DNA of 64,000 bases from Pseudomonas sp. Q2-TVG4-2 (lineage in GTDB: Bacteria > Pseudomonadota > Gammaproteobacteria > Pseudomonadales > Pseudomonadaceae): positions 1 to 64,000 of the forward strand of contig NZ_LGLW01000007.1 of the NCBI RefSeq assembly GCF_013620795.1, written 5' to 3'. Of the stretch, positions 1 to 64,000 are shown in pieces. The notes beneath the pieces were generated by a model, which was given only the letters and a program-made list of their open reading frames with translations, did no database searches and had not been told where the DNA came from. A program made the translations under genes and the position numbers. Numbering within the stretch: the stretch's first letter is position 1; every line of letters begins with the position of its first letter.

Positions 1-544
1 GCCAGGTCGAGGGGTTGTAATCCCAGCCCGGTGGAACTGCGGCCTTCTGCATCATCCCGGACATGCTCATGCCGGGCATCATCGGTACCAGTGTGGAAAA
101 GGCAATCACCAGCCCGCCGACCAGCAGGGCATTACCATAGCTGGCTGGTGACGGGGTCCAGAACAGCAGCGGGGCGAACATCAGCCAGAGCCCCATGCCC
201 GTATTGGCCCACAGCGCCCAGCTGATCCGTTTTAGCGAAAGGACCGAGAGCAGCACGATCAGGGCGCCGCTGATAATGTCATTCCAGGTCATCAGCAGCG
301 CGCGAGTGGCGACTTCGGGTAGATCGCGTTCCGAGGCCAGGCGGGCGAGATCCAGATCAGTGCTGGAAATGTTCGCGTAGCCAAAGATGAAGGGCGAGCT
401 GAGCAGCCAAAAGCCGAGCAAGGCGTTGGCGAAATGGCACCACAGCGTGGCGAGATGGCGGCGTTCCATCATCTCCATATGTTCTTCCATGCCCATGTTC
501 GGGCGCATGGCTGATCGCCGCAAGTATTCCGCTTGATGCTCCAT
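1..544 (-). CDS. SPW-repeat integral membrane protein (3' end outside window)
   Basis: The reading frame starts at the ATG at 544, preceded by a strong GGGGGAG ribosome binding site, and runs off the left edge of the window, so the C-terminus is missing. A Met-rich, charged N-terminus of about 35 residues precedes hydrophobic segments. Two contain the SPW-repeat pattern (LLSSPFIFGY near residue 48 and LMFAPLLFWT further on), each in a predicted membrane hairpin. SPW-repeat proteins are small membrane proteins of unknown function, sometimes fused to a vitamin K epoxide reductase domain; whether that applies here lies beyond the window. The Met/His-rich head could bind metal, but that is speculation. 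Confidence 0.75.
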   Translation of the reverse strand, partial: MEHQAEYLRRSAMRPNMGMEEHMEMMERRHLATLWCHFANALLGFWLLSSPFIFGYANISSTDLDLARLASERDLPEVATRALLMTWNDIISGALIVLLSVLSLKRISWALWANTGMGLWLMFAPLLFWTPSPASYGNALLVGGLVIAFSTLVPMMPGMSMSGMMQKAAVPPGWDYNPSTW

Positions 545-752
545 GAACTCCCCCGCTCGAAGAATGGCAGCATGTCGCGTTCAGGCCGGGGCGGGTATTG
601 CCTCCGGCAACAAACCAGGCTGCTGGTCAGTTGACCGGGGGAGGCGGGGTGAGTTGCAGAAAAATTAGCGCTGGCCGGCGCACCGAAGAAAGATAACGGC
701 CGCAGTCGCCAGCGCTCCTCATCTGCCGGAGGGCTGGCACTTGAGGGGGCTG

Positions 753-1274
753 CTATTCAGAGCAATCCGGCTCGACGGTAAAGGTCTTGGACGAGTCCAC
801 CAAGCCCAGATTCTCCAGCGTACGGCGGCCAACGAGTACCGGATAGTTCATCTTGTCGCGATCGTTGAGTGAGAACTGCTCTTCGTAGATCTTGTTACCC
901 AGGCATACCTTCATCAGCACCACAGGGCGTTCTTCGGCACCGCCTGCACCGCGCACCTTGATGTCCCGCACCACTTCGCGCTCCAGGCGCTTCTCAATAT
1001 TCCTGTCGGTATCGATGTCTTCCATTTCCAGGGTAAAGCGCACCCAATCGTCGCCGTCTTTCTCGAATCGGTCGATGTTTTCGGCATGCATTGAGGAGGT
1101 CAGCGCACCGGTATCGAGCTTGAACTTCACGGCGACTTTCTCAGGAAAGATAAGCCCTTCCTCGACCCAGCCGAACACCTGAGGCGAATCGGCCAAAGCC
1201 GGTGCGCTGCAGACGGCTATCAGCGCCGCCAATCCAAGAGCTTTAATCAGGCTGGGGCTTGTCGAACGGAGCAT
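753..1274 (-). CDS. exported retropepsin-like aspartic protease (RimB/RloA-type, PF05618 family)
   Basis: This 173-residue protein has an N-terminal signal peptide (hydrophobic residues 9-26, cleavage likely after ALA near residue 28). The mature part begins with a short beta-rich stretch and the motif KLDTGALTSSMHA near residue 51. The DTG triad and following Ser/Thr-rich segment are typical of the proteins long annotated as ATP-dependent zinc proteases and now seen as retropepsin-like; RimB, which acts with the RimK ligase, belongs here. The signal peptide points to a periplasmic role, unlike cytoplasmic RimB. The substrate is unknown. It stands alone, with a 283-bp gap before the divergent catalase gene. 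Confidence 0.8.
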   Translation of the reverse strand: MLRSTSPSLIKALGLAALIAVCSAPALADSPQVFGWVEEGLIFPEKVAVKFKLDTGALTSSMHAENIDRFEKDGDDWVRFTLEMEDIDTDRNIEKRLEREVVRDIKVRGAGGAEERPVVLMKVCLGNKIYEEQFSLNDRDKMNYPVLVGRRTLENLGLVDSSKTFTVEPDCSE

Positions 1275-1557
1275 TTTTCACCTCGAGTCAGTAGTGCCAC
1301 GGCAACGATAGAGTCGCTGGGTCTGAATACGTTCAGCAAAAAAGGGGCGCCCGATCGCTGCGCGAGACACCGTGGCGATCCACTCGCTCCATTGAGTTGG
1401 TCAATCATCGTCATTGGAAAAAGCAATCGGACGGCTGCCGCAGCTTGTACTCCACCACTAGGGCCGCCTGCGATGCAGTCAGATACCGAATCGCCGTGCC
1501 CCGTTAACTGATCGAAGGAGGCAGTCACTAGGGAAGTCCAAAATTGAGAGGTGAACC

Positions 1558-2439
1558 ATGTTCGTCCACAACAAACGACTTCAGTACACGGTAAGAGTAG
1601 CGGGCCCCAATCCGGGCCTGGCCAACCTGATGCTTGAGCAATTCGGCGGTCCGCAGGGTGAGCTCGCTGCCGCCATGCGTTATTTCACTCAGGCCGTGTC
1701 CGAGGATGACCCAGGCCGCAAGGACATGCTCATGGACATCGCCACCGAAGAGCTCAGCCACCTCGAGGTGATCGGCTCCATTGTTGGCATGCTTAACAAA
1801 GGCGCCAAAGGCCAGGTGGCCGAGGGCGTCGAAGAGGAAGCGGATCTGTATCGCTCGCTGACGGACGGCGGCAATGATTCGCACGTTACCTCGTTGCTGT
1901 ACGGTGGCGGCACGCCGCTAACCAACTCAGGCGGGGTTCCATGGACGGCCGCCTACATCGATACGATCGGTGAGCCAACGGCGGATCTGCGTTCCAACAT
2001 CGCAGCCGAGGCGCGGGCCAAGATCGTTTACGAGCGATTGATCAACGTGACGGATGATCCGGGCATCAAGGACGCGCTGAAATTCCTCATGACCCGCGAA
2101 ATCGCGCACCAGAAATCGTTCGAAAAGGCGCTACATGCCATCCAGCCCAACTTCCCTCAGGGCAAGCTGCCGGGCGAGCCGCAATTTGCCAACGTCTACT
2201 ACAACCTGTCGCAGGGCGAAGGGGATCTGCGGGGCCCATGGAATCAAGGGCCTGAATGGGAGTTCGTTGAGAGTCCGCAGCCTGCCGTGGACGGTGGCGA
2301 TGGTAAACCTTCCGTCGAGCTGAACAAGGACCAGCAGAAGGTATTGCAGCAGATGGCGGTGCGGACCCAGTCCGACGTCTCCGCCGATCCCATGACAGGA
2401 GCCGATCTGGGCTCTGGCAAGGCCGTAAAGAAGGGCTGA
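1558..2439 (+). CDS. manganese-containing catalase
   Basis: The 293-residue product is a ferritin-like dimanganese catalase, which breaks hydrogen peroxide into water and oxygen without heme. The four-helix metal site is visible: an early Glu in the MLEQFGGPQGE segment near residue 30, the TEELSHLEV segment near 64, and a later EIAHQ segment near 180 that supplies Glu and His ligands. The start is set by GAGAGGTGAACC directly before the ATG. The C-terminal tail beyond residue about 230 is hydrophilic and variable, as is usual for KatN-type proteins. It is monocistronic. Such catalases are often stress-induced, but no clear promoter was identified here. Confidence 0.93.
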   Translation: MFVHNKRLQYTVRVAGPNPGLANLMLEQFGGPQGELAAAMRYFTQAVSEDDPGRKDMLMDIATEELSHLEVIGSIVGMLNKGAKGQVAEGVEEEADLYRSLTDGGNDSHVTSLLYGGGTPLTNSGGVPWTAAYIDTIGEPTADLRSNIAAEARAKIVYERLINVTDDPGIKDALKFLMTREIAHQKSFEKALHAIQPNFPQGKLPGEPQFANVYYNLSQGEGDLRGPWNQGPEWEFVESPQPAVDGGDGKPSVELNKDQQKVLQQMAVRTQSDVSADPMTGADLGSGKAVKKG

Positions 2440-2517
2440 GCCTGATGGGCGAAACGCAGTCCCGGTGCGTCTGAATTCAGGCGCATAGGTGCTGCGTTTC
2501 GTTTTCGACGGGCGTAT

Positions 2518-4788
2518 CTAGCGCCGGCCGAGCAGCGGCACCACGACCCCCGAGCCCGGACGGCCAAGTGCGTCGCCGATGGCTACGCTTAGCGAGTGTT
2601 GCGTAAACGGCTTGGCCAGCGTGTGCAGCGGGCGAGCCTCCTCGGTCAATTCCGCATAACCGCTGACCAACAGAACCGGCAGATCGGGCTTTTCAGCGTT
2701 GACGATCTCCGCCAGCTGGGTTCCGGTCATGCCTGGCATCATCTGATCGGTGATCAGGATATCGAAAGCGCTTTGACGGAGGATGCTGAGAGCGGCCTCG
2801 CCACCGTCGGCAGAGGTGACTCGATGACCCAGGTCCTCGAGAAGCTCGGCCGTATTGGTCAGCACCAGTGGATCATCGTCCACCACGAGAATCGACAAAG
2901 CGGGTATGGATGTTCCGATGGGCTCGTTCGCGATCTCTGGTTCCGGCGCGGCCACCGGAGCAGGGATGCCCAGCGGTAGCCACAGCTCGACTGTCGTTCC
3001 CTTGCCCGCGCTGCTTTCGATCACCAATCGCCCCCCTGACTGTTCAGCGAGGCCGTGCGCCATCGAAAGGCCAAGGCCGGTGCCCTTGCCCGGTCCCTTG
3101 GTGGTGAAGAAGGGTTCGGTTGCTCGGGCGAGTGTCTCCGGGCTCATGCCCGTGCCGTCGTCGCACACGATCAAAGCGACAAACTCCTGCGTCGGCTGTT
3201 CCGCTGATGATCTGAGGGTGCGCAGCTGGCCTTCGATGCGGATCGTGCCGCCCGCCGGCATCGCGTCTCGTGCGTTGACCACCAGATTGATCAGCACCAT
3301 TTCGAGCTGATTTGCGTCGACGTACGCAGGCGGCAGGCTAAGCGGGAATCTCGTTTCGATGTTGATGTTGATTTCGACCGAACGTTGCAGCAGCTCCCGC
3401 ATGTTCAGCACTACGTCCGGTAGCACGACGGAGCTCGGTTTCAACTCCTGTTTGCGGGCAAAGGCCAGCATGCGCTGGACCAGACCTGAGCCGCGTTGCG
3501 TCGCCTGCAGCGCGTTCTCGATCAGGCTTGCGACACGAGCCGTGTCGTTTGGCAGCCGCTTGCGGAGCAGTTCGAGATTTCCACCGACCACCGCCAGCAG
3601 GTTGTTGAAGTCATGAGCGATGCCGCCGGTAAGCTTGCCGATCGCCTCCATCTTCTGCGCCTGGCGGAGCGCGGCTTCGGCGTTCCGGCGCTCGGTGATA
3701 TTCACCAGACCGCCGATGATGAGCGCGCCGCGAGTGGTCTGCTCGAGACGGGTGGAGGCCAGCACATCAATGAATGCGCCAGCCCTGGCTACCAGGCGGT
3801 ATTCGGCGTTGAGGCACTCCCCGGTTTCGAGCAACACCGGCCAGTCCTTGTCGAGCATCTGGCGCGCGGAGCGTTCGGTCATGAAGCTGATCAATGACCG
3901 ACCGATCACGTCCTCTCGGCGATAGCCCATCAGCACGAGCCAGGCATCGCTGACCGACTCAAGCCGGCCTTCTTCGTCCAGCGAATGCAGAGGCAGCGGC
4001 GTCTTGCTATAGAGCTCGCGGAACCGCTCTTCGCTCTGGCGCAATGCTGCCGCTTCTCGCTCGCTGATGATCGCCATGCGCCTGTCGTGCATCGAGGCAG
4101 CAAGGCCGAAGAACAACACGATGAAGGTCGAGCCAGCGACCGATAACGCCAACGTCAGCAGGTCCAGACCGCTTCCGGACGGTGCGGGCATCGCATCGTC
4201 CAGCGGGGTGAAGCGCGCGCCTGCCATGGCTGTGTAGTGCATGCCTGCCACGGCAAACCCCATCGCGACGGCGGAGATGGCCTGCAGCGATAATCGCCGG
4301 CCCCGGGCGGAGAGCCAGAGCGCTACAGTTGCCGCCCCGATGGCAATAAGGATCGAAATGACAACCCACTGCGGGTCATAGGACAGTTCGGCATGCATCG
4401 TCATGGCGGCCATGCCCATGTAATGCATCGCACCAATCCCGAGGCCCATGAACAAACCGCCAATACCGAGCGTCTTTCGGCCCAGGCCGCTAATGCCAAC
4501 CGCAAAAAAGCTGATCGCCGTCACCGCAATCGGCACGACTAGCGACCAGAGGGTGAGGCTCAGATCGTATTGGATCTCCATGCCGGGCATGCCGAACGCG
4601 AGCATGCCAACGAAATGCATCGACCAGATGCTGCCGCCCATGCATACCGCTGCCGCGCAAAGCCAGACGTGCCGCATCCAACCCACGGAAGCGCGCGAAC
4701 GGCTGGCCAGATCGAGCGCCGTGAAAGAGCCAGCAATGGCGATCAGGATAGACAGGCTCACCAGTGCTGTGTTGTAGGTGGTAGGCAT
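2518..4788 (-). CDS. MHYT-PAS hybrid sensor histidine kinase/response regulator
   Basis: This 756-residue membrane protein begins with about seven hydrophobic helices (residues 1-230) holding three MHYT-type motifs: MHFVGM near 57, MHYMGM near 121 and MHYTAM near 183. MHYT domains are proposed to bind copper and sense a gas such as O2, CO or NO. A PAS domain (about 250-365), a HisKA domain with the phospho-acceptor in GGIAHDFNN (near 390), and an HATPase domain with DDGTGMS and GTGLGLSM boxes follow. A C-terminal receiver domain has DDD and the acceptor Asp in LITDQMMPG. There is no DNA-binding output, so it must signal through a partner or its own receiver. No cognate regulator is adjacent. 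Confidence 0.9.
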   Translation of the reverse strand: MPTTYNTALVSLSILIAIAGSFTALDLASRSRASVGWMRHVWLCAAAVCMGGSIWSMHFVGMLAFGMPGMEIQYDLSLTLWSLVVPIAVTAISFFAVGISGLGRKTLGIGGLFMGLGIGAMHYMGMAAMTMHAELSYDPQWVVISILIAIGAATVALWLSARGRRLSLQAISAVAMGFAVAGMHYTAMAGARFTPLDDAMPAPSGSGLDLLTLALSVAGSTFIVLFFGLAASMHDRRMAIISEREAAALRQSEERFRELYSKTPLPLHSLDEEGRLESVSDAWLVLMGYRREDVIGRSLISFMTERSARQMLDKDWPVLLETGECLNAEYRLVARAGAFIDVLASTRLEQTTRGALIIGGLVNITERRNAEAALRQAQKMEAIGKLTGGIAHDFNNLLAVVGGNLELLRKRLPNDTARVASLIENALQATQRGSGLVQRMLAFARKQELKPSSVVLPDVVLNMRELLQRSVEININIETRFPLSLPPAYVDANQLEMVLINLVVNARDAMPAGGTIRIEGQLRTLRSSAEQPTQEFVALIVCDDGTGMSPETLARATEPFFTTKGPGKGTGLGLSMAHGLAEQSGGRLVIESSAGKGTTVELWLPLGIPAPVAAPEPEIANEPIGTSIPALSILVVDDDPLVLTNTAELLEDLGHRVTSADGGEAALSILRQSAFDILITDQMMPGMTGTQLAEIVNAEKPDLPVLLVSGYAELTEEARPLHTLAKPFTQHSLSVAIGDALGRPGSGVVVPLLGRR

Positions 4789-5109
4789 CGAAGGATCCGC
4801 TCAGATATTCGGGACTATCGCTTTCATCTATTACGGCAGACACCTTCAGGTCCTGCCAGTTACAAATGCTATAGCGCTCGCCTCCGCATTGGCTGTTGGT
4901 TTGCGGAACAATTCAACCGGGCCGGCGCCAAGCCGTTTGCGCGCCTCGATAAAACGCCACTTCTTAGCCTGAAACTGGTCCGAGGCCAGCCCCAGGGCGA
5001 AGATGTTCAGACGCCTTGCGGCTTGTGGACAGGGCAGGCGCAAAGCACTTGGTGCGAAACCTGCGAACCCGATGCGATGGTCAATCCCCTGGCCTCGAAG
5101 AGGAGATGT
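4789..5109. other. 321-bp gap between hipB and the MHYT kinase
   Basis: No gene here can be supported. One open frame on the minus strand (4846-5043, 65 codons) shows a protein-like stretch after residue 15 but matches no family I recognise and has no clear ribosome binding site; it might be a gene remnant. The right half, next to hipB, is GC-rich with no obvious terminator. Confidence 0.4.
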
Positions 5110-5496
5110 TTACTCGGCCACAGGCTGGAAAGGCGACGTTTGGAGCGCAGCCTTCTGGCGTTTCGGGCTGGCTCCCCGTTTACGCGCTGGCTCCTCCTCA
5201 TTTTGGCGGATTGGCGTGGTGGGTTGATGGCGCAACGCGCCGAGCGTTATCGCTAAACCGAATGGTTTGAGAATGCCGTTGAGGGTGTTGATCGTTGGGT
5301 TGCCTCTGTCGTTCTCAAGTGTGGACAGGGTCTTCGTCGTTAGTTTGCACATCCTGGCGAACGAGTCCTGATCTAGCCCGGTGATCTCGAGGCGCAGACG
5401 GCGAATCGATTTTCCGAGGCTTTCTTCACCCGATGCGCTCTTGAACTGGATGTCTTCGATGAGTTGCTGGCGATCCATGGGCGTGAGGTTTTTCAT
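5110..5496 (-). CDS. hipB: HipB-like antitoxin, XRE/Cro helix-turn-helix protein
   Basis: The ATG at 5496 overlaps the hipA stop codon in an ATGA arrangement, so the two genes should be translationally coupled. The frame is open further upstream, but that part lies inside hipA and reads as nonsense. The 128-residue product has an XRE-type helix-turn-helix at about residues 35-80 (sequence around DQDSFARMCKLTTKTLSTLE, then NPTINTLNGILKPFG). A basic, disordered tail rich in Arg, Lys, Gln and Pro follows from about residue 92. HipB proteins bind operators in their own promoter and neutralise the HipA kinase. The unusual feature is its position downstream of the toxin. Confidence 0.85.
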   Translation of the reverse strand: MKNLTPMDRQQLIEDIQFKSASGEESLGKSIRRLRLEITGLDQDSFARMCKLTTKTLSTLENDRGNPTINTLNGILKPFGLAITLGALRHQPTTPIRQNEEEPARKRGASPKRQKAALQTSPFQPVAE

Positions 5497-6812
5497 AGCA
5501 AGCCCCACTCCTTCAGGCGGGCATCTAGATTGTTGAGGGGGATCGATTGCGCGAGCCGTATGTCTTCCGGCATGTCTTTCAAAAGCCCAGGAAGGGCTCT
5601 GAATTCCTCGGCTGCCGCCCGTAGCCGGGCAAACAGATGGGCGGGGTCGACGTGCTCCCGAAATAGCGCGCACACCGCAGACCAATCCGGCGCGCCAAGT
5701 CGCTCGTTCTCCCATTTCGTGACGCGCGTGACGCCCTCGGGGTCCAGCACCATGGGGGCCAGGTCGTAGATCGGGGCGAGCTGGAAACGTCCATCATGCC
5801 GGAAAATCGAAGTGTTGCGACCATGGTTGTCGGAGTTGCCGACGATGCGGTTGAGCAAGTCGCGACGTATGTATTCGAACACCAGCCCTGCGATCTCGTC
5901 GGCCTGGTCGTTGGCGAGCCAAAGCTCGATCAGTCGATGCGCAACCTCCTCATGACGCATGTTCGATCCCGGCTCCGTGTTGCCGCAGATTGAGTAGATC
6001 GACTCCATCGGGATGCGCTCGACATTTCCGTCCGGCAACAATCGACGATCGAAGCGTGGCATCCAGAGGCTTGGTTTTTGCGCTTCCTCAAGAGCCAGCC
6101 CCTCCGTAGGAATGGTGTCCAGCCCTAGCGCGGCAATCGCACGGTAGTAGTGGTACTCGGCTCGCAGGATGTTCTTGTCTCGCTCGGTTGCCTTGTTTCG
6201 AGCGAACTTCACGAGCCAATGCCGGCGCACCTGGTGGTCAGGCAGGACCGCATCGGCATGGAAACCGCCATGAAGATCCTCAGTCATCAGCAGCTTGGGG
6301 GCTTCCCCTTGAGCACCCGTTGCGCCGCCGATGGCTGCGCCGAGTTCATAGGCGTACTCAAGGAAGTCGTTCGTTCGCTCGATGATTTCCCGGCGCGGGA
6401 AGGCGACAGTCCGGCTGGTGTCGGTCAGCTCGAAGGACTCTTTCACGCGCATATGGCCAATGGGCGCCGGCGTACAACGCTTCAGCAGAAAGAGATCCAG
6501 GTCCATGTCCTTGGGCTTTTCACCTGCAGACCGCTTTTCCAGCGACTTTCGCGCAGCGCCAGCGGGAATGATGTCGTAGATGAATGCGGGAAAGCCCCTG
6601 GTGCGGGTCCCCGTCCAGTTAATGGGCAAATTGACGCTGACCGCAGGATCGAGGGGCGAGTCGATACAATCCAGGAAATGGATCAGGTAGTTCGGCATAT
6701 AGGCGGTCGAGCAGATGCCGTTCCTGACGTCTGCGGGATCATCCACAGTCAGCTGCAGGGCGTCGTACCACTGACCGTTAATGAAAGTTTGGATGGTCAG
6801 TTGTTCGGGCAT
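5493..6812 (-). CDS. hipA: HipA-like serine/threonine kinase toxin
   Basis: The 439-residue product matches the usual HipA length. The N-terminal domain spans about residues 1-110, followed by the kinase fold. Kinase landmarks are Lys202 in WLVKF (ATP contact), Asp328 in GNSDNHGRN (catalytic base with metal-binding Asn333) and Asp350 in PIYDLAP (magnesium ligand). The regulatory loop, which carries Ser150 in E. coli HipA, is GGATGAQGEAPK (162-173) and has no serine. HipA of E. coli phosphorylates glutamyl-tRNA synthetase; the target here is not predictable. The Shine-Dalgarno before the ATG is weak. It is the first gene of the two-gene operon. Confidence 0.9.
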   Translation of the reverse strand: MPEQLTIQTFINGQWYDALQLTVDDPADVRNGICSTAYMPNYLIHFLDCIDSPLDPAVSVNLPINWTGTRTRGFPAFIYDIIPAGAARKSLEKRSAGEKPKDMDLDLFLLKRCTPAPIGHMRVKESFELTDTSRTVAFPRREIIERTNDFLEYAYELGAAIGGATGAQGEAPKLLMTEDLHGGFHADAVLPDHQVRRHWLVKFARNKATERDKNILRAEYHYYRAIAALGLDTIPTEGLALEEAQKPSLWMPRFDRRLLPDGNVERIPMESIYSICGNTEPGSNMRHEEVAHRLIELWLANDQADEIAGLVFEYIRRDLLNRIVGNSDNHGRNTSIFRHDGRFQLAPIYDLAPMVLDPEGVTRVTKWENERLGAPDWSAVCALFREHVDPAHLFARLRAAAEEFRALPGLLKDMPEDIRLAQSIPLNNLDARLKEWGLL

Positions 6813-6842
6813 GGAGTGGTAACCGGAAACATAATTCCTGAA

Positions 6843-6871
6843 ATGCTAGCCAAGTAGCTTGTTTCAAGCAA
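6843..6871 (-). promoter_or_regulatory. predicted hipAB promoter with embedded palindromic operator
   Basis: Reading the minus strand, TTGCTT (6871-6866) and TAGCAT (6848-6843) are separated by 17 bp, a plausible sigma-70 promoter about 30 bp upstream of hipA. The palindrome GCTTGTTTCAAGC (6857-6869) sits across the -35 box and spacer, and a second, CAAGTAGCTTG (6851-6861), overlaps it. Such CAAG/CTTG half-sites are suitable for autorepression by HipB. The surrounding 6840-6925 stretch is clearly more AT-rich than the rest of the window. Confidence 0.5.
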
Positions 6872-7187
6872 TATATTTCTTGGTTCGTTGAATTTCAGAG
6901 AGTAACTAGAGTTTTAATTCCAATTGCAGGCTGAGTCAGATCTTCTTGATCAACGTGGGGCTAGGCGCTGCGTAGCGCCCATGCAAACGCCGCCCAATCA
7001 TTCATGAATGCCCGGCGCTTCTTCGGCAGATCGGAGTCATGCCTCCCTCCAAAACCCTGCCCCCACCTCCTGATCCACACTTCGGGGTGGGTCAGGGTAA
7101 AGCCGGCGGAAGAAGTGTGGGGTTTCAGAGAGGCCAGCCCGCATGAATGCTGGGTTTCAGCAATGTTTTTGGGCTTTCCACGGGCAT
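6872..7187. other. gap between hipAB and ppa
   Basis: About 0.3 kb without a supportable gene. The part next to hipA is AT-rich and probably belongs to its promoter region; the rest holds no recognisable gene, RNA or repeat. Confidence 0.4.
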
Positions 7188-7214
7188 AAAAAAAGCCGGC
7201 TTGTGGCCGGCTTT
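7188..7214 (-). terminator. rho-independent terminator of ppa
   Basis: On the minus strand a 9-bp stem AAAGCCGGC/GCCGGCTTT with a 5-base loop is followed by a run of T. It begins 18 bp after the ppa stop codon. Confidence 0.9.
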
Positions 7215-7231
7215 CCGTTAGCGGTTTTGGC

Positions 7232-7759
7232 TTACTTCTGATAAGCCGCCACAGCCTTGGTGATTTCTGCGCGGGCGGCTTCGGCGTCGCCCCAGCCTTC
7301 TACCTTGACCCACTTGCCCTTCTCCAGATCCTTATAGTTCTCGAAGAAGTGCTTGATCTGCTCGAGCAGCAGCGGGGGCAGGTCGGTGTATTCCTTCACG
7401 TCCACGTACAGCTGGCTCAGCTTGTCGTGCGGGACGGCGATCAGCTTTGCATCGCCGCCGGCTTCGTCGGTCATGTGCAGCACGCCGACGGGACGGGCGC
7501 GGATGACCGAGCCTGGGGCAACCGGGTAGGGGGTGACGACCAATACGTCGAGCGGGTCGCCATCGTCAGCCAGGGTGTGCGGGATGAAGCCGTAGTTCGC
7601 CGGGTAGAACATCGGTGTGGCCATGAAGCGGTCGACGAACAGGCAGTCGGTGTCGTGGTCGATTTCGTACTTGATCGGCGCATGGTTGGCCGGAATTTCG
7701 ATGGCGACGTAGATATCGTTTGGCAGGTCTTTGCCGGCCGGGACTTTGCTGTAGCTCAT
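7232..7759 (-). CDS. ppa: inorganic pyrophosphatase
   Basis: This is the soluble family I pyrophosphatase that hydrolyses pyrophosphate to phosphate and drives biosynthesis forward. The 175-residue product begins [13 protein letters not shown], as in other Pseudomonas Ppa. The start at 7759 is preferred over the ATG two codons upstream because GGAG lies 8 bases from it and only 2 from the upstream one. Family signatures are present: YEID near residue 30, DGDPLDVLV near 66 with metal-binding Asp residues, and [20 protein letters not shown] near the C-terminus. It is monocistronic with its own terminator. Confidence 0.97.
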
Positions 7760-7898
7760 GGACATTGCTCCGTGGTCGGCCGAAGCGGCCTGGGGCGAAA
7801 AAAGTGGGCGCGATTATAGGCGCAGTATCGGGCGTTTTGCCATGCCAGCGGTGGCGAAGCTCACTGGCCTGGCGATGCGCGCATTCGACGGCCTGGAG

Positions 7899-8711
7899 TC
7901 AGTGAGGTTCCGCGTACTGCGGATGGCTGTGCTGCAGTTGCTGCAGGCGCGTCAGCGGATCCTGGTGATAGAAGGCGGCGAGCTGCTGATAGACCTCGGG
8001 ATAGGTCGCATGCAGCAGGTCCGGCGCGGCGAAGAAGTACTCGCTGGTGACGGCAAAGAACTCAGCTGGATTCTCTGCCGCATAGGGATCAATCGGTGTT
8101 TCGGCATCCGGATCGGAGTCCAGGGTGGTATTCAGCGAGTCATAGGCGCTTTGCATCGCGCTCGCCCAACTGTCGATGCGCATGTTCCGGTGCAGCGGTG
8201 GCAGGCCGTTGGCGTCGCCGTTGAGCATGTCCAGCTTGTGCGCCAGTTCGTGAATCACCAGGTTGTAACCTTCCCAGCCGCCGCTCTCCTGCACGCCTGG
8301 CCAGGCCAGGATCACCGGACCCTGCAGCCAGGCCTCACCGCTGTGCTCGCCGTCCCACTCGTGCACGACGCCAGCTGAATCACGGTGCTTCTGCGGGCTG
8401 TGGAAGTCGCCGGGATAGATGACGATTTCATGGAAGCCCTGATACCAGTCCAGGTCGGCCAGGTGGAGCAAGGGCAGCTGCGCCTGGGCAGCCAGACGCA
8501 GCCGGTCTGCCGGTTCCAGTTCGGTGCCGGGCAGGGCTGTGATTCGCTTGGCATGCAAGAACAGGATGCTGCGCTGGCGAAGCCGCTCGGTTTCCTCGAC
8601 GCTCAGGCCGTCGAGAATCGGCAAGCTATCCAGCACGCGTTGCCAGAGTGCCGGCTCGATGGCGAAACGGCTGAGGATGCGCTTGCGGCGCCAGTCGCGA
8701 AATGACCACAT
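7899..8711 (-). CDS. mtfA: zinc-dependent peptidase of the MtfA family
   Basis: The 270-residue product belongs to the MtfA (Mlc titration factor A) family of cytosolic zinc aminopeptidases. The zinc motif HELAH is at residues 154-158, with a probable third ligand Glu in the EFFAVTSEYFF stretch near 215-225. The N-terminal MWSFRDWRRKRIL segment is also typical. In E. coli MtfA binds the glucose repressor Mlc; whether a similar partner exists here is unknown, so the role should be taken as a soluble metallopeptidase. It lies between ppa and the ethanolamine genes and is probably transcribed alone. Confidence 0.88.
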   Translation of the reverse strand: MWSFRDWRRKRILSRFAIEPALWQRVLDSLPILDGLSVEETERLRQRSILFLHAKRITALPGTELEPADRLRLAAQAQLPLLHLADLDWYQGFHEIVIYPGDFHSPQKHRDSAGVVHEWDGEHSGEAWLQGPVILAWPGVQESGGWEGYNLVIHELAHKLDMLNGDANGLPPLHRNMRIDSWASAMQSAYDSLNTTLDSDPDAETPIDPYAAENPAEFFAVTSEYFFAAPDLLHATYPEVYQQLAAFYHQDPLTRLQQLQHSHPQYAEPH

Positions 8712-8802
8712 GAGGGAGCTTCCAGCCTGGGGGCGACAACCTTAAGCGGGGTGGTAGTTGTCGGCAAGCGGGGGGCGTGATGGAGCAAGGCGCCGGCCGT
8801 GA

Positions 8803-8827
8803 GCCCAACAGGGTGTGCCTGTTGGGC
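8803..8827. repeat. perfect 10-bp stem hairpin between eutC and the MtfA-type gene
   Basis: GCCCAACAGG and CCTGTTGGGC flank a 5-base loop. There is no T-run on either side, so it may stabilise or process the eutC transcript rather than terminate it. Confidence 0.5.
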
Positions 8828-8949
8828 GATGTGGATCGGTCATCGCCAGGCGGCAAACGGCGCTCTCGTTAGAGGCTGCTTGTCGGCGAGCCCGGAGCAC
8901 CTGGCGCAGCAGATCGGGCTGTGCGTCTGCCTCGCGACAGGCGATCCAT

Positions 8950-9759
8950 TCAACCCAACAGAAAATTGCTGGTTCTCGGCGTGTCGTCATCAAGGCTGAG
9001 CATCTCCGCTTCATCTTTCAGGCTGACCCCTGAAAGTTGGCGTCTGCAAGCCTCGCGCATCAGATGGCTCAAGCGGTGCGCGGCGAGGTTGTAGCTCAAC
9101 CCTTCCAGCCGGATGTTGGAGATGCAGTTGCGGTCGGCATCGGTGCGCCCGACTTTCGGCGCGTAGGTGAAATACAGTCCTAGGCTGTCCGGCGAGCTCA
9201 GGCCGGGCCGCTCGCCCAGCAGCATCACCACCATTTTCGCCTTGAGCCGTACGCCGACCTCGTCTCCGAGTGCAACGCGGCCCTGTTGCACCAGGCTGAT
9301 CGGCGCGAGACTCCAGCCATCTTTCTCGATTTGCTCTTCGATGCGCTGGAGCAAGGGCAGGGCGTGACGCTGGACTGCCAACGCCGACAGTCCGTCGGCA
9401 ATGACGATTGCCAGGTCGTAGCCAGCCGTGTGTTGCTGTGCATGGTCGCCCAATCGCTCGGCGGAGGCGTCGTCCAGCCGTCGACCCAGGTCGGGACGTT
9501 GCAGGTAGATGTAGCGATCGGTTGCCGCACTGTGCAGTCGCAGGGTGTTGAACCCTCTTTCCTGAAGTTGCGCGGCCAGCTCGCCGGTATCTAGGGTGAG
9601 GTGCACGGCGTCGCGTGCCTGCGCGTGGGCAAACTGGAAATCCAGCTGGGCTTCGGTGGGCAAGCTGGCGCCCGCGCGGCCCAATGCGATGCGCGCCGGG
9701 GTGAGCTGGCGCAGGTGGCTCCAAGGGTTGGCGATGGCAATGGGCGGGCGAGTGCTCAT
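8950..9759 (-). CDS. eutC: ethanolamine ammonia-lyase, small subunit
   Basis: EutC pairs with EutB in the adenosylcobalamin-dependent enzyme that splits ethanolamine into acetaldehyde and ammonia. The start at 9759 gives [13 protein letters not shown] and has GGAG 8 bases upstream; the frame is open 12 codons further back but without a good site. The 269 residues carry typical family segments, including [10 protein letters not shown] near residue 28, [11 protein letters not shown] near 140 and the C-terminal [15 protein letters not shown]. It follows eutB at a distance of 246 bp filled by REP-like repeats. Confidence 0.95.
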
Positions 9760-9834
9760 TTCTGTTGCTCCGTTGATGTCTTCGGCGGACGGCAATCACG
9801 TATCGCTCTAACCATCGGGCTCGCTCATGGCCTT

Positions 9835-9982
9835 GATCGCCAGCAAGCCGGTTCCTACAAAAATAGGCATGGCGTATATGTGTGCGGTGACGCGTAGGAG
9901 CCAGCCTGCTGGCGAATCGGTTCGAAACGACCATGCAGGTCGGGTTCGCGAGCAAGAGCTGGGCGCCCCCCTCGTTCCTACA
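9835..9982. repeat. cluster of three REP-like elements between eutB and eutC
   Basis: Three copies of the Pseudomonas-type REP pattern (GTAGGAGC..GCTGGCGA and variants) alternate in orientation. The first reads on the minus strand at 9835-9860, the second on the plus strand at 9893-9918, and the third on the minus strand at about 9945-9982 with extra bases in the loop. Such inverted REP pairs form stable mRNA hairpins and are moved by RAYT transposases. Confidence 0.65.
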
Positions 9983-10005
9983 GGCGGCGCAGAGCCTCAA
10001 CATTG

Positions 10006-11400
10006 TCATGCCATCCGCTCAAGCGCTTGGCGAAAGGCAGGGGGAAGCTGTTCGCCCATCTGCAAACGACCGCCATCCTGGCGCAAGATTTCCATTTTCT
10101 GGAGCCATTCTTCGAACTCTGGTGCAGGTCTAAGCCCGAGGCTCTGGCGCAGGTAAAGGGCGTCATGGAACGACGTGGTCTGGTAATTGAGCATCACGTC
10201 ATCCGAACCCGGAATGCCCATGATGAAGTTGACGCCGGCGGTGCCGAGCAGGGTCAGCAGCACATCCATGTCGTCCTGATCGGCTTCGGCGTGGTTGGTG
10301 TAGCAGATGTCGCAGCCCATGGGCACGCCGAGCAGCTTGGCGCAGAAGTGATCCTCCAGCCCGGCGCGGATGATCTGTTTGCCGTTATAAAGGTATTCCG
10401 GGCCGATGAAACCGACCACGGTATTGACCAGCAGCGGTTTGAAGCGGCGCGCCACGGCATAGGCGCGCGCCTCGCAGGTCTGCTGATCGACGCTATGATG
10501 GGCGTTGGCCGACAAGGCGCTGCCCTGGCCGGTTTCGAAGTACATGAGGTTGTCGCCGACGGTCCCGCGCTTCTGCGACAGGCCCGCCTCGTAACCCTCC
10601 TGCAGTACCGCCAGGTTGATGCCGAAGCTGGTATTGGCCGCTTCGGTACCGGCGATGGACTGGAACACCAGGTCCAGCGGCGCGCCACGGTTGATCGCCT
10701 CGATGGAGGTGGTGACGTGGGTGAGAATGCAGCTCTGGGTCGGGATTTCGTAGCGCTGGATGATGGCGTCGAGCATCTTCAGCAGTTCGCAGATGCCGCT
10801 GGTGCTATCGGTGGCCGGGTTGATGCCGATCACCGCATCGCCGTTGCCGTAGAGCAGGCCGTCGACGATGCTCGCGGCGATGCCGGCGGCCTCATCGGTG
10901 GGATGGTTGGGTTGCAGGCGAGTGGACATCCGCCCGCGCAGGCCGATGGTGTTGCGGAATTGGCTGACCACTCGGACTTTCTGCGCCACCAGAATCAGGT
11001 CCTGCACGCGCATGATCTTCGATACCGCGGCGACCATCTCCGGTGTCAGCCCTGGCGCCAGGATTTTCAGTGTCAACTCATCGGCGTCGTCGCCCAGCAG
11101 CCAGTTGCGGAAGTCACCGACGGTCAGGTGACTGACCGGGGCGAAGGCTGCTGCGTCGTGGCTGTCGATGATCAGGCGGGTGACTTCATCCGTCTCGTAG
11201 GGGATCAGCGCTTCCTCGAGAAAGCGCTTGAGGGAGATCTGAGCCAGGCACATCTGCGCGGCGACCCGCTCGGCATCGCTACCCGCCGCAACCTCGGCGA
11301 GGAAATCGCCGGAGCGCGCCGGGCTGGCCTTGGCCATCACCTCGCGCAGGCTGTCGAAACGCCAGTTGGTGCCGCCTACGCTGTGTGTGTATCCCGCCAT
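10006..11400 (-). CDS. eutB: ethanolamine ammonia-lyase, large subunit
   Basis: The 464-residue catalytic subunit folds as a TIM barrel holding the substrate and cobalamin. The start at 11400 (MAGYTHSVGGTNWRFDS) is chosen for GGGAG upstream and agreement with EutB; the frame is open six codons further back. Family stretches are seen: GDAVIGINPATDS near residue 190, GAPLDLVFQSIAGTE near 235, and GCDICYTNHAEADQDDMD near 355. No microcompartment shell genes are present, so acetaldehyde must be handled in the cytosol, presumably by the ExaC-type dehydrogenase encoded at 13237-14757. Confidence 0.97.
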   Translation of the reverse strand: MAGYTHSVGGTNWRFDSLREVMAKASPARSGDFLAEVAAGSDAERVAAQMCLAQISLKRFLEEALIPYETDEVTRLIIDSHDAAAFAPVSHLTVGDFRNWLLGDDADELTLKILAPGLTPEMVAAVSKIMRVQDLILVAQKVRVVSQFRNTIGLRGRMSTRLQPNHPTDEAAGIAASIVDGLLYGNGDAVIGINPATDSTSGICELLKMLDAIIQRYEIPTQSCILTHVTTSIEAINRGAPLDLVFQSIAGTEAANTSFGINLAVLQEGYEAGLSQKRGTVGDNLMYFETGQGSALSANAHHSVDQQTCEARAYAVARRFKPLLVNTVVGFIGPEYLYNGKQIIRAGLEDHFCAKLLGVPMGCDICYTNHAEADQDDMDVLLTLLGTAGVNFIMGIPGSDDVMLNYQTTSFHDALYLRQSLGLRPAPEFEEWLQKMEILRQDGGRLQMGEQLPPAFRQALERMA

Positions 11401-11423
11401 GCTCGTCTCCCATAGCAAGCTGT

Positions 11424-11626
11424 GAAAACTACCTGCGTTGGCATTCCTGCGTTAAAAGCGCCCTCAACATGCTCATTTACAATACGTAAACTCGTACGCG
11501 AGCCCGGTCCGCTGTTTCGGCCGCTTTGACTCGCGGCGCTCGCCCTTCGGGCCAGCCTTTTGGCTGTTACTCCCTTCGGTCGTTGCGCCTTGTACTGCCT
11601 GCCTCGTTCACGTTTTCAGCAGCCTG
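11424..11626. repeat. hairpin-rich intergenic sequence, possible dispersed Pseudomonas repeat
   Basis: The gap between the permease gene and eutB contains an imperfect palindrome around GCTCATTTACAATACGTAAACTCGT (11472-11504) and a CGCCCTTCGGGC-type hairpin near 11540. The sequence has the look of intergenic repeats found many times in Pseudomonas genomes, but copy number cannot be counted from one window. Confidence 0.35.
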
Positions 11627-13075
11627 CTAGTTAAGCGATGCCTCGGCATTCTCGATCGCCGCGAATTCCTCTTCCGGCGTACCAGCGACGAGATGGTGAC
11701 GGCTATAAATAGCGAAGTACGCGATGAACACGCCGTAAATCACCGCCGCAGCGATCACCACGCGCGGGTCGACGAGGAAGCCGGCAACTACCGCAAGGCA
11801 GGCCAGCACCAGCGCGACGCCGGACGTCAGCACACCGCCGGGCGTTTTGTACGGGCGATGCAGGTCCGGCCGGCGCAGGCGCAGGACGATATGCGAGGCC
11901 ATCATTAGCACGTAGGAAATGGTCGCGCCGAACACCGCGACGAGGATCAGCAGATCGCCCTGACCGGTCAGCGAGAGCAGGAAGCCGACGACACCCGGGA
12001 TCACCAGCGCCATCACCGGCGCCTTGTTTTTGTTGGTCAGCGACAATCTGCGCGGCAGATAGCCGGCTCGCGACAGCGCGAAGATCTGCCGCGAATAGGC
12101 GTAGATGATCGAGAAGAAGCTGGCGATCAGCCCGGCTAGACCCACCAAATTGACGAAGCCGCTCATCCAGGTTGAGGAGCCATAGGCGGTGGTCAGCGCT
12201 TCGACCAGCGGGTTGCCGGATTCCACCAGCGTGCTGGAACCGGCCCCACCAGGCCCGACCAGCAGGATCAGCCCGGCGAAGGCGAGCAGCACCAGCATGG
12301 CGCCGATCAGCCCGCGTGGCATGTCGCGCTGCGGGTTCTTGGTTTCCTCGGCAGCCAGTGGCACGCCTTCGACCGCAAGAAAGAACCAGATCGCATAGGG
12401 AATCGCCGCCCATATACCGACGTAGCCGTAGGGCAGAAATGCGCTGGCGCCAGCGGCGGTTGTCGGCGCGATATCCAGCAGGTTGTCCACGGAGAAGTGC
12501 GGCACCATCGCGACGATGAATACGCCCAGCGCCAGCGCGGCGATCGCGGTGATGATGAACATCAGCTTCAGGGCTTCACCGACGCCGAAGATATGGATGC
12601 CGATAAAGATGATGTAGAAGGCTAGGTAGATCGCCCAGCCCCCGATGCCGAACAGCGATTCGCAATAGGCGCCGATGAACACGGCGATGGCGGCCGGGGC
12701 AATGGCGTATTCGATGAGGATCGCCGTACCGGTGAGAAAGCCACCGAGCGGGCCGAAGGCGCTGCGGGCGAAACCATAGCCGCCGCCCGCGGTGGGGATC
12801 ATCGAGGACAGCTCGGCGAGGGAGAAGCACATGCACAGGTACATCGTCGCCATCAGCAGCGTGGCGATGAACAACCCGCCCCAGCCGCCCTGAGCCAGGC
12901 CGAAGTTCCAGCCGGCATAGTCGCCGGAAATCACGTAGGCAACGCCAAGGCCCACCAGTAGCACCCAGCCGGCGGCGCCTTTCTTCAGTTCGCGTTCCTT
13001 AAAATAGGTACTGCCAACTGCTTCGAAATCGATGGCGTGTGTCGGGGGTGTCGCACTGCTGTGTTCGAGAGCCAT
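11627..13075 (-). CDS. eat: ethanolamine permease (APC superfamily)
   Basis: The 482-residue protein has about 12 membrane helices and the amino acid-polyamine-organocation fold. The N-terminal half contains typical segments such as FAQGGWGGLFIATLLMA-like helix 2 and SLAELSSMIPTAGGGYGFAR near residue 95, which is characteristic of ethanolamine permeases. A second conserved stretch, FFLAVEGVPLAAEETKNPQRDMPRGL, lies near 225. It probably imports ethanolamine for EutBC, 226 bp downstream. The gene lies between the aldehyde dehydrogenase and eutB, all on the minus strand, consistent with one regulated unit. Confidence 0.92.
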   Translation of the reverse strand: MALEHSSATPPTHAIDFEAVGSTYFKERELKKGAAGWVLLVGLGVAYVISGDYAGWNFGLAQGGWGGLFIATLLMATMYLCMCFSLAELSSMIPTAGGGYGFARSAFGPLGGFLTGTAILIEYAIAPAAIAVFIGAYCESLFGIGGWAIYLAFYIIFIGIHIFGVGEALKLMFIITAIAALALGVFIVAMVPHFSVDNLLDIAPTTAAGASAFLPYGYVGIWAAIPYAIWFFLAVEGVPLAAEETKNPQRDMPRGLIGAMLVLLAFAGLILLVGPGGAGSSTLVESGNPLVEALTTAYGSSTWMSGFVNLVGLAGLIASFFSIIYAYSRQIFALSRAGYLPRRLSLTNKNKAPVMALVIPGVVGFLLSLTGQGDLLILVAVFGATISYVLMMASHIVLRLRRPDLHRPYKTPGGVLTSGVALVLACLAVVAGFLVDPRVVIAAAVIYGVFIAYFAIYSRHHLVAGTPEEEFAAIENAEASLN

Positions 13076-13236
13076 GGGATCATCCTCTGATGGGTTCGGT
13101 ACGGCAGGATCGTTAAAGCAAGCGCTGTGCCTGGTGTTTTCTCACGCTCTGCTGCGCCTTATTGCAGGCACCGCCGCACCAGCCCGGCGCGCATGGCGTC
13201 GGGCTGGCACCTTGGCGGAGCGTTTCAGCGAGCGGG

Positions 13237-14757
13237 CTAGAAGAACCCGAGAGGATTGATGTCGTAGCTGATCAGCAGGTTCTTGGTCTGTTGATAGCTG
13301 TCGAGAATCATCTTGTGCGTCTCGCGACCGACGCCGGACTTCTTGTAGCCACCGAACGCCGCATGCGCGGGGTAGAGGTGGTAGCAGTTGGTCCAGACAC
13401 GGCCAGCCTTGATCGCCCGGCCCATGCGGTAGGCGCGGTTGATGTCGCGGGTCCAGACGCCCGCTCCGAGGCCGTACTCGGTGTCGTTGGCGATCGCGAG
13501 TGCTTCGGCTTCGTCTTTGAAGGTGGTGACACCGATGACCGGGCCGAAAATTTCCTCCTGAAACACGCGCATCTGGTTGGTGCCCTTGAGCAACGTCGGC
13601 TGGATGTAATAGCCAGTGGCGAGAGAGCCTTCGAGCTTCTCGACTCCGCCGCCGGTGAGCACTTCGGCGCCTTCCTGCTTGGCGATTTCGAGGTAGGACA
13701 TGATCTTGTCGAACTGCTGCTGGCTGGCCTGAGCGCCGACCATGGTGTCGGTATCCAGTGGATCGCCGCGTTTGATCTGCTCAACCTTCTTCATCACCGC
13801 TTCCATGAAGGGTGCGTAGATGGACTCCTGAACCAGCGCACGCGACGGGCAGGTGCAGACTTCGCCCTGGTTGAAGAAGCCCAGCACCAGACCTTCTGCG
13901 GCCTTTTCGATAAAGGTCGGTTCGGCCTGCATGATGTCTTCGAAATAGATGTTCGGGCTCTTGCCACCCAGCTCGACGGTACTTGGAATGATGCTTTCAG
14001 CGGCGCGCTGCATGATGTGCGAGCCCACCGGGGTGGAGCCGGTGAAGGCGATCTTGGCGATGCGCTTGCTGCTCGCCAGTGCCTCGCCGGCTTCCTTGCC
14101 GAAGCCCTGAACGACATTCAACACGCCGGGCGGCAGCAGATCACCCACCAGTTCCATCAGCACGGCGATGCCCAGCGGTGTCTGCTCGGCCGGCTTGAGT
14201 ATCACGCAGTTGCCGGCGGCCAGCGCCGGGGCGAGCTTCCAGGCGGCCATCAGAATCGGGAAGTTCCAGGGGATGATCTGCCCGACCACGCCCAGCGGTT
14301 CGTGAAAGTGATAGGCCGCGGTGTGCTCGTCGATCTCGGCGGCAGTGCCTTCCTGAGCACGGATGCAGCCGGCGAAATAGCGGAAGTGGTCGGCGGCCAG
14401 CGGAATGTCGGCGTTCAACGTTTCACGTACCGCCTTGCCGTTGTCCCAGGTTTCGGTGATGGCGAGCATTTCGAGGTTCTGCTCGATGCGATCGGCGATC
14501 TTCAGCAGGATCAGCGAGCGCGCCTGCACGCTGGTCTTGCCCCAGGCATCGGCGGCGGCATGGGCGGCATCGAGCGCTTTCTCGATATCGGCTGCGTCGG
14601 AGCGGGGGAATTCGGCGATGGGCTGGCCGTTGACCGGGGACAGGTTGGTGAAGTACTGGCCGTTGACTGGCTCGACGAACTCGCCGTTGATGAAGTTGCC
14701 GTAACGGGATTTGAAGGAAACGACAGCGCCTTCGCTGCCGGGATGGGCGTAACGCAT
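13237..14757 (-). CDS. exaC: NAD-dependent aldehyde dehydrogenase, ExaC/AcoD type
   Basis: The 506-residue enzyme oxidises acetaldehyde to acetate, the expected second step of ethanolamine breakdown. The start at 14757 ([10 protein letters not shown]) follows GGAG by 7 bases; the upstream extension of 19 codons has no site. Landmarks are the NAD-binding [12 protein letters not shown] near residue 230, the general base in [10 protein letters not shown] near 255 and the catalytic Cys in [13 protein letters not shown] near 300, where the adjacent second cysteine is common in this subgroup. The C-terminus LGFF is characteristic. In P. aeruginosa the neighbouring gene encodes the sigma-54 activator EatR; it is not present here. 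Confidence 0.93.
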
Positions 14758-14842
14758 GGTGAGTCTCCGGAACTTGTAATTGTGTTGGGACTGCTGTGAT
14801 TCAGCGTAGAACAAAGCCCGTTCGTCGGTAGGCGAGGCGACG

Positions 14843-14858
14843 TGCGGTGCGGGGGCCA
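14843..14858 (-). promoter_or_regulatory. weak sigma-54-like promoter upstream of exaC
   Basis: The minus strand reads TGGCCCCCGCACCGCA, which keeps the GG and GC dinucleotides at 10-bp spacing but lacks the usual TT of the -12 box. It lies about 86 bp before the exaC start. Related ethanolamine operons are sigma-54 dependent, which is the only reason to list it. Confidence 0.25.
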
Positions 14859-14962
14859 GCGAGCAGGTGCTGTGCTAATCTGCGCCGCAGTTTTCGGCGC
14901 CGACACGCGCGGCTGTGCCGCGGGGTCCCTCCGTTTGGCGCAGCGCTTTCCAGAGGTCATTC

Positions 14963-16312
14963 ATGCACATTCACATTCTCGGCATCTGCGGCACCTTCAT
15001 GGGTTCGCTGGCGGTGCTGGCCAAGGAACTCGGCCACCGCGTCACCGGCTCCGATGCCAACGTCTACCCCCCGATGAGCACCCAGCTTGAAGCCCAGGGC
15101 ATCGAGCTGACTCAGGGCTACGAGCCGAGCCAGCTCGAGCCGGCGCCCGATCTGGTGGTGATTGGCAATGCGTTGTCTCGTGGCAACCCGGCGGTTGAGT
15201 ACGTGCTGAACAAGGGCCTGCCCTATGTGTCGGGCCCGCAATGGCTGGCCGACCATGTTCTGCAGGGCCGCTGGGTATTGGCAGCGGCCGGCACCCATGG
15301 CAAGACCACCACCAGCAGCATGCTGGCCTGGGTGCTGGAACACGCTGGCATGAGCCCGGGCTTTCTCATCGGTGGTGTGCCGCAGAACTTCGGTATTTCG
15401 GCGCGCCTGGGGGGTACGCCGTTCTTCGTGGTCGAGGCCGACGAATACGACAGCGCCTTCTTCGACAAGCGCAGCAAGTTCGTCCATTACCGTCCGCGCA
15501 CGGCGATCCTGAACAACCTGGAATTCGACCACGCCGACATTTTCCCGGACCTCGCTGCGATCGAAAGGCAGTTCCACCACCTGGTGCGCACCGTGCCCAG
15601 CGAAGGCCTGGTCATTCATCCCGAATCCGAAGCCGCACTCAAACGCGTGGTCGGCATGGGTTGCTGGACGCCGGTGCAGACCACTGGCGAAGGCGGGCAG
15701 TGGCAGGCGAACCTGCTCAGCGCCGACGGGTCGCGTTTCGAGGTGATCTTCGATGGCGCCGTTCAGGGCGTGGTCGACTGGGAATTGACTGGCCTGCACA
15801 ACGTCAACAACGCCCTGGCCACCCTCGCCGCAGCGCGTCATGTCGGCGTACTGCCGAAGCTGGGCGCCGAGGCGTTGAGCGAGTTCCGTAGCGTCAAGCG
15901 GCGCATGGAGAAGGTCGCGGACGTCAACGGCATAACCATCTATGACGATTTCGCACACCACCCGACCGCTATCGCCACCACGCTTGATGGGCTGCGCAAG
16001 CGCGTGGGCGATACGCCGATCATTGCCGTGATCGAGCCGCGTTCCAATTCCATGAAACTTGGCGCGCACCGTGAAGGCCTGGCTGACTCGGTGGCACTGG
16101 CGGATCAGGCGATCTGGTACGCGCCGCCGAATCTCGGCTGGGATCTGGCCGCCACCGTGGCCGGTTCGCCGGTCGAGACGACCGTCTGTGATTCGCTGGA
16201 CGCGATCATTGCTAAGGTGAAAGCCGACGCCAAACCGGGCACGCAGGTGGTGGTGATGAGCAATGGTGGTTTTGGCGGGTTGCACGTCAAACTGGCGGAG
16301 GCGTTGGGCTGA
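14963..16312 (+). CDS. mpl: UDP-N-acetylmuramate:L-alanyl-gamma-D-glutamyl-meso-diaminopimelate ligase
   Basis: Mpl recycles murein tripeptide by joining it to UDP-MurNAc. The 449-residue product starts MHIHILGICGTFMGSLAVLA after AGAGG; the longer open frame is discarded. The Mur ligase ATP loop AAGTHGKTTTSSML is near residue 110, and HHPTAIATTLDGLR near 335 is the C-terminal domain motif. It is divergent from exaC across a 205-bp region and is followed by ubiX, as in other pseudomonads. Confidence 0.96.
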   Translation: MHIHILGICGTFMGSLAVLAKELGHRVTGSDANVYPPMSTQLEAQGIELTQGYEPSQLEPAPDLVVIGNALSRGNPAVEYVLNKGLPYVSGPQWLADHVLQGRWVLAAAGTHGKTTTSSMLAWVLEHAGMSPGFLIGGVPQNFGISARLGGTPFFVVEADEYDSAFFDKRSKFVHYRPRTAILNNLEFDHADIFPDLAAIERQFHHLVRTVPSEGLVIHPESEAALKRVVGMGCWTPVQTTGEGGQWQANLLSADGSRFEVIFDGAVQGVVDWELTGLHNVNNALATLAAARHVGVLPKLGAEALSEFRSVKRRMEKVADVNGITIYDDFAHHPTAIATTLDGLRKRVGDTPIIAVIEPRSNSMKLGAHREGLADSVALADQAIWYAPPNLGWDLAATVAGSPVETTVCDSLDAIIAKVKADAKPGTQVVVMSNGGFGGLHVKLAEALG

Positions 16313-16321
16313 TCGCCCAAG

Positions 16322-16347
16322 GTGGAAATCGCCGAAGGCATTTCCAC
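16322..16347. repeat. hairpin between mpl and ubiX
   Basis: GTGGAAAT and ATTTCCAC enclose a loop CGCCGAAGGC that can itself pair at GCC/GGC. It starts 10 bp after the mpl stop codon and lacks a T-run; a weak terminator or processing site is possible. Confidence 0.4.
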
Positions 16348-16456
16348 GCAACGGCCCCATGGCTGAGCCCGGGGCCCTTGTAGGAGAGATCCGGAGGCGA
16401 GCGGAGCCCCCGAGACAAATAATCGGCGGGCGTGCCCGCTTGACGGAGCAGATTGT

Positions 16457-17086
16457 ATGAACGGACCGGAACGCATCACATTGGCCATGACCGGCGCCTC
16501 CGGGGCGCAATATGGCTTGCGACTGCTCGATTGCCTGATTCAGGAAGACCGCGAGGTGCACTTCCTAATCTCCAAGGCGGCGCAGCTGGTGATGGCCACC
16601 GAGACCGATGTGGTGCTGCCGGCCAAGCCGCAGGCCATGCAGGCGTTTCTGTCCGAATACACCGGCGCCGCGGTCGGGCAGATCCGGGTTTTTGCCAAGG
16701 AAGACTGGATGGCACCGCCGGCTTCGGGCTCCGGCGCGCCGACCGCTATGGTGGTGGTGCCGTGCTCCACCGGTACCCTGTCGGCGATTGCCACCGGTGC
16801 CTGCAACAACCTGATCGAGCGCGCCGCTGACGTCGCTCTCAAGGAGCGCCGCCAGCTGATCCTCGTCCCTCGTGAAGCGCCGTATTCGAGCATTCATCTG
16901 GAGAACATGCTCAAACTGTCCAATCTCGGCGCGACCATCCTGCCGGCCTCGCCGGGCTTTTACCATCAACCGCAAACCATCGATGATCTGGTGGATTTCG
17001 TCGTCGCGCGCATCCTCAATGTGCTCAACATCCCGCAGGACATGCTGCCGCGCTGGGGCGAGCACCATATCGTCAGCGACGACTGA
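16457..17086 (+). CDS. ubiX: flavin prenyltransferase UbiX
   Basis: UbiX joins dimethylallyl phosphate to FMN, making the prenylated flavin that UbiD needs to decarboxylate a ubiquinone precursor. The 209-residue protein starts after GACGGAGCAGATTGT. Visible family features are the [14 protein letters not shown] loop at residues 10-23, the [14 protein letters not shown] stretch near 98, and [17 protein letters not shown] near 140, which contributes to the active site. It follows mpl and precedes a small lipoprotein gene. Confidence 0.96.
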
Positions 17087-17129
17087 GCACGGCCGCGCCA
17101 GCGTTCGACAACAACCGGAGGAGGCGCCC

Positions 17130-17429
17130 ATGAAGCGATCGGCTATGCGACTCGGCTCGACATTGGCGCTCGTACTGCTGCTCTCCGGTTGCGCCACAGT
17201 GCGCACCCTCCATGCAGCCAAGCCCGGCGCGCCCATCGTTTACTCGGGCACCCGACTGGACTGGTACCGCCTCAACGATGGTTGCTGTCCCATGGATCGT
17301 TTCGGGGCCAAAGCGCCGAAATATGCGGCCCTCGACCTGCCCGCCAGCGTATTGCTCGACACGCTGCTACTGCCACTCTCGCTCGCGGCCGTGCTTGGGC
17401 TGGGGGTCAACGTACAAGGCGGTCTCTAG
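17130..17429 (+). CDS. YceK/YidQ-like small lipoprotein
   Basis: A 99-residue product starts at the ATG at 17130 behind CCGGAGGAGG. It has a lipoprotein signal peptide with the lipobox LLLSGC, so Cys24 is expected to be lipidated. The remainder includes a Tyr/Gly-rich YSGTRLDWYRL stretch, paired cysteines (residues 51-52) and a C-terminal hydrophobic helix around ASVLLDTLLLPLSLA. This matches the DUF1375 (YceK/YidQ) family of unknown function. The same order after ubiX is found in other pseudomonads. Sorting is uncertain, since residue +2 after Cys is Ala, which suggests the outer membrane. Confidence 0.8.
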   Translation: MKRSAMRLGSTLALVLLLSGCATVRTLHAAKPGAPIVYSGTRLDWYRLNDGCCPMDRFGAKAPKYAALDLPASVLLDTLLLPLSLAAVLGLGVNVQGGL

Positions 17430-17649
17430 CCCCTCGGTTCGATGCCCAGGTCGAGGCAAGTGGTCCTGTGATGAAGCTCGTTTGCCGATAAGTATTGGTT
17501 ATCGCGCGATCAGCAGCTGTCACTAGGCAGCGTTAGCGGTGCTTCTTAGAGTGGCCGGCATTCCAGAATAATAAAAAGCGAGGAAAGACGATGAGGCTTG
17601 GCCTGATCGCAAATCCCGAGCGTGGCGCTCAGACGCCCGGCATTTTCTA

Positions 17650-17660
17650 TTCATATGATC
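17650..17660. promoter_or_regulatory. TTCATATGATC palindrome, candidate GntR operator 1
   Basis: It shares TCATATGAT with the site at 17862-17871, 211 bp away, and lies in the gap upstream of the regulator gene. Confidence 0.35.
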
Positions 17661-17851
17661 AGAAGGCTAGCTTGCTGGGCCGCTCGACGGTTGGCGGAAC
17701 CAGCTGTCTCCGTTCGGTACGGCTAGGTTCCGTTGCTGTGATCGCCCCCGAAAGCCGTCTTCGCTTCTTCAATATGTCGCCATGGCGTGGCGCCGGCCGC
17801 TTACCCGCTCAATCGTTCGGGCGATTTCGATGTGAGAGTTGCCAGTCAGAT

Positions 17852-17880
17852 TTGACAGCCAATCATATGATGATAGGGTT
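17852..17880 (+). promoter_or_regulatory. candidate promoter and operator of the galactose cluster
   Basis: A perfect TTGACA (17852-17857) is followed by the perfect palindrome ATCATATGAT (17862-17871). No good -10 box is seen at 17 bp; TAGGGT (17874-17879) is the nearest. The palindrome would sit between the two promoter boxes, a fitting place for a GntR-type repressor encoded 35 bp downstream. Confidence 0.45.
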
Positions 17881-17914
17881 CAATGGAACCAAGGGCAGCC
17901 GCACAGGGGCTCGC

Positions 17915-18640
17915 ATGTCGAACAACTATCACAGCGCAACGGTGGAATGGCTGGGCTCCTGGATCGCCTCGGGCAAGGTTCAGCCAGGCGAGGCGCTGAA
18001 GGTCGAAGCGGGGCTCTGCGAAGAGCTCGGTGTCAGCCGCACGGTGATCCGCGAGGCGATCAAGACGCTGGTGGCCAAGGGCATGCTCGATGTCGGGCCG
18101 AAGGTCGGCACCCGCGTGACCCCGGTGCGCTCCTGGAACCTGTTCGATGTACAGGTGGTGGGGTGGCTGGCCGAGAACGGGCTGCCGGAAAGCTTCGTGA
18201 TGGACCTGCTCGATCTGCGCCGGACCATCGAGCCGACCGCCGTGCGCTGGGCGTGCGAGCGCGCAACACCGAAGCAGATTGCCGAAATCCAGGCGGCCTA
18301 CCAGATGCTGGCCGCATCCCTCGGCGACAAGGATGAATACAACCGCGCCGACAAGCTGTTCCACGAGGCGGTGCTTGCCGCCAGCCACAACCAGTTCATC
18401 GAGCGCATGGTGCCCGCGCTGGGCGCCTTGCTGGCGGTGTCCTTCGAAGTGTCATCGACGGTTCCTGACGAGCTCGGCCTGACCCTGCCGCTGCACAAGG
18501 ACATCGCCGACGCCATCGCCAGCCGCGACGTCGCGCGCGGCGTCTGGGCCTGCATGACGCTGATCGAGCGCGCCGCCCTGACCATTTCACGCCATTACCC
18601 CGAACTGGTCGTATTACGCGGCGAGCAGACCGCGCCATAA
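17915..18640 (+). CDS. GntR family (FadR subfamily) transcriptional regulator
   Basis: The 241-residue protein starts MSNNYHSATVEWLG behind AGGGGCTCGC. Residues 8-70 form a winged helix-turn-helix with the recognition segment CEELGVSRTVIREAIKTLVAKG and wing GPKVGTRVTP. Residues 90-230 are an all-helical FCD ligand domain with the metal-site residues in LLDLRRTIEPTAVRWA, FHEAV and HKDI. By position as first gene of the cluster and by similarity to DgoR-like regulators it probably represses the cluster until a galactonate-type inducer appears; the ligand is inferred. The frame stays open upstream to 17591, but that extension is not protein-like. Confidence 0.88.
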   Translation: MSNNYHSATVEWLGSWIASGKVQPGEALKVEAGLCEELGVSRTVIREAIKTLVAKGMLDVGPKVGTRVTPVRSWNLFDVQVVGWLAENGLPESFVMDLLDLRRTIEPTAVRWACERATPKQIAEIQAAYQMLAASLGDKDEYNRADKLFHEAVLAASHNQFIERMVPALGALLAVSFEVSSTVPDELGLTLPLHKDIADAIASRDVARGVWACMTLIERAALTISRHYPELVVLRGEQTAP

Positions 18641-18664
18641 AAACAATGAAAGCGGAGTGCGACC

Positions 18665-19543
18665 ATGCAATGGCTGCCCATCTCGCAACAACGCTACAGG
18701 CTGGCCGAGGGCCCTTTCTGGGACGCTCGGGAGCAGACGCTCTACTGGGCCGATATCGTCGGGCGGCTGGCCTGCCGGCTGGGCCCGGACGGCTACCGGC
18801 AATGGCAGCTGGCCGAGCCGGTATCGGCGTTCATTCCCTGCCTGCGTGGCGACGCGCTGGTGACCCTGGCCAGCGGCGTCTATCGCCTCGATCCTAACGC
18901 TGCTGACGCTGCACCTGCGCTCGAACGTTTCTGCGTTGCCGACGCCACGCCCGGCAACCGCGCCAACGAGGCGCGCTGCGACGGCCAGGGGCGGCTCTGG
19001 CTCGGCACCATGCAAAACAACATTGCCGGCGATGGCGGCGACCTGCCGATCACTCGGCGTTCCGGCGGGCTGTTCCGGGTCGACCCGGATGGCTCGGTCA
19101 CGCAGCTGCTCAGCGACCTCGGCATCGTCAACACCTTGCTGTGGAACGAGGCGGGCGATCGGCTCATCTGTGGCGACACGCTGGACGAGACGCTTTACAT
19201 CCACCGCATCGACGACGACGGGCAGCTGATCGGTCGAGACACCTGGGCCGGCCCGCATCCGCGTGGCGTGCCCGACGGCTCGGCGATGGATGTCGAGGGC
19301 TGCGTCTGGAATGCGCGCTGGGGTGGCCACTGCCTGCTGCGTTTCGCGCCGGATGGCTGCTTGGATCGCATCGTTGAACTGCCCGTCAGTCATCCCACCA
19401 GCTGCGTGTTCGGCGGACCCAACCTGACTCATCTGTATGTCACCTCGGCCAGGTCGGACGAGGCGTCGACCGAGCTGGACGGCGCCGTGCTGGTGGCCGA
19501 CGTCGGCATCGCCGGCACGCCTTGTACAGGCTTTGCCGGTTGA
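18665..19543 (+). CDS. SMP-30/gluconolactonase family sugar lactonase
   Basis: The 292-residue product is a six-bladed beta-propeller lactonase of the SMP-30/Cgr1 family. It starts after GGAGTGCGACC. Metal-site residues are expected in LAEGPFWD (Glu17), NRANEARCDGQGRLWLGTM (near 100-117), GIVNTLLWN and DGSAMDVEG (near 205). It would hydrolyse the sugar 1,5-lactone made by the dehydrogenase encoded next. In the context of dgoK and dgoD the natural substrate is probably D-galactonolactone, although L-arabinonolactone is a close alternative. Confidence 0.87.
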   Translation: MQWLPISQQRYRLAEGPFWDAREQTLYWADIVGRLACRLGPDGYRQWQLAEPVSAFIPCLRGDALVTLASGVYRLDPNAADAAPALERFCVADATPGNRANEARCDGQGRLWLGTMQNNIAGDGGDLPITRRSGGLFRVDPDGSVTQLLSDLGIVNTLLWNEAGDRLICGDTLDETLYIHRIDDDGQLIGRDTWAGPHPRGVPDGSAMDVEGCVWNARWGGHCLLRFAPDGCLDRIVELPVSHPTSCVFGGPNLTHLYVTSARSDEASTELDGAVLVADVGIAGTPCTGFAG

Positions 19544-19597
19544 TCCATTTTTTTCAGGCCGCCGGGCGGCCAATCATTCGTCAGAGGAGTTGTTCAC

Positions 19598-20416
19598 ATG
19601 GCCGCACCGCTCACCTTGCCATCGACACCCGAACCCCCGCGCGGCGAACGCCTGAAAGGCAAGGTCGTGGTCGTCACCGGCGGTGCCCAGGGCATCGGCG
19701 AAGCCATCGTTGCCTGCTTTCAGGCGCAACAGGCCAAGGTCGTCATTGGCGACATCCAGGGCGAGAAGACCGAGCGGGTCGCCGCCGGCTGGCGCGAGCG
19801 TGGCGGCGAGGTGCGAGCTCTGAAGACCGACGTCACCCAGCCGGCCGAGCTGGAAGCGCTGGTCGGACTGGCCCTCGAGCACTACGGCCAGGTCGACGTG
19901 CTGGTCAACTGCGCCGGCGTCAACGTGTTCCGCGACCCGCTGGAAATGACCGAGGAGGACTGGCGGCGCTGCTTCGCCATCGACCTGGATGGCGTCTGGT
20001 TTGGTTGCAAGGCGGCCCTGCCACACATGGTGCAACGCGGGGTCGGCAACATCATCAACATCGCTTCGGTGCATTCGACCAACATCATCCCCGGCTGCTT
20101 CCCCTATCCGGTCGCCAAGCACGGGCTGCTCGGCCTGACCCGCGCGCTCGGCATCGAATATGCCCCCAAGGGAATTCGCGTCAACGCCATCGCGCCGGGC
20201 TACATCGAGACGCAGCTAAACGTCGATTACTGGAACGATTTTTCCGACCCGCAGGCCGAGCGCCAGCGCGCCTTCGACATGCATCCGCCGCGTCGCATCG
20301 GCCAGCCGATCGAAGTGGCGATGACCGCGCTGTTTCTCGCCACCGACGAAGCGCCTTTCATCAATGCCGCTTGTATCACCATCGATGGCGGGCGTTCGGT
20401 GCTCTACCACGATTAA
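19598..20416 (+). CDS. SDR family sugar dehydrogenase (probable galactose 1-dehydrogenase)
   Basis: The 272-residue short-chain dehydrogenase has the cofactor loop TGGAQGIGEA (residues 28-37) and NCAGVN near 105. The catalytic Ser lies in NIASVHST near 152 and the Tyr-Lys pair in YPVAKHGLLG near 169-173; here the motif is Y-P-V-A-K. The C-terminal ITIDGGRSVLYHD is typical. The start follows AGAGGAGTTGTTCAC. Gene context suggests oxidation of an aldose at C1, the entry step of the oxidative galactose route, but the family is too broad for the substrate to be read from sequence. Confidence 0.85.
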   Translation: MAAPLTLPSTPEPPRGERLKGKVVVVTGGAQGIGEAIVACFQAQQAKVVIGDIQGEKTERVAAGWRERGGEVRALKTDVTQPAELEALVGLALEHYGQVDVLVNCAGVNVFRDPLEMTEEDWRRCFAIDLDGVWFGCKAALPHMVQRGVGNIINIASVHSTNIIPGCFPYPVAKHGLLGLTRALGIEYAPKGIRVNAIAPGYIETQLNVDYWNDFSDPQAERQRAFDMHPPRRIGQPIEVAMTALFLATDEAPFINAACITIDGGRSVLYHD

Positions 20417-20447
20417 CGGCGCGATCAGTTCAGGCATTCGATTCAAA

Positions 20448-20465
20448 AGGGCCGCCAGCGGCCCT
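20448..20465. repeat. hairpin between the SDR gene and the binding-protein gene
   Basis: AGGGCCG/CGGCCCT stem with a 4-base loop, without T-run. It lies upstream of the gene for the periplasmic binding protein, where such hairpins often protect or process mRNA so that the binding protein is made in excess. Confidence 0.4.
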
Positions 20466-20558
20466 GCGGAAAGCCGCCAGCAAGCATTCGGTGGGGCGTG
20501 TGAGGGTGATGAGCACCCGGCTAATCAGAGCTATTCAATAAGAACAATGGAGGTAGCT

Positions 20559-21563
20559 ATGTTTCGTTCTTTCGGTATCCGTTCGCTTTGCTGTGCGGCG
20601 TTAACGGTCGGTGCGATGAGTTTCGCCGCTGCGACCCTGGCCCAAGAAGAAGTCAAGATCGGTTTTCTGGTCAAGCAACCCGAAGAGCCCTGGTTCCAGA
20701 CCGAATGGGCGTTCGCGGAGAAGGCTGCCAAAGAGCACGGCTTTACCCTGCTGAAGATCGCCGTACCGGACGGCGAGAAGACCCTCGCCGCCATCGACAG
20801 CCTGGCGGCCAATGGCGCCAAGGGCTTCGTCATCTGCCCACCTGACGTGGCGCTCGGCCCGGCCATCGTCGCCAAGTCCAAGTTCAATGACCTCAAGGTC
20901 ATGGCGGTCGATGATCGTTTCGTCGACGCCAAGGGCGAGTTCATGGAAGACGTGCCCTATCTCGGCATGGCCGCCTTCGAGGTCGGTCAGAAGCAGGGCG
21001 CAGCCATGGCCGAGGAAGCCAAGAAGCGCGGCTGGGACTGGAACGATACCTACGCGGTGATCAACACCTATAACGAGCTGGACACCGGCAAGAAGCGCAC
21101 GGACGGCTCGGTGGATGCGCTGAAGAAGGCCGGCTTTCCTGAAGACCACATTCTCTATACCCCGCAGAAAACCCTCGACGTGCCGGGCAGCATGAACGCC
21201 ACCACCTCGGCACTAGTGAAGCTGCCGCGCGGCGCGAAGAACCTGATCATCGGCGGCATGAACGACAACACGGTGCTGGGTGGTGTGCGCGCCACCGAGA
21301 GCGCCGGCTTCAGCGCCGAGAACGTGATCGGTATCGGCATCAATGGCACCGATGCCATCGGCGAGCTGAAGAAGGACAACAGTGGCTTCTACGGCTCGAT
21401 GCTGCCCAGCCCGCATATCGAGGGCTACGAGACGGCGCGGATGATGTACGAGTGGGTCACCGAGGGCAAAGAGCCGCCCAAGTACACCGCGATGGACGAA
21501 GTCACCCTGATCACCCGCGAGAACTTTCAGGAAGAACTGGAAAAGATCGGCCTCTGGAAATAA
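20559..21563 (+). CDS. araF: sugar ABC transporter periplasmic binding protein, AraF type
   Basis: The start at 20559 follows GGAGG by 5 bases; the longer open frame is discarded. The 334-residue product has a signal peptide ending ATLAQ near residue 28. The mature protein closely resembles E. coli AraF: VKIGFLVKQPEEPWFQTEW at its start, then PDGEKTLAAIDSLAANGAKGFVIC, NELDTGKKRT, IIGGMNDNTVLGGVRATE and a C-terminus LITRENFQEELEKIGL. AraF binds L-arabinose and D-galactose with similar fold contacts. The cluster context favours galactose as the physiological substrate, or both sugars. Confidence 0.93.
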   Translation: MFRSFGIRSLCCAALTVGAMSFAAATLAQEEVKIGFLVKQPEEPWFQTEWAFAEKAAKEHGFTLLKIAVPDGEKTLAAIDSLAANGAKGFVICPPDVALGPAIVAKSKFNDLKVMAVDDRFVDAKGEFMEDVPYLGMAAFEVGQKQGAAMAEEAKKRGWDWNDTYAVINTYNELDTGKKRTDGSVDALKKAGFPEDHILYTPQKTLDVPGSMNATTSALVKLPRGAKNLIIGGMNDNTVLGGVRATESAGFSAENVIGIGINGTDAIGELKKDNSGFYGSMLPSPHIEGYETARMMYEWVTEGKEPPKYTAMDEVTLITRENFQEELEKIGLWK

Positions 21564-21648
21564 CTCGGTCCATTGGCGGGAGGCCTGATCTCAGGCCGAT
21601 TTCAGCATCGAACTCGTCCGGTCGATCGGGCGAGCGTGGAGACGCTCC

Positions 21649-23163
21649 ATGTTCCAACAAGTCAAAGCGGGCGACAGCCTGCAGTTCAACGGCATCGGCA
21701 AGAATTTCCCGGGCGTGCGCGCGCTGTCGGACATCAGCTTCGTCGCGCGACCCGGTACCGTGCATGCGCTGATGGGCGAGAACGGCGCCGGCAAGTCGAC
21801 ACTGTTGAAGATCCTTGGTGGCGCTTACCAGCCCAGCAGCGGTGAGCTGCAGATCGGCGAGCGCAGCCTGACGTTCCGCTCGGCCGGGGAAAGCATTGCC
21901 AGCGGCGTCGCGGTGATCCATCAGGAGCTGCACCTGGTGCCGGAGATGAGCGTGGCCGAGAACCTGATGCTCGGGCACATGCCGTCGCGCTTCGGGCTGG
22001 TCAATCGGCGCGCCATGCATCGTCAGGCCTGTGAACTGCTCAAGGGCCTGGCGGACGAAATCGAACCGGCGGCACGCCTGGGCAGCCTGTCGCTGGGGCA
22101 GCGCCAACTGGTGGAGATCGCCAAGGCCATGTCGCGCAATGCCCACGTGATCGCCTTCGATGAACCCACCAGCAGCCTGTCGGCGCGCGAGATCGAGCGG
22201 CTGATGACCATCATCGCCAGGTTGCGAGACGAAGGGCGCGTGGTGCTTTACGTCTCGCACCGGATGGAAGAGATCTTCCGTATCTGCGACGCGGTCACGG
22301 TGTTCAAGGACGGTCGCTTCGTTTGCACGTTCGACGACATGAGCGAACTGACACACGACCAGCTGGTGACCTGCATGGTCGGTCGGGATATCGACGATAT
22401 CTACAACTATCGCCCCCGCGAGCAGCAGGGTGAGGCCCTGCGCGTCGAGGGCCTGCTCGGTCACGGCTTGCAGGAGCTGGTGAGTTTCTCGGTCAGCCGT
22501 GGCGAGGTGCTCGGCTTTTTCGGCCTGGTCGGTGCTGGGCGTACCGAGCTGCTGCGCCTGCTTGCCGGGCTTGCTCCGCACAAAGCCGGTACGGTGAAGC
22601 TCGATGGGCAACCACTGAAACTTAAGTCGGCGCGCGATGCCATCGCCGCAGGCATTCTGCTGTGTCCCGAAGACCGCAAGAAAGAAGGCATCGTGCCGCT
22701 GGGCAGCGTGGCGGAGAACATCAACATCGGCGCGCGCAGCCGCAACGCGCGCCTGGGTTGCCTGGTGCAGGGCCGCTGGGAGCGTGAGAACGCCGACCGA
22801 CAGATTCGCGCGTTGAACATCAAGACGCCATCGCCGGATCAGCAGATCGTCTACCTCTCCGGCGGCAACCAGCAGAAGGTGATCCTCGGTCGCTGGCTGT
22901 CGATGCCGATGAAGGTGCTGTTGCTCGACGAGCCCACCCGCGGCATCGACATCGGCGCCAAGGCCGAGATCTACCAGATCATCCATGACCTCGCGGCGAG
23001 CGGTATCGCGGTGATCGTCGTGTCCAGCGACCTGATGGAGGTCATCGGTATCTCCGACCGTATTTTGGTAATGAGCGAGGGGGCGATCACTGGCGAGCTC
23101 CCTCGAGAGCAGGCCGATGAGTCCCGCCTGCTGCAACTGGCACTCCCGCGTTCGCGCGGCTGA
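21649..23163 (+). CDS. araG: sugar ABC transporter ATPase, AraG type
   Basis: The 504-residue protein contains two ABC domains, as in all sugar importers of the Ara/Mgl/Rbs class. Domain one has Walker A GENGAGKST near residue 43, signature LSLGQRQ near 146 and Walker B VIAFDEPTSS near 168. Domain two has a degenerate P-loop, GLVGAGRTELLRL, near 291, signature LSGGNQQK near 404 and LLLDEPTRGID near 426. It powers import through AraH. The start lies behind GGAGACGCTCC, 85 bp after araF. Confidence 0.94.
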   Translation: MFQQVKAGDSLQFNGIGKNFPGVRALSDISFVARPGTVHALMGENGAGKSTLLKILGGAYQPSSGELQIGERSLTFRSAGESIASGVAVIHQELHLVPEMSVAENLMLGHMPSRFGLVNRRAMHRQACELLKGLADEIEPAARLGSLSLGQRQLVEIAKAMSRNAHVIAFDEPTSSLSAREIERLMTIIARLRDEGRVVLYVSHRMEEIFRICDAVTVFKDGRFVCTFDDMSELTHDQLVTCMVGRDIDDIYNYRPREQQGEALRVEGLLGHGLQELVSFSVSRGEVLGFFGLVGAGRTELLRLLAGLAPHKAGTVKLDGQPLKLKSARDAIAAGILLCPEDRKKEGIVPLGSVAENINIGARSRNARLGCLVQGRWERENADRQIRALNIKTPSPDQQIVYLSGGNQQKVILGRWLSMPMKVLLLDEPTRGIDIGAKAEIYQIIHDLAASGIAVIVVSSDLMEVIGISDRILVMSEGAITGELPREQADESRLLQLALPRSRG

Positions 23164-23184
23164 ACAACAATGATGAGGTGCTTT

Positions 23185-24153
23185 ATGTCTGCTCAACAGA
23201 ACGCTCTGTCCGCGCCGCGGCAGGGCCTCAATATGCGCCGTTTCCTTGATGACTGGGTCATGGTATTGGCCGCACTCGGCATCTTCGTGCTGTCGGCGAT
23301 CTTCATCGAAAACTTCCTCTCGCCGTTGAACATGCGCGGGCTCGGGTTGGCGATCTCGACCGTCGGCATTGCCGCCTGCACCATGCTGTTCTGCCTGGCA
23401 TCCGGGCACTTCGACCTGTCGGTCGGGTCGGTGATTGCCTGCGCCGGTGTGGTGGCGGCAGTGGTGATGCGCGATACCGAAAGCGTCTTCCTCGGCGTCT
23501 CGGCGGCGTTGGCGATGGGCCTGGTGGTCGGGCTGGTCAATGGCATCGTGATCGCCAAGCTGCGTATCAATGCGCTGATCGCGACGCTGGCGACCATGCA
23601 GATCGTTCGCGGGCTGGCCTACATCTTTTCCAATGGCAAAGCGGTGGGGGTGATGCAGGAAGAGTTCTTCCTGTTCGGCAACGGCAGCCTGTTCGGTGTG
23701 CCGGTGCCTATCCTGATCACCCTTGTGTGCTTCGCCTTCTTCGGCTGGCTGCTCAACTACACCACCTACGGCCGCAACACCATGGCCATCGGCGGCAACC
23801 AGGAAGCGGCGCTGCTGGCAGGGGTCCATGTCGATCGCACCAAGATCATCATCTTCGCCGTGCATGGCCTGATCGGTGCGCTGGCCGGTGTGGTGCTGGC
23901 GTCGCGGATGACGTCCGGGCAGCCGATGATCGGCCAGGGATTCGAGCTGACGGTGATCTCCGCCTGCGTACTGGGTGGCGTGTCGCTCAGCGGTGGCATC
24001 GGCATGATTCGCCACGTGATCGCGGGGGTGTTGATTCTCGCGATCATCGAGAACGCGATGAACCTGAAAAACATCGACACCTTCTATCAGTACGTCATCC
24101 GCGGCACGATCCTGCTGATCGCGGTGATCATCGATCGGCTGAAGCAGCGCTGA
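23185..24153 (+). CDS. araH: sugar ABC transporter permease, AraH type
   Basis: The start at 23185 follows GAGGTGCTTT; a Met five codons earlier lacks a site. The 322-residue protein has about ten hydrophobic helices and the BPD_transp_2 coupling loop around GRNTMAIGGNQEAALLAGV (residues 192-212), close to E. coli AraH. With AraF and AraG it forms the complete importer. It is 21 bp from araG and 37 bp from the kinase gene that follows, consistent with one operon. Confidence 0.94.
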   Translation: MSAQQNALSAPRQGLNMRRFLDDWVMVLAALGIFVLSAIFIENFLSPLNMRGLGLAISTVGIAACTMLFCLASGHFDLSVGSVIACAGVVAAVVMRDTESVFLGVSAALAMGLVVGLVNGIVIAKLRINALIATLATMQIVRGLAYIFSNGKAVGVMQEEFFLFGNGSLFGVPVPILITLVCFAFFGWLLNYTTYGRNTMAIGGNQEAALLAGVHVDRTKIIIFAVHGLIGALAGVVLASRMTSGQPMIGQGFELTVISACVLGGVSLSGGIGMIRHVIAGVLILAIIENAMNLKNIDTFYQYVIRGTILLIAVIIDRLKQR

Positions 24154-24190
24154 TCCCATTCGCGTCGCGTGCCAGCGCGCTGGAGAACCC

Positions 24191-25171
24191 GTGAATACAC
24201 GCCTGATAGCGCTGGACTGGGGCACCAGTTCATTGCGCGCTTATCGGCTCGGTGCGGCCGGCGAAACGCTGGAAGAACGCAGCCTGCCGTTGGGCATCAT
24301 GCAGCTCGATGGCAGCGAGGCCGACTTCGAACGCGCGCTGGAACAAGCCTGTGGCGACTGGCAGCGGTCGAATCCGGCGGTGCCGATGATTGCCTGCGGC
24401 ATGATCGGCAGCGCGCAGGGCTGGCGCCAAGTCAGCTACGTCGAGGCGCCGCTTGGCGCCGACGGGTTGGGTACGGCGCTGCTACCGATTCACCGCTCCC
24501 AAGGTATGCCGCTGTGGCTGGTGCCGGGTGTGATACAGCGCGGTGCTCTACCCAACGTTATGCGCGGCGAGGAAACTCAGGTGTTCGGCTTGTTCGACGG
24601 CGACGCCGATCACGCCGGGCCGTTGCTGATCGGCCTGCCCGGCAGCCATAGCAAGTGGGTGATGGTTGAAGATGGCCAGCTCAGCCAGTTCCAGACGTTC
24701 ATGACCGGCGAGGTCTATCAGGCGCTGCTCGGCCACACGATTCTCGGTCGCACGGCGGTGATCGGTGACGCCTTTAACGCTGCGGCTTTCGAGCGGGGCC
24801 TGCGGGTGGCCACATCAAACGAAGGGCAAGGTGGCCCATTGTCGACCATCTTCAGCAGCCGCACCCTGGTGCTGACCGGCGAACTTAGCGGCTCGGCTCA
24901 GGCCGATTACCTGTCCGGGCTGCTCATCGGCCATGAACTGGCTGCCATGACGTCCGGGCTGCAGCTGTCGTCGTCCCAGCCCATCGTCCTTATCGGCAAT
25001 TCGACCCTGTGTGCCCGTTACTTGTGGGCGCTGGAGCATTGCGGCTTCGAGTCTCTGCGCTTCGCGCCCGAGGCGACGGCCGCCGGGCTCTGGAAGATCG
25101 CCACGGGGGCCGGCCTGGTCGCCGCCGAGACAGCAGGAGATCCGTACGTTCGACACCACACTGGCCATTAA
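24191..25171 (+). CDS. dgoK: 2-dehydro-3-deoxygalactonokinase
   Basis: DgoK phosphorylates 2-keto-3-deoxygalactonate. The gene starts with GTG behind GGAGAACCC; the 326-residue product begins [20 protein letters not shown], the phosphate-binding loop of the family. [10 protein letters not shown] near 125, [12 protein letters not shown] near 149 and [16 protein letters not shown] near 173 are further DgoK landmarks. The last residues after [12 protein letters not shown] form an unusual tail, [15 protein letters not shown], because the stop codon now lies inside what seems to be a dgoA remnant. Confidence 0.93.
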
Positions 25172-25202
25172 CGGGCTGATTGCAACCTTCGAGAGACTGC
25201 CG
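25135..25202 (+). pseudogene. dgoA: remnant of the 5' end of dgoA (KDPGal aldolase)
   Basis: AGGAG at 25135-25139 is followed at 6-bp spacing by ACG (25146) where a start codon would be expected. The next codons read [14 protein letters not shown]. The stretch LAxNGLIA resembles the N-terminus of 2-dehydro-3-deoxy-6-phosphogalactonate aldolases (the usual continuation is ILRG), and dgoA commonly lies exactly here, between dgoK and dgoD. After GLIA the resemblance stops and FERLP leads directly into the dgoD start. I infer a deletion of nearly all of dgoA plus start-codon loss. The short match length is the main reason for caution. Confidence 0.6.
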
Positions 25203-26351
25203 ATGAAAATAACTCGCCTTACTACGCTGGTTGTGCCGCCACGCTGGCTGTTCCTGAAGATCGAAACCGACGAAGGCGTCACCGGCTGGGGCGAGCCTGT
25301 GGTCGAGGGCCGCGCGCACAGCGTTGCCGCCGCAGTGGACGAGCTGTCCGACTACCTTGTTGGCCGCGATCCACGCAACGTCGAAGACCTCTGGACCGTG
25401 ATGTACCGGGGCGGCTTCTACCGCGGCGGAGCGATCCACATGAGTGCCATCGCTGGCATCGACCAGGCGCTGTGGGACATAAAGGGCAAGGCGCTCGGCG
25501 TCTCGGTCAGTGAGCTGCTCGGCGGCAGGGTGCGCGAACGCATTCGTGTGTATTCCTGGATCGGCGGTGATCGCCCGGCCGACACCGCCAATGCTGCGCG
25601 AGACGCCGTGGCGCGAGGTTTCAGCGCGGTAAAGATGAACGCCAGCGAGGAAATGCAATTCGTCGACAGTCACGCCAAGGTCGATGCGGTGCTGGCGAAC
25701 ATGGCCGCTGTGCGCGACGCGGTGGGGGGGGGAATCGGCATCGGCGTCGATTTCCATGGCCGCGTGCATAAACCCATGGCCAAGATCCTGATCAAGGAAC
25801 TCGAGCCGTATCGGCCAATGTTCATCGAGGAGCCCGTGCTGAGCGAGAATTACGAGGCGCTTAGAGAACTGGCGCCGCTGTCCTGTGCGCCGATCGCGTT
25901 GGGGGAGCGGCTTTACTCACGCTGGGACTTCAAGCGCATCCTTGCCGAAGGTTACGTCGACATCATCCAACCGGATGTTTCCCATGCCGGCGGCATTACC
26001 GAGACGCGTAAGATCGCCAGCATGGCCGAGGCTTACGATGTCGCGCTGGCATTGCATTGCCCGCTTGGGCCGATCGCCTTGGCTGCGTGCCTGCAGCTCG
26101 ACGGCGTCTGTTACAACGCTTTCATTCAAGAGCAGAGCCTGGGTATCCATTATAACCAGGGCAATGACCTACTCGATTACATCAGCAACCCCGAGGTGTT
26201 CGCGTATCAGGATGGTTTCGTTGCCATTCCGAACGGGCCGGGGCTGGGTATCGAGATCAACGAGGCCTACGTGCTGGAGCAGGCGCGCATCGGCCATCGC
26301 TGGCGTAACCCGATCTGGCGCCACGCGGATGGCAGCGTGGCCGAGTGGTAG
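25203..26351 (+). CDS. dgoD: D-galactonate dehydratase
   Basis: DgoD is an enolase-superfamily enzyme that dehydrates D-galactonate to 2-keto-3-deoxygalactonate. The 382-residue length equals E. coli DgoD. The N-terminal capping domain begins [25 protein letters not shown]. The barrel shows metal ligands in [13 protein letters not shown] (Asp near 183), FIEEPV (Glu near 209) and the [15 protein letters not shown] segment (Glu near 235). A basic His lies in [15 protein letters not shown]. The short spacing from dgoK, with a GAGAGA site, suggests transcriptional coupling. The frame is open back through the dgoA remnant. Confidence 0.95.
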
Positions 26352-26423
26352 GGCAGCGACATGGTTGTGGTCAGGCGCACGGCAGGCCTCACGGGCACGT
26401 AGGCTGCAGCAAGAGCCAAAAGC

Positions 26424-26499
26424 TTCGCCCCGAGGCGGGCCTCCCACAAAAGCGGCCAGTGCGCACCGAACCGCTGTAGGAGGCGCGCCCCGCGGCGAA
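26424..26499. repeat. inverted pair of REP-like elements downstream of dgoD
   Basis: One copy (26424-26449, minus orientation, TTGTGGGAGGCCCGCC...) and one copy (26474-26499, plus orientation, CTGTAGGAGGCGCGCC...) face each other across 24 bp, the classic arrangement of a REP doublet in a convergent intergenic gap. Confidence 0.6.
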
Positions 26500-26596
26500 C
26501 GCTGGTTCGGATCCACAACGGTCTATGAAACCAACCGTGCTGCAAGCAAAGCGGCTGCTAAAAACGACCTCGCCAACCGCGAGGCTCGTTACAGCC

Positions 26597-26620
26597 GGAA
26601 GGCCCCTTGCGGGGCCTTCC
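26597..26620. terminator. strong hairpin between convergent dgoD and galM
   Basis: A perfect 10-bp stem GGAAGGCCCC/GGGGCCTTCC with a TTGC loop lies 3 bp beyond the galM stop codon. It has no T-run on either side, so intrinsic termination is uncertain, but its position suits a shared 3' end structure. Confidence 0.5.
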
Positions 26621-26623
26621 GCG

Positions 26624-27772
26624 TCAGGGCTTGGGAAATTTGTAGATCGTGGTCTGGGTATAGGTTTCGCCCGGGTCTAGGCGTGTGCTCGGGAAATCCG
26701 GCTGATTCGGCGAGTCCGGGTAATGCTGCGTTTCCAAGGTGAAGGCGCTCCAGTGCGGGTACGCCTTGCCGCCTTTGCCCGTGATGCTTCCGTCGAGGAA
26801 GTTGCCCGTATAGAGCTGCACGCCGGGCTCTGTCGTGTACATCAACAGCCGCCGCCCGGACTCGGGGTCAAGCACTTCGGTCGCCAGCTTGCTCACGTCT
26901 CCGTCGGTGTCCAGCACCCAGTTGAAATCGAAGCCGCCGGCCTTGGCCTCGGCGAATTTCAGCTGCTGATGGTCACCCTTTATGTGCTCACCGAAGCGAG
27001 TCGGTTGTAAGAAATCCATCGGCGTGCCCTTGACCTCGACCAGTTCGCCGGTGGGAATCAGCTTCTCGGTCACTGGTGTGTAGCGCGAGGCGTGCAGCGT
27101 CGCGACCTGGTCGAGCACGCTCGGACTGCCGGCCCCGGCGAGGTTGAAGTAGCTGTGGTTGGTCAGGTTGAGTACGGTGGGTTTGTCGGTGGTGGCGCGG
27201 TACTGGATGCGCAGCTCGTTATCTTCGTTGAGGCTATAGGTCACGTGGGTGGTCATGGTGCCGGGGAACCCCATCTCGCCATCGGGCGACACGTAGCTCA
27301 GCTCGACGCCGACCCATCCGTCCTCGTCTGCGGGCTTGGCCTTCCAGACTCGCTTGTCGAAGCCCTTGGGTCCGCCATGCAGGGCGTTGCTGCCATCGTT
27401 CTGTGGAATCTGGTAGGTCGTGCCGTCGAGTTCGAAGCGGCCATCGGCGATGCGATTGCCGAAGCGACCTATGGTGGCGCCGAAATAGACGTTGCCGTTC
27501 TCGATATAGCCGTCGATTTCATCGAAACCGAGCACGATGTCTTCGAGCTTGCCGTTTTTATCCGGAACCATGAGCGACTGCAGCACGCCACCGTAGGTGA
27601 TCACCACCGCCTCAATCCCCTGGCTGTTTTTCAATGTGTACTTTTCGATGGGCGTGCCGTCCGGCATCTTGCCGAAGCTTCCGTGCTGGTTAGACAGGCC
27701 AGCGGCCTGGGCGCCAAATGTGCTGATCATGAGAGACAGGGCAATTCCGTTGAGTAGCAATCTAGGTTGCAT
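26624..27772 (-). CDS. galM: aldose 1-epimerase (mutarotase) with signal peptide
   Basis: Mutarotase interconverts the alpha and beta anomers of free galactose or glucose. The start at 27772 follows AGGTGAAGCC. The 382-residue product has a signal peptide (about residues 1-24, cleavage near AQA), so it should act in the periplasm on incoming sugar. Landmarks are GATIGRFGNRIADG near 100, NDGSNALHGGPKGFDKR near 125, the catalytic His in NLTNHSYFNLAG near 200 and the C-terminal ETQHYPDSPNQPDFPS, which carries the catalytic Glu region. It converges on dgoD and is probably transcribed separately. Confidence 0.93.
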   Translation of the reverse strand: MQPRLLLNGIALSLMISTFGAQAAGLSNQHGSFGKMPDGTPIEKYTLKNSQGIEAVVITYGGVLQSLMVPDKNGKLEDIVLGFDEIDGYIENGNVYFGATIGRFGNRIADGRFELDGTTYQIPQNDGSNALHGGPKGFDKRVWKAKPADEDGWVGVELSYVSPDGEMGFPGTMTTHVTYSLNEDNELRIQYRATTDKPTVLNLTNHSYFNLAGAGSPSVLDQVATLHASRYTPVTEKLIPTGELVEVKGTPMDFLQPTRFGEHIKGDHQQLKFAEAKAGGFDFNWVLDTDGDVSKLATEVLDPESGRRLLMYTTEPGVQLYTGNFLDGSITGKGGKAYPHWSAFTLETQHYPDSPNQPDFPSTRLDPGETYTQTTIYKFPKP

Positions 27773-27953
27773 GGCTTCACCTGACATTGTTGTTGTTTTC
27801 TGCGTGGGTGCACGGCGCCAAGGTCGATTGAAGGCCTGGCGGCGTTGCGCCGGCTAAAGCCTAGACAGCCGAGCCATTCCGTCCCAATACGAATTGCGGT
27901 CTCTGCGATACGCGAATCGGTATGTCTTCCGGGCGCAAAAAAACGCGGAAGGT

Positions 27954-29027
27954 TCAGCTGCGCTGGCGGGCCTCATGCTGCGCCAATGCCCACTCGACGT
28001 GCTCGCGCACTAGCTCGGACGGATCCTCGCGGCGCGACTGCAGTGCTTCGAGTACGGGAATGCTCGAAGGCGCATTGCCTAGTCCTACGGCCAGGTTGCG
28101 CAGCCAGCTCTGATAGCCCGTCCGACGCAGGGGGGAACCCTCGGTGCGGCTGAGGAACTCCTCTTCGGTCCAGCGAAACAGCGTGGCCAGTTCGGCGTTG
28201 TCCAGGCTATGGCGCGGCTGAAAATCGGTTTGCTCGGTCGGGCGGGCAAAGCGATTCCAGGGGCATACGATCTGGCAGTCATCGCAGCCGAATACGCGGT
28301 TGCCGATCTTCGGCCGCAGTTCGATTGGGATCGGACCCTTGAGTTCGATGGTCAGGTAAGAGATGCATCGTCGCGCATCCAGCACGCGATCGCCGACGAA
28401 GGCTTCGGTGGGGCAGATGTCCAGGCAGGCGTGGCAGCTGCCACAGTGATCGCGTGCTGTGGGCTCGTCGACGGGCAGGGCGATGTCGACGAAGAGTTCG
28501 CCGAGGAAGAACCAGCTGCCGGCCTTGCGGTTGAGCACCAGGGTGTTCTTGCCGATCCAGCCAAGGCCAGCCTGCTGCGCCACGGCCTTCTCCAGTACCG
28601 GCGCGCTGTCGACGAACGCACGGAAGCCGAAGGGGCCGATCACCTGCTGGATGCGCTCGGCCAGTTGCTGCAAGCGTTTGCGGATCAGCTTGTGATAATC
28701 GCGGCCCAGCGCGTAGCGCGACACATAGGCCTTCTCCGGCTGCGCCAGGCGCTCGGCCATGTTTGTATCGCCCGGCAGGTAATCCATGCGCAGCGAGATG
28801 ACCCGCAGGGTGCCTGGCACCAGCTGCTCCGGATGGGAACGTTTGCTGCCGTGAGCAGCCATATAGTCCATCTCGCCCTGATAGCCCGCAGCCAGCCAGC
28901 GTTCGAGGTGCGCCTCATGCTCACCCAGATCGACTCCGGTAATGCCGACCTGCTGGAAGCCAAGCTCACGGCCCCACTCCTTGATGGAGTCGGCAAGAGC
29001 GGCTGGGTCGAGTGATGTGCTGGGCAT
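27954..29027 (-). CDS. queG: epoxyqueuosine reductase
   Basis: QueG performs the last step of queuosine synthesis in tRNA, reducing epoxyqueuosine with cobalamin and two [4Fe-4S] clusters. The 357-residue product has cluster motifs CGSCHACLDICPTEAF (near residue 190) and CDDCQIVCPWNR (near 240), and a C-terminal HEAT-like part. The start at 29027 (MPSTSLDPAALADSIKEWG) is chosen by family fit; the Shine-Dalgarno is weak and the frame is open 45 codons upstream. It is divergent from nnr. Confidence 0.94.
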   Translation of the reverse strand: MPSTSLDPAALADSIKEWGRELGFQQVGITGVDLGEHEAHLERWLAAGYQGEMDYMAAHGSKRSHPEQLVPGTLRVISLRMDYLPGDTNMAERLAQPEKAYVSRYALGRDYHKLIRKRLQQLAERIQQVIGPFGFRAFVDSAPVLEKAVAQQAGLGWIGKNTLVLNRKAGSWFFLGELFVDIALPVDEPTARDHCGSCHACLDICPTEAFVGDRVLDARRCISYLTIELKGPIPIELRPKIGNRVFGCDDCQIVCPWNRFARPTEQTDFQPRHSLDNAELATLFRWTEEEFLSRTEGSPLRRTGYQSWLRNLAVGLGNAPSSIPVLEALQSRREDPSELVREHVEWALAQHEARQRS

Positions 29028-29165
29028 GGATTCGAGTCGTCGGGCGTTGCGGCGATGATTGCGGGCTGAAGGTCTCGATTCGGCAAGTTGCGCCGATCGA
29101 CTGCCGCCATGCGCCTGAAACGCGTGAATCTCGACGCGCCGCGGGCGGCTCGGCAGGCGCATGCG

Positions 29166-29171
29166 TATAAT
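29166..29171 (+). promoter_or_regulatory. perfect -10 box (TATAAT) upstream of nnr
   Basis: TATAAT lies 28 bp before the nnr start; no convincing -35 box is seen. It is the likely promoter for the nnr-tsaE-amiB-mutL run. Confidence 0.45.
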
Positions 29172-29198
29172 TCTGCCAGATATTTGCTCGGGTGATTC

Positions 29199-30698
29199 AT
29201 GTCTCAGACCACCGATACCCTGCCTACCGCTTTATATTCCGCCGCCCAGGTGCGACATATCGATGCTCGCCTGATCGCCGCCGGCACACCCGGCTTCGAA
29301 CTGATGCAGCGGGCGGCCCATGCTGCGTGGCGTGCACTGCGCCGACGTTGGCCTGACGAGCAACGAATCACCGTGCTGGCAGGGCGGGGCAACAACGCTG
29401 GGGACGGCTATCTCATCGCGGCGTTGGCGCAGCGTGCCGGCCGTCAGGTTCAGGTGCTTGCGGTGGGCGATCCGCAGCAATTGCAAGGCGATGCCGCGCA
29501 AGCGCTCGCTGAGGCGAAGGAAGCTGGCGTTACGCCGGTGTCGTGGTCCGCCGACGTCAAACTGCACGGAGTGCTGGTCGATGCGCTGCTCGGTACCGGA
29601 ATTACCGGCGAGGTGCGCGAGCCTTATGTCGGCGCTATTAGCGCGATGAACGAAAGCGCGTTGCCGATCCTGGCGGTCGATCTGCCGTCCGGCCTTTGCG
29701 CCGATACCGGCCGCGTGCTCGGCCAAGCGGTGCGGGCAGACCTCACGGTGTCTTTCATTGGTCTCAAGGTCGGGCTGTTTACGGGGGAGGGGCCGGGTCG
29801 GGTCGGTGAGCTGGCGTTTGATGACCTGCAGGCCGACGCAGCCATCCTCGACCAGGTCGAACCCGGCCTCGAGCGCCTATGTGAGGCGAATCTTCCCGTG
29901 CTGGCGCCCCGTTCGCCGACTGCGCACAAGGGCAGCTTCGGCCAGGTGCTGGTAATCGGCGGCGATCTGGGCACTGGTGGCGCAGCACTGCTTGCCGCCG
30001 AGGCCTCGCTGCGCTGCGGTGCCGGGATGGTCACGCTAGCGACGCGTCCTGAGCACGTAACGGCCGCGTTGGTACGGCGACCGGAAATCATGTGCAGCGG
30101 TGTCGAGTCCACCTATGCATTGACGGCGCTGACCCAGCGCGCCGATGTGTTGGTCATCGGCCCGGGCCTGGGGCAGGCACCCTGGGGGCGCAGCCTGCTG
30201 TCGCTTGCGCCGCAGTGTCAGTTGCCGCAGGTGTGGGACGCCGATGCGTTGAATCTATTGGCAGCAGGCGCAATCGATCTGCCGGCCGGCTGCCTGCTGA
30301 CGCCGCACCCGGGAGAGGCCGCGAGATTGCTGGATACCTCTGTTGCCGACGTGCAGGCCGATCGCCCGGCGGCGGCGCGGATGCTGGCGAGTCGTTACAG
30401 TTGTACGGTACTGCTCAAGGGCGCAGGTACTTTGATCGCCGACCGTGATGGCCGCTTAGCTTTGTGTGATCGCGGCCACCCGGCGATGGCCAGCGCCGGC
30501 CTTGGTGATGTTCTGGCGGGTGTTGCGGGTGCATTGTTGGCGCAGGGGTTGGCGCCGTTCGATGCGGCCTGTCTGGCGGTATGGCTGCATGCCGTTGCCG
30601 GCGAAAATACCGGCGAGGGCGGGCGCGGGTTGGCAGCCGCCGATCTGATTCCAGCCATCCGCCAGTTGCTCGAGGAGCAATCACCATGCCGCAGGTAA
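29199..30698 (+). CDS. nnr: bifunctional NAD(P)H-hydrate epimerase / ADP-dependent dehydratase
   Basis: The 499-residue YjeF-type protein repairs hydrated NAD(P)H. The N-terminal epimerase domain (about 1-215) contains GRGNNAGDGYLIA near residue 66. The C-terminal ribokinase-like dehydratase domain (about 225-495) has VIGGDLGTGGAALLAAEASLR near 252, TPHPGEAARLL near 367 and the catalytic-loop region ASAGLGDVLAGVAGA near 430. Its 3' end overlaps tsaE by 13 bp, starting a run of overlapping genes. Confidence 0.95.
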   Translation: MSQTTDTLPTALYSAAQVRHIDARLIAAGTPGFELMQRAAHAAWRALRRRWPDEQRITVLAGRGNNAGDGYLIAALAQRAGRQVQVLAVGDPQQLQGDAAQALAEAKEAGVTPVSWSADVKLHGVLVDALLGTGITGEVREPYVGAISAMNESALPILAVDLPSGLCADTGRVLGQAVRADLTVSFIGLKVGLFTGEGPGRVGELAFDDLQADAAILDQVEPGLERLCEANLPVLAPRSPTAHKGSFGQVLVIGGDLGTGGAALLAAEASLRCGAGMVTLATRPEHVTAALVRRPEIMCSGVESTYALTALTQRADVLVIGPGLGQAPWGRSLLSLAPQCQLPQVWDADALNLLAAGAIDLPAGCLLTPHPGEAARLLDTSVADVQADRPAAARMLASRYSCTVLLKGAGTLIADRDGRLALCDRGHPAMASAGLGDVLAGVAGALLAQGLAPFDAACLAVWLHAVAGENTGEGGRGLAAADLIPAIRQLLEEQSPCRR

Positions 30699-31156
30699 CG
30701 CTTTTCGCAGCCGACGAAGATGCGATGCTCGCGCTTGGCGCGCGCATCGCCCAGGCGACCGGTGGTCGGGGCGTGATCTACCTTCACGGGGACCTCGGAG
30801 CAGGCAAGACCACGCTGTCGCGCGGGCTGATTCGCGGTTTCGGTCATGAGGGCAAGGTCAAGAGCCCGACCTTTACCCTGGTCGAACCATACGAAATGCC
30901 CGGCGCGCGGGTCTTTCATTTCGATCTCTACCGCCTGGTCGATCCGGAAGAACTGGAATTTCTTGGCATTCGCGACTATTTCGAAGGGGATGCCTTGTGC
31001 CTGGTAGAGTGGCCGGAACGTGGCGCCGGCATTTTGCCAAAGGCTGACCTGGACATTACCATTACGCCGCACGGGGCCGGTCGTATGCTGCGCCTGACGC
31101 CACGAGGCGAGCGCGGTGAAGGCTGGTGTTCCATCCTGACCATCGGTAATCAATGA
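30686..31156 (+). CDS. tsaE: tRNA threonylcarbamoyladenosine synthesis ATPase TsaE
   Basis: TsaE is the ATPase that works with TsaB and TsaD to make t6A at position 37 of ANN-decoding tRNAs. The 156-residue product starts MPQVTLFAADEDAML behind CGAGGAGCAATCACC, inside the nnr coding end. Walker A is YLHGDLGAGKTTLSRGL near residue 38; SPTFTLVEPYE near 65 and FHFDLYRL near 80 are further family motifs. Its stop overlaps the amidase start by ATGA. Confidence 0.96.
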   Translation: MPQVTLFAADEDAMLALGARIAQATGGRGVIYLHGDLGAGKTTLSRGLIRGFGHEGKVKSPTFTLVEPYEMPGARVFHFDLYRLVDPEELEFLGIRDYFEGDALCLVEWPERGAGILPKADLDITITPHGAGRMLRLTPRGERGEGWCSILTIGNQ

Positions 31157-32580
31157 AAATCATGGGGTTGGGTATGCGCATGCGCGCGCTGGTAAGTGGT
31201 TTGGCATTAATGCTTGCGTCGGTGCAGGTCCTGGCTGCTTCCGATGTGCAGAGCGTGCGTTTGTGGCGGGCGCCAGACAACACTCGTCTGGTATTTGATC
31301 TTTCCGGTCCGGTTCAGCACAACGTCTTCACCCTGACGGCGCCGGATCGCATTGTCATCGACGTCGACGGCGGCAATCTGCCGAAGCCGTTCGAACAGCT
31401 CCCGCTGAAAAACACCCCCATCTCCGGCCTGCGTGCGGCAAAGTTCGACGCCGATACGTTGCGAGTGGTCATTGATCTCTCTGCGCAGGTGACACCCAAG
31501 AGTTTTACCCTGACGCCCAATCAGCAGTACGGTCATCGACTCGTAGTCGATCTGTTCGATGAAGGTGCCAGCAGCGCCGAAGTCCCGGCGACTGTCACGC
31601 CAAGTACTCCCGCTGCGCCCGTGTCGCCGACCCTGCCTGCGCTGAAACTGCCGCCGCTACCAAGCAGCAAGCGTGACATCGTCATTGCCATCGACGCCGG
31701 CCATGGTGGCGAGGACCCGGGCGCGATCGGCCCGGGCAAAGTCTATGAGAAAGGGGTCGTGCTGCAGATTTCCAAAGAGCTGCAACGCCAGATCAATGCC
31801 GAAAAGGGCTTCCGTGCCGAGCTGGTGCGGACCGGTGATTACTTCATTCCGCTGCGCAAACGCACCGAGATCGCGCGCAAGAAGGGTGCGGACCTGTTCG
31901 TCTCGATACATGCCGACGCGGCGCCGCGTTCGGCCGCCTATGGAGCCTCCGTGTTTGCGTTGTCGGACCGCGGCGCTACCTCGGAAACCGCACGATGGTT
32001 GGCTGACAGCGAGAACCGTTCTGATCTCATCGGCGGTGCCGGTAATGTCAGCCTCGGTGACAAGGACCAGATGCTGGCCGGCGTGCTGCTGGACCTGTCG
32101 ATGACTGCGTCATTGTCGTCCAGCCTCAATGTCGGGCAGAAGGTACTGAGTAACATGGGTCGCATTACCCCACTGCACAAGAGCCGTGTGGAGCAGGCGG
32201 GGTTCATGGTGCTGAAGTCTCCCGATATTCCATCAATCCTGGTGGAAACAGGATTCATCTCCAATCCGTCCGAGGCGCGTAAGCTGCAGACCGCATCCCA
32301 TCAACAGTCGCTAGCGCGCTCGATTCACAGCGGCGTTCGGCAGTTTTTCCACGAGAACCCGCCGCCTGGTACCTACGTCGCTTGGCTGCGGGATTCCGGC
32401 AAGATCGCCAGCGCGCCTCGTGAGCACGTGGTCCGTTCTGGCGAAAGCCTGGCCCTGCTCGCCGAGCGTTATCAGATCAGTCTGCTCGCATTGCGCAACG
32501 CCAACAGTCTGAAAGGTGACACGATCAAGGTCGGTCAGACGCTGAACATTCCTGCTACCACCCTGGCATCGCAGCCATGA
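31153..32580 (+). CDS. amiB: N-acetylmuramoyl-L-alanine amidase with AMIN and LysM domains
   Basis: This periplasmic zinc amidase cuts the stem peptide from MurNAc during daughter-cell separation. The 475-residue product has a signal peptide (about 1-29), an AMIN domain (about 32-135) for septal targeting, a Pro/Thr-rich linker, and an Amidase_3 domain (about 172-400) with the zinc ligands in [14 protein letters not shown] and a catalytic Glu in [10 protein letters not shown]. One C-terminal LysM domain (about 425-470, [16 protein letters not shown]) binds peptidoglycan. It overlaps tsaE upstream and mutL downstream, each by ATGA. Confidence 0.94.
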
Positions 32581-34454
32581 CCGAAGCGGCGCGTATCCAG
32601 CTGCTCAGCCCGCGGCTGGCGAACCAGATCGCCGCCGGAGAAGTGGTCGAACGGCCCGCTTCGGTGATCAAGGAGCTGCTGGAGAACAGTCTCGACTCTG
32701 GCGCTGATCGTATCGAGGTGGACGTCGAGCAGGGCGGGATCAAGCTGCTGCGCGTTCGCGACAATGGCTGCGGCATTCCGGCCGATGACCTGCCGCTGGC
32801 CCTGGCCCGGCATGCAACCAGCAAGATCCGTGACCTGGAAGATCTCGAGCGGGTAATGAGCCTGGGCTTTCGTGGCGAGGCGCTGGCGTCGATCAGCTCG
32901 GTGTCGCGGCTGACACTGACCTCGCGCACGGCCGACGCCGCTGAGGCCTGGCAGGTCGAAACCGAAGGCCGGGATATGGAAGCGCGGGTGCAGCCCGCGG
33001 CGCATCCGGTGGGCTCGTCGGTCGAGGTGCGCGACCTGTTCTTCAACACACCGGCCCGGCGCAAGTTTCTGCGCACCGAGAAGACTGAATTCGATCATCT
33101 GCAGGAAGTGATCAAGCGGTTGGCGCTGGCGCGCTTCGATGTGGCGTTTCATCTGCGACACAACGGCAAGGTGGTGCTCGCTCTGCATCAGGCCAGCGAT
33201 GCCGCATCGAGGGCGCGGCGTGTGGCTTCGGTGTGCGGTCCGGCATTTCTCGAGCAAGCACTGCCGGTGGAAATCGAGCGCAACGGTCTGCACCTCTGGG
33301 GCTGGGTCGGTTTGCCGACGTTTTCGCGCAGCCAGGCGGACCTGCAATATTTTTACGTCAACGGGCGCATGGTGCGTGACAAGCTGGTTGCCCATGCGGT
33401 GCGCCAGGCCTACCGCGACGTATTGTTCAACGGCAGGCATCCGACCTTCGTGCTGTTCCTCGATGTGGATCCGGCGGTGGTGGACGTCAACGTTCATCCG
33501 ACCAAGCATGAGGTCCGTTTTCGCGACAACCGTATGGTCCACGACTTTCTCTACGGCACGCTCCATCGTGCGCTAGGCGATGTACGCCCGGAAGATCAGT
33601 TGGTGGCGCCGGCCAGCATGACGTCGATCACCCAGGCCAGTGGTATCGCCGCCGGAGAATTCGCCGGGCAGAACGAGATGAGCCTCGCCGCCAGCGTGCT
33701 TGAACAGCCGCAGGCTCAACAACCGGCTTGGCGCGGGGCGGGTGCCGGCTATCAGACGCCTCGGGCGATGTCGATGGCGAACGCTGCGGAAGCCCAGGGC
33801 GCCTACCGGGAGTTTTTCACGCCTTTGCCTGAAGTCGGGCCGGCGGCGTTGCCCGAGAGCCAGGACGATGTTCCGCCGCTGGGCTATGCGCTGGCCCAGC
33901 TCAAGGGCATCTACATTCTGGCCGAAAATGCACACGGGCTGGTGCTGGTAGACATGCACGCGGCACACGAGCGGATCACCTACGAGCGGCTGAAAACCGC
34001 GATGGCCAGCGAGGGGTTACGGGGTCAGCCGCTGCTGGTGCCCGAGTCGATCGCCGTCGCGCAGCGTGAGGCGGACTGCGCCGAGGAGCACGCGCATTGG
34101 TTCCGAATGCTTGGCTTCGAGCTGCAACGACTCGGCCCTGAAAGTTTGGCGATCCGACAAATACCATCCCTACTCAAGCAGGCTGAGGCGACGCGACTGG
34201 TGCAGGATGTGCTGGCCGATTTGCTGGAGTACGGCACCAGCGATCGTATTCAGGCGCATCTTAATGAATTGCTTGGCACCATGGCGTGCCACGGGGCAAT
34301 TCGTGCCAACCGGCGCCTGACGCTGCCGGAGATGAACGGCCTGCTACGCGATATGGAGCAGACCGAGCGCAGTGGTCAGTGCAACCACGGCCGCCCGACC
34401 TGGACCCAGATGGGTATGGGTGATCTGGATAAGCTGTTTCTCAGGGGGCGTTAG
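32577..34454 (+). CDS. mutL: DNA mismatch repair protein MutL
   Basis: MutL links MutS mismatch recognition to strand removal. The 625-residue protein has the GHKL ATPase motifs: ENSLDSGAD near residue 36, DNGCGI near 61 and [10 protein letters not shown] near 96. The [11 protein letters not shown] motif near 305 closes the N-terminal half. A variable linker (about 340-430) rich in Ala and Gln leads to the C-terminal dimerisation domain. This domain has [10 protein letters not shown] rather than a DQHAxxER endonuclease motif. That is of interest because many pseudomonads lack Dam methylation and have an endonuclease Mut[13 protein letters not shown] near 460 does provide a DxHAxxE-like site. 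Confidence 0.95.
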
Positions 34455-34531
34455 GCTCCTGTAGGCGGATCGCCCCATTGCCGCATCGATTCCATCCTGC
34501 GTACCCGAACCACCTTACTTTCGAGCCATCG

Positions 34532-35503
34532 ATGTCCCGATTACCGCCCGCCATTTTCCTCATGGGCCCTACTGCCGCAGGCAAGACCGATCTGGCGATG
34601 CAGCTCGCCAGCATGCTCCCCTGTGATCTGATCAGCGTCGATTCAGCCTTGGTGTACCGGGACATGGACATCGGTACGGCCAAGCCATCGGCCGAGCTGC
34701 TCCGGGAGTTCCCGCATCGGCTGATCGATATCCGTGACCCGGCGCAAAGCTACTCGGCGGCGGAGTTTGTCGACGACGCGCTGGCGGCGATGGCTGACAG
34801 TACCGCTGCGGGGCGCATCCCGTTATTGGTTGGCGGGACCATGCTCTACTTCAAGGCATTGATTGAGGGTCTCGCCGATATGCCTGCGGCTGATCTCTCT
34901 GTGCGCGCCGAGTTGGAGGCGCAGGTGCAGGTCGAAGGGTTGGGAGCGCTCCATCGACAGCTGGCCGAGGTCGATCCGGAGTCTGCCGCGCGGATTCATC
35001 CCAACGATCCTCAACGTCTGATCAGGGCGCTAGAGGTCTACCGTGTCAGCGGTATCAGCATGAGCGAGCACCGTGCCCGACAAAGGTTGCAAAAAGCCGT
35101 AGCGGGCACGCCAGACGGCGGCGTCTTGCCTTATACTGTCGCCCAGTTGTCCGTTGCGCCCGCGCAGCGACAGGTCTTGCATCAGCGTATCGAACAGCGG
35201 TTCGTGGCGATGGTTGAACAGGGCTTTGTCGAAGAGGTCGAAAAACTCCGTAGGCGTGGCGATCTGCATCCCGAGCTGCCCTCCATGCGTGCCGTAGGCT
35301 ATCGCCAGGTCTGGAATTACCTGGACGGTGCCTATTCGCGGGGCGAGATGGTTCAGCGCGGCGTTATCGCTACTCGACAGCTGGCCAAGCGTCAATTGAC
35401 CTGGCTGCGGGGATGGGAGGGGGTTCACTGGCTGGAAAGCTCGGCCTGCGACAATCTGCCGCGAGCATTGAAATACTTGGAGAGGCTCACCATATTGAGC
35501 TGA
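34532..35503 (+). CDS. miaA: tRNA dimethylallyltransferase
   Basis: MiaA adds an isopentenyl group to A37 of tRNAs reading UNN codons. The 323-residue product starts [20 protein letters not shown]; the P-loop is at residues 11-18. [18 protein letters not shown] near 37 and [20 protein letters not shown] near 101 are substrate-binding motifs, and the insertion domain follows. The start at 34532 has only a weak Shine-Dalgarno; the open frame extends 18 codons further back. It precedes hfq, as is usual. Confidence 0.96.
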
Positions 35504-35581
35504 CACTGTAATCTGACCGGCTATCCTCAGACATTGATCGGCCGTGTTTGATTCTAAAAAACTAATGAAAAGATCCTTTAA

Positions 35582-35848
<267 letters not shown>

Positions 35849-35860
35849 AGGGGGCGTTCA

Positions 35861-37162
35861 TTGTTCTTCGAACGTCCCGGTGGCGGTGAGCGGGCTATCC
35901 TGGTTCATCTGGATGGCCAGGATCCAGCGGCGCGTGAAGACCCTCAGGAATTTCGGGAGTTGGCGCGATCAGCCGGCGCCGAAACCGTTGGCTTCGTCAA
36001 TATCGCCAGGCATCAACCTTCAGCCAAGTTTTTAATCGGCAGCGGCAAAGTCGAAGAATTGCATGGTCTCGTCAAGGATGGCGAGGTCGAGCTGGTCATC
36101 TTCAATCACACACTGACGCCCAGTCAGGAGCGTAATCTTGAGCGAGCGCTCGAATGCCGCGTGCTTGATCGAACCGGCCTGATCCTGGATATCTTTGCTC
36201 AGCGGGCGCGTACCCATGAGGGCAAGCTGCAGGTTGAGTTGGCCCAGTTGGAACATATGAGCACGCGTCTGGTGCGAGGCTGGACCCACCTTGAGCGGCA
36301 GAAGGGTGGTATCGGTCTGCGCGGCCCGGGTGAAACTCAGCTGGAAACCGACCGACGCCTGCTGCGAGTACGCATTCGGCAAATCAAACAACGCCTGGAA
36401 AAGGTCCGTGGTCAGCGTGAGCAGGCCCGTCGGGGTCGCCGGCGGGCCGACATTCCGCTGGTTTCTCTGGTGGGCTACACCAACGCTGGCAAGTCCACGC
36501 TGTTCAATGCCCTGACCGAATCTGACGTTTACGCCGCCAACCAGCTGTTTGCCACGCTCGACCCGACCTTGCGTCGTCTAGAGCTGAGTGACCTCGGGCC
36601 GGTAGTGCTCGCCGATACGGTGGGTTTCATTCGTCATCTGCCACACAAGCTGGTTGAGTCCTTCCGGGCGACGCTCGAAGAGTCGAGCAATGCCGATCTG
36701 CTGTTGCATGTGATCGATGCTCACGAGCCCGAGCGCGATCAACAGATAGAGCAGGTGTTAGCAGTGCTGACTGAGATCGGCGCGCACGAGCTGCCGATTC
36801 TGGAGGTCTACAACAAGGTAGACCTGCTGGAAAGCATCGAGCCGCAGATCCAGCGAAACGCCGATGGCGTGCCGCAGCGGGTCTGGGTATCGGCACAGCA
36901 GGGACTCGGCCTCGATCTGCTGAAGCAGGCGGTCGCCGAATTGCTCGGCAATGATTTATTCGTGGGAACGCTTCGGCTCCCTCAGAGCCTTGGGCGGCTG
37001 CGGGCGCAGCTCTTCGAGTTGGGTGCGGTTCAGTCCGAGTCTCATGATGAAGAGGGTGGCAGCCTGCTCGATGTGCGATTGCAGCGTGTCGAACTGCATC
37101 GTCTGATTAGTCGGGCAGGTCTCGAGGTGGAGCAGTTTTTCGAACAACACACTTTGCAATAA
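35861..37162 (+). CDS. hflX: ribosome-dissociating GTPase HflX
   Basis: HflX splits stalled ribosomes under stress. The gene uses a TTG start at 35861, set by GGGGG 6 bases upstream and by the family N-terminus MFFERPGGGERAILVHLD. The 433-residue product has an N-terminal nucleotide-binding domain, a coiled glycine-rich linker (GGIGLRGPGETQLETDRRLL near residue 148) and a GTPase domain with G1 GYTNAGKST near 205, G3 DTVG near 252 and G4 NKVD near 320. It lies 12 bp after hfq and is likely co-transcribed. Confidence 0.96.
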   Translation: MFFERPGGGERAILVHLDGQDPAAREDPQEFRELARSAGAETVGFVNIARHQPSAKFLIGSGKVEELHGLVKDGEVELVIFNHTLTPSQERNLERALECRVLDRTGLILDIFAQRARTHEGKLQVELAQLEHMSTRLVRGWTHLERQKGGIGLRGPGETQLETDRRLLRVRIRQIKQRLEKVRGQREQARRGRRRADIPLVSLVGYTNAGKSTLFNALTESDVYAANQLFATLDPTLRRLELSDLGPVVLADTVGFIRHLPHKLVESFRATLEESSNADLLLHVIDAHEPERDQQIEQVLAVLTEIGAHELPILEVYNKVDLLESIEPQIQRNADGVPQRVWVSAQQGLGLDLLKQAVAELLGNDLFVGTLRLPQSLGRLRAQLFELGAVQSESHDEEGGSLLDVRLQRVELHRLISRAGLEVEQFFEQHTLQ

Positions 37163-37213
37163 AGCTCGGGGGGCTTTTAAGCCGTTCGTTCCGGGCTTTC
37201 GGTAGCATTGGCG

Positions 37214-37236
37214 GGCGCGCCGTTGGCGCGCCTTTA
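37214..37236 (+). terminator. possible terminator between hflX and hflK
   Basis: GGCGCGCC/GGCGCGCC with a GTT loop, followed by a short TTTA. It may reduce rather than stop read-through into hflKC. Confidence 0.45.
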
Positions 37237-37259
37237 GCTTTATTTGAATGGAGAGCGCT

Positions 37260-38441
37260 ATGGCTTGGAATGAGCCGGGTGGCAACTCGAACAACCAGGA
37301 TCCCTGGGGTAGCGGTGGCGGTGGTCGTCGCGGTGGTGGCGATCAGAAGGGTCCGCCGGACCTGGATGAGGCTTTCCGAAAATTACAGGACAGCCTCAAC
37401 GGCATGTTCGGCGGCAAAAAGCGTAGCGGCGGGTCGTCAGGTGGTGGTGCCGGACGGCGCGGCGGGTTCGGGCTGCTCTGGATCGGCCTGGTGCTGCTGC
37501 TCGCCGTCTGGCTGTTCAACGCGATCTATATCGTCGATGAGCAGGAGCAGGCCGTGGTGTTGCGCTTCGGCAAGTATCACGAAACCGTAGGGCCGGGTTT
37601 GAATATATATTTCCCGCCGTTCGATCGTAAGTTCCAGGCCAATGTCACTCGTGAGCGCTCCTACAGCAAGCAGGGGCAAATGCTTACCGAAGACGAGAAC
37701 ATCATCGAAGTGCCATTGACGGTGCAGTACAAGATCAGCGATCTGCAGGCCTTCGTGCTCAACGTCGATGATCCGGAAGCGTCGTTGCAGCACGCGACCG
37801 ATAGTGCGGTGCGTCATGTGGTGGGCTCGACCGCCATGGATCAGGTGCTGACCGAAGGGCGTGAAGCTATGGCTGGTGAGGTCAAGGAGCGCCTGCAGCG
37901 TTTCCTCGACAACTACGGCACCGGCATCATCGTCACCCAGGTCAACCTTCAGAGTGCGGCAGCGCCACGCGAAGTGCAGGAAGCCTTCGATGACGTGATC
38001 CGTGCTCGTGAAGACGAGCAGCGCGAGAAGAATCAGGCCGAGTCTTATGCCAATGGGGTCATCCCCGAGGCGCGCGGCCAGGCTCAGCGCATGTTGGAGG
38101 AGGCAAGCGGCTACCGCGATGCGGTGATTTCACGGGCTCAGGGTGAGGCGGACCGCTTCTCCAAGCTGGTTGCCGAGTACCGAAAGGCACCTGACGTGAC
38201 GCGTGAACGCCTGTACATGGAAACCATGCAGGAAGTGATGAGCAATACCAGCAAGGTCCTCGTGACTGGCGAGAAGGGGCAGAACAACCTGCTCTATCTA
38301 CCGCTGGACAAGATGATTAACAGCCGTGGCGCTGCTTCCGAGCGGTCTGCGGCGGCATCCGCGTCGGGCTCCTCGACTCAGACTACGCGGTTGCCTCCTG
38401 AGCTGGATCCGCGCGAAGTGCGTACAAGGGAGGTCCGCTGA
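37260..38441 (+). CDS. hflK: HflK, membrane regulator of FtsH protease
   Basis: HflK and HflC form a large cage around FtsH in the inner membrane. The 393-residue protein starts MAWNEPGGNSNNQDPWG behind GGAGAGCGCT. Residues 1-65 are Gly/Asp-rich and cytoplasmic. A single membrane helix follows (FGLLWIGLVLLLAVWLF, about 67-88), then an SPFH/band 7 domain and a long helical region ending in an Ala/Ser-rich tail. The hflK stop and hflC start share one base (TGATG). Confidence 0.95.
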   Translation: MAWNEPGGNSNNQDPWGSGGGGRRGGGDQKGPPDLDEAFRKLQDSLNGMFGGKKRSGGSSGGGAGRRGGFGLLWIGLVLLLAVWLFNAIYIVDEQEQAVVLRFGKYHETVGPGLNIYFPPFDRKFQANVTRERSYSKQGQMLTEDENIIEVPLTVQYKISDLQAFVLNVDDPEASLQHATDSAVRHVVGSTAMDQVLTEGREAMAGEVKERLQRFLDNYGTGIIVTQVNLQSAAAPREVQEAFDDVIRAREDEQREKNQAESYANGVIPEARGQAQRMLEEASGYRDAVISRAQGEADRFSKLVAEYRKAPDVTRERLYMETMQEVMSNTSKVLVTGEKGQNNLLYLPLDKMINSRGAASERSAAASASGSSTQTTRLPPELDPREVRTREVR

Positions 38442-39313
38442 TGAGCAATAAGTCCCTGACCGCCCTGATTGTGGGTGTAGTGCTGGCGATCGTGTTGTGG
38501 AATAGCTTCTACATTGTCTCGCAGACAGAGCGTGCGGTAATGCTGCGCTTCGGTCGTATCGTCGAGCCGGACGTGAAGCCGGGTCTTCATTTGAAGATTC
38601 CTTACGTGAACAGCGTGCGCAAGTTCGATGCCCGTCTGATGACGCTCGATACCACCACGTCGCGGTTCCTGACGTTGGAAAAGAAAGCCTTGATGGTCGA
38701 CTCCTATGCCAAATGGCGTGTGGATGATGCCGAGCGTTTCTATACTGCGACCTCAGGTATGAAGCAGATTGCAGATGAGCGCCTTGCGCGTCGTCTGGAG
38801 GCTGCACTGCGAGATCAGTTCGGTAAGCGAACCCTGCACGAATCCGTGTCAGGTCAGCGCGACGAGCTGATGAGTCTGGTGACCAACAGCTTGAATCGGG
38901 CAGCGCAGCAGGAGCTCGGTATCGAAGTGGTCGATGTTCGTGTCAAGGGCATTGATCTTCCTCGCGAGGTGAATCGCAGCGTGTTCGAGCGTATGAGCTC
39001 CGAGCGTGAGCGAGAAGCGCGTGAGCACCGGGCGAAAGGTAAGGAATTGGCCGAGGGTATCCGTGCCGATGCTGATCGTCAGCGTCGTGTGCTGCTGGCT
39101 GAGGCGTTCCGGGAGGCCGAGGAGCTGCGCGGTGATGGTGATGCGCAGGCGGCGGCGATCTATGCTGGGGCGTACGGCCAGGATCGGGAGTTCTATTCCT
39201 TCCATCGCAGCTTGCAGGCCTATCGCGAGAGCTTTGCCAACAAGGAAGATGTGCTGGTGCTGGATCCGAATAGCGACTTCTTCCGTTATCTGGAATCCTC
39301 GACAGCGCAGTGA
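38441..39313 (+). CDS. hflC: HflC, membrane regulator of FtsH protease
   Basis: This is the 290-residue partner of HflK. It has one N-terminal membrane helix (residues 7-25), an SPFH domain beginning SFYIVSQTERAVMLRFGRIVE, and a helical C-terminal half with charged EREREAREHRAKGKELAEGIRA-type coiled repeats near 185-215. The C-terminus DFFRYLESS is the family ending. In E. coli and P. aeruginosa a small DUF2065 gene comes next, but it is not seen here. Confidence 0.96.
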   Translation: MSNKSLTALIVGVVLAIVLWNSFYIVSQTERAVMLRFGRIVEPDVKPGLHLKIPYVNSVRKFDARLMTLDTTTSRFLTLEKKALMVDSYAKWRVDDAERFYTATSGMKQIADERLARRLEAALRDQFGKRTLHESVSGQRDELMSLVTNSLNRAAQQELGIEVVDVRVKGIDLPREVNRSVFERMSSEREREAREHRAKGKELAEGIRADADRQRRVLLAEAFREAEELRGDGDAQAAAIYAGAYGQDREFYSFHRSLQAYRESFANKEDVLVLDPNSDFFRYLESSTAQ

Positions 39314-39385
39314 TCGCAAGGGCCATCCGGCCGGACGATGTCGTCCGCCGGGTGACCCGTTGGCGAAACATTGCTATGATCCGCG

Positions 39386-39409
39386 AGCCGGGGAAAACCC
39401 GGCTTTTTT
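39386..39409 (+). terminator. rho-independent terminator after hflC
   Basis: AGCCGGG/CCCGGCT stem with a short GAAAA loop and TTTTTT. It begins 73 bp after the hflC stop and separates hflKC from hisZ-purA. Confidence 0.85.
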
Positions 39410-39593
39410 GCGTCTGTGTCCCAGTGGGTCGCAGACGGATCCGGGCATGGCCAGCCATGCTGATCCCCTTTCAGGGCATGGCGTTGTCGCCATGGTTCGA
39501 ACACAATCGCACGCGACCGGTGGGCGGCTCAGGCTGTGGCCCCGGTGTTCGTCTGCTTGACTAGGCTTGCCGTATCGAGAGGTGATTGGCGAA

Positions 39594-40781
39594 ATGGCAA
39601 CGGTAGACCGCTGGCTTCTGCCAGATGGCATCGAAGAGGTGCTGCCGCCCGAGGCGGCGCGTATCGAGACCGCACGACGTCGCGTGCTGGATCTGTTCCA
39701 GCGCTGGGGCTATGAGTTGGTCATTACCCCTCACGTGGAGTTTCTCGAGTCGCTGCTCACCGGTGCGGGGCAGGACCTTGATCTCAAGACTTTCAAAGTC
39801 ATCGATCCGTTGTCGGGCAGGCAGATGGGCTTGCGTGCGGATATCACTCCACAGGTCGCGCGCGTGGACGCCCACACCTTGCGCCGGGAAGGCCCCAGTC
39901 GGCTCTGCTACGCCGGTAGCGTGTTGCATGCCAAGCCCCAGGCGCTCGCCACTTCGCGCAGCCCGATTCAACTCGGTGCGGAGCTTTACGGTGACAGCAG
40001 CATCTCCAGCGACCTTGAGGTGATCAGTCTGATGCTGGAAACCCTCGGTCTGGCCGATGTGCCTGAAGTGCACATGGACCTCGGGCATGTGGGTATCTAT
40101 CGCGGGTTGGCGCAGGCGGCGGGCCTGTCCGGAGATGCCGAGCAGCGGCTGTTCGATGCCTTGCAGCGTAAGGCAATGGATGAGATTTTCGCTTTGACAA
40201 CCAACGTCGAGCCGGCGCTGGCGGGCATGCTGCGCGCGCTGGCGAGGCTTTGCGGCGGGCGCGAGACGCTGGATGCGGCGCGTACGGCGCTTGCCGGTGC
40301 GCCTGCCGCGGTACTCGAATCGCTTGAAGACCTGGTCCATATTGCCAGTCAGCTGGCAGCACGGTACCCGCAGCTGCCGCTGTATTTCGATCTGGGTGAA
40401 TTGCGCGGTTATCACTATCACACCGGTGTCGTATTCGCGGTGTTCGTGCCGGGCGTTGGGCAATCAATTGCCCAGGGCGGTCGTTATGACGACATTGGTG
40501 CGGATTTTGGCCGGGCGCGCCCGGCGACCGGCTTTTCGACGGACCTGAAAACCCTGGTCAGCCTTGGTAATGCCCAGCTTGTGGCTCCCGTCGTCGGTGT
40601 CTGGGCGCCGTATAGCACCGATCCTGCGTTATGGCAGGCGGTATGCCGGCTGCGTGAGCGGGGCGAGCGTGTGGTGCAGGCCCTGGAGGGGCAGCAGAGC
40701 GATGCGGCACTAAGCGTTGGCTGCGACCGGCAGTTGCTTCTGCAAGAAGGTTCCTGGGCCGTAACGCCACTGGCCCGCTGA
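39594..40781 (+). CDS. hisZ: ATP phosphoribosyltransferase regulatory subunit HisZ
   Basis: HisZ is a histidyl-tRNA synthetase-like protein that lacks aminoacylation and regulates the short HisG. The 395-residue product starts [21 protein letters not shown]. Class II synthetase folds are seen in [13 protein letters not shown] near residue 84 and in [19 protein letters not shown] residues near 272. The anticodon-binding domain is reduced. It is followed by purA at 87 bp, the usual Pseudomonas arrangement. A promoter must lie in the 184 bp after the hflC terminator but was not identified. Confidence 0.94.
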
Positions 40782-42164
<1,383 letters not shown>

Positions 42165-42183
42165 TTATCACGGCAAAGAAATG

Positions 42184-42205
42184 GACCGCCTTCGGGCGGT
42201 CTTTT
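42184..42205 (+). terminator. rho-independent terminator of purA
   Basis: GACCGCC/GGCGGTC stem, TTCG tetraloop and TTTT, 20 bp after the purA stop codon. Confidence 0.9.
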
Positions 42206-42317
42206 CGTTCTGGCTGAGTGCTGAGTGGCAGGCTGAGCGGGCCGAAATGCAGTGGTGCATGAATCTAAACGTCCAGTTAACCAGTGCTGCCGGGCCACTT
42301 CTTTGCGGGCGGAAACG

Positions 42318-42346
42318 AAAAAACCGAGCCAGTGGCTCGGTTTTTT
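42318..42346. terminator. bidirectional terminator at the end of the tRNA-Leu array
   Basis: CCGAGCC/GGCTCGG with an AGT loop, six A before and six T after. It ends the tRNA array transcribed leftwards and can back up the purA terminator. Confidence 0.9.
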
Positions 42347-42354
42347 CTGAAGAG

Positions 42355-42441
42355 TGGTGCCCAGGAGAAGACTCGAACTTCCACGATGTTGCCATCGCTA
42401 GGACCTGAACCTAGTGCGTCTACCAATTCCGCCACCTGGGC
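42355..42441 (-). tRNA. tRNA-Leu (anticodon CAG), copy 3
   Basis: On the minus strand an 87-base cloverleaf has the acceptor stem GCCCAGG/CCTGGGC, an encoded CCA, and D-loop AATTGGTAGAC. The anticodon stem is CTAGG/CCTAG with loop TTCAGGT (anticodon CAG), the long class II variable arm CGATGGCAACATCG, and the T-loop TTCGAGT. It decodes CUG, the main leucine codon in GC-rich genomes. It is identical to the two copies upstream. Confidence 0.97.
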
Positions 42442-42544
42442 ACATTGCGATGATTGCTCATCGGCTTCTGTCGATTGCTGGTCGAGGCCGACAAACCTCG
42501 CGTCTATGAGACTCTCGCCATTGGCAAGAACCTCATCAAGTAAA

Positions 42545-42631
42545 TGGTGCCCAGGAGAAGACTCGAACTTCCACGATGTTGCCATCGCTAGGACCTGAAC
42601 CTAGTGCGTCTACCAATTCCGCCACCTGGGC
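42545..42631 (-). tRNA. tRNA-Leu (anticodon CAG), copy 2
   Basis: Identical in sequence to the neighbouring copies; same acceptor stem, CAG anticodon, long variable arm and encoded CCA. It is expected to be processed from one polycistronic transcript. Confidence 0.97.
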
Positions 42632-42734
42632 ACATTGCGATGATTGCTCATCGGCTTCTGTCGATTGCTGGTCGAGGCCGACAAACCTCGCGTCTATGAG
42701 ACTCTCGCCATTGGCAAGAACCTCATCAAGTAAA

Positions 42735-42821
42735 TGGTGCCCAGGAGAAGACTCGAACTTCCACGATGTTGCCATCGCTAGGACCTGAACCTAGTGCGTC
42801 TACCAATTCCGCCACCTGGGC
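42735..42821 (-). tRNA. tRNA-Leu (anticodon CAG), copy 1, promoter-proximal
   Basis: This is the first tRNA transcribed, 10 bp from a predicted sigma-70 -10 box. Sequence is identical to the other two. The upstream flank differs from the repeat spacer, marking the repeat boundary. Confidence 0.97.
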
Positions 42822-42831
42822 ACTGCAAACG

Positions 42832-42859
42832 ATGATACTTCGTCGTTTCCGTGTTACAA
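42832..42859 (-). promoter_or_regulatory. sigma-70 promoter of the tRNA-Leu array
   Basis: On the minus strand TTGTAA (42859-42854) and TATCAT (42837-42832) are 16 bp apart, just upstream of the first tRNA. Confidence 0.65.
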
Positions 42860-43026
42860 CGTCTACCAGACATTGTGGGCGCGAACTATACGGGCGGGGT
42901 TACGCCTTGTAAAGCCCAGCAAAGGAAAAATTAATTCGCTCGAAAGCTGCCGTCGGCACGCGTTTCGCGCTTCAATAGATATAGGGCGTTCTGCCTCTAT
43001 AAATGAATGAAAGGTGACATCTCTTA

Positions 43027-45552
43027 ATGGCCGATTGGCAATCCCTCGACCCCGAGGCCGCACGTGAAGCGGAAAAGTACGAAAACCCCATCCCCAGCCG
43101 CGAGCTGATTATCAAGCACCTGAGCGAGCGTGGCTCGCCAGCGGCGCGTGAGCAGCTGGTGGAAGAGTTCGGATTATCCTCCGAAGACGATATCGAAGCT
43201 CTGCGCCGCCGTTTGCGCGCGATGGAGCGTGACGGTCAGCTGATCTATACCCGGCGCGGCACCTATGCCCCGGTGGACAAGCTGGATCTGGTTTGCGGTC
43301 GTGTCAGTGGCCACCGCGACGGTTTTGGCTTTCTGATCCCCGATGATCGCAGCGACGACCTGTTCCTGAGTCCTGCGCAGATGCGTCTGGTATTCGATGG
43401 TGACCGTTGCCTGGCCCGTGTGGCCGGGCTCGATCGCCGCGGTCGCCGCGAAGGGGCCATCGTCGAAGTGATCAGTCGTGCCCATGAAACAATCGTTGGC
43501 CGCTATCAGGAAGAAAGCGGAATCGGTTTCGTTATGGCCGACAACCCCAAGATTCAGCAGGAAGTCCTGGTGACGCCAGGGCGCTCCATGGATGCCAAGC
43601 CGGGGCAGTTCGTCGAGATCAAGATCACCCATTGGCCGACTCAGCGCTTTCAGCCTCAGGGCGATGTGGTCGAGGTGATAGGCAACTACATGGCGCCGGG
43701 TATGGAAATCGACGTCGCCCTGCGCAGCTTCGATATACCTCATGTCTGGCCTGATGCGGTTAAGCGTGAGGCGGCCAAGCTCAAGCCGGAAGTGGAGGAG
43801 AGAGACAAGCAGAAACGCGTCGATCTTCGCCATCTGCCCTTCGTCACCATTGACGGCGAAGATGCGCGGGACTTCGACGATGCGGTCTATTGCGAGAAGC
43901 TCAGCGGCTGGAAACTTTTCTCTGGTGGCTTCCGCCTGTACGTCGCGATCGCCGACGTCTCGCATTACGTCAAGGTCGGTTCAGCACTGGATCAGGAGGC
44001 CGAGTTGCGAGGCACCTCGGTGTACTTCCCTGAGCGCGTCGTGCCGATGCTGCCGGAGGAACTGTCGAATGGCCTCTGCTCGTTGAATCCGCACGTCGAC
44101 CGTCTGGCCATGGTATGTGAAATTACCCTGAACAAATCGGGGAAGATGACGGACTACCAGTTCTACGAAGCTGTCATTCACTCCCATGCACGGCTGACCT
44201 ACAACAAGGTCAGCAGCATGCTGGAGGAGCCATCTTCGGCCGAAGGCAAGCGCCTGATCGGTGAATATGGGGAGGTGTTGCCGCACCTCAAGCAGCTGTA
44301 TGCGCTATATAAAGTGCTGCTCAAGGGGCGTCATAGCCGGGGTGCGATCGACTTTGAAACCCAGGAAACACGCATCGTCTTCGGTGCCGAGCGCAAGATC
44401 GCGGCGATCAAACCCACCGAGCGCAACGACGCTCACAAGCTGATCGAGGAATGCATGCTGTGCGCCAACGTGGCCACCGCACGCTTCCTTCAGGATCATG
44501 ATATTCCGGGCCTGTATCGCGTCCACGACGGCCCACCACTCGAGCGCCAGGAGAAGTTGCGGGCGTTTCTAGGCGAGCTGGGGCTGACTCTGCATAAAGG
44601 CAAGGAAGGGCCGACGCCGAAGGATTATCAGGCGCTCCTCGAGCGTATCCAAGGGCGTCCGGATTTCCATGTGATTCAGACGGTGATGCTTCGATCGCTC
44701 AGTCAGGCGGTCTATAGTCCCGATAATAACGGTCACTTCGGTCTGAATTACGAGGCGTACGCACACTTCACCTCACCGATCCGCCGCTACCCAGATCTGC
44801 TGATTCATCGCGCAATCCGCAGCATCATCCGCTCGCGCCGGGATACGTCCCATGTGCGTCGTGAGGGTGCGACCAGCATGCCCAAGGCGCGCATCTATCC
44901 GTATGACGAGGCGAAGCTGGAGCAGTTGGGCGAGCAATGCTCGATGACCGAGCGGCGTGCCGACGAAGCGACCCGCGACGTGGTGAACTGGCTTAAATGC
45001 GAGTTCATGAAAGATCGGGTTGGCGAAAGCTTTCCGGGCGTCATCACGGCAGTCACCGGGTTCGGCCTGTTCGTCGAGCTGACCGATATCTATGTCGAGG
45101 GTCTGGTCCACGTGACCGCCATGCCCGGCGATTACTATCACTTCGATCCGCTGCATCATCGCCTTTCGGGGGAGCGCAGTGGGCGCAGCTTCCGTCTCGG
45201 CGACAGCGTTGAGGTGCGGGTCATGCGCGTCGATCTCGACGAGCGCAAGATCGACTTCGAACTGATTAGCGGCGGCAGCAAGACCGGCACCGCTGAGCGC
45301 AGCTCAGCGGATGGCCGGGGCGCGCGTAAGGATGGACGCAGCAAAAAGGCGGATGCGTCATCCCCCAAGGCGCGGGAATCCGTCAGCCCTGAGGTGCGCA
45401 AAAGCCGCGAGATGAAAAAGGCTCTGCTTGGCGATGCCAAGGGGGACAAGTCGGCGAAAGGTAAACCCAAGCGCAGCTCCTCGAAGTCAAAAGCCAAACC
45501 ATCCAGCACGCCGGACGGCAGTGCGCCACGCAAGCGCAAGGCCAAGTCATGA
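43027..45552 (+). CDS. rnr: ribonuclease R
   Basis: RNase R is a processive 3'-5' exonuclease that degrades structured RNA. The 841-residue protein has an N-terminal winged helix (about 20-85), two cold-shock domains, and an RNB catalytic domain with the metal ligands in DGEDARDFDDAVY near residue 277. An S1 domain lies at about 655-740 (GVITAVTGFGLFVELTDIYVEGL), and a Lys/Ser-rich basic tail runs to residue 841. The frame starts at an ATG at 43027. Its stop overlaps rlmB by ATGA. Confidence 0.96.
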   Translation: MADWQSLDPEAAREAEKYENPIPSRELIIKHLSERGSPAAREQLVEEFGLSSEDDIEALRRRLRAMERDGQLIYTRRGTYAPVDKLDLVCGRVSGHRDGFGFLIPDDRSDDLFLSPAQMRLVFDGDRCLARVAGLDRRGRREGAIVEVISRAHETIVGRYQEESGIGFVMADNPKIQQEVLVTPGRSMDAKPGQFVEIKITHWPTQRFQPQGDVVEVIGNYMAPGMEIDVALRSFDIPHVWPDAVKREAAKLKPEVEERDKQKRVDLRHLPFVTIDGEDARDFDDAVYCEKLSGWKLFSGGFRLYVAIADVSHYVKVGSALDQEAELRGTSVYFPERVVPMLPEELSNGLCSLNPHVDRLAMVCEITLNKSGKMTDYQFYEAVIHSHARLTYNKVSSMLEEPSSAEGKRLIGEYGEVLPHLKQLYALYKVLLKGRHSRGAIDFETQETRIVFGAERKIAAIKPTERNDAHKLIEECMLCANVATARFLQDHDIPGLYRVHDGPPLERQEKLRAFLGELGLTLHKGKEGPTPKDYQALLERIQGRPDFHVIQTVMLRSLSQAVYSPDNNGHFGLNYEAYAHFTSPIRRYPDLLIHRAIRSIIRSRRDTSHVRREGATSMPKARIYPYDEAKLEQLGEQCSMTERRADEATRDVVNWLKCEFMKDRVGESFPGVITAVTGFGLFVELTDIYVEGLVHVTAMPGDYYHFDPLHHRLSGERSGRSFRLGDSVEVRVMRVDLDERKIDFELISGGSKTGTAERSSADGRGARKDGRSKKADASSPKARESVSPEVRKSREMKKALLGDAKGDKSAKGKPKRSSSKSKAKPSSTPDGSAPRKRKAKS

Positions 45553-46301
45553 GTGATTTGGAAAAAATATACGGCCTACACGCCGTAGAGGCCTTGCTTC
45601 GCCATCATCCGAAGCGGGTCAAGCAGGTCTGGCTGGCCGAAGGGCGCGACGATCCACGCGTGCAGACGCTGATCCAGTTGGCCGCGCAATCGAAGGTGCG
45701 TATCGGCCACTGCGAACGCCGAGAAATGGATGCTTGGGTCGAAGGTGTCCATCAAGGCGTGGTGGCCGATGTCAGTCCCAGCCAGGTCTGGGGTGACGCG
45801 ATGCTTGAAGAGCTGCTGGACCGGACTGAAGGTGCGCCGTTGTTGCTCGTGCTCGATGGCGTCACGGACCCTCATAATCTGGGCGCCTGCCTGCGTACCG
45901 CCGATGCGGCTGGAGCGCTGGCGGTGATCATTCCCAAAGACAAATCTGCAACCTTGAACGCCACGGTGCGCAAGGTGGCCTGCGGTGCGGCAGAAGTCAT
46001 CCCGCTGGTGGCGGTTACAAACCTTGCGCGAACGCTGGAAAAGCTGCAGCAGCGTGGCTTATGGGTCGTCGGTACCGCTGGGGAGGCCGAGCAGGAGATC
46101 TACGACCAGGACCTCAGTGGCCCTATTGTTCTGGTGATGGGAGCGGAAGGTAAGGGCATGCGGCGCTTGACGCGCGAGCATTGTGATTTCCTGGTGAGAC
46201 TGCCAATGGCCGGGTCTGTCAGTAGCCTCAATGTGTCGGTTGCCACCGGCGTCTGTCTGTTCGAAGCGCTGCGCCAGCGTCGTTCGGGTAGGTCGGTCTA
46301 G
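45549..46301 (+). CDS. rlmB: 23S rRNA (guanosine-2251-2'-O)-methyltransferase
   Basis: RlmB methylates G2251 in the ribosomal P-loop. The 250-residue SpoU-family protein has an N-terminal substrate-binding domain and the three knotted-fold motifs: DPHNLGACLRTADAAG near residue 107, VMGAEGKGMRR near 197 and MAGSVSSLNVSVATGVCLFE near 219. It is translationally coupled to rnr. Confidence 0.97.
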   Translation: MSDLEKIYGLHAVEALLRHHPKRVKQVWLAEGRDDPRVQTLIQLAAQSKVRIGHCERREMDAWVEGVHQGVVADVSPSQVWGDAMLEELLDRTEGAPLLLVLDGVTDPHNLGACLRTADAAGALAVIIPKDKSATLNATVRKVACGAAEVIPLVAVTNLARTLEKLQQRGLWVVGTAGEAEQEIYDQDLSGPIVLVMGAEGKGMRRLTREHCDFLVRLPMAGSVSSLNVSVATGVCLFEALRQRRSGRSV

Positions 46302-46481
46302 TCGGCAAGCGGCCGCTGCAGCGCCGTCGACCCCAGCGTTACCGCCTCATTCGAAACGGATCGCCTCCGTCGCGGTCAACTGCCCATTCCTGATTTACGG
46401 CCGGCTCCGTCGGCTGTTGGTTTGCGCGTCCGGTGGTCACTCTCGATGTAGACCGCGACAGGCACGCACCATGGAGGTTGT

Positions 46482-48656
46482 ATGCCGCAACGCCCGCCTT
46501 TCGAGGCACTGTTCAGGGTTTCTCCGAACGCCTATCTGCTGCTTGACCGTGAGCTGACCATACTGGATGCTAACGACGCATATCTGAAGCTCACCGCGCG
46601 TACGCTCGATGAGATCGCGGGGCGGCGCATACACGAGGCGTTCGCGGCGGATCCGAAAGCGCCGGAAACGACCCATGTCGATGAGCTACTGGAGTCGTTT
46701 GCTCGGGTGCTGCGCAGCAAGGCCGTTGATACGTTGCCGGTCATCCGTTACTCGATCGCGGTGAGCTCCGATCGCGGCGCGTCCTATCAGGATCGTTACT
46801 GGAGCGCGACGCATACACCGGTGCTTGATGAACGCGGCGAAGTGAGCGCTATCCTGCAGCACACGGTGGACATCACCGAGCTGCAATCGCTCAAGGATTC
46901 CCTGCGTTCGGCCGAGTCCCGGGGTCAGCCCTTGCAGCAGATTCAGGCCGCGATCATGGCGCGCGCTAGATCGATGCAAGACGAAGGCAATCAACTGCGC
47001 CAACTTTTCTCCCAGGCGCCGGGTTTCGTCTGCTTTCTGCGTGGCCCGGAGCATGTATACGAGTTGGTCAACGAAGCCCATCAACAATTGACCGGCTATC
47101 GCCAGCTGATCGGTAAGCGTGTGAGCGATGGTCTGCCCGAGTTGTCGAAGCAGGGTTTCATCGAGTTGCTGGACGAGGTCTATCGCACTGGAGAACCCTA
47201 CATTGGCAAGGGGATGCGAGCGCTGTTTGAGCGTCGTCCCGGTGCAGGGCTCGAGGAGGTCTACCTCGATTTCGTGTTTCAGCCAATCGTCGAGCGCGAC
47301 GGCCAAGTATCGGGCATTTTCGTGCAGGGCAATGATGTGACCGAGCAGCATCGCAACCAGCAGGAGCTGCGCGAACACCGCGAGCATCTAGAGGAGCTGG
47401 TTCGTGATCGGACGCGTGAGCTCTTACATAGCGAATCCGAACGCCGCGTGGCAGAGGCGGCGCTGATGCAATCGCAGAAACTCGAAGCGGTGGGCAAGCT
47501 GACTGGTGGCATCGCTCACGATTTCAACAACATGCTGCAGATCATCGGCGGCAACCTCCAGCTGTTGCGTCGGAACCTGGGCACCGACGAGACGGCGCAG
47601 CGGCGTCTGGAGTCCGCAGTTGGCGGTGTGGAGAAAGGTGCGCGTCTGGCGTCGCAGTTGCTCGCGTTCGCCAGTCGCCAGCCGCTTCAGCCCCAATCGG
47701 TTGATCTGCGCGAGTTGCTCGGGCAAATGAGCGAGTTGCTGGGTGGCGCTCTAGGTCGGGCGATGAATGTGGAGATCGATGCTCAGCCGAACCTGTGGCC
47801 GGTCTTTGCCGACGTAGGCAATCTGCAAGCCGCGATCCTCAATCTTGCGGTCAATGCGCGTGATGCAATGGTGGGTGGTGGTGCGTTGTGTATACGCTTG
47901 CGCAACCGCTCGCTGGACCCCACGCAGCTCGCGGGTCAGCCGGATGTCGTTGCGGGGCCGTACGTCGAGTTGAGTGTGATCGACGGAGGTGTGGGAATGC
48001 GCCCGGAGGTGAAGGTGCGCGCATTCGAGCCGTTCTTTACCACCCGTCAGGACGCCAATGCCTCAGGTCTCGGTCTGAGCATGGTCTATGGCTTCGTCAA
48101 GCAGAGCGGCGGATTCGTCGTGCTGGAAAGCGAAGAGGGGGGCGGTACGTCCGTGAGCGTATACCTGCCGCGTGATGCCGCCGAGCGGCAGCGGGACGTT
48201 CAGGAGGCGATCGCCAGCAGCGATCTGAAACCGGCGCTGACGACATCGCCTGGTGAGGGCGAGGCGTTGCCGGAGCAGGCCACTGGTTTGAGTATTCTCT
48301 TTGTCGAGGATGATCCGACGCTGCGTATGCTCACTGGCGAGGTGATGGAAGAGCTTGGCCATGAAGTCAGTGCATGCGAATCGGCGGAGGCCGCGCTGGA
48401 GCAGTTGGGACAGCGTCGCTTCGATGTGCTGCTAACCGATGTGGGGCTGGCCGGTATGAGCGGCATCGAACTGGTGCGCCAAGCAAAATCGCGCGATTCC
48501 GCACTGAGCGTCGTGATCGCCTCCGGTTATGCCATCAATGCACGTGACGAAGGTCTGGAAGATATGCGGACCATGCTCAAGCCTTACGATATCCATCAGG
48601 TCCGATCATTGCTTGAAAGTATTCGAGCCGAGCGCTCCCTCGCCAAGCGAGGCTGA
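46482..48656 (+). CDS. PAS-domain hybrid sensor histidine kinase/response regulator
   Basis: The 724-residue protein has no membrane helix, so it is probably cytoplasmic. Two PAS domains (about 5-130 and 165-300) are followed by a coiled segment (EHREHLEELVRDRTRELLHSE-like), HisKA with GGIAHDFNN near 348, HATPase with DGGVGM and GLGLSMVYGF, and a receiver with EDD and acceptor Asp in LLTDVGLAG near 655. Architecture resembles the kinase at 2518-4788 in its catalytic half. The start follows ATGGAGGTTGT. In P. aeruginosa rlmB is followed directly by rpsF, so this gene is an insertion into a conserved block. Confidence 0.9.
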   Translation: MPQRPPFEALFRVSPNAYLLLDRELTILDANDAYLKLTARTLDEIAGRRIHEAFAADPKAPETTHVDELLESFARVLRSKAVDTLPVIRYSIAVSSDRGASYQDRYWSATHTPVLDERGEVSAILQHTVDITELQSLKDSLRSAESRGQPLQQIQAAIMARARSMQDEGNQLRQLFSQAPGFVCFLRGPEHVYELVNEAHQQLTGYRQLIGKRVSDGLPELSKQGFIELLDEVYRTGEPYIGKGMRALFERRPGAGLEEVYLDFVFQPIVERDGQVSGIFVQGNDVTEQHRNQQELREHREHLEELVRDRTRELLHSESERRVAEAALMQSQKLEAVGKLTGGIAHDFNNMLQIIGGNLQLLRRNLGTDETAQRRLESAVGGVEKGARLASQLLAFASRQPLQPQSVDLRELLGQMSELLGGALGRAMNVEIDAQPNLWPVFADVGNLQAAILNLAVNARDAMVGGGALCIRLRNRSLDPTQLAGQPDVVAGPYVELSVIDGGVGMRPEVKVRAFEPFFTTRQDANASGLGLSMVYGFVKQSGGFVVLESEEGGGTSVSVYLPRDAAERQRDVQEAIASSDLKPALTTSPGEGEALPEQATGLSILFVEDDPTLRMLTGEVMEELGHEVSACESAEAALEQLGQRRFDVLLTDVGLAGMSGIELVRQAKSRDSALSVVIASGYAINARDEGLEDMRTMLKPYDIHQVRSLLESIRAERSLAKRG

Positions 48657-48687
48657 GTCCGGCTGGTTAAATAATCACCAAGGCGCC

Positions 48688-48716
48688 TTGCGTGGTTGAT
48701 CGGGCTTCTCTAGAAT
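48688..48716 (+). promoter_or_regulatory. sigma-70 promoter of the rpsF operon
   Basis: TTGCGT and TAGAAT with 17-bp spacing lie about 120 bp upstream of rpsF, leaving a long 5' leader that could carry ribosomal-protein autoregulation. Confidence 0.6.
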
Positions 48717-48836
48717 TGCGCCCCTTGCCCGGATGGCAGGCGTTTGCGCGCCTCTCTGGCAGGCAAGACAAACATACTCATTCACTCCTTGCCTGATCCG
48801 TGTTGTGCGGCAGGCTGCAACCCGTAAGGAGCAACA

Positions 48837-49259
48837 ATGCGTCATTACGAAATCATCTTTCTGGTCCACCCCGACCAGAGCGAGCAGGTTGGCGGCATGG
48901 TGGAGCGTTACACCAAGCTGATCGAAGAGGACGGTGGCAAGATTCATCGTCTGGAAGACTGGGGCCGCCGTCAGCTGGCTTACGCCATCAACAACGTGCA
49001 CAAGGCTCACTACGTGATGCTGAACGTCGAGTGCAGCGGCAAGGCACTGGCTGAGCTGGAAGACAACTTCCGCTACAACGACGCCGTCATCCGTAACCTG
49101 GTCATTCGTCGCGATGAAGCCGAGACTGAACAGTCCGAGATGCTGAAGGCCGAGGAAAACCGTAGCGAGCGCCGTGAGCGTCGTGATCGCCCTGAATCTG
49201 ACAATGTCAATGAAAACGACAATGACAGCGACAGCCGCGACAACAACGCTGACGAGTAA
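48837..49259 (+). CDS. rpsF: 30S ribosomal protein S6
   Basis: S6 binds the central domain of 16S rRNA with S18. The 140-residue product starts [18 protein letters not shown] behind AAGGAGCAACA. Residues 1-95 are the S6 fold. The tail is charged, first Arg/Glu-rich and then a run of Asp, Asn and Ser ending NNADE. In bacteria with RimK the S6 C-terminus is extended with glutamates, and the end here would suit that, but RimK itself is not in this window. Confidence 0.98.
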
Positions 49260-49287
49260 TCCACGGACCTATTGAGGAGCCTATTTC

Positions 49288-49518
49288 ATGGCACGTTTTT
49301 TCCGTCGTCGTAAGTTCTGCCGTTTCACTGCAGAAAACGTGAAAGAGATCGATTACAAGGATCTCAACACGCTGAAGGCCTACATTTCCGAAACCGGCAA
49401 GATCGTTCCTAGCCGTATCACCGGAACCAAAGCACGCTATCAGCGCCAGCTGGCCACCGCTATCAAGCGGGCCCGCTTCCTGGCTCTGCTGCCCTACACT
49501 GACAGCCACAGCCGTTGA
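49288..49518 (+). CDS. rpsR: 30S ribosomal protein S18
   Basis: The 76-residue S18 starts [16 protein letters not shown] behind TTGAGGAGCC. It pairs with S6 on the 30S platform. The order rpsF-rpsR-DUF2232-rplI is the usual Pseudomonas operon. The single Cys in the basic head is common in S18 of this group. Confidence 0.98.
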
Positions 49519-49552
49519 TCGAACTGTTCGACAGACGTAAAGGATAGATCGC

Positions 49553-50446
49553 ATGCGCGCCCTGGCTGACTTCATCATGCGCGGCCGTATGCAGGCAATT
49601 GTTGTGGTGGCCGGCTCTGCGGCGCTGCCGATGTTGTTCTGGCTGTGTGCCGCGGCAGGAAGCCTGGTGTTGCTGCGTCGCGGGCTGAACGACGCACTGG
49701 GTGTGTTGGTGTGGGCTGTATTGCCCGCATTGGCCTGGTGGTACTTCGGCGATCCGCGGACTCTGCTGGTATTGCTCGGATCGTTCGGATTGGCGCTGTT
49801 GTTGCGCAGTCAGAACTCCTGGCGCCGTGTGATGCTGTGCAGTGTGGCGCTCGGGTTGTTGTATGCCTGGGCGCTTGGAGTGGTTTTTGGCGAGCCGATT
49901 GCGGCGCTCGCCACCGAATTGCAGAAAGTGTTACCCGACATGCTGTCGGATGCCTATCAGCAGCTTTCGGTGGAAGAGCAGGCGCGGTTGGGAGCACTGC
50001 TGACACCGGTTCTGACCGGCTTGTTGGCGGCGCTGCTGCAAATCACCACCCTGCTCAGTCTGATGCTCGGACGATATTGGCAGGCGTTGCTGTACAACCC
50101 AGGTGGCTTCGGTCTTGAGTTTCGGGCGCTGCGTTTCACGCCCGTGCCGGCAATGGTGCTCCTCGCGGGCATGTTGCTCGGGCCGAGCCTCGGTGTGCAG
50201 GTAGCGATGCTGGCTCCGCTGTGCAGTGTTCCGCTGGTGTTCGCCGGTATTGCGCTGGTGCACGGACTGGTGGCGCAGAGCCGGATGTCGCGGTTCTGGC
50301 TGGTGGGGCTTTACGTCACGCTGGTGCTGTTCATGCAGTTGATTTATCCGTTACTGGCCGTATTGGCCATTGTCGACAGCTTGTTTGATTTTCGCGGTCG
50401 GGCATCTCGTGATGACGATGCGGGACCTGCGAACGGTGAAGGTTAA
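49553..50446 (+). CDS. DUF2232 integral membrane protein
   Basis: The 297-residue protein has about eight predicted membrane helices, and an amphipathic loop around residues 130-145 (LPDMLSDAYQQLSVEEQARL). It matches the DUF2232 (YybS-like) family, whose function is unknown, although conserved residence between rpsR and rplI is typical of pseudomonads. The C-terminal DFRGRASRDDDAGP tail is cytoplasmic by charge. It starts 35 bp after rpsR. Confidence 0.88.
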   Translation: MRALADFIMRGRMQAIVVVAGSAALPMLFWLCAAAGSLVLLRRGLNDALGVLVWAVLPALAWWYFGDPRTLLVLLGSFGLALLLRSQNSWRRVMLCSVALGLLYAWALGVVFGEPIAALATELQKVLPDMLSDAYQQLSVEEQARLGALLTPVLTGLLAALLQITTLLSLMLGRYWQALLYNPGGFGLEFRALRFTPVPAMVLLAGMLLGPSLGVQVAMLAPLCSVPLVFAGIALVHGLVAQSRMSRFWLVGLYVTLVLFMQLIYPLLAVLAIVDSLFDFRGRASRDDDAGPANGEG

Positions 50447-50466
50447 GTTAAAGAGGTAAGACTCAA

Positions 50467-50913
50467 ATGGAAGTCATCCTGCTGGAAAAAGTCGCAAACC
50501 TGGGCAACCTGGGCGACAAGGTAAACGTCAAGTCTGGTTACGGCCGCAACTACCTGCTGCCGCAGCGCAAGGCTACTGCTGCAACCCCGGCCAACATCGC
50601 CGAGTTCGAAGCTCGCCGTGCTGACCTGGAGAAAGCTGCTGCCGAGCGTAAGGCTTCTGCCGAAACTCGCGCTGCTCAGCTGGCTGAGCTGGAAGTCACC
50701 ATTACCGCGACCGCGGGCGATGAGGGCAAACTGTTCGGTTCCATCGGTACGCACGACATCGCCGACGCCCTGACCGCCTCCGGCGTTGAAGTGGCCAAGA
50801 GCGAAATCCGTCTGCCGAACGGCACCATCCGTCAGGTTGGTGAGTACGACGTAGCTGTGCATCTGCACACCGACGTCGAAGCGACCGTGAAGCTGATCGT
50901 GGTTGCTGGCTGA
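50467..50913 (+). CDS. rplI: 50S ribosomal protein L9
   Basis: The 148-residue L9 starts [21 protein letters not shown] behind AAGAGGTAAGACTCAA. The N-terminal RNA-binding domain has the L9 signature [13 protein letters not shown] near residue 24. A long connecting helix and C-terminal domain follow. It is the last gene of the operon, closed by a strong terminator. Confidence 0.98.
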
Positions 50914-50957
50914 GACCAGCCTGCGTCTGGCACCCCTGGTGCCTGACGCGTAACATC

Positions 50958-50998
50958 GGGCACGCCTCCACGCGAGTGGAGCGTGCCCTTTGTCTTTC
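50958..50998 (+). terminator. rho-independent terminator of the rpsF-rplI operon
   Basis: GGGCACGC/GCGTGCCC, extended by TCCAC/GTGGA around a GCGA loop, then TTTGTCTTT. Confidence 0.92.
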
Positions 50999-51022
50999 TG
51001 AACGTTAAAGAATTTGAGTACC

Positions 51023-52417
51023 ATGAACGACATCAGCGTCCCCCAACAGTACGATCTGGAAACCGCCGCACTCAAGGTGCCGCCGCATTCCATCGAAGCC
51101 GAACAGGCTGTGCTTGGCGGGCTGATGCTGGACAACAACGCCTGGGAGCGGGTGCTTGATCAGGTCTCTGATGGCGATTTCTACCGCCATGACCATCGGC
51201 TCATCTTCCGCGCCATTTTCACCCTGGCCGAGCGCAACTCGCCATTTGATGTGGTGACCCTGTCTGAACAGCTGGACAAGGAAGGCCACCTGCCACAGGT
51301 CGGCGGGCTTGCCTATCTCGGTGAGTTGGCAAAGAACACTCCATCCGTCGCGAACATCAAGGCTTATGCGCAGATCATCCGCGAGCGCGCGACGCTGCGC
51401 CAGCTGATCGGTATCAGCAATGAGATTGCAGACAGCGCCTATGCACCACAGGGTCGCACTGGCGAGGAGATTCTCGATGAAGCCGAACGGCTTATCTTCC
51501 AGATCGCCGAAGCCCGTCCCAAGACGGGTGGGCCGATGGGAATCAACGACATCCTGGTCAAGGCAATCGACAGGATCGATTCGCTGTTCAACGCCGGCGA
51601 GGCGATCACCGGGATCTCGACCGGCTTTACCGATCTGGATGAGGCGACCAGTGGCCTGCAGGCGGCGGACCTGATCATCGTGGCCGGTCGTCCATCGATG
51701 GGTAAGACCACCTTTGCGATGAACCTGGTGGAAAACGCCGTGCTGCGCTCTGACAAGGCGATTCTGGTGTTCTCGCTGGAAATGCCTGCTGACTCCATTG
51801 TGATTCGTATGCTGGCTTCCCTTGGACGCATCGACCAGACCAAGGTGCGGACCGGTAAGCTCAGCGATGATGACTGGCCCCGGTTGACCTCGGCGGTCAA
51901 CCTGCTCAATGATCGCAAGCTCTTTATCGACGATACCGCCGGCATATCACCATCTGAAATGCGCGCCCGGACACGGCGTCTGGCGCGCGAGCACGGTGAA
52001 ATCGGAATGATCATGGTCGACTACTTGCAGCTGATGCAGATTCCCGGCTCAAGCGGCGATAACCGCACCAACGAGATTTCCGAAATCTCCCGTTCGTTGA
52101 AAGGCCTGGCCAAGGAATTCAACTGTCCGGTGATTGCCCTGTCGCAGTTGAACCGCTCCCTGGAGCAGCGGCCCAACAAGCGCCCGGTCAACTCTGACCT
52201 CCGCGAATCCGGGGCCATCGAGCAGGATGCCGACATCATCATGTTCGTCTACCGGGACGAGGTTTATCACCCGGAAACCGAATACAAGGGCGTCGCCGAG
52301 ATTATTATCGGCAAGCAGCGGAACGGTCCGATCGGCACCACGCGACTGGCATTCCTTGGCAAGTATTCGCGTTTCGAGAATCTGGCGCCCGGCAGTTACC
52401 AGTTCGACGACGAATAA
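51023..52417 (+). CDS. dnaB: replicative DNA helicase DnaB
   Basis: DnaB is the hexameric 5'-3' helicase at the replication fork. The 464-residue protein starts MNDISVPQQYDLETAALKVPP; a TTG three codons earlier is less likely. The N-terminal domain (about 20-120) binds DnaG. Walker A is GRPSMGKTTFAMN near residue 222 and Walker B is MIMVDYLQLM near 327, with SLEMP and the arginine-rich RESGAIEQDAD near 394. No intein is present. Confidence 0.97.
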   Translation: MNDISVPQQYDLETAALKVPPHSIEAEQAVLGGLMLDNNAWERVLDQVSDGDFYRHDHRLIFRAIFTLAERNSPFDVVTLSEQLDKEGHLPQVGGLAYLGELAKNTPSVANIKAYAQIIRERATLRQLIGISNEIADSAYAPQGRTGEEILDEAERLIFQIAEARPKTGGPMGINDILVKAIDRIDSLFNAGEAITGISTGFTDLDEATSGLQAADLIIVAGRPSMGKTTFAMNLVENAVLRSDKAILVFSLEMPADSIVIRMLASLGRIDQTKVRTGKLSDDDWPRLTSAVNLLNDRKLFIDDTAGISPSEMRARTRRLAREHGEIGMIMVDYLQLMQIPGSSGDNRTNEISEISRSLKGLAKEFNCPVIALSQLNRSLEQRPNKRPVNSDLRESGAIEQDADIIMFVYRDEVYHPETEYKGVAEIIIGKQRNGPIGTTRLAFLGKYSRFENLAPGSYQFDDE

Positions 52418-52528
52418 TCGTCGATCCGAGAGATGGCGGCGCGAGCTGATGTGTTGCCAAGCGCTTGCGGCCCTGGCGGAAGACGCCGGACAATGGGCGT
52501 CGTCTGTTCTCACTCCAAAGGACTTCTC

Positions 52529-53608
52529 ATGCGCCCCCTGGTTGCCACGGTCGATCTGGCCGCGCTTCGTCACAATTACCAGCTTGCCAAACAGTGCGCG
52601 CCTGGCCGCAAGGCCTTCGCGGTGGTCAAGGCCAACGCTTACGGGCACGGTGCTCCGGCCGCCGTGGCGTGCCTGGCTCACGTTGCCGACGGTTTTGCGG
52701 TCGCGTCTCTGGAAGAAGCCGAGCAGGTCAGAGCGGTAGATCGCGACGCGCGGCTGTTGTTGCTTGAAGGTTGCTTCGAGCCCGAGGAGTACATCAGGGC
52801 GGCAGAGCTGAGGCTGGATGTTGCGGTGCAGGGCGAGGCGCAGGCGATTGCATTGCTGGACGCCTCAATCACCCAGCCGCTAAATGTATGGCTGAAGCTC
52901 GACTCCGGCATGCATCGCCTGGGATTCGCCGCCGAGGCGCTGCGCCGGTGGCACTCGCGGCTGAAGGGCGCGCCACAGGTCGCCGAAATCAACCTGATGA
53001 GCCATTTCGCCTGTGCAGACGAGCGCGGTCATCCGCTCAATGAAGCGCAGCTCGAACGCTTCAGCGGCCTGCTGGATCTGGGCTTCGATCACCGCTCGTT
53101 CGCCAACTCGGCTGCGGTGTTGGCGCTGCCGGCCGCGCATATGGACTGGCTGCGCCCCGGCATCATGCTTTACGGCGCTTCACCTTTCGCTGAGCTGAGT
53201 GTAGAAACGCTCGGATTAAAACCAGTAATGACCCTGACCGCCGCGATCATCGCGGTTCGCGATGTGATGGCAGGCGAATGCGTCGGTTACGGTGCCGGCT
53301 GGGTGGCGCAGCGCCCGTCACGTATCGCCACGGTCAGTTGTGGCTACGCTGATGGATATCCCCGTACGGCGCCGCCTGGCACCAGCGTGATCATTCGAGG
53401 CCAGCGGATGCCGCTGGTCGGGCGGGTCTCGATGGATATGCTCGCGGCCGATATCACCGATCTGCCAGAGGCGGCACTCGGCGATGAGGTCGAGCTATGG
53501 GGCGCGCAGGCGTCGATCGACGAGCTCGCCCGAGCCTGCGGCACCATCGGCTATGAATTGCTGACCAAAGTTACGCAGCGAGTGCCGCGGCGCTATATCA
53601 ACGGCTGA
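52529..53608 (+). CDS. alr: alanine racemase
   Basis: Alr makes D-alanine for peptidoglycan with pyridoxal phosphate. The 359-residue product starts MRPLVATVDLAALRHNY behind AAAGGACTTCTC. The PLP lysine is in AVVKANAYGHG near residue 33, and the opposing catalytic Tyr is in ECVGYGAGW near 253. GRVSMDMLAADIT near 300 is the C-terminal motif. The distance and gene order after dnaB match the biosynthetic alr of Pseudomonas. Confidence 0.96.
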   Translation: MRPLVATVDLAALRHNYQLAKQCAPGRKAFAVVKANAYGHGAPAAVACLAHVADGFAVASLEEAEQVRAVDRDARLLLLEGCFEPEEYIRAAELRLDVAVQGEAQAIALLDASITQPLNVWLKLDSGMHRLGFAAEALRRWHSRLKGAPQVAEINLMSHFACADERGHPLNEAQLERFSGLLDLGFDHRSFANSAAVLALPAAHMDWLRPGIMLYGASPFAELSVETLGLKPVMTLTAAIIAVRDVMAGECVGYGAGWVAQRPSRIATVSCGYADGYPRTAPPGTSVIIRGQRMPLVGRVSMDMLAADITDLPEAALGDEVELWGAQASIDELARACGTIGYELLTKVTQRVPRRYING

Positions 53609-53636
53609 GTGGTGTTTCGCTTGCGGCGTTTGGGTA

Positions 53637-53676
53637 AAGGCCGACCGACACAGTCGGCCTTCCTGATCAATTTTTG
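53637..53676 (+). terminator. rho-independent terminator of alr
   Basis: AAGGCCGAC/GTCGGCCTT with a 7-base loop, then a T-run after an 11-bp gap; it lies between alr and the radical SAM gene. Confidence 0.7.
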
Positions 53677-53718
53677 TGCTATATTCCGCGCCCGTTTTCG
53701 TTGCCCCGGTTTCTAGCC

Positions 53719-56007
53719 ATGCACGCCGCCAAACCCCTGTTCGACTATCCAAAGTACTGGGCCGAATGTTTCGGTCCGGCACCGTTCCTGCCGATGAGCA
53801 GGGAGGAGATGGATCAGCTCGGCTGGGATTCGTGCGACATCATCATCGTCACCGGCGATGCCTATGTGGACCACCCGTCGTTCGGCATGGCGATCATTGG
53901 CCGCCTGCTGGAAGCCCAGGGTTTCCGCGTCGGCATCATCAGTCAGCCGAACTGGCAGAGCAAAGACGATTTCATGAAGCTCGGCGAGCCAAATCTGTTT
54001 TTCGGAATTGCTGCCGGCAACATGGATTCGATGATCAACCGCTACACGGCCGATCGGAAGATTCGCTCCGATGATGCCTACACGGCCGGCGGCCTGGCTG
54101 GCAAGCGTCCTGACCGCGCCAGCCTGGTCTACAGCCAGCGTTGTAAGGAGGCCTACAAGCACGTGCCGGTGGTGCTCGGCGGCATTGAAGCGTCGCTGCG
54201 TCGTATCGCCCATTACGATTACTGGTCGGACAAGGTGCGTCGCTCGATCCTGATGGATGCGACTGCGGACATTCTGCTTTACGGCAACGCCGAGCGCGCT
54301 ATCGTCGAGGTGGCACAGCGTCTGGCGCGGGGCGAGGCAGTCGATCAGATCACTGATGTGCGTGGCACCGCCTTCATCCGCAAGGATGCGCCGCAGGATT
54401 GGTTCGAGATCGACTCGAGCCGGATCGATCGGCCCGGTAAGGTCGACAAGATCATCAACCCTTACGTCAACACCCAGGATCTGCAAGCCTGCGCCATCGA
54501 GCAGGAGAAGGGGCCCGTCGAAGACCCGAACGAACCCAAGGTTGTTCAGCTGTTGCCGAATCCGAAGATCGAGCGTGACAGGACGGTGATCCGTCTGCCG
54601 TCATTCGAGAAAGTGCGCAACGATTCGGCGCTGTATGCCCACGCCAACCGCGTCTTGCATCTGGAAACCAATCCGGGCAACGCTCGTGCATTGGTGCAGC
54701 GCCACGGCGATCACGACATCTGGTTGAACCCGCCGCCGATCCCGCTGACCACCGAAGAGATGGATTATGTGTTCGCTTCGCCTTACGCGCGCGTTCCGCA
54801 TCCGTCCTATGGCGGTGAGAAGATTCCCGCTTACGAGATGATCCGCTTCTCGGTCAACATCATGCGCGGCTGCTTTGGTGGCTGCACCTTCTGTTCGATC
54901 ACCGAGCACGAAGGCCGGATCATCCAGAACCGCTCCCACGAGTCGATCCTGCATGAGATCGAGGAGATGAAGAAGCTGCCGGGCTTTACCGGCGTGGTAT
55001 CCGACCTCGGCGGGCCGACCGCCAACATGTACCGGATCGCCTGCAAAAGCCCGGAAATCGAGGCGCACTGCCGCAAGCCGTCGTGCGTCTATCCGGGCAT
55101 TTGCGAGAACCTCAACACCGACCACAGTTCGCTGATCGAGCTGTACCGCAAGGCGCGTGCGCTACCGGGCGTGAAGAAAATCCTGATCGCATCCGGTCTG
55201 CGTTATGACCTGGCTGTCGAGTCGCCTGAGTACGTAAAAGAGCTCGTCACTCATCATGTTGGTGGTTACCTGAAGATCGCTCCGGAGCACACCGAGCGCG
55301 GTCCGCTGGACAAGATGATGAAGCCCGGGATTGGCAGCTATGACAAGTTCAAGCGGATGTTCGACAAGTATTCGAAGGAGGCGGGTAAGGAGCAATACCT
55401 CATCCCTTACTTCATCGCCGCGCATCCCGGTACCACCGACGAAGACATGATGAACCTTGCGCTATGGCTGAAGGCCAACGGCTTCCGCGCCGACCAGGTG
55501 CAGGCCTTCTACCCTTCACCGATGGCGAGCGCCACGGCGATGTACCACAGCGGCAAGAACCCGCTGCGCAAGGTGACGTACAAGAGCGAGGGTGTCGCCA
55601 TCGTCAAGAGCGAAGAGCAGCGTCGGTTGCACAAGGCGTTCCTGCGCTATCACGATCCCAAGGGTTGGCCGATGCTACGCGAGGCCTTGCAGCGCATGGG
55701 GCGGGCCGACCTGATCGGTAGCGGTAAGCATCAGCTGATTCCGGCTCATCAACCGGCCATCGATGGCTATCAGAGTGCGCGGCGCAAGAACTCCACCCCG
55801 GTCGGTAGCAAGAAGGCGGGGCAGGGAGGCAAGATTCTTACCCAGCACAACGGCTTGCCCCCGCGTAGCCACGACGGCAATGCCTGGGACAAGCGCGAGC
55901 AGGCCAAGGCGGACGCCGAGGCCCGGCGCAAGGCTGCTGCAGGTGGCGCTGGTAAGCCGTCCGGCAAGAATCGCAAGCCGTCGCAGCGCCCCGTCGCGCC
56001 GCGCTGA
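53719..56007 (+). CDS. ygiQ: YgiQ family radical SAM protein
   Basis: The 762-residue protein starts [19 protein letters not shown]. It has an N-terminal domain of the UPF0313 type (about 1-370), a radical SAM core with the cluster motif CFGGCTFC near residue 391 (CxxxCxxC), and a C-terminal DUF3362-like part ending in a Lys/Arg/Ala-rich tail. The family is universal in many bacteria but has no established reaction. A weak Shine-Dalgarno makes the exact start slightly uncertain; the frame is open 15 codons upstream. Confidence 0.92.
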
Positions 56008-56059
56008 TCGAGCCTCCGGCGCGAGCGTCGCTGGCGCCGATTCAGGACCGTTTAGCTAG

Positions 56060-57846
56060 CTAGCATTTGAACGCAAGCGTCGCCTGGTTCAGCTCGTTCG
56101 CCAGGCGCAGCATCTGCTCACTTTGCTCGCGGCCGCGGCTGATGTGTGCCAGGTTGCTGTCGCCCAGCTGATGGATGCGTTCACTATGCCCACGGATCTC
56201 GCTCACGGTGTCGCTCTGTTGGGCGGTAGCTGATGCGATCTGTTCCGCCATATGTTCGATAGTGCCGATGGTGGCGACGATCTGCTTCAGCGCCAGGTCG
56301 GCTGTTTCGGCGAGTTCGGCGGTGGCCTCGGCATGACTCACCTGAGTTCGCATGGCCTCGACTGACTGATGAGCGGCCTTTTGCAGATTGCCGATCAGCT
56401 GTTGAATCTCCTCGGTGGCTCCGCTGGTGCGTTGTGCCAGCGTACGCACTTCGTCGGCCACCACAGCAAAACCACGACCCTGCTCACCGGCTCTGGCGGC
56501 CTCGATGGCCGCATTCAGTGCCAGCAAATTGGTCTGCTCGGCGATCGAGCGGATGACAATTAACACCTTGCCAATAACGCTGGTTTCGTCGGCCAGGCGC
56601 TCGATGGCCTGAGCGTTGTGTTGGACTTCATTGACCAGTCCCTGCAGGCCGGTGAGGCTCTGGCCGATGACTTGTTGCCCGTGGCCGACGGCCTGGCCTG
56701 CTGCGCGACTGGCTTCTGCGGTCTGGCTGGCACCGCTTGCCACGTCCTGAATGGTCGCTTCCAGCTCGCCGAGCGAGTCGCGAATCTGAGCCGTGTCACC
56801 GGTTTGGCGGCTGGCCCCTTGGTGCAAGTCGCTGCTCATTTGCGCCAGGCTGCGACTGCTGTGATCGACCTCTTGTGCATGCTGGCGCAGCGTGCCGACC
56901 AGCATCAGCAAGTAGCTGCGCAGATGGTGCCCTGGATGAGGCGCACCTCCACCTGAATGCGCCCATGCTCGGCCCGGATTACCGGCTCCAGCTCCGCGAG
57001 CGCTCGCTGCAACGCCGCGATCTTCTGCTCGCTGCTGGCCATCAGTTCGCTGCGCTGGCGGATCAGCTCACGGGTTCGCTGAAGTTCCGCGGGGTAGCGC
57101 TTGATCAGGCTGAGCAGCTCACGCTTGGGCGCGACGCCCTGGTCTTCGCTGACCTGCTCTTGCTGCTGATCGCCGAGGTCCAGTAATGCAGCGAAAGCAC
57201 TGGCGCCCGTACGTTGTTCGCTGGTGATGTCAAGCAAGGGCAGTGAGTCCAGCCGGGCGGCTTCCTTGCTCAGCGCCTGCAGGGCTTGCTCAACGTCAGC
57301 CGCCAGTTCGTCTTGTCCGCTGCTGACCAGTTTGCCGCGCGCGTGGCTAAGGCGTAGCAGTTGACGGCCGGCCTCGAACAGAGGCGTCTGGTACCTGCTC
57401 GCCGCCACCTGGGTGGTTTGCGCCGCATACTGGTGCAGCCGTGATAGCGTACCGGCCATCTCCCGCTCGGCCTGTAGCAACAGGCCTTGAGGATCCCCTG
57501 CGAGCTTGCCGGCTGCTAGAAGCTCGGTGGCGGTGAAATGATTGAGCTGCTCCAGGCTTGGTCGTAGCCGATCGGCAAATTGGCTAGGCAAAGCTGTTAG
57601 ATCTGTCGCGAGACCATCCAGTGCCTGCATGGCCGCGCTGTGGCGTAGCGCATTACCGCCAGCCAGGTAGTCGCGGACGTTTCCCGCGACCTGATGCTCG
57701 AACCGCTGAGAAAGGCCAAGGTAGCGATCCATCAATTGATAGGGACGCTGCAGCTCGCGCTCCGACCACCAGAGAGTGAGGCCCAGCGCGAGGCAGATCG
57801 CAATAAGCAGGAAAGTGTTGAGTGTGGTGAGCGACTTCAGGCGCAT
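56060..57846 (-). pseudogene. methyl-accepting chemotaxis protein, broken by internal deletion and frameshift
   Basis: The 5' part (57846-56905) begins MRLKSLTTLNTFLLIA behind GGAGG. It holds the first membrane helix and a helical periplasmic sensor domain of about 280 residues, then stops after [12 protein letters not shown]. The 3' part (56911-56060, another frame) resumes at [19 protein letters not shown], just past where a HAMP domain should end, and carries the full signalling domain with the tip [28 protein letters not shown]. The second membrane helix and HAMP (roughly 70-80 residues) are gone. The stop and an in-frame ATG overlap as TGATG, so a soluble signalling fragment could still be made. 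Confidence 0.85.
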
Positions 57847-57894
57847 CCTGGCCTCCAAGCGATGGGGAGGTCAGCAATGTATGGCTATTTGATG

Positions 57895-59508
57895 TCACTC
57901 ACATGACAGCGTGAAACGCTCCACTCGGTTGCGGCCGCCTTTTTTGGCGCGGTAAAGGGCTTCGTCCGCCTGTTGCGTCAGTGATTTGATATCGGCGTCA
58001 GTCGTAAGCTCGGCAATGCCGCAACTGAACGTGCAAGCCAGATCGGCCGGTTGTGCCGGATAGCGGATCTCGGCAAAGCGCTGGCGGATCTCATCAAGTA
58101 CTTTCATGGCGTCTTGCGCGTTGGTGTCCGGCAGCACTACGGCGAACTCTTCGCCCCCATAGCGGCCGATATGATCGGTCTTGCGCAGGCGTTGTTTGAG
58201 AAACAGGGCAAGGCTCTTGATGACCCGATCGCCCATTGGGTGTCCGTAGGTGTCGTTGACCTTCTTGAAATGATCGATGTCGATCATGGCGAAGCACAGG
58301 GATTGGCCGTCGCGGCGGGCCCGCGACGCCGCATCCTCAAGCAGCTGCAGGCTGTGCGTATGGTTGTACAGCCCGGTGAGGCTGTCACGAACGATCCTGG
58401 CCTTGAGATGGCGAGCCCGCTCGGCCCGCGTCCGCACCGTGGCGATCAGGTGACTGGGCTTGATCGGCTTGGTCAGGAAGTCATCACCTCCTTCATTCAT
58501 CGCATCGAGCTGTTTGTCGAGATCGTCTTCGGCTGACAGATAGATAATCGGCACGCTCACGTAGCGTTCGTGCTGGCGAATCACCTTGGCCAGTTCGGTG
58601 CCCATGCACTCGGGCATGTACATGTCGAGGATGATCAGGTCCGGCTGGAACTCGGCGAGATAGGCGATCGCCTGAATCGGCTCGTTGAGCGTCTGGGTAA
58701 TGATGCCCGCGTTGTTCAGGACCCGCTCGGTGTGCGTCGCCTGCGCGCGCGAGTCATCGATGATGAGCACGCGAAAGGGCTCGTAGTGGGCGGTACGGGT
58801 AAATATTTCGATTTTCTCGAGAAGGCTCGATGCATCGATGGTGCCGGTGAAAAATTCAAGGCCGCCAGCCCGCACGGCGGCCAGGCGCATGGGCGTATCG
58901 GTTTCCTGGTGGCTGAAGAAGATCAATGGCAGCTTCTCCTCCAGCCCCAGCTGCACGCGCTCGGCGAGCTTCAGGCCTTCGCCGGGACCATGAAAATCGA
59001 CATCCATGACCAGCGCCGCAGGATGGCGCTCATGCATGGCTGCACGAAACTCGCTGTCGCTGGCGAATGCCCTGGCGGTCATGCTGAAGAACTCAAGCTG
59101 GCGGACCACGTGGTTGGCGCGCTCATGATCTTCCAAGGCGATATAGACGGGCTTGCTTAATGGCGGGACGTACCCGGATTGCCCGCGCGGATCGCCATGG
59201 CGCAGGCCGGTACGGGCGAGGCGATAGATCAGTTGGCTGAGGGTCGTGATGGTGTCGCTCGACAACCGGCCACGGTTGTCTTTGATATCACCCAGGCAAT
59301 CTTCGATGCCGAGCGCGAGTTGGCGGTGCTCGGCCTGTTCGAAGCGCTCGGCAAATCGCCGCAAGCGCTGGTTGGCATCGGCAAGCGCGGTCCGATAGCT
59401 GTCGTTCCACTCGCTACGCTGCAGCTGTTGCCAGACTTCAAGCACCTCACGTGCCTGGTGAATGACCCGTTGCGCGAAATGCTGTTTTAGTTCTTCCTGG
59501 TCCGACAT
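57895..59508 (-). CDS. REC-REC-GGDEF response regulator (diguanylate cyclase)
   Basis: The 537-residue protein starts MSDQEELKQHFAQRV after AGGGAACCGGAC. Residues 1-115 are helical and may be an Hpt-like or dimerisation region. The first receiver (about 125-240) is degenerate: DVD is kept but the conserved Lys is replaced (FFTGTID). The second receiver (about 250-370) is canonical, with LIIDDS, acceptor Asp in LILDMYMPE and FLTKPI. The GGDEF domain (about 380-535) has RYGGEEF and, five residues before it, the RKTD inhibitory site. It should make cyclic di-GMP, with product inhibition. It lies just upstream of the broken chemoreceptor on the same strand. Confidence 0.92.
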   Translation of the reverse strand: MSDQEELKQHFAQRVIHQAREVLEVWQQLQRSEWNDSYRTALADANQRLRRFAERFEQAEHRQLALGIEDCLGDIKDNRGRLSSDTITTLSQLIYRLARTGLRHGDPRGQSGYVPPLSKPVYIALEDHERANHVVRQLEFFSMTARAFASDSEFRAAMHERHPAALVMDVDFHGPGEGLKLAERVQLGLEEKLPLIFFSHQETDTPMRLAAVRAGGLEFFTGTIDASSLLEKIEIFTRTAHYEPFRVLIIDDSRAQATHTERVLNNAGIITQTLNEPIQAIAYLAEFQPDLIILDMYMPECMGTELAKVIRQHERYVSVPIIYLSAEDDLDKQLDAMNEGGDDFLTKPIKPSHLIATVRTRAERARHLKARIVRDSLTGLYNHTHSLQLLEDAASRARRDGQSLCFAMIDIDHFKKVNDTYGHPMGDRVIKSLALFLKQRLRKTDHIGRYGGEEFAVVLPDTNAQDAMKVLDEIRQRFAEIRYPAQPADLACTFSCGIAELTTDADIKSLTQQADEALYRAKKGGRNRVERFTLSCE

Positions 59509-59729
59509 GTCCGGTTCCCTGGCCTGCTGCGACGATGCTTTCAGAGGCCTCTGTAGTGGCGCCATGCTACCACTGATCTTGTCGTTGCAAAGCCATTGCG
59601 AAGGCGGTCTGGTTCTCATTATGAGGCTTGCTGCGGACCGGCTGCGTTATAGTGGTTCACATGCCGCAACGCTCTCAGTGACCGGCGGTCGAATCATCGA
59701 ATTCTGAAAAACGAGAAGGACAGACGCCC

Positions 59730-60785
59730 ATGTTGGATTGGAAGAACCGCTTCGGCCGCCTCGGCTCATCAGGAAACACAGCCAGAGCGGAAGCGGGGAG
59801 TCGCAATCCGCTGTTGCTCGCGCTGGCCGCAGTAATTGGGCTCTACTTGCTGGTCGCGCTGCTGGTGGGCTGGTATTGGAGTTCCGAGCCTGATCGTTTC
59901 CCGGTGCAGCAGCAGGTCCGCAAGGCGGCTGAGGCTTCGCAGCAGCAGATCGTCAATGGCTACACCACGGTCGAGACCCTCAAGCAGGTCGCCAGCACCC
60001 TACTGGAGAAGCCGGGCGGTTACCTGACCAATGACGTCGCGCCCCCCGGCCTGTGGCTGGATAACATGCCCAGCTGGGAATATGGGGTGCTGGTTCAAGT
60101 GCGCGATCTCAGCCGTGCGTTGCGCAAGGATTTTGCCCGTTCGCAATCCCAGTCGACCGAAGATGCCGATCTGTCCAAGGCCGAGCCGTTGTTCAATTTC
60201 GACAATCGCAGTTGGGCGCTGCCTGCCAGCGAATCGGAGTACCGAAACGCTATCCGCTTTCTGGATCGCTATCTGGCGCGCCTGAGCGACCCTGCACCCA
60301 AGGCGCAGTTCTATTCGCGGGCCGATAATCTCAATAACTGGCTAGGAGATGTGGGTACCCGGCTAGGCTCCCTGTCGCAGCGGCTATCCGCCAGCGTCGG
60401 ACGGGTAAGGCTGGACGCCCAGGTTGCGCCGGACCTGGCGAGCGATGGCGTACAACAGGTGGTCGAGGAAGAACGCGTCGAGACGTCCTGGCTGCACATC
60501 GATAACGTGTTCTACGAGGCGCGGGGCCAAGCCTGGGCCTTGTCCCATCTGCTGCGTGCCATTGAGGTGGATTTTGCTGATGTTCTCGCCAAAAAGAACG
60601 CCGCAATCAGCGTCAGGCAGATCATCCGCGAGCTTGAGGCCGCACAGCAACCGCTGTGGAGCCCGATGGTGCTGAACGGCAGCGGCTATGGCGTGCTGGC
60701 TAACCATTCGCTGGTGATGGCAAATTACATCTCGCGTGCTAATGCCGCGATCATTGATCTGCGCAATCTGCTGTCGCAGGGGTAA
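59730..60785 (+). CDS. DUF2333 family protein
   Basis: The 351-residue product starts MLDWKNRFGRLGSSGN behind GAGAAGGACAGACGCCC. A single membrane helix lies at residues 30-50 (LLALAAVIGLYLLVALLVGWYW), so the remainder should be periplasmic. The body is mostly helical, with QQQVRKAAEASQQQIVNGYTT near 62. It matches DUF2333, a proteobacterial family of unknown function. It stands alone between convergent regulators. Confidence 0.85.
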   Translation: MLDWKNRFGRLGSSGNTARAEAGSRNPLLLALAAVIGLYLLVALLVGWYWSSEPDRFPVQQQVRKAAEASQQQIVNGYTTVETLKQVASTLLEKPGGYLTNDVAPPGLWLDNMPSWEYGVLVQVRDLSRALRKDFARSQSQSTEDADLSKAEPLFNFDNRSWALPASESEYRNAIRFLDRYLARLSDPAPKAQFYSRADNLNNWLGDVGTRLGSLSQRLSASVGRVRLDAQVAPDLASDGVQQVVEEERVETSWLHIDNVFYEARGQAWALSHLLRAIEVDFADVLAKKNAAISVRQIIRELEAAQQPLWSPMVLNGSGYGVLANHSLVMANYISRANAAIIDLRNLLSQG

Positions 60786-60821
60786 AGCGGCCTGCGGCCC
60801 TCTGGGGTCGCAGTTTGCGGT

Positions 60822-62162
60822 TCAATCCAACCCGAGCTTTTTCAGGCGATAACGCATGGAGCGGAACGACAAGCCCAGTCTCTGCGCGGCGGCCGTACGA
60901 TTCCAGCGGGTTTCCTCAAGCGCTTGCATGATCAGCTTGCGTTCGACGTCCTCAAGGTGGTCTTCGAGATTATCGATCTGAGCCAGGTTTGCTTCGCCAT
61001 TCTCCGCCATGCTCGGCGCATCGGACAGCCTCATATCGCTGGGCTTGATTTCCTCACCTTCACAGAGGGTGTAGGCGCGCTCCAGCATGTTCTCCAGTTC
61101 ACGGACGTTGCCCGGGAACCGATAGCTCTGCAGCTTGGCCAGCGCGTCTGGGTGCAGCCGCGCGGGCGTATCGCCGCATTCTTGCGAAAGCCGACGGAGC
61201 ATGGCCTCAGCTAGCTGGGCGATGTCTTCACGGCGCTCGCGCAGAGGCGGCACGCGCAGCTCGATGACGTTCAGCCGATAGTAAAGATCCTGGCGGAAAC
61301 GGCCCCCGGCGACCTCGCTGGCCAGATCTTTATGGGTGGCGCAGAGAATCCGCACATCGACCACGACCTCCTTGGCGCCGCCGACCGAGCGCACGGCCTT
61401 TTCCTGGATCGCTCGCAGCAGCTTCACCTGCATGGGCAACGGCAGGTCCGCCACTTCGTCGAGAAACAAGGTGCCGCCATCGGCGGCCTGGAACAGGCCC
61501 GGCTTGTCTTCCATGGCGCCGGTAAAACTGCCTTTCTTGTGGCCGAAGAACTCGCTTTCCATCAGCTCCGATGGGATTGCTCCACAGTTGACCGGCACGA
61601 AGGGGCGCTCGTGACGTGGGCCCTGCTCATGGATCAGCCGCGCCACCAGCTCCTTGCCGCTGCCGGATTCGCCGCTGATATAGACCGGCGCCTGACTGCG
61701 TGCCAGTTTGCCGATCTGCTTGCGCAGCACATTCATCGGTGGCGAAGTGCCGAGCAGACGGCCATCGACCTTCAGCTCATTGGGATTCGGGGTGCGCAGC
61801 CGCAATGCAGTGTTGACCAGCTCGCGTAGCCGGCCGAGATCCACCGGTTTGGTGAGAAAGTCGAAAGCACCCGCCTTGAGCGCGCCGATGGCTGTGTCGA
61901 GACTGCCGTAGGCGGTGATCATCGCCACCGGCAGTTGCGGATACTGCTGCTGGATGAACTGCACCAGCTCCAAGCCACAACCGTCGGGCAGGCGCATGTC
62001 TGTCAGACAAAGGTCGTAGTGCTCGCGGGCCAGGCACTCGCGGGCTTCCTTGAGATTGCGGGCGCTGCGGGTGTCGAGCTTCATGCGTCCAAGGGTGATC
62101 TCCAGGAGCTCCCGGATATCGGGTTCGTCATCGATGATCAGCGCTTTCTGGCGGGCGGTCAT
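60822..62162 (-). CDS. pilR: type IV pilus sigma-54 response regulator PilR
   Basis: PilR activates pilA with RpoN. The 446-residue protein has a receiver (about 5-118; IDDEPD and acceptor Asp in LCLTDMRLPDG), an AAA+ domain (about 136-365) with Walker A GESGSGKELVA, the sigma-54 contact loop GSFTGA and LFLDEVADL, and a Fis-type helix-turn-helix at the end (TRWNRTAAAQRLGLSFRSMRYRLKKLGLD). It lies 113 bp downstream of pilS on the same strand. Confidence 0.95.
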   Translation of the reverse strand: MTARQKALIIDDEPDIRELLEITLGRMKLDTRSARNLKEARECLAREHYDLCLTDMRLPDGCGLELVQFIQQQYPQLPVAMITAYGSLDTAIGALKAGAFDFLTKPVDLGRLRELVNTALRLRTPNPNELKVDGRLLGTSPPMNVLRKQIGKLARSQAPVYISGESGSGKELVARLIHEQGPRHERPFVPVNCGAIPSELMESEFFGHKKGSFTGAMEDKPGLFQAADGGTLFLDEVADLPLPMQVKLLRAIQEKAVRSVGGAKEVVVDVRILCATHKDLASEVAGGRFRQDLYYRLNVIELRVPPLRERREDIAQLAEAMLRRLSQECGDTPARLHPDALAKLQSYRFPGNVRELENMLERAYTLCEGEEIKPSDMRLSDAPSMAENGEANLAQIDNLEDHLEDVERKLIMQALEETRWNRTAAAQRLGLSFRSMRYRLKKLGLD

Positions 62163-62275
62163 GGTCTCGGTCTTTCAGTTGGCGTGGGTGGTGCGGAGGC
62201 CCGCAATGTTAACGCTACCGTACGTGCTTTGTACCGCGACCGTGCCGATGTGTGACCCGTGCCGCCTCGATAGGC

Positions 62276-63868
62276 TCAGCTCAGCTTGCGCGGATGTGCA
62301 AAAACGATGCGAAAGCAACTGCCGCCTTCGTCTCGCTCACGATAGTCCAGGCGAGCCTGATTGCTTTCACACAGCTCGCGCGAGATATAGAGGCCCAATC
62401 CGGTGCCCTTGTTCTCCGTCGTGAAAAAGGGTTCGAAGATATTCTGCAGCTGCTCGGGCGGCACGCCCGGGCCGTCATCAAGTACTTCGAGTACAGGCAG
62501 ATCGCTGGCCTGGTCACGGAATACCTGTAGCCATACCTGCGCCTGCCCATGTGTCTGGCCACTGTAGCGCAGGCCGTTCTGTACCAGGTTGGTCAGTACC
62601 TGGATCAGCTGATTCGGGTCCATGCGGGTTTGCAGTGAACTGCCCCGGGTTTCCACATGCACGCTATGGGTAGGTGGCAGCGAACTTCGAAATTCGCTGG
62701 CGAAGCGATGCACCCAATATTTCAGGTCCAGCAGCTGCGGTTCGGCCTGGCGTCGACGTGACAGCTGCAGCACGTTTTCGATGACCAGGTTCATGCGCCG
62801 CGAATGATCCTGAATGATCTGCGTCAGCCGCAGATCGGCCGCGTCCAGTACCTCGGATTCCTGCAGCAGTTGGGCGGCGTGGCTGATGGCGCCGAGCGGA
62901 TTGCGAATCTCGTGGGCGATGCTGGCGGTCAGTCGACCGAGCGAGGCGAGCTTGAGCTGCTGGGCCTTCTGCGCGATCTGCGAGATGTCTTCAAGAAATA
63001 CCAGGGTGTCCTGCTTTTCTCCATGCTGCAGTGTAGCGAAGCTCGGCTGCAACGTGGCGCCGTTGGGCGTTGCCTTGAAGTTGCGAGGGCGCAGGGTTGG
63101 ATTGTCGCGCCACAGCTGCAAGCCCTTGATCAGCTCAGGGCAGCGGGGCGCCAGTGGCTCGCCGGTCATTGCTTGTTGGCCGAGCAATTCGAGAGCACCC
63201 TGATTGGCGAGCAACACGCGTTCCTGAGTGTCGAGCACGAGGATCCCGGTGCGCATTCGCTGCAGGATCTGCGCGTTCAGCGCCTCAAGATTAGCGACTT
63301 CTTCTGCGCGTTGGCGGGCCAGACTTTCGCTGGCCTGCAGCCGTCGCGTCAGGCCTTGCACCAGCAGCGCAGCGGCGAAGCATAGCGTGCCGAGCGCTGC
63401 TGCCTGGACATACTGACGGCTCGCATTGGTGTCGCTGTAGCTGAGGTAGAAGGTCACGTAGATGAGGCCGGTCGCGGCAACCGCAGCGATGAAGAAGCCG
63501 ATGCGTCCATGCAACAGGATATTGGCGATGGCGACCGCGACAATCAACAGGTTGCCGATTCCACTGGGTGTGCCGCCCGCGAAGTAGAACAGCGTCGAGA
63601 GCAGCGTGACGTCCAGCAGCGCGAGGGCCAGAACCGGCAGTTCCCGCTTCGGGCTCTGCAGCAATACGGCGATAAGGGTGTTGAGGATCAGATAGAGCCA
63701 GGCGCCGTAGTGAAACGCCGCCGGGTTGATCATGCGCATCAGGTCGTTATGCAGATCGCTGCTGATGAGCAGAACCAGCACCAGGCCGATCGCGACGCGA
63801 TACAAATGGTAAAGCCGGAGGATTCGACTACCTTGGGAGCCGAGGAACGTCAGACGTTCAGTTGCCAC
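62276..63868 (-). CDS. pilS: type IV pilus sensor histidine kinase PilS
   Basis: PilS is the polar membrane kinase that phosphorylates PilR and responds to pilin levels. The 530-residue product agrees in length with P. aeruginosa PilS if translation starts at the GTG at 63868 (VATERLTFLGSQGSRILRLYHLYR). That GTG overlaps the stop of the upstream small gene by 11 bp, pointing to coupling. An open frame 17 codons further back runs inside that gene. About six membrane helices (residues 20-190) are followed by a PAS-like domain, HisKA with SIAHEIRNPLGAISHAAQLL near 325 and HATPase boxes DDGPGVPPEQL and GTGLGLYISRELCE. Confidence 0.94.
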   Translation of the reverse strand: MATERLTFLGSQGSRILRLYHLYRVAIGLVLVLLISSDLHNDLMRMINPAAFHYGAWLYLILNTLIAVLLQSPKRELPVLALALLDVTLLSTLFYFAGGTPSGIGNLLIVAVAIANILLHGRIGFFIAAVAATGLIYVTFYLSYSDTNASRQYVQAAALGTLCFAAALLVQGLTRRLQASESLARQRAEEVANLEALNAQILQRMRTGILVLDTQERVLLANQGALELLGQQAMTGEPLAPRCPELIKGLQLWRDNPTLRPRNFKATPNGATLQPSFATLQHGEKQDTLVFLEDISQIAQKAQQLKLASLGRLTASIAHEIRNPLGAISHAAQLLQESEVLDAADLRLTQIIQDHSRRMNLVIENVLQLSRRRQAEPQLLDLKYWVHRFASEFRSSLPPTHSVHVETRGSSLQTRMDPNQLIQVLTNLVQNGLRYSGQTHGQAQVWLQVFRDQASDLPVLEVLDDGPGVPPEQLQNIFEPFFTTENKGTGLGLYISRELCESNQARLDYRERDEGGSCFRIVFAHPRKLS

Positions 63869-64000
63869 CCGACTTGCTGCCCTGTTCCAGGTGGGCCTGA
63901 CTGCAGTACCACCGCTCATGGCTCTGCAGCGCCTGCTCGCGTGGCAGGTGGACGCCGCACTGAGCGCAGCGAACCGTCATTACGGTAGTCTCCTGCGGTT
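63858..64000 (-). CDS. PP0621-type zinc-ribbon protein (5' end outside window)
   Basis: The minus strand encodes ...PQETTVMTVRCAQCGVHLPRE and ends SKSGGN-stop, with CxxC (RCAQCG) followed 20 residues later by WYCSQAH. This is a small one-zinc treble-clef pattern found in proteins encoded directly upstream of pilS in pseudomonads. The frame is open to the window edge, so an N-terminal membrane helix outside the window is likely; an internal ATG at 63980, with GGAG nearby, would give only 40 residues. Its function is unknown. Confidence 0.7.
   Translation of the reverse strand, partial: PQETTVMTVRCAQCGVHLPREQALQSHERWYCSQAHLEQGSKSGGN

Follow-up and report, generated by a model that had tools for sequence, protein, structure and literature searches.

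The window (the whole stretch of 64,000 nucleotides that was analyzed) belongs to a draft genome, G000, of 4.47 Mb in 39 contigs, with an estimated completeness of 100 percent. It carries on the forward strand an operon of the De Ley-Doudoroff galactose/galactonate type, which comprises a GntR regulator, a lactonase, a dehydrogenase, an AraGH-type importer, DgoK, DgoA, and DgoD. The genes follow in this order: a GntR/FadR-type regulator (17915..18640), an SMP-30-type sugar lactonase (18665..19543; PF08450, 226 bits), an SDR sugar dehydrogenase (19598..20416; NF005469, 433.8 bits, cut-off 306), the sugar-binding protein of an ABC importer (20424..21563, a provisional start, with the listed ORF beginning at 20364; PF00532, 176 bits), the araG-type ATPase (21649..23163; NF008442, 807 bits, cut-off 689) and araH-type permease (23185..24153, listed ORF start 23170; NF008441, 507.7 bits, cut-off 378) of this importer, dgoK for 2-keto-3-deoxygalactonate kinase (24191..25171; Pfam PF05035, 306 bits, cut-off 25), and dgoD for galactonate dehydratase (25203..26351; NCBIfam NF010624, 699.9 bits, cut-off 311). 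A galM-type aldose epimerase gene lies on the opposite strand (26624..27787; NF008277, 319.6 bits, cut-off 240); its score is below the cut-off of the stricter model TIGR02636 (329.1 vs. 397.65).

The longest ORF of the regulator (17591-18640) probably starts too early; a palindrome (17861..17874, forward strand) lies inside it, and the ATG at 17915 is the likely true start. This conserved palindrome, AATCATATGATGAT, is a probable GntR operator and was present in 10/10 aligned operons; the upstream alignment covered 10 of the 12 operons described below, with G002 and G014 outside it because the anchor did not capture them.

In Pseudomonas (P. fluorescens SBW25) and E. coli, according to PMC6927180, dgoKAD operons encode the enzymes for dehydration (DgoD), phosphorylation (DgoK), and aldol cleavage (DgoA) in galactonate metabolism. 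The window has the same genes around a gap: dgoD is present and dgoK adjoins it, whereas dgoA is missing between them, with only a 57-base remnant in its place and an aldolase gene elsewhere. The operon is thus a variant of the known dgoKAD operon, an ordinary gene loss with a neat footprint. No account of a natural dgoA loss was found among the open-licence papers listed, as judged by titles and abstract openings.

A preliminary description of this DNA had proposed that dgoA was deleted and had left a stub. Its reading of the junction was confirmed in the sequence: AGGAG (25135..25139), the former ribosome-binding site of dgoA, is followed by ACG instead of ATG (25146-25148), and the frame from this ACG leads straight into the dgoD ATG at 25203, which is in frame with it. 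The first residues do resemble the start of the intact DgoA of nine relatives (e.g., G055), and the first 39 bases of the remnant are identical to the dgoA gene of each of these relatives at 27-32 positions. The stub is real, but its size had been given wrongly as 12 codons; it has 19 codons, or 57 bases (25146..25202). About 13 codons appear to be the 5' end of the former dgoA gene, and the remainder its 3' flank. The latter (25190..25202) contains GAGAG among the final bases before dgoD, likely the dgoD ribosome site, and similar bases precede dgoD in the relatives.

The dgoK stop codon TAA (25169-25171), which had been missed, lies inside the remnant in a different frame. The end of dgoK and the start of dgoA overlap in 9/11 operons with dgoK, the window included, and in G002 and G014 the dgoK stop comes directly after the dgoA start. 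That the remnant is largely made of sequence used by its neighbours can explain why it was retained. Upstream of its ATG, the dgoD frame continues without a stop across the remnant and the dgoK end to a GTG at 25011 (25011-26351), and automatic gene calling could thus make DgoD too long.

A DNA search across 56 same-genus genomes, that of the window among them, yielded matches in 36, and in 12 of these the match came from this operon with dgoD (G000, G042, G036, G038, G048, G046, G002, G055, G012, G049, G014, and G052). The remaining 24 had only short, weak pieces; G001, the one examined, encodes at that place only distant DgoD relatives, with identities of 28 and 36 percent. In G014 a contig end truncates dgoD, and in G012 the gene is split. 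Nine of the 12 operons have an intact dgoA between dgoK and dgoD. G042 has the same short dgoK-dgoD junction as the window, and G052 lacks both dgoK and dgoA, with the end of araH 157 bases before dgoD; inspection of this gap by eye found no dgoA remnant.

Outside the genus, one named genome per species was scanned, and the best 80 loci of at least 596 stretches had DgoD proteins 75-85 percent identical. Among these 80, dgoA was found directly before dgoD in 54, all of which also had dgoK, and a dgoK-dgoD junction without dgoA was found in none. The other 26 (L124, L125, L127-L129, L131, and others) lacked both dgoK and dgoA within the stretch retrieved; 23 of them are from Burkholderia, Paraburkholderia, or Rhizobium. 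The proposed deletion is therefore supported by synteny (9/12 operons in the genus and, among the best 80 outside loci, 54/54 with dgoK before dgoD) and by a repeat that explains it.

Slippage or recombination between short direct repeats gives rise to deletions. The 12-bp sequence CGGGCTGATCGC occurs twice in the dgoA of G002 and G014, once near the start (base 27) and once at the stop codon. A repeat of this length was reached in 2/500 and 0/500 shuffles of the end pieces, respectively. Joining these genes at the repeat removes 590 bp and leaves AACGGGCTGATCGCAACC, followed after one or two bases by TCGAGAGA and then dgoD; the window's AACGGGCTGATTGCAACCTTCGAGAGA is arranged in this way. The junction of the window holds one remaining copy, CGGGCTGATTGC (25172..25183, forward strand). 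The 12-bp repeat is at both ends of dgoA in only 2/9 intact relatives, both of a more distant clade. In the seven other intact relatives the best repeat has only 5-7 bp and is located at other places, and six of these seven branch closer to the window's genome in the species tree than G002 and G014 do (the tree does not include G012), which speaks against this origin. The ancestor would therefore have had an end of the G002/G014 type.

These data indicate that dgoA was probably lost by deletion at the 12-bp direct repeat. Recombination or replication slippage between the copies at the ends of dgoA would have removed about 590 bp in an ancestor; the footprint is seen in the relatives, and the event itself we infer from it. 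The product would have retained the dgoK end, dgoD, and the likely dgoD ribosome site, so that the neighbours stayed expressible, and the orphan start codon would later have drifted from ATG to ACG in the window's genome. One repeat copy at the junction and loss of the intervening region are as in known deletions of this kind; we noted no difference, and dgoA is an ordinary example of them.

In a draft assembly of 39 contigs, dgoA could have been collapsed between the repeats by the assembler. We give this hardly any credence, given that the junction recurs in a second genome, G042, where it carries substitutions of its own, and that in the window the start of the remnant is mutated and the repeat is substituted, so it is no exact copy. 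The G042 remnant retains the ATG start, encodes 19 residues, and has a stop overlapping the dgoD start; it is identical to that of the window in 35 of the first 39 bases.

The relationship of the two genomes was analyzed with a species tree of rpoB, gyrB, and parE from 14 genomes, in which the gyrB columns of G046 were masked and G012 was omitted on account of split frames in several of its genes. Split matches in G012 were observed in dgoD, mutL, rpoB, parE, and tctC (L040, L171, L172, L187, L188, L218, and L222) and are probably sequencing indels. In the tree, G000 grouped with G048, G049, and G055 (100/100) and G042 with G024 and G041 (76/98). G000 and G042 as sisters were rejected with these three genes (AU 0.005) and with mutL (AU 0.001). 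One deletion inherited vertically from an ancestor of G000 and G042 alone was rejected with the housekeeping and mutL trees.

The rejection would be explained if a single deletion had moved between these non-sister species by local recombination. We regard this and two separate deletions as evenly matched. Both genomes share the same junction and a G014-like 3' flank, GCAACCTT, that was not seen in any of the seven intact relatives lacking the 12-bp repeat. Of the ten dgoK dS values of G000, the one to G042 is the smallest (0.577; the mutL dS of this pair is 1.30), and identity in a 250-base segment at the junction is 0.89, compared with 0.74-0.86 for nine others. However, two deletions at one repeat would yield the same junction. 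The dgoK tree places G000 and G042 together without support (37/0), and the dgoD tree places them apart, although their forced grouping was not rejected (AU 0.13). For dgoD, moreover, the dS of G042 to G000 is no closer than that of G036 (0.750 and 0.747).

The preliminary description had suggested that either a second dgoA or a lenient Eda takes over the missing step, and a search of the genome found a candidate for each. Both are PF01081 aldolase genes, and neither is in the dgo operon. The first, dgoA2, is unlinked to the operon and lies on contig C23 between phoBR and ubiA, in a cluster that encodes an IclR regulator, dgoK2, dgoA2, tctC, tctB, tctA, an SDR protein, and an HbpS-like protein; this cluster (L045 8497-15164) has no dehydratase gene.

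With NF006600, the model of KDPGal aldolase (cut-off 207), the score of DgoA2 was 300.8 bits, compared with 286.4 bits for DgoA1 of G036 and 87.7 for Eda. Its best PDB match was the E. coli KDPGal aldolase 2v81, with 199 residues matched. Lys128 of DgoA2 aligns with Lys126 of that enzyme, which we take to be the Schiff-base lysine; the aligned pairs further include Ile14 and I12, Glu39 and E37, and Val156 and V154. According to PMC4915726, E37 is the proton-shuttling Glu, and the sites of stereo-specificity are I12 and V154 in KDPGal aldolase and V20 and T161 in KDPG aldolase. Ile14 and Val156 of DgoA2 are thus of the KDPGal type. By model score and residues, the gene product is predicted to be an intact KDPGal aldolase, which could cleave KDPGal into pyruvate and glyceraldehyde 3-phosphate. 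It shares with E. coli DgoA (PDB 2v81/2v82) the aligned Lys, Glu, and both stereo-specificity residues; in contrast to the E. coli gene, dgoA2 has no dgoD beside it but dgoK2 and genes of a tripartite tricarboxylate-type transporter.

A tree with the 54 outside DgoA proteins from the best 80 loci separated DgoA1 from DgoA2, and the base of DgoA2 did not resolve. Among those loci, the protein nearest by path to the DgoA2 of the window's genome was the DgoA of P. oryzihabitans (L148), whose gene sits between dgoK and dgoD. The genome also has four DHDPS-family aldolases.

The other PF01081 gene, eda, adjoins pgl and zwf, and its product scored 307.5 bits with NF004325 (cut-off 241). This KDPG aldolase, which belongs to the Entner-Doudoroff pathway, might in principle have taken over the cleavage of KDPGal. 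In E. coli, Eda and its homologue DgoA have opposite stereo-preferences, and changes at two sites could blur them in a model reaction (PMC4915726). However, the Eda of this genome has the KDPG-type strand LPVIT and a Thr at the V154/T161 site, its score of 87.7 bits is below the KDPGal cut-off, and all seven operon-bearing genomes without dgoA2 retain dgoA1 despite an Eda-type gene. Because Eda is of the KDPG type at both stereo-specificity sites, the lenient Eda fits poorly, and the second dgoA fits the sequence evidence. We consider replacement by Eda very unlikely and set it aside on its residues and its low KDPGal model score.

At an identity of 68 percent or more, dgoA2 was present in 7 of the 56 genomes (G000, G024, G041, G042, G012, G052, and G002), and the cluster was found around all seven. 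In G042 (L221 7735-9261) dgoK2, dgoA2, and the SDR gene are kept, the latter two separated by about 130 bases, and tctCBA was not found in this cluster. Among the operon-bearing genomes, dgoA2 was present in 3/3 without dgoA vs. 2/9 with dgoA (one-sided Fisher p 0.045, a value that ignores kinship and stands on at most three losses, two of them possibly of one origin). G024 and G041 have the dgoA2 cluster and no such dgoD, which implies that the cluster has another task as well. Its substrate is perhaps an acid that the SDR protein converts to 2-keto-3-deoxygalactonate.

We therefore weighed whether the pathway is kept or decaying. The preliminary description had allowed that it stops at KDPGal or decays. 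If it were decaying, dgoA would be gone, KDPGal would accumulate or galactose would go unused, and dgoK and dgoD would follow. The mutation of the remnant start to ACG and the additional loss of dgoK in G052 are in line with decay. On the other hand, G000 and G042 have open frames for both dgoK and dgoD, dgoD is kept in G052, the importer genes are kept in all three, and an intact second aldolase gene is present. The dN/dS values between G000 and G042 (0.14 for dgoK and 0.03 for dgoD) are within the range of the other pairs; across all pairs they were 0.08-0.27 for dgoK (11 genomes) and 0.02-0.11 for dgoD (10 genomes, without G012 and G014). Both genes are under purifying selection. These values and the second aldolase gene argue against decay, which we consider improbable.

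The reading that we favor with good confidence is a repeat-mediated deletion of dgoA, tolerated through the unlinked DgoA2. The loss may have been tolerated because DgoA2 is predicted to cleave KDPGal, and the pathway probably works via this second aldolase gene. For this, dgoA2 would have to be expressed together with the dgo operon on galactose, which is the most tentative step of the explanation. The dgoKA2 cluster has a different conserved upstream element (7/7). A scan of L045, the 20 kb around dgoKA2, did not detect the GntR-type site (one match with three mismatches, 0.55 expected), and a motif scan of the window gave no match to the dgoKA2 element; scans of the window and L045 thus found no operator common to the two.

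The operons form a series with dgoK and dgoA (nine genomes), without dgoA (two), and without both (one). A tentative reading, to which we give a little less than even weight, is a stepwise split between two regulons: lower galactose catabolism would be handed to the differently regulated dgoKA2 cluster, which first served another substrate, with KDGal or KDPGal linking the regulons via IclR. These genomes offer a natural, testable series of a pathway moving from one regulon to another. They also illustrate that a gene can be lost from within an operon while the genes on either side stay intact, as the repeat positions spare the dgoK end and the likely dgoD ribosome site. An unlinked isoenzyme appears to cover the loss, and a pathway should not be called dead from a single operon.

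Two further loci were observed. In G052, genes for an IlvD/Edd-family dehydratase and an aldehyde dehydrogenase (L043 6316-8052 and 16970-18562; Pfam) flank the operon, which suggests a common oxidation of L-arabinose and D-galactose. On contig C12 (57835-62965; L226 and L233), a gene whose product is 34 percent identical to DgoD over 272 residues lies about 3.4 kb from a DHDPS-family gene, and this pair is perhaps another sugar-acid cluster.
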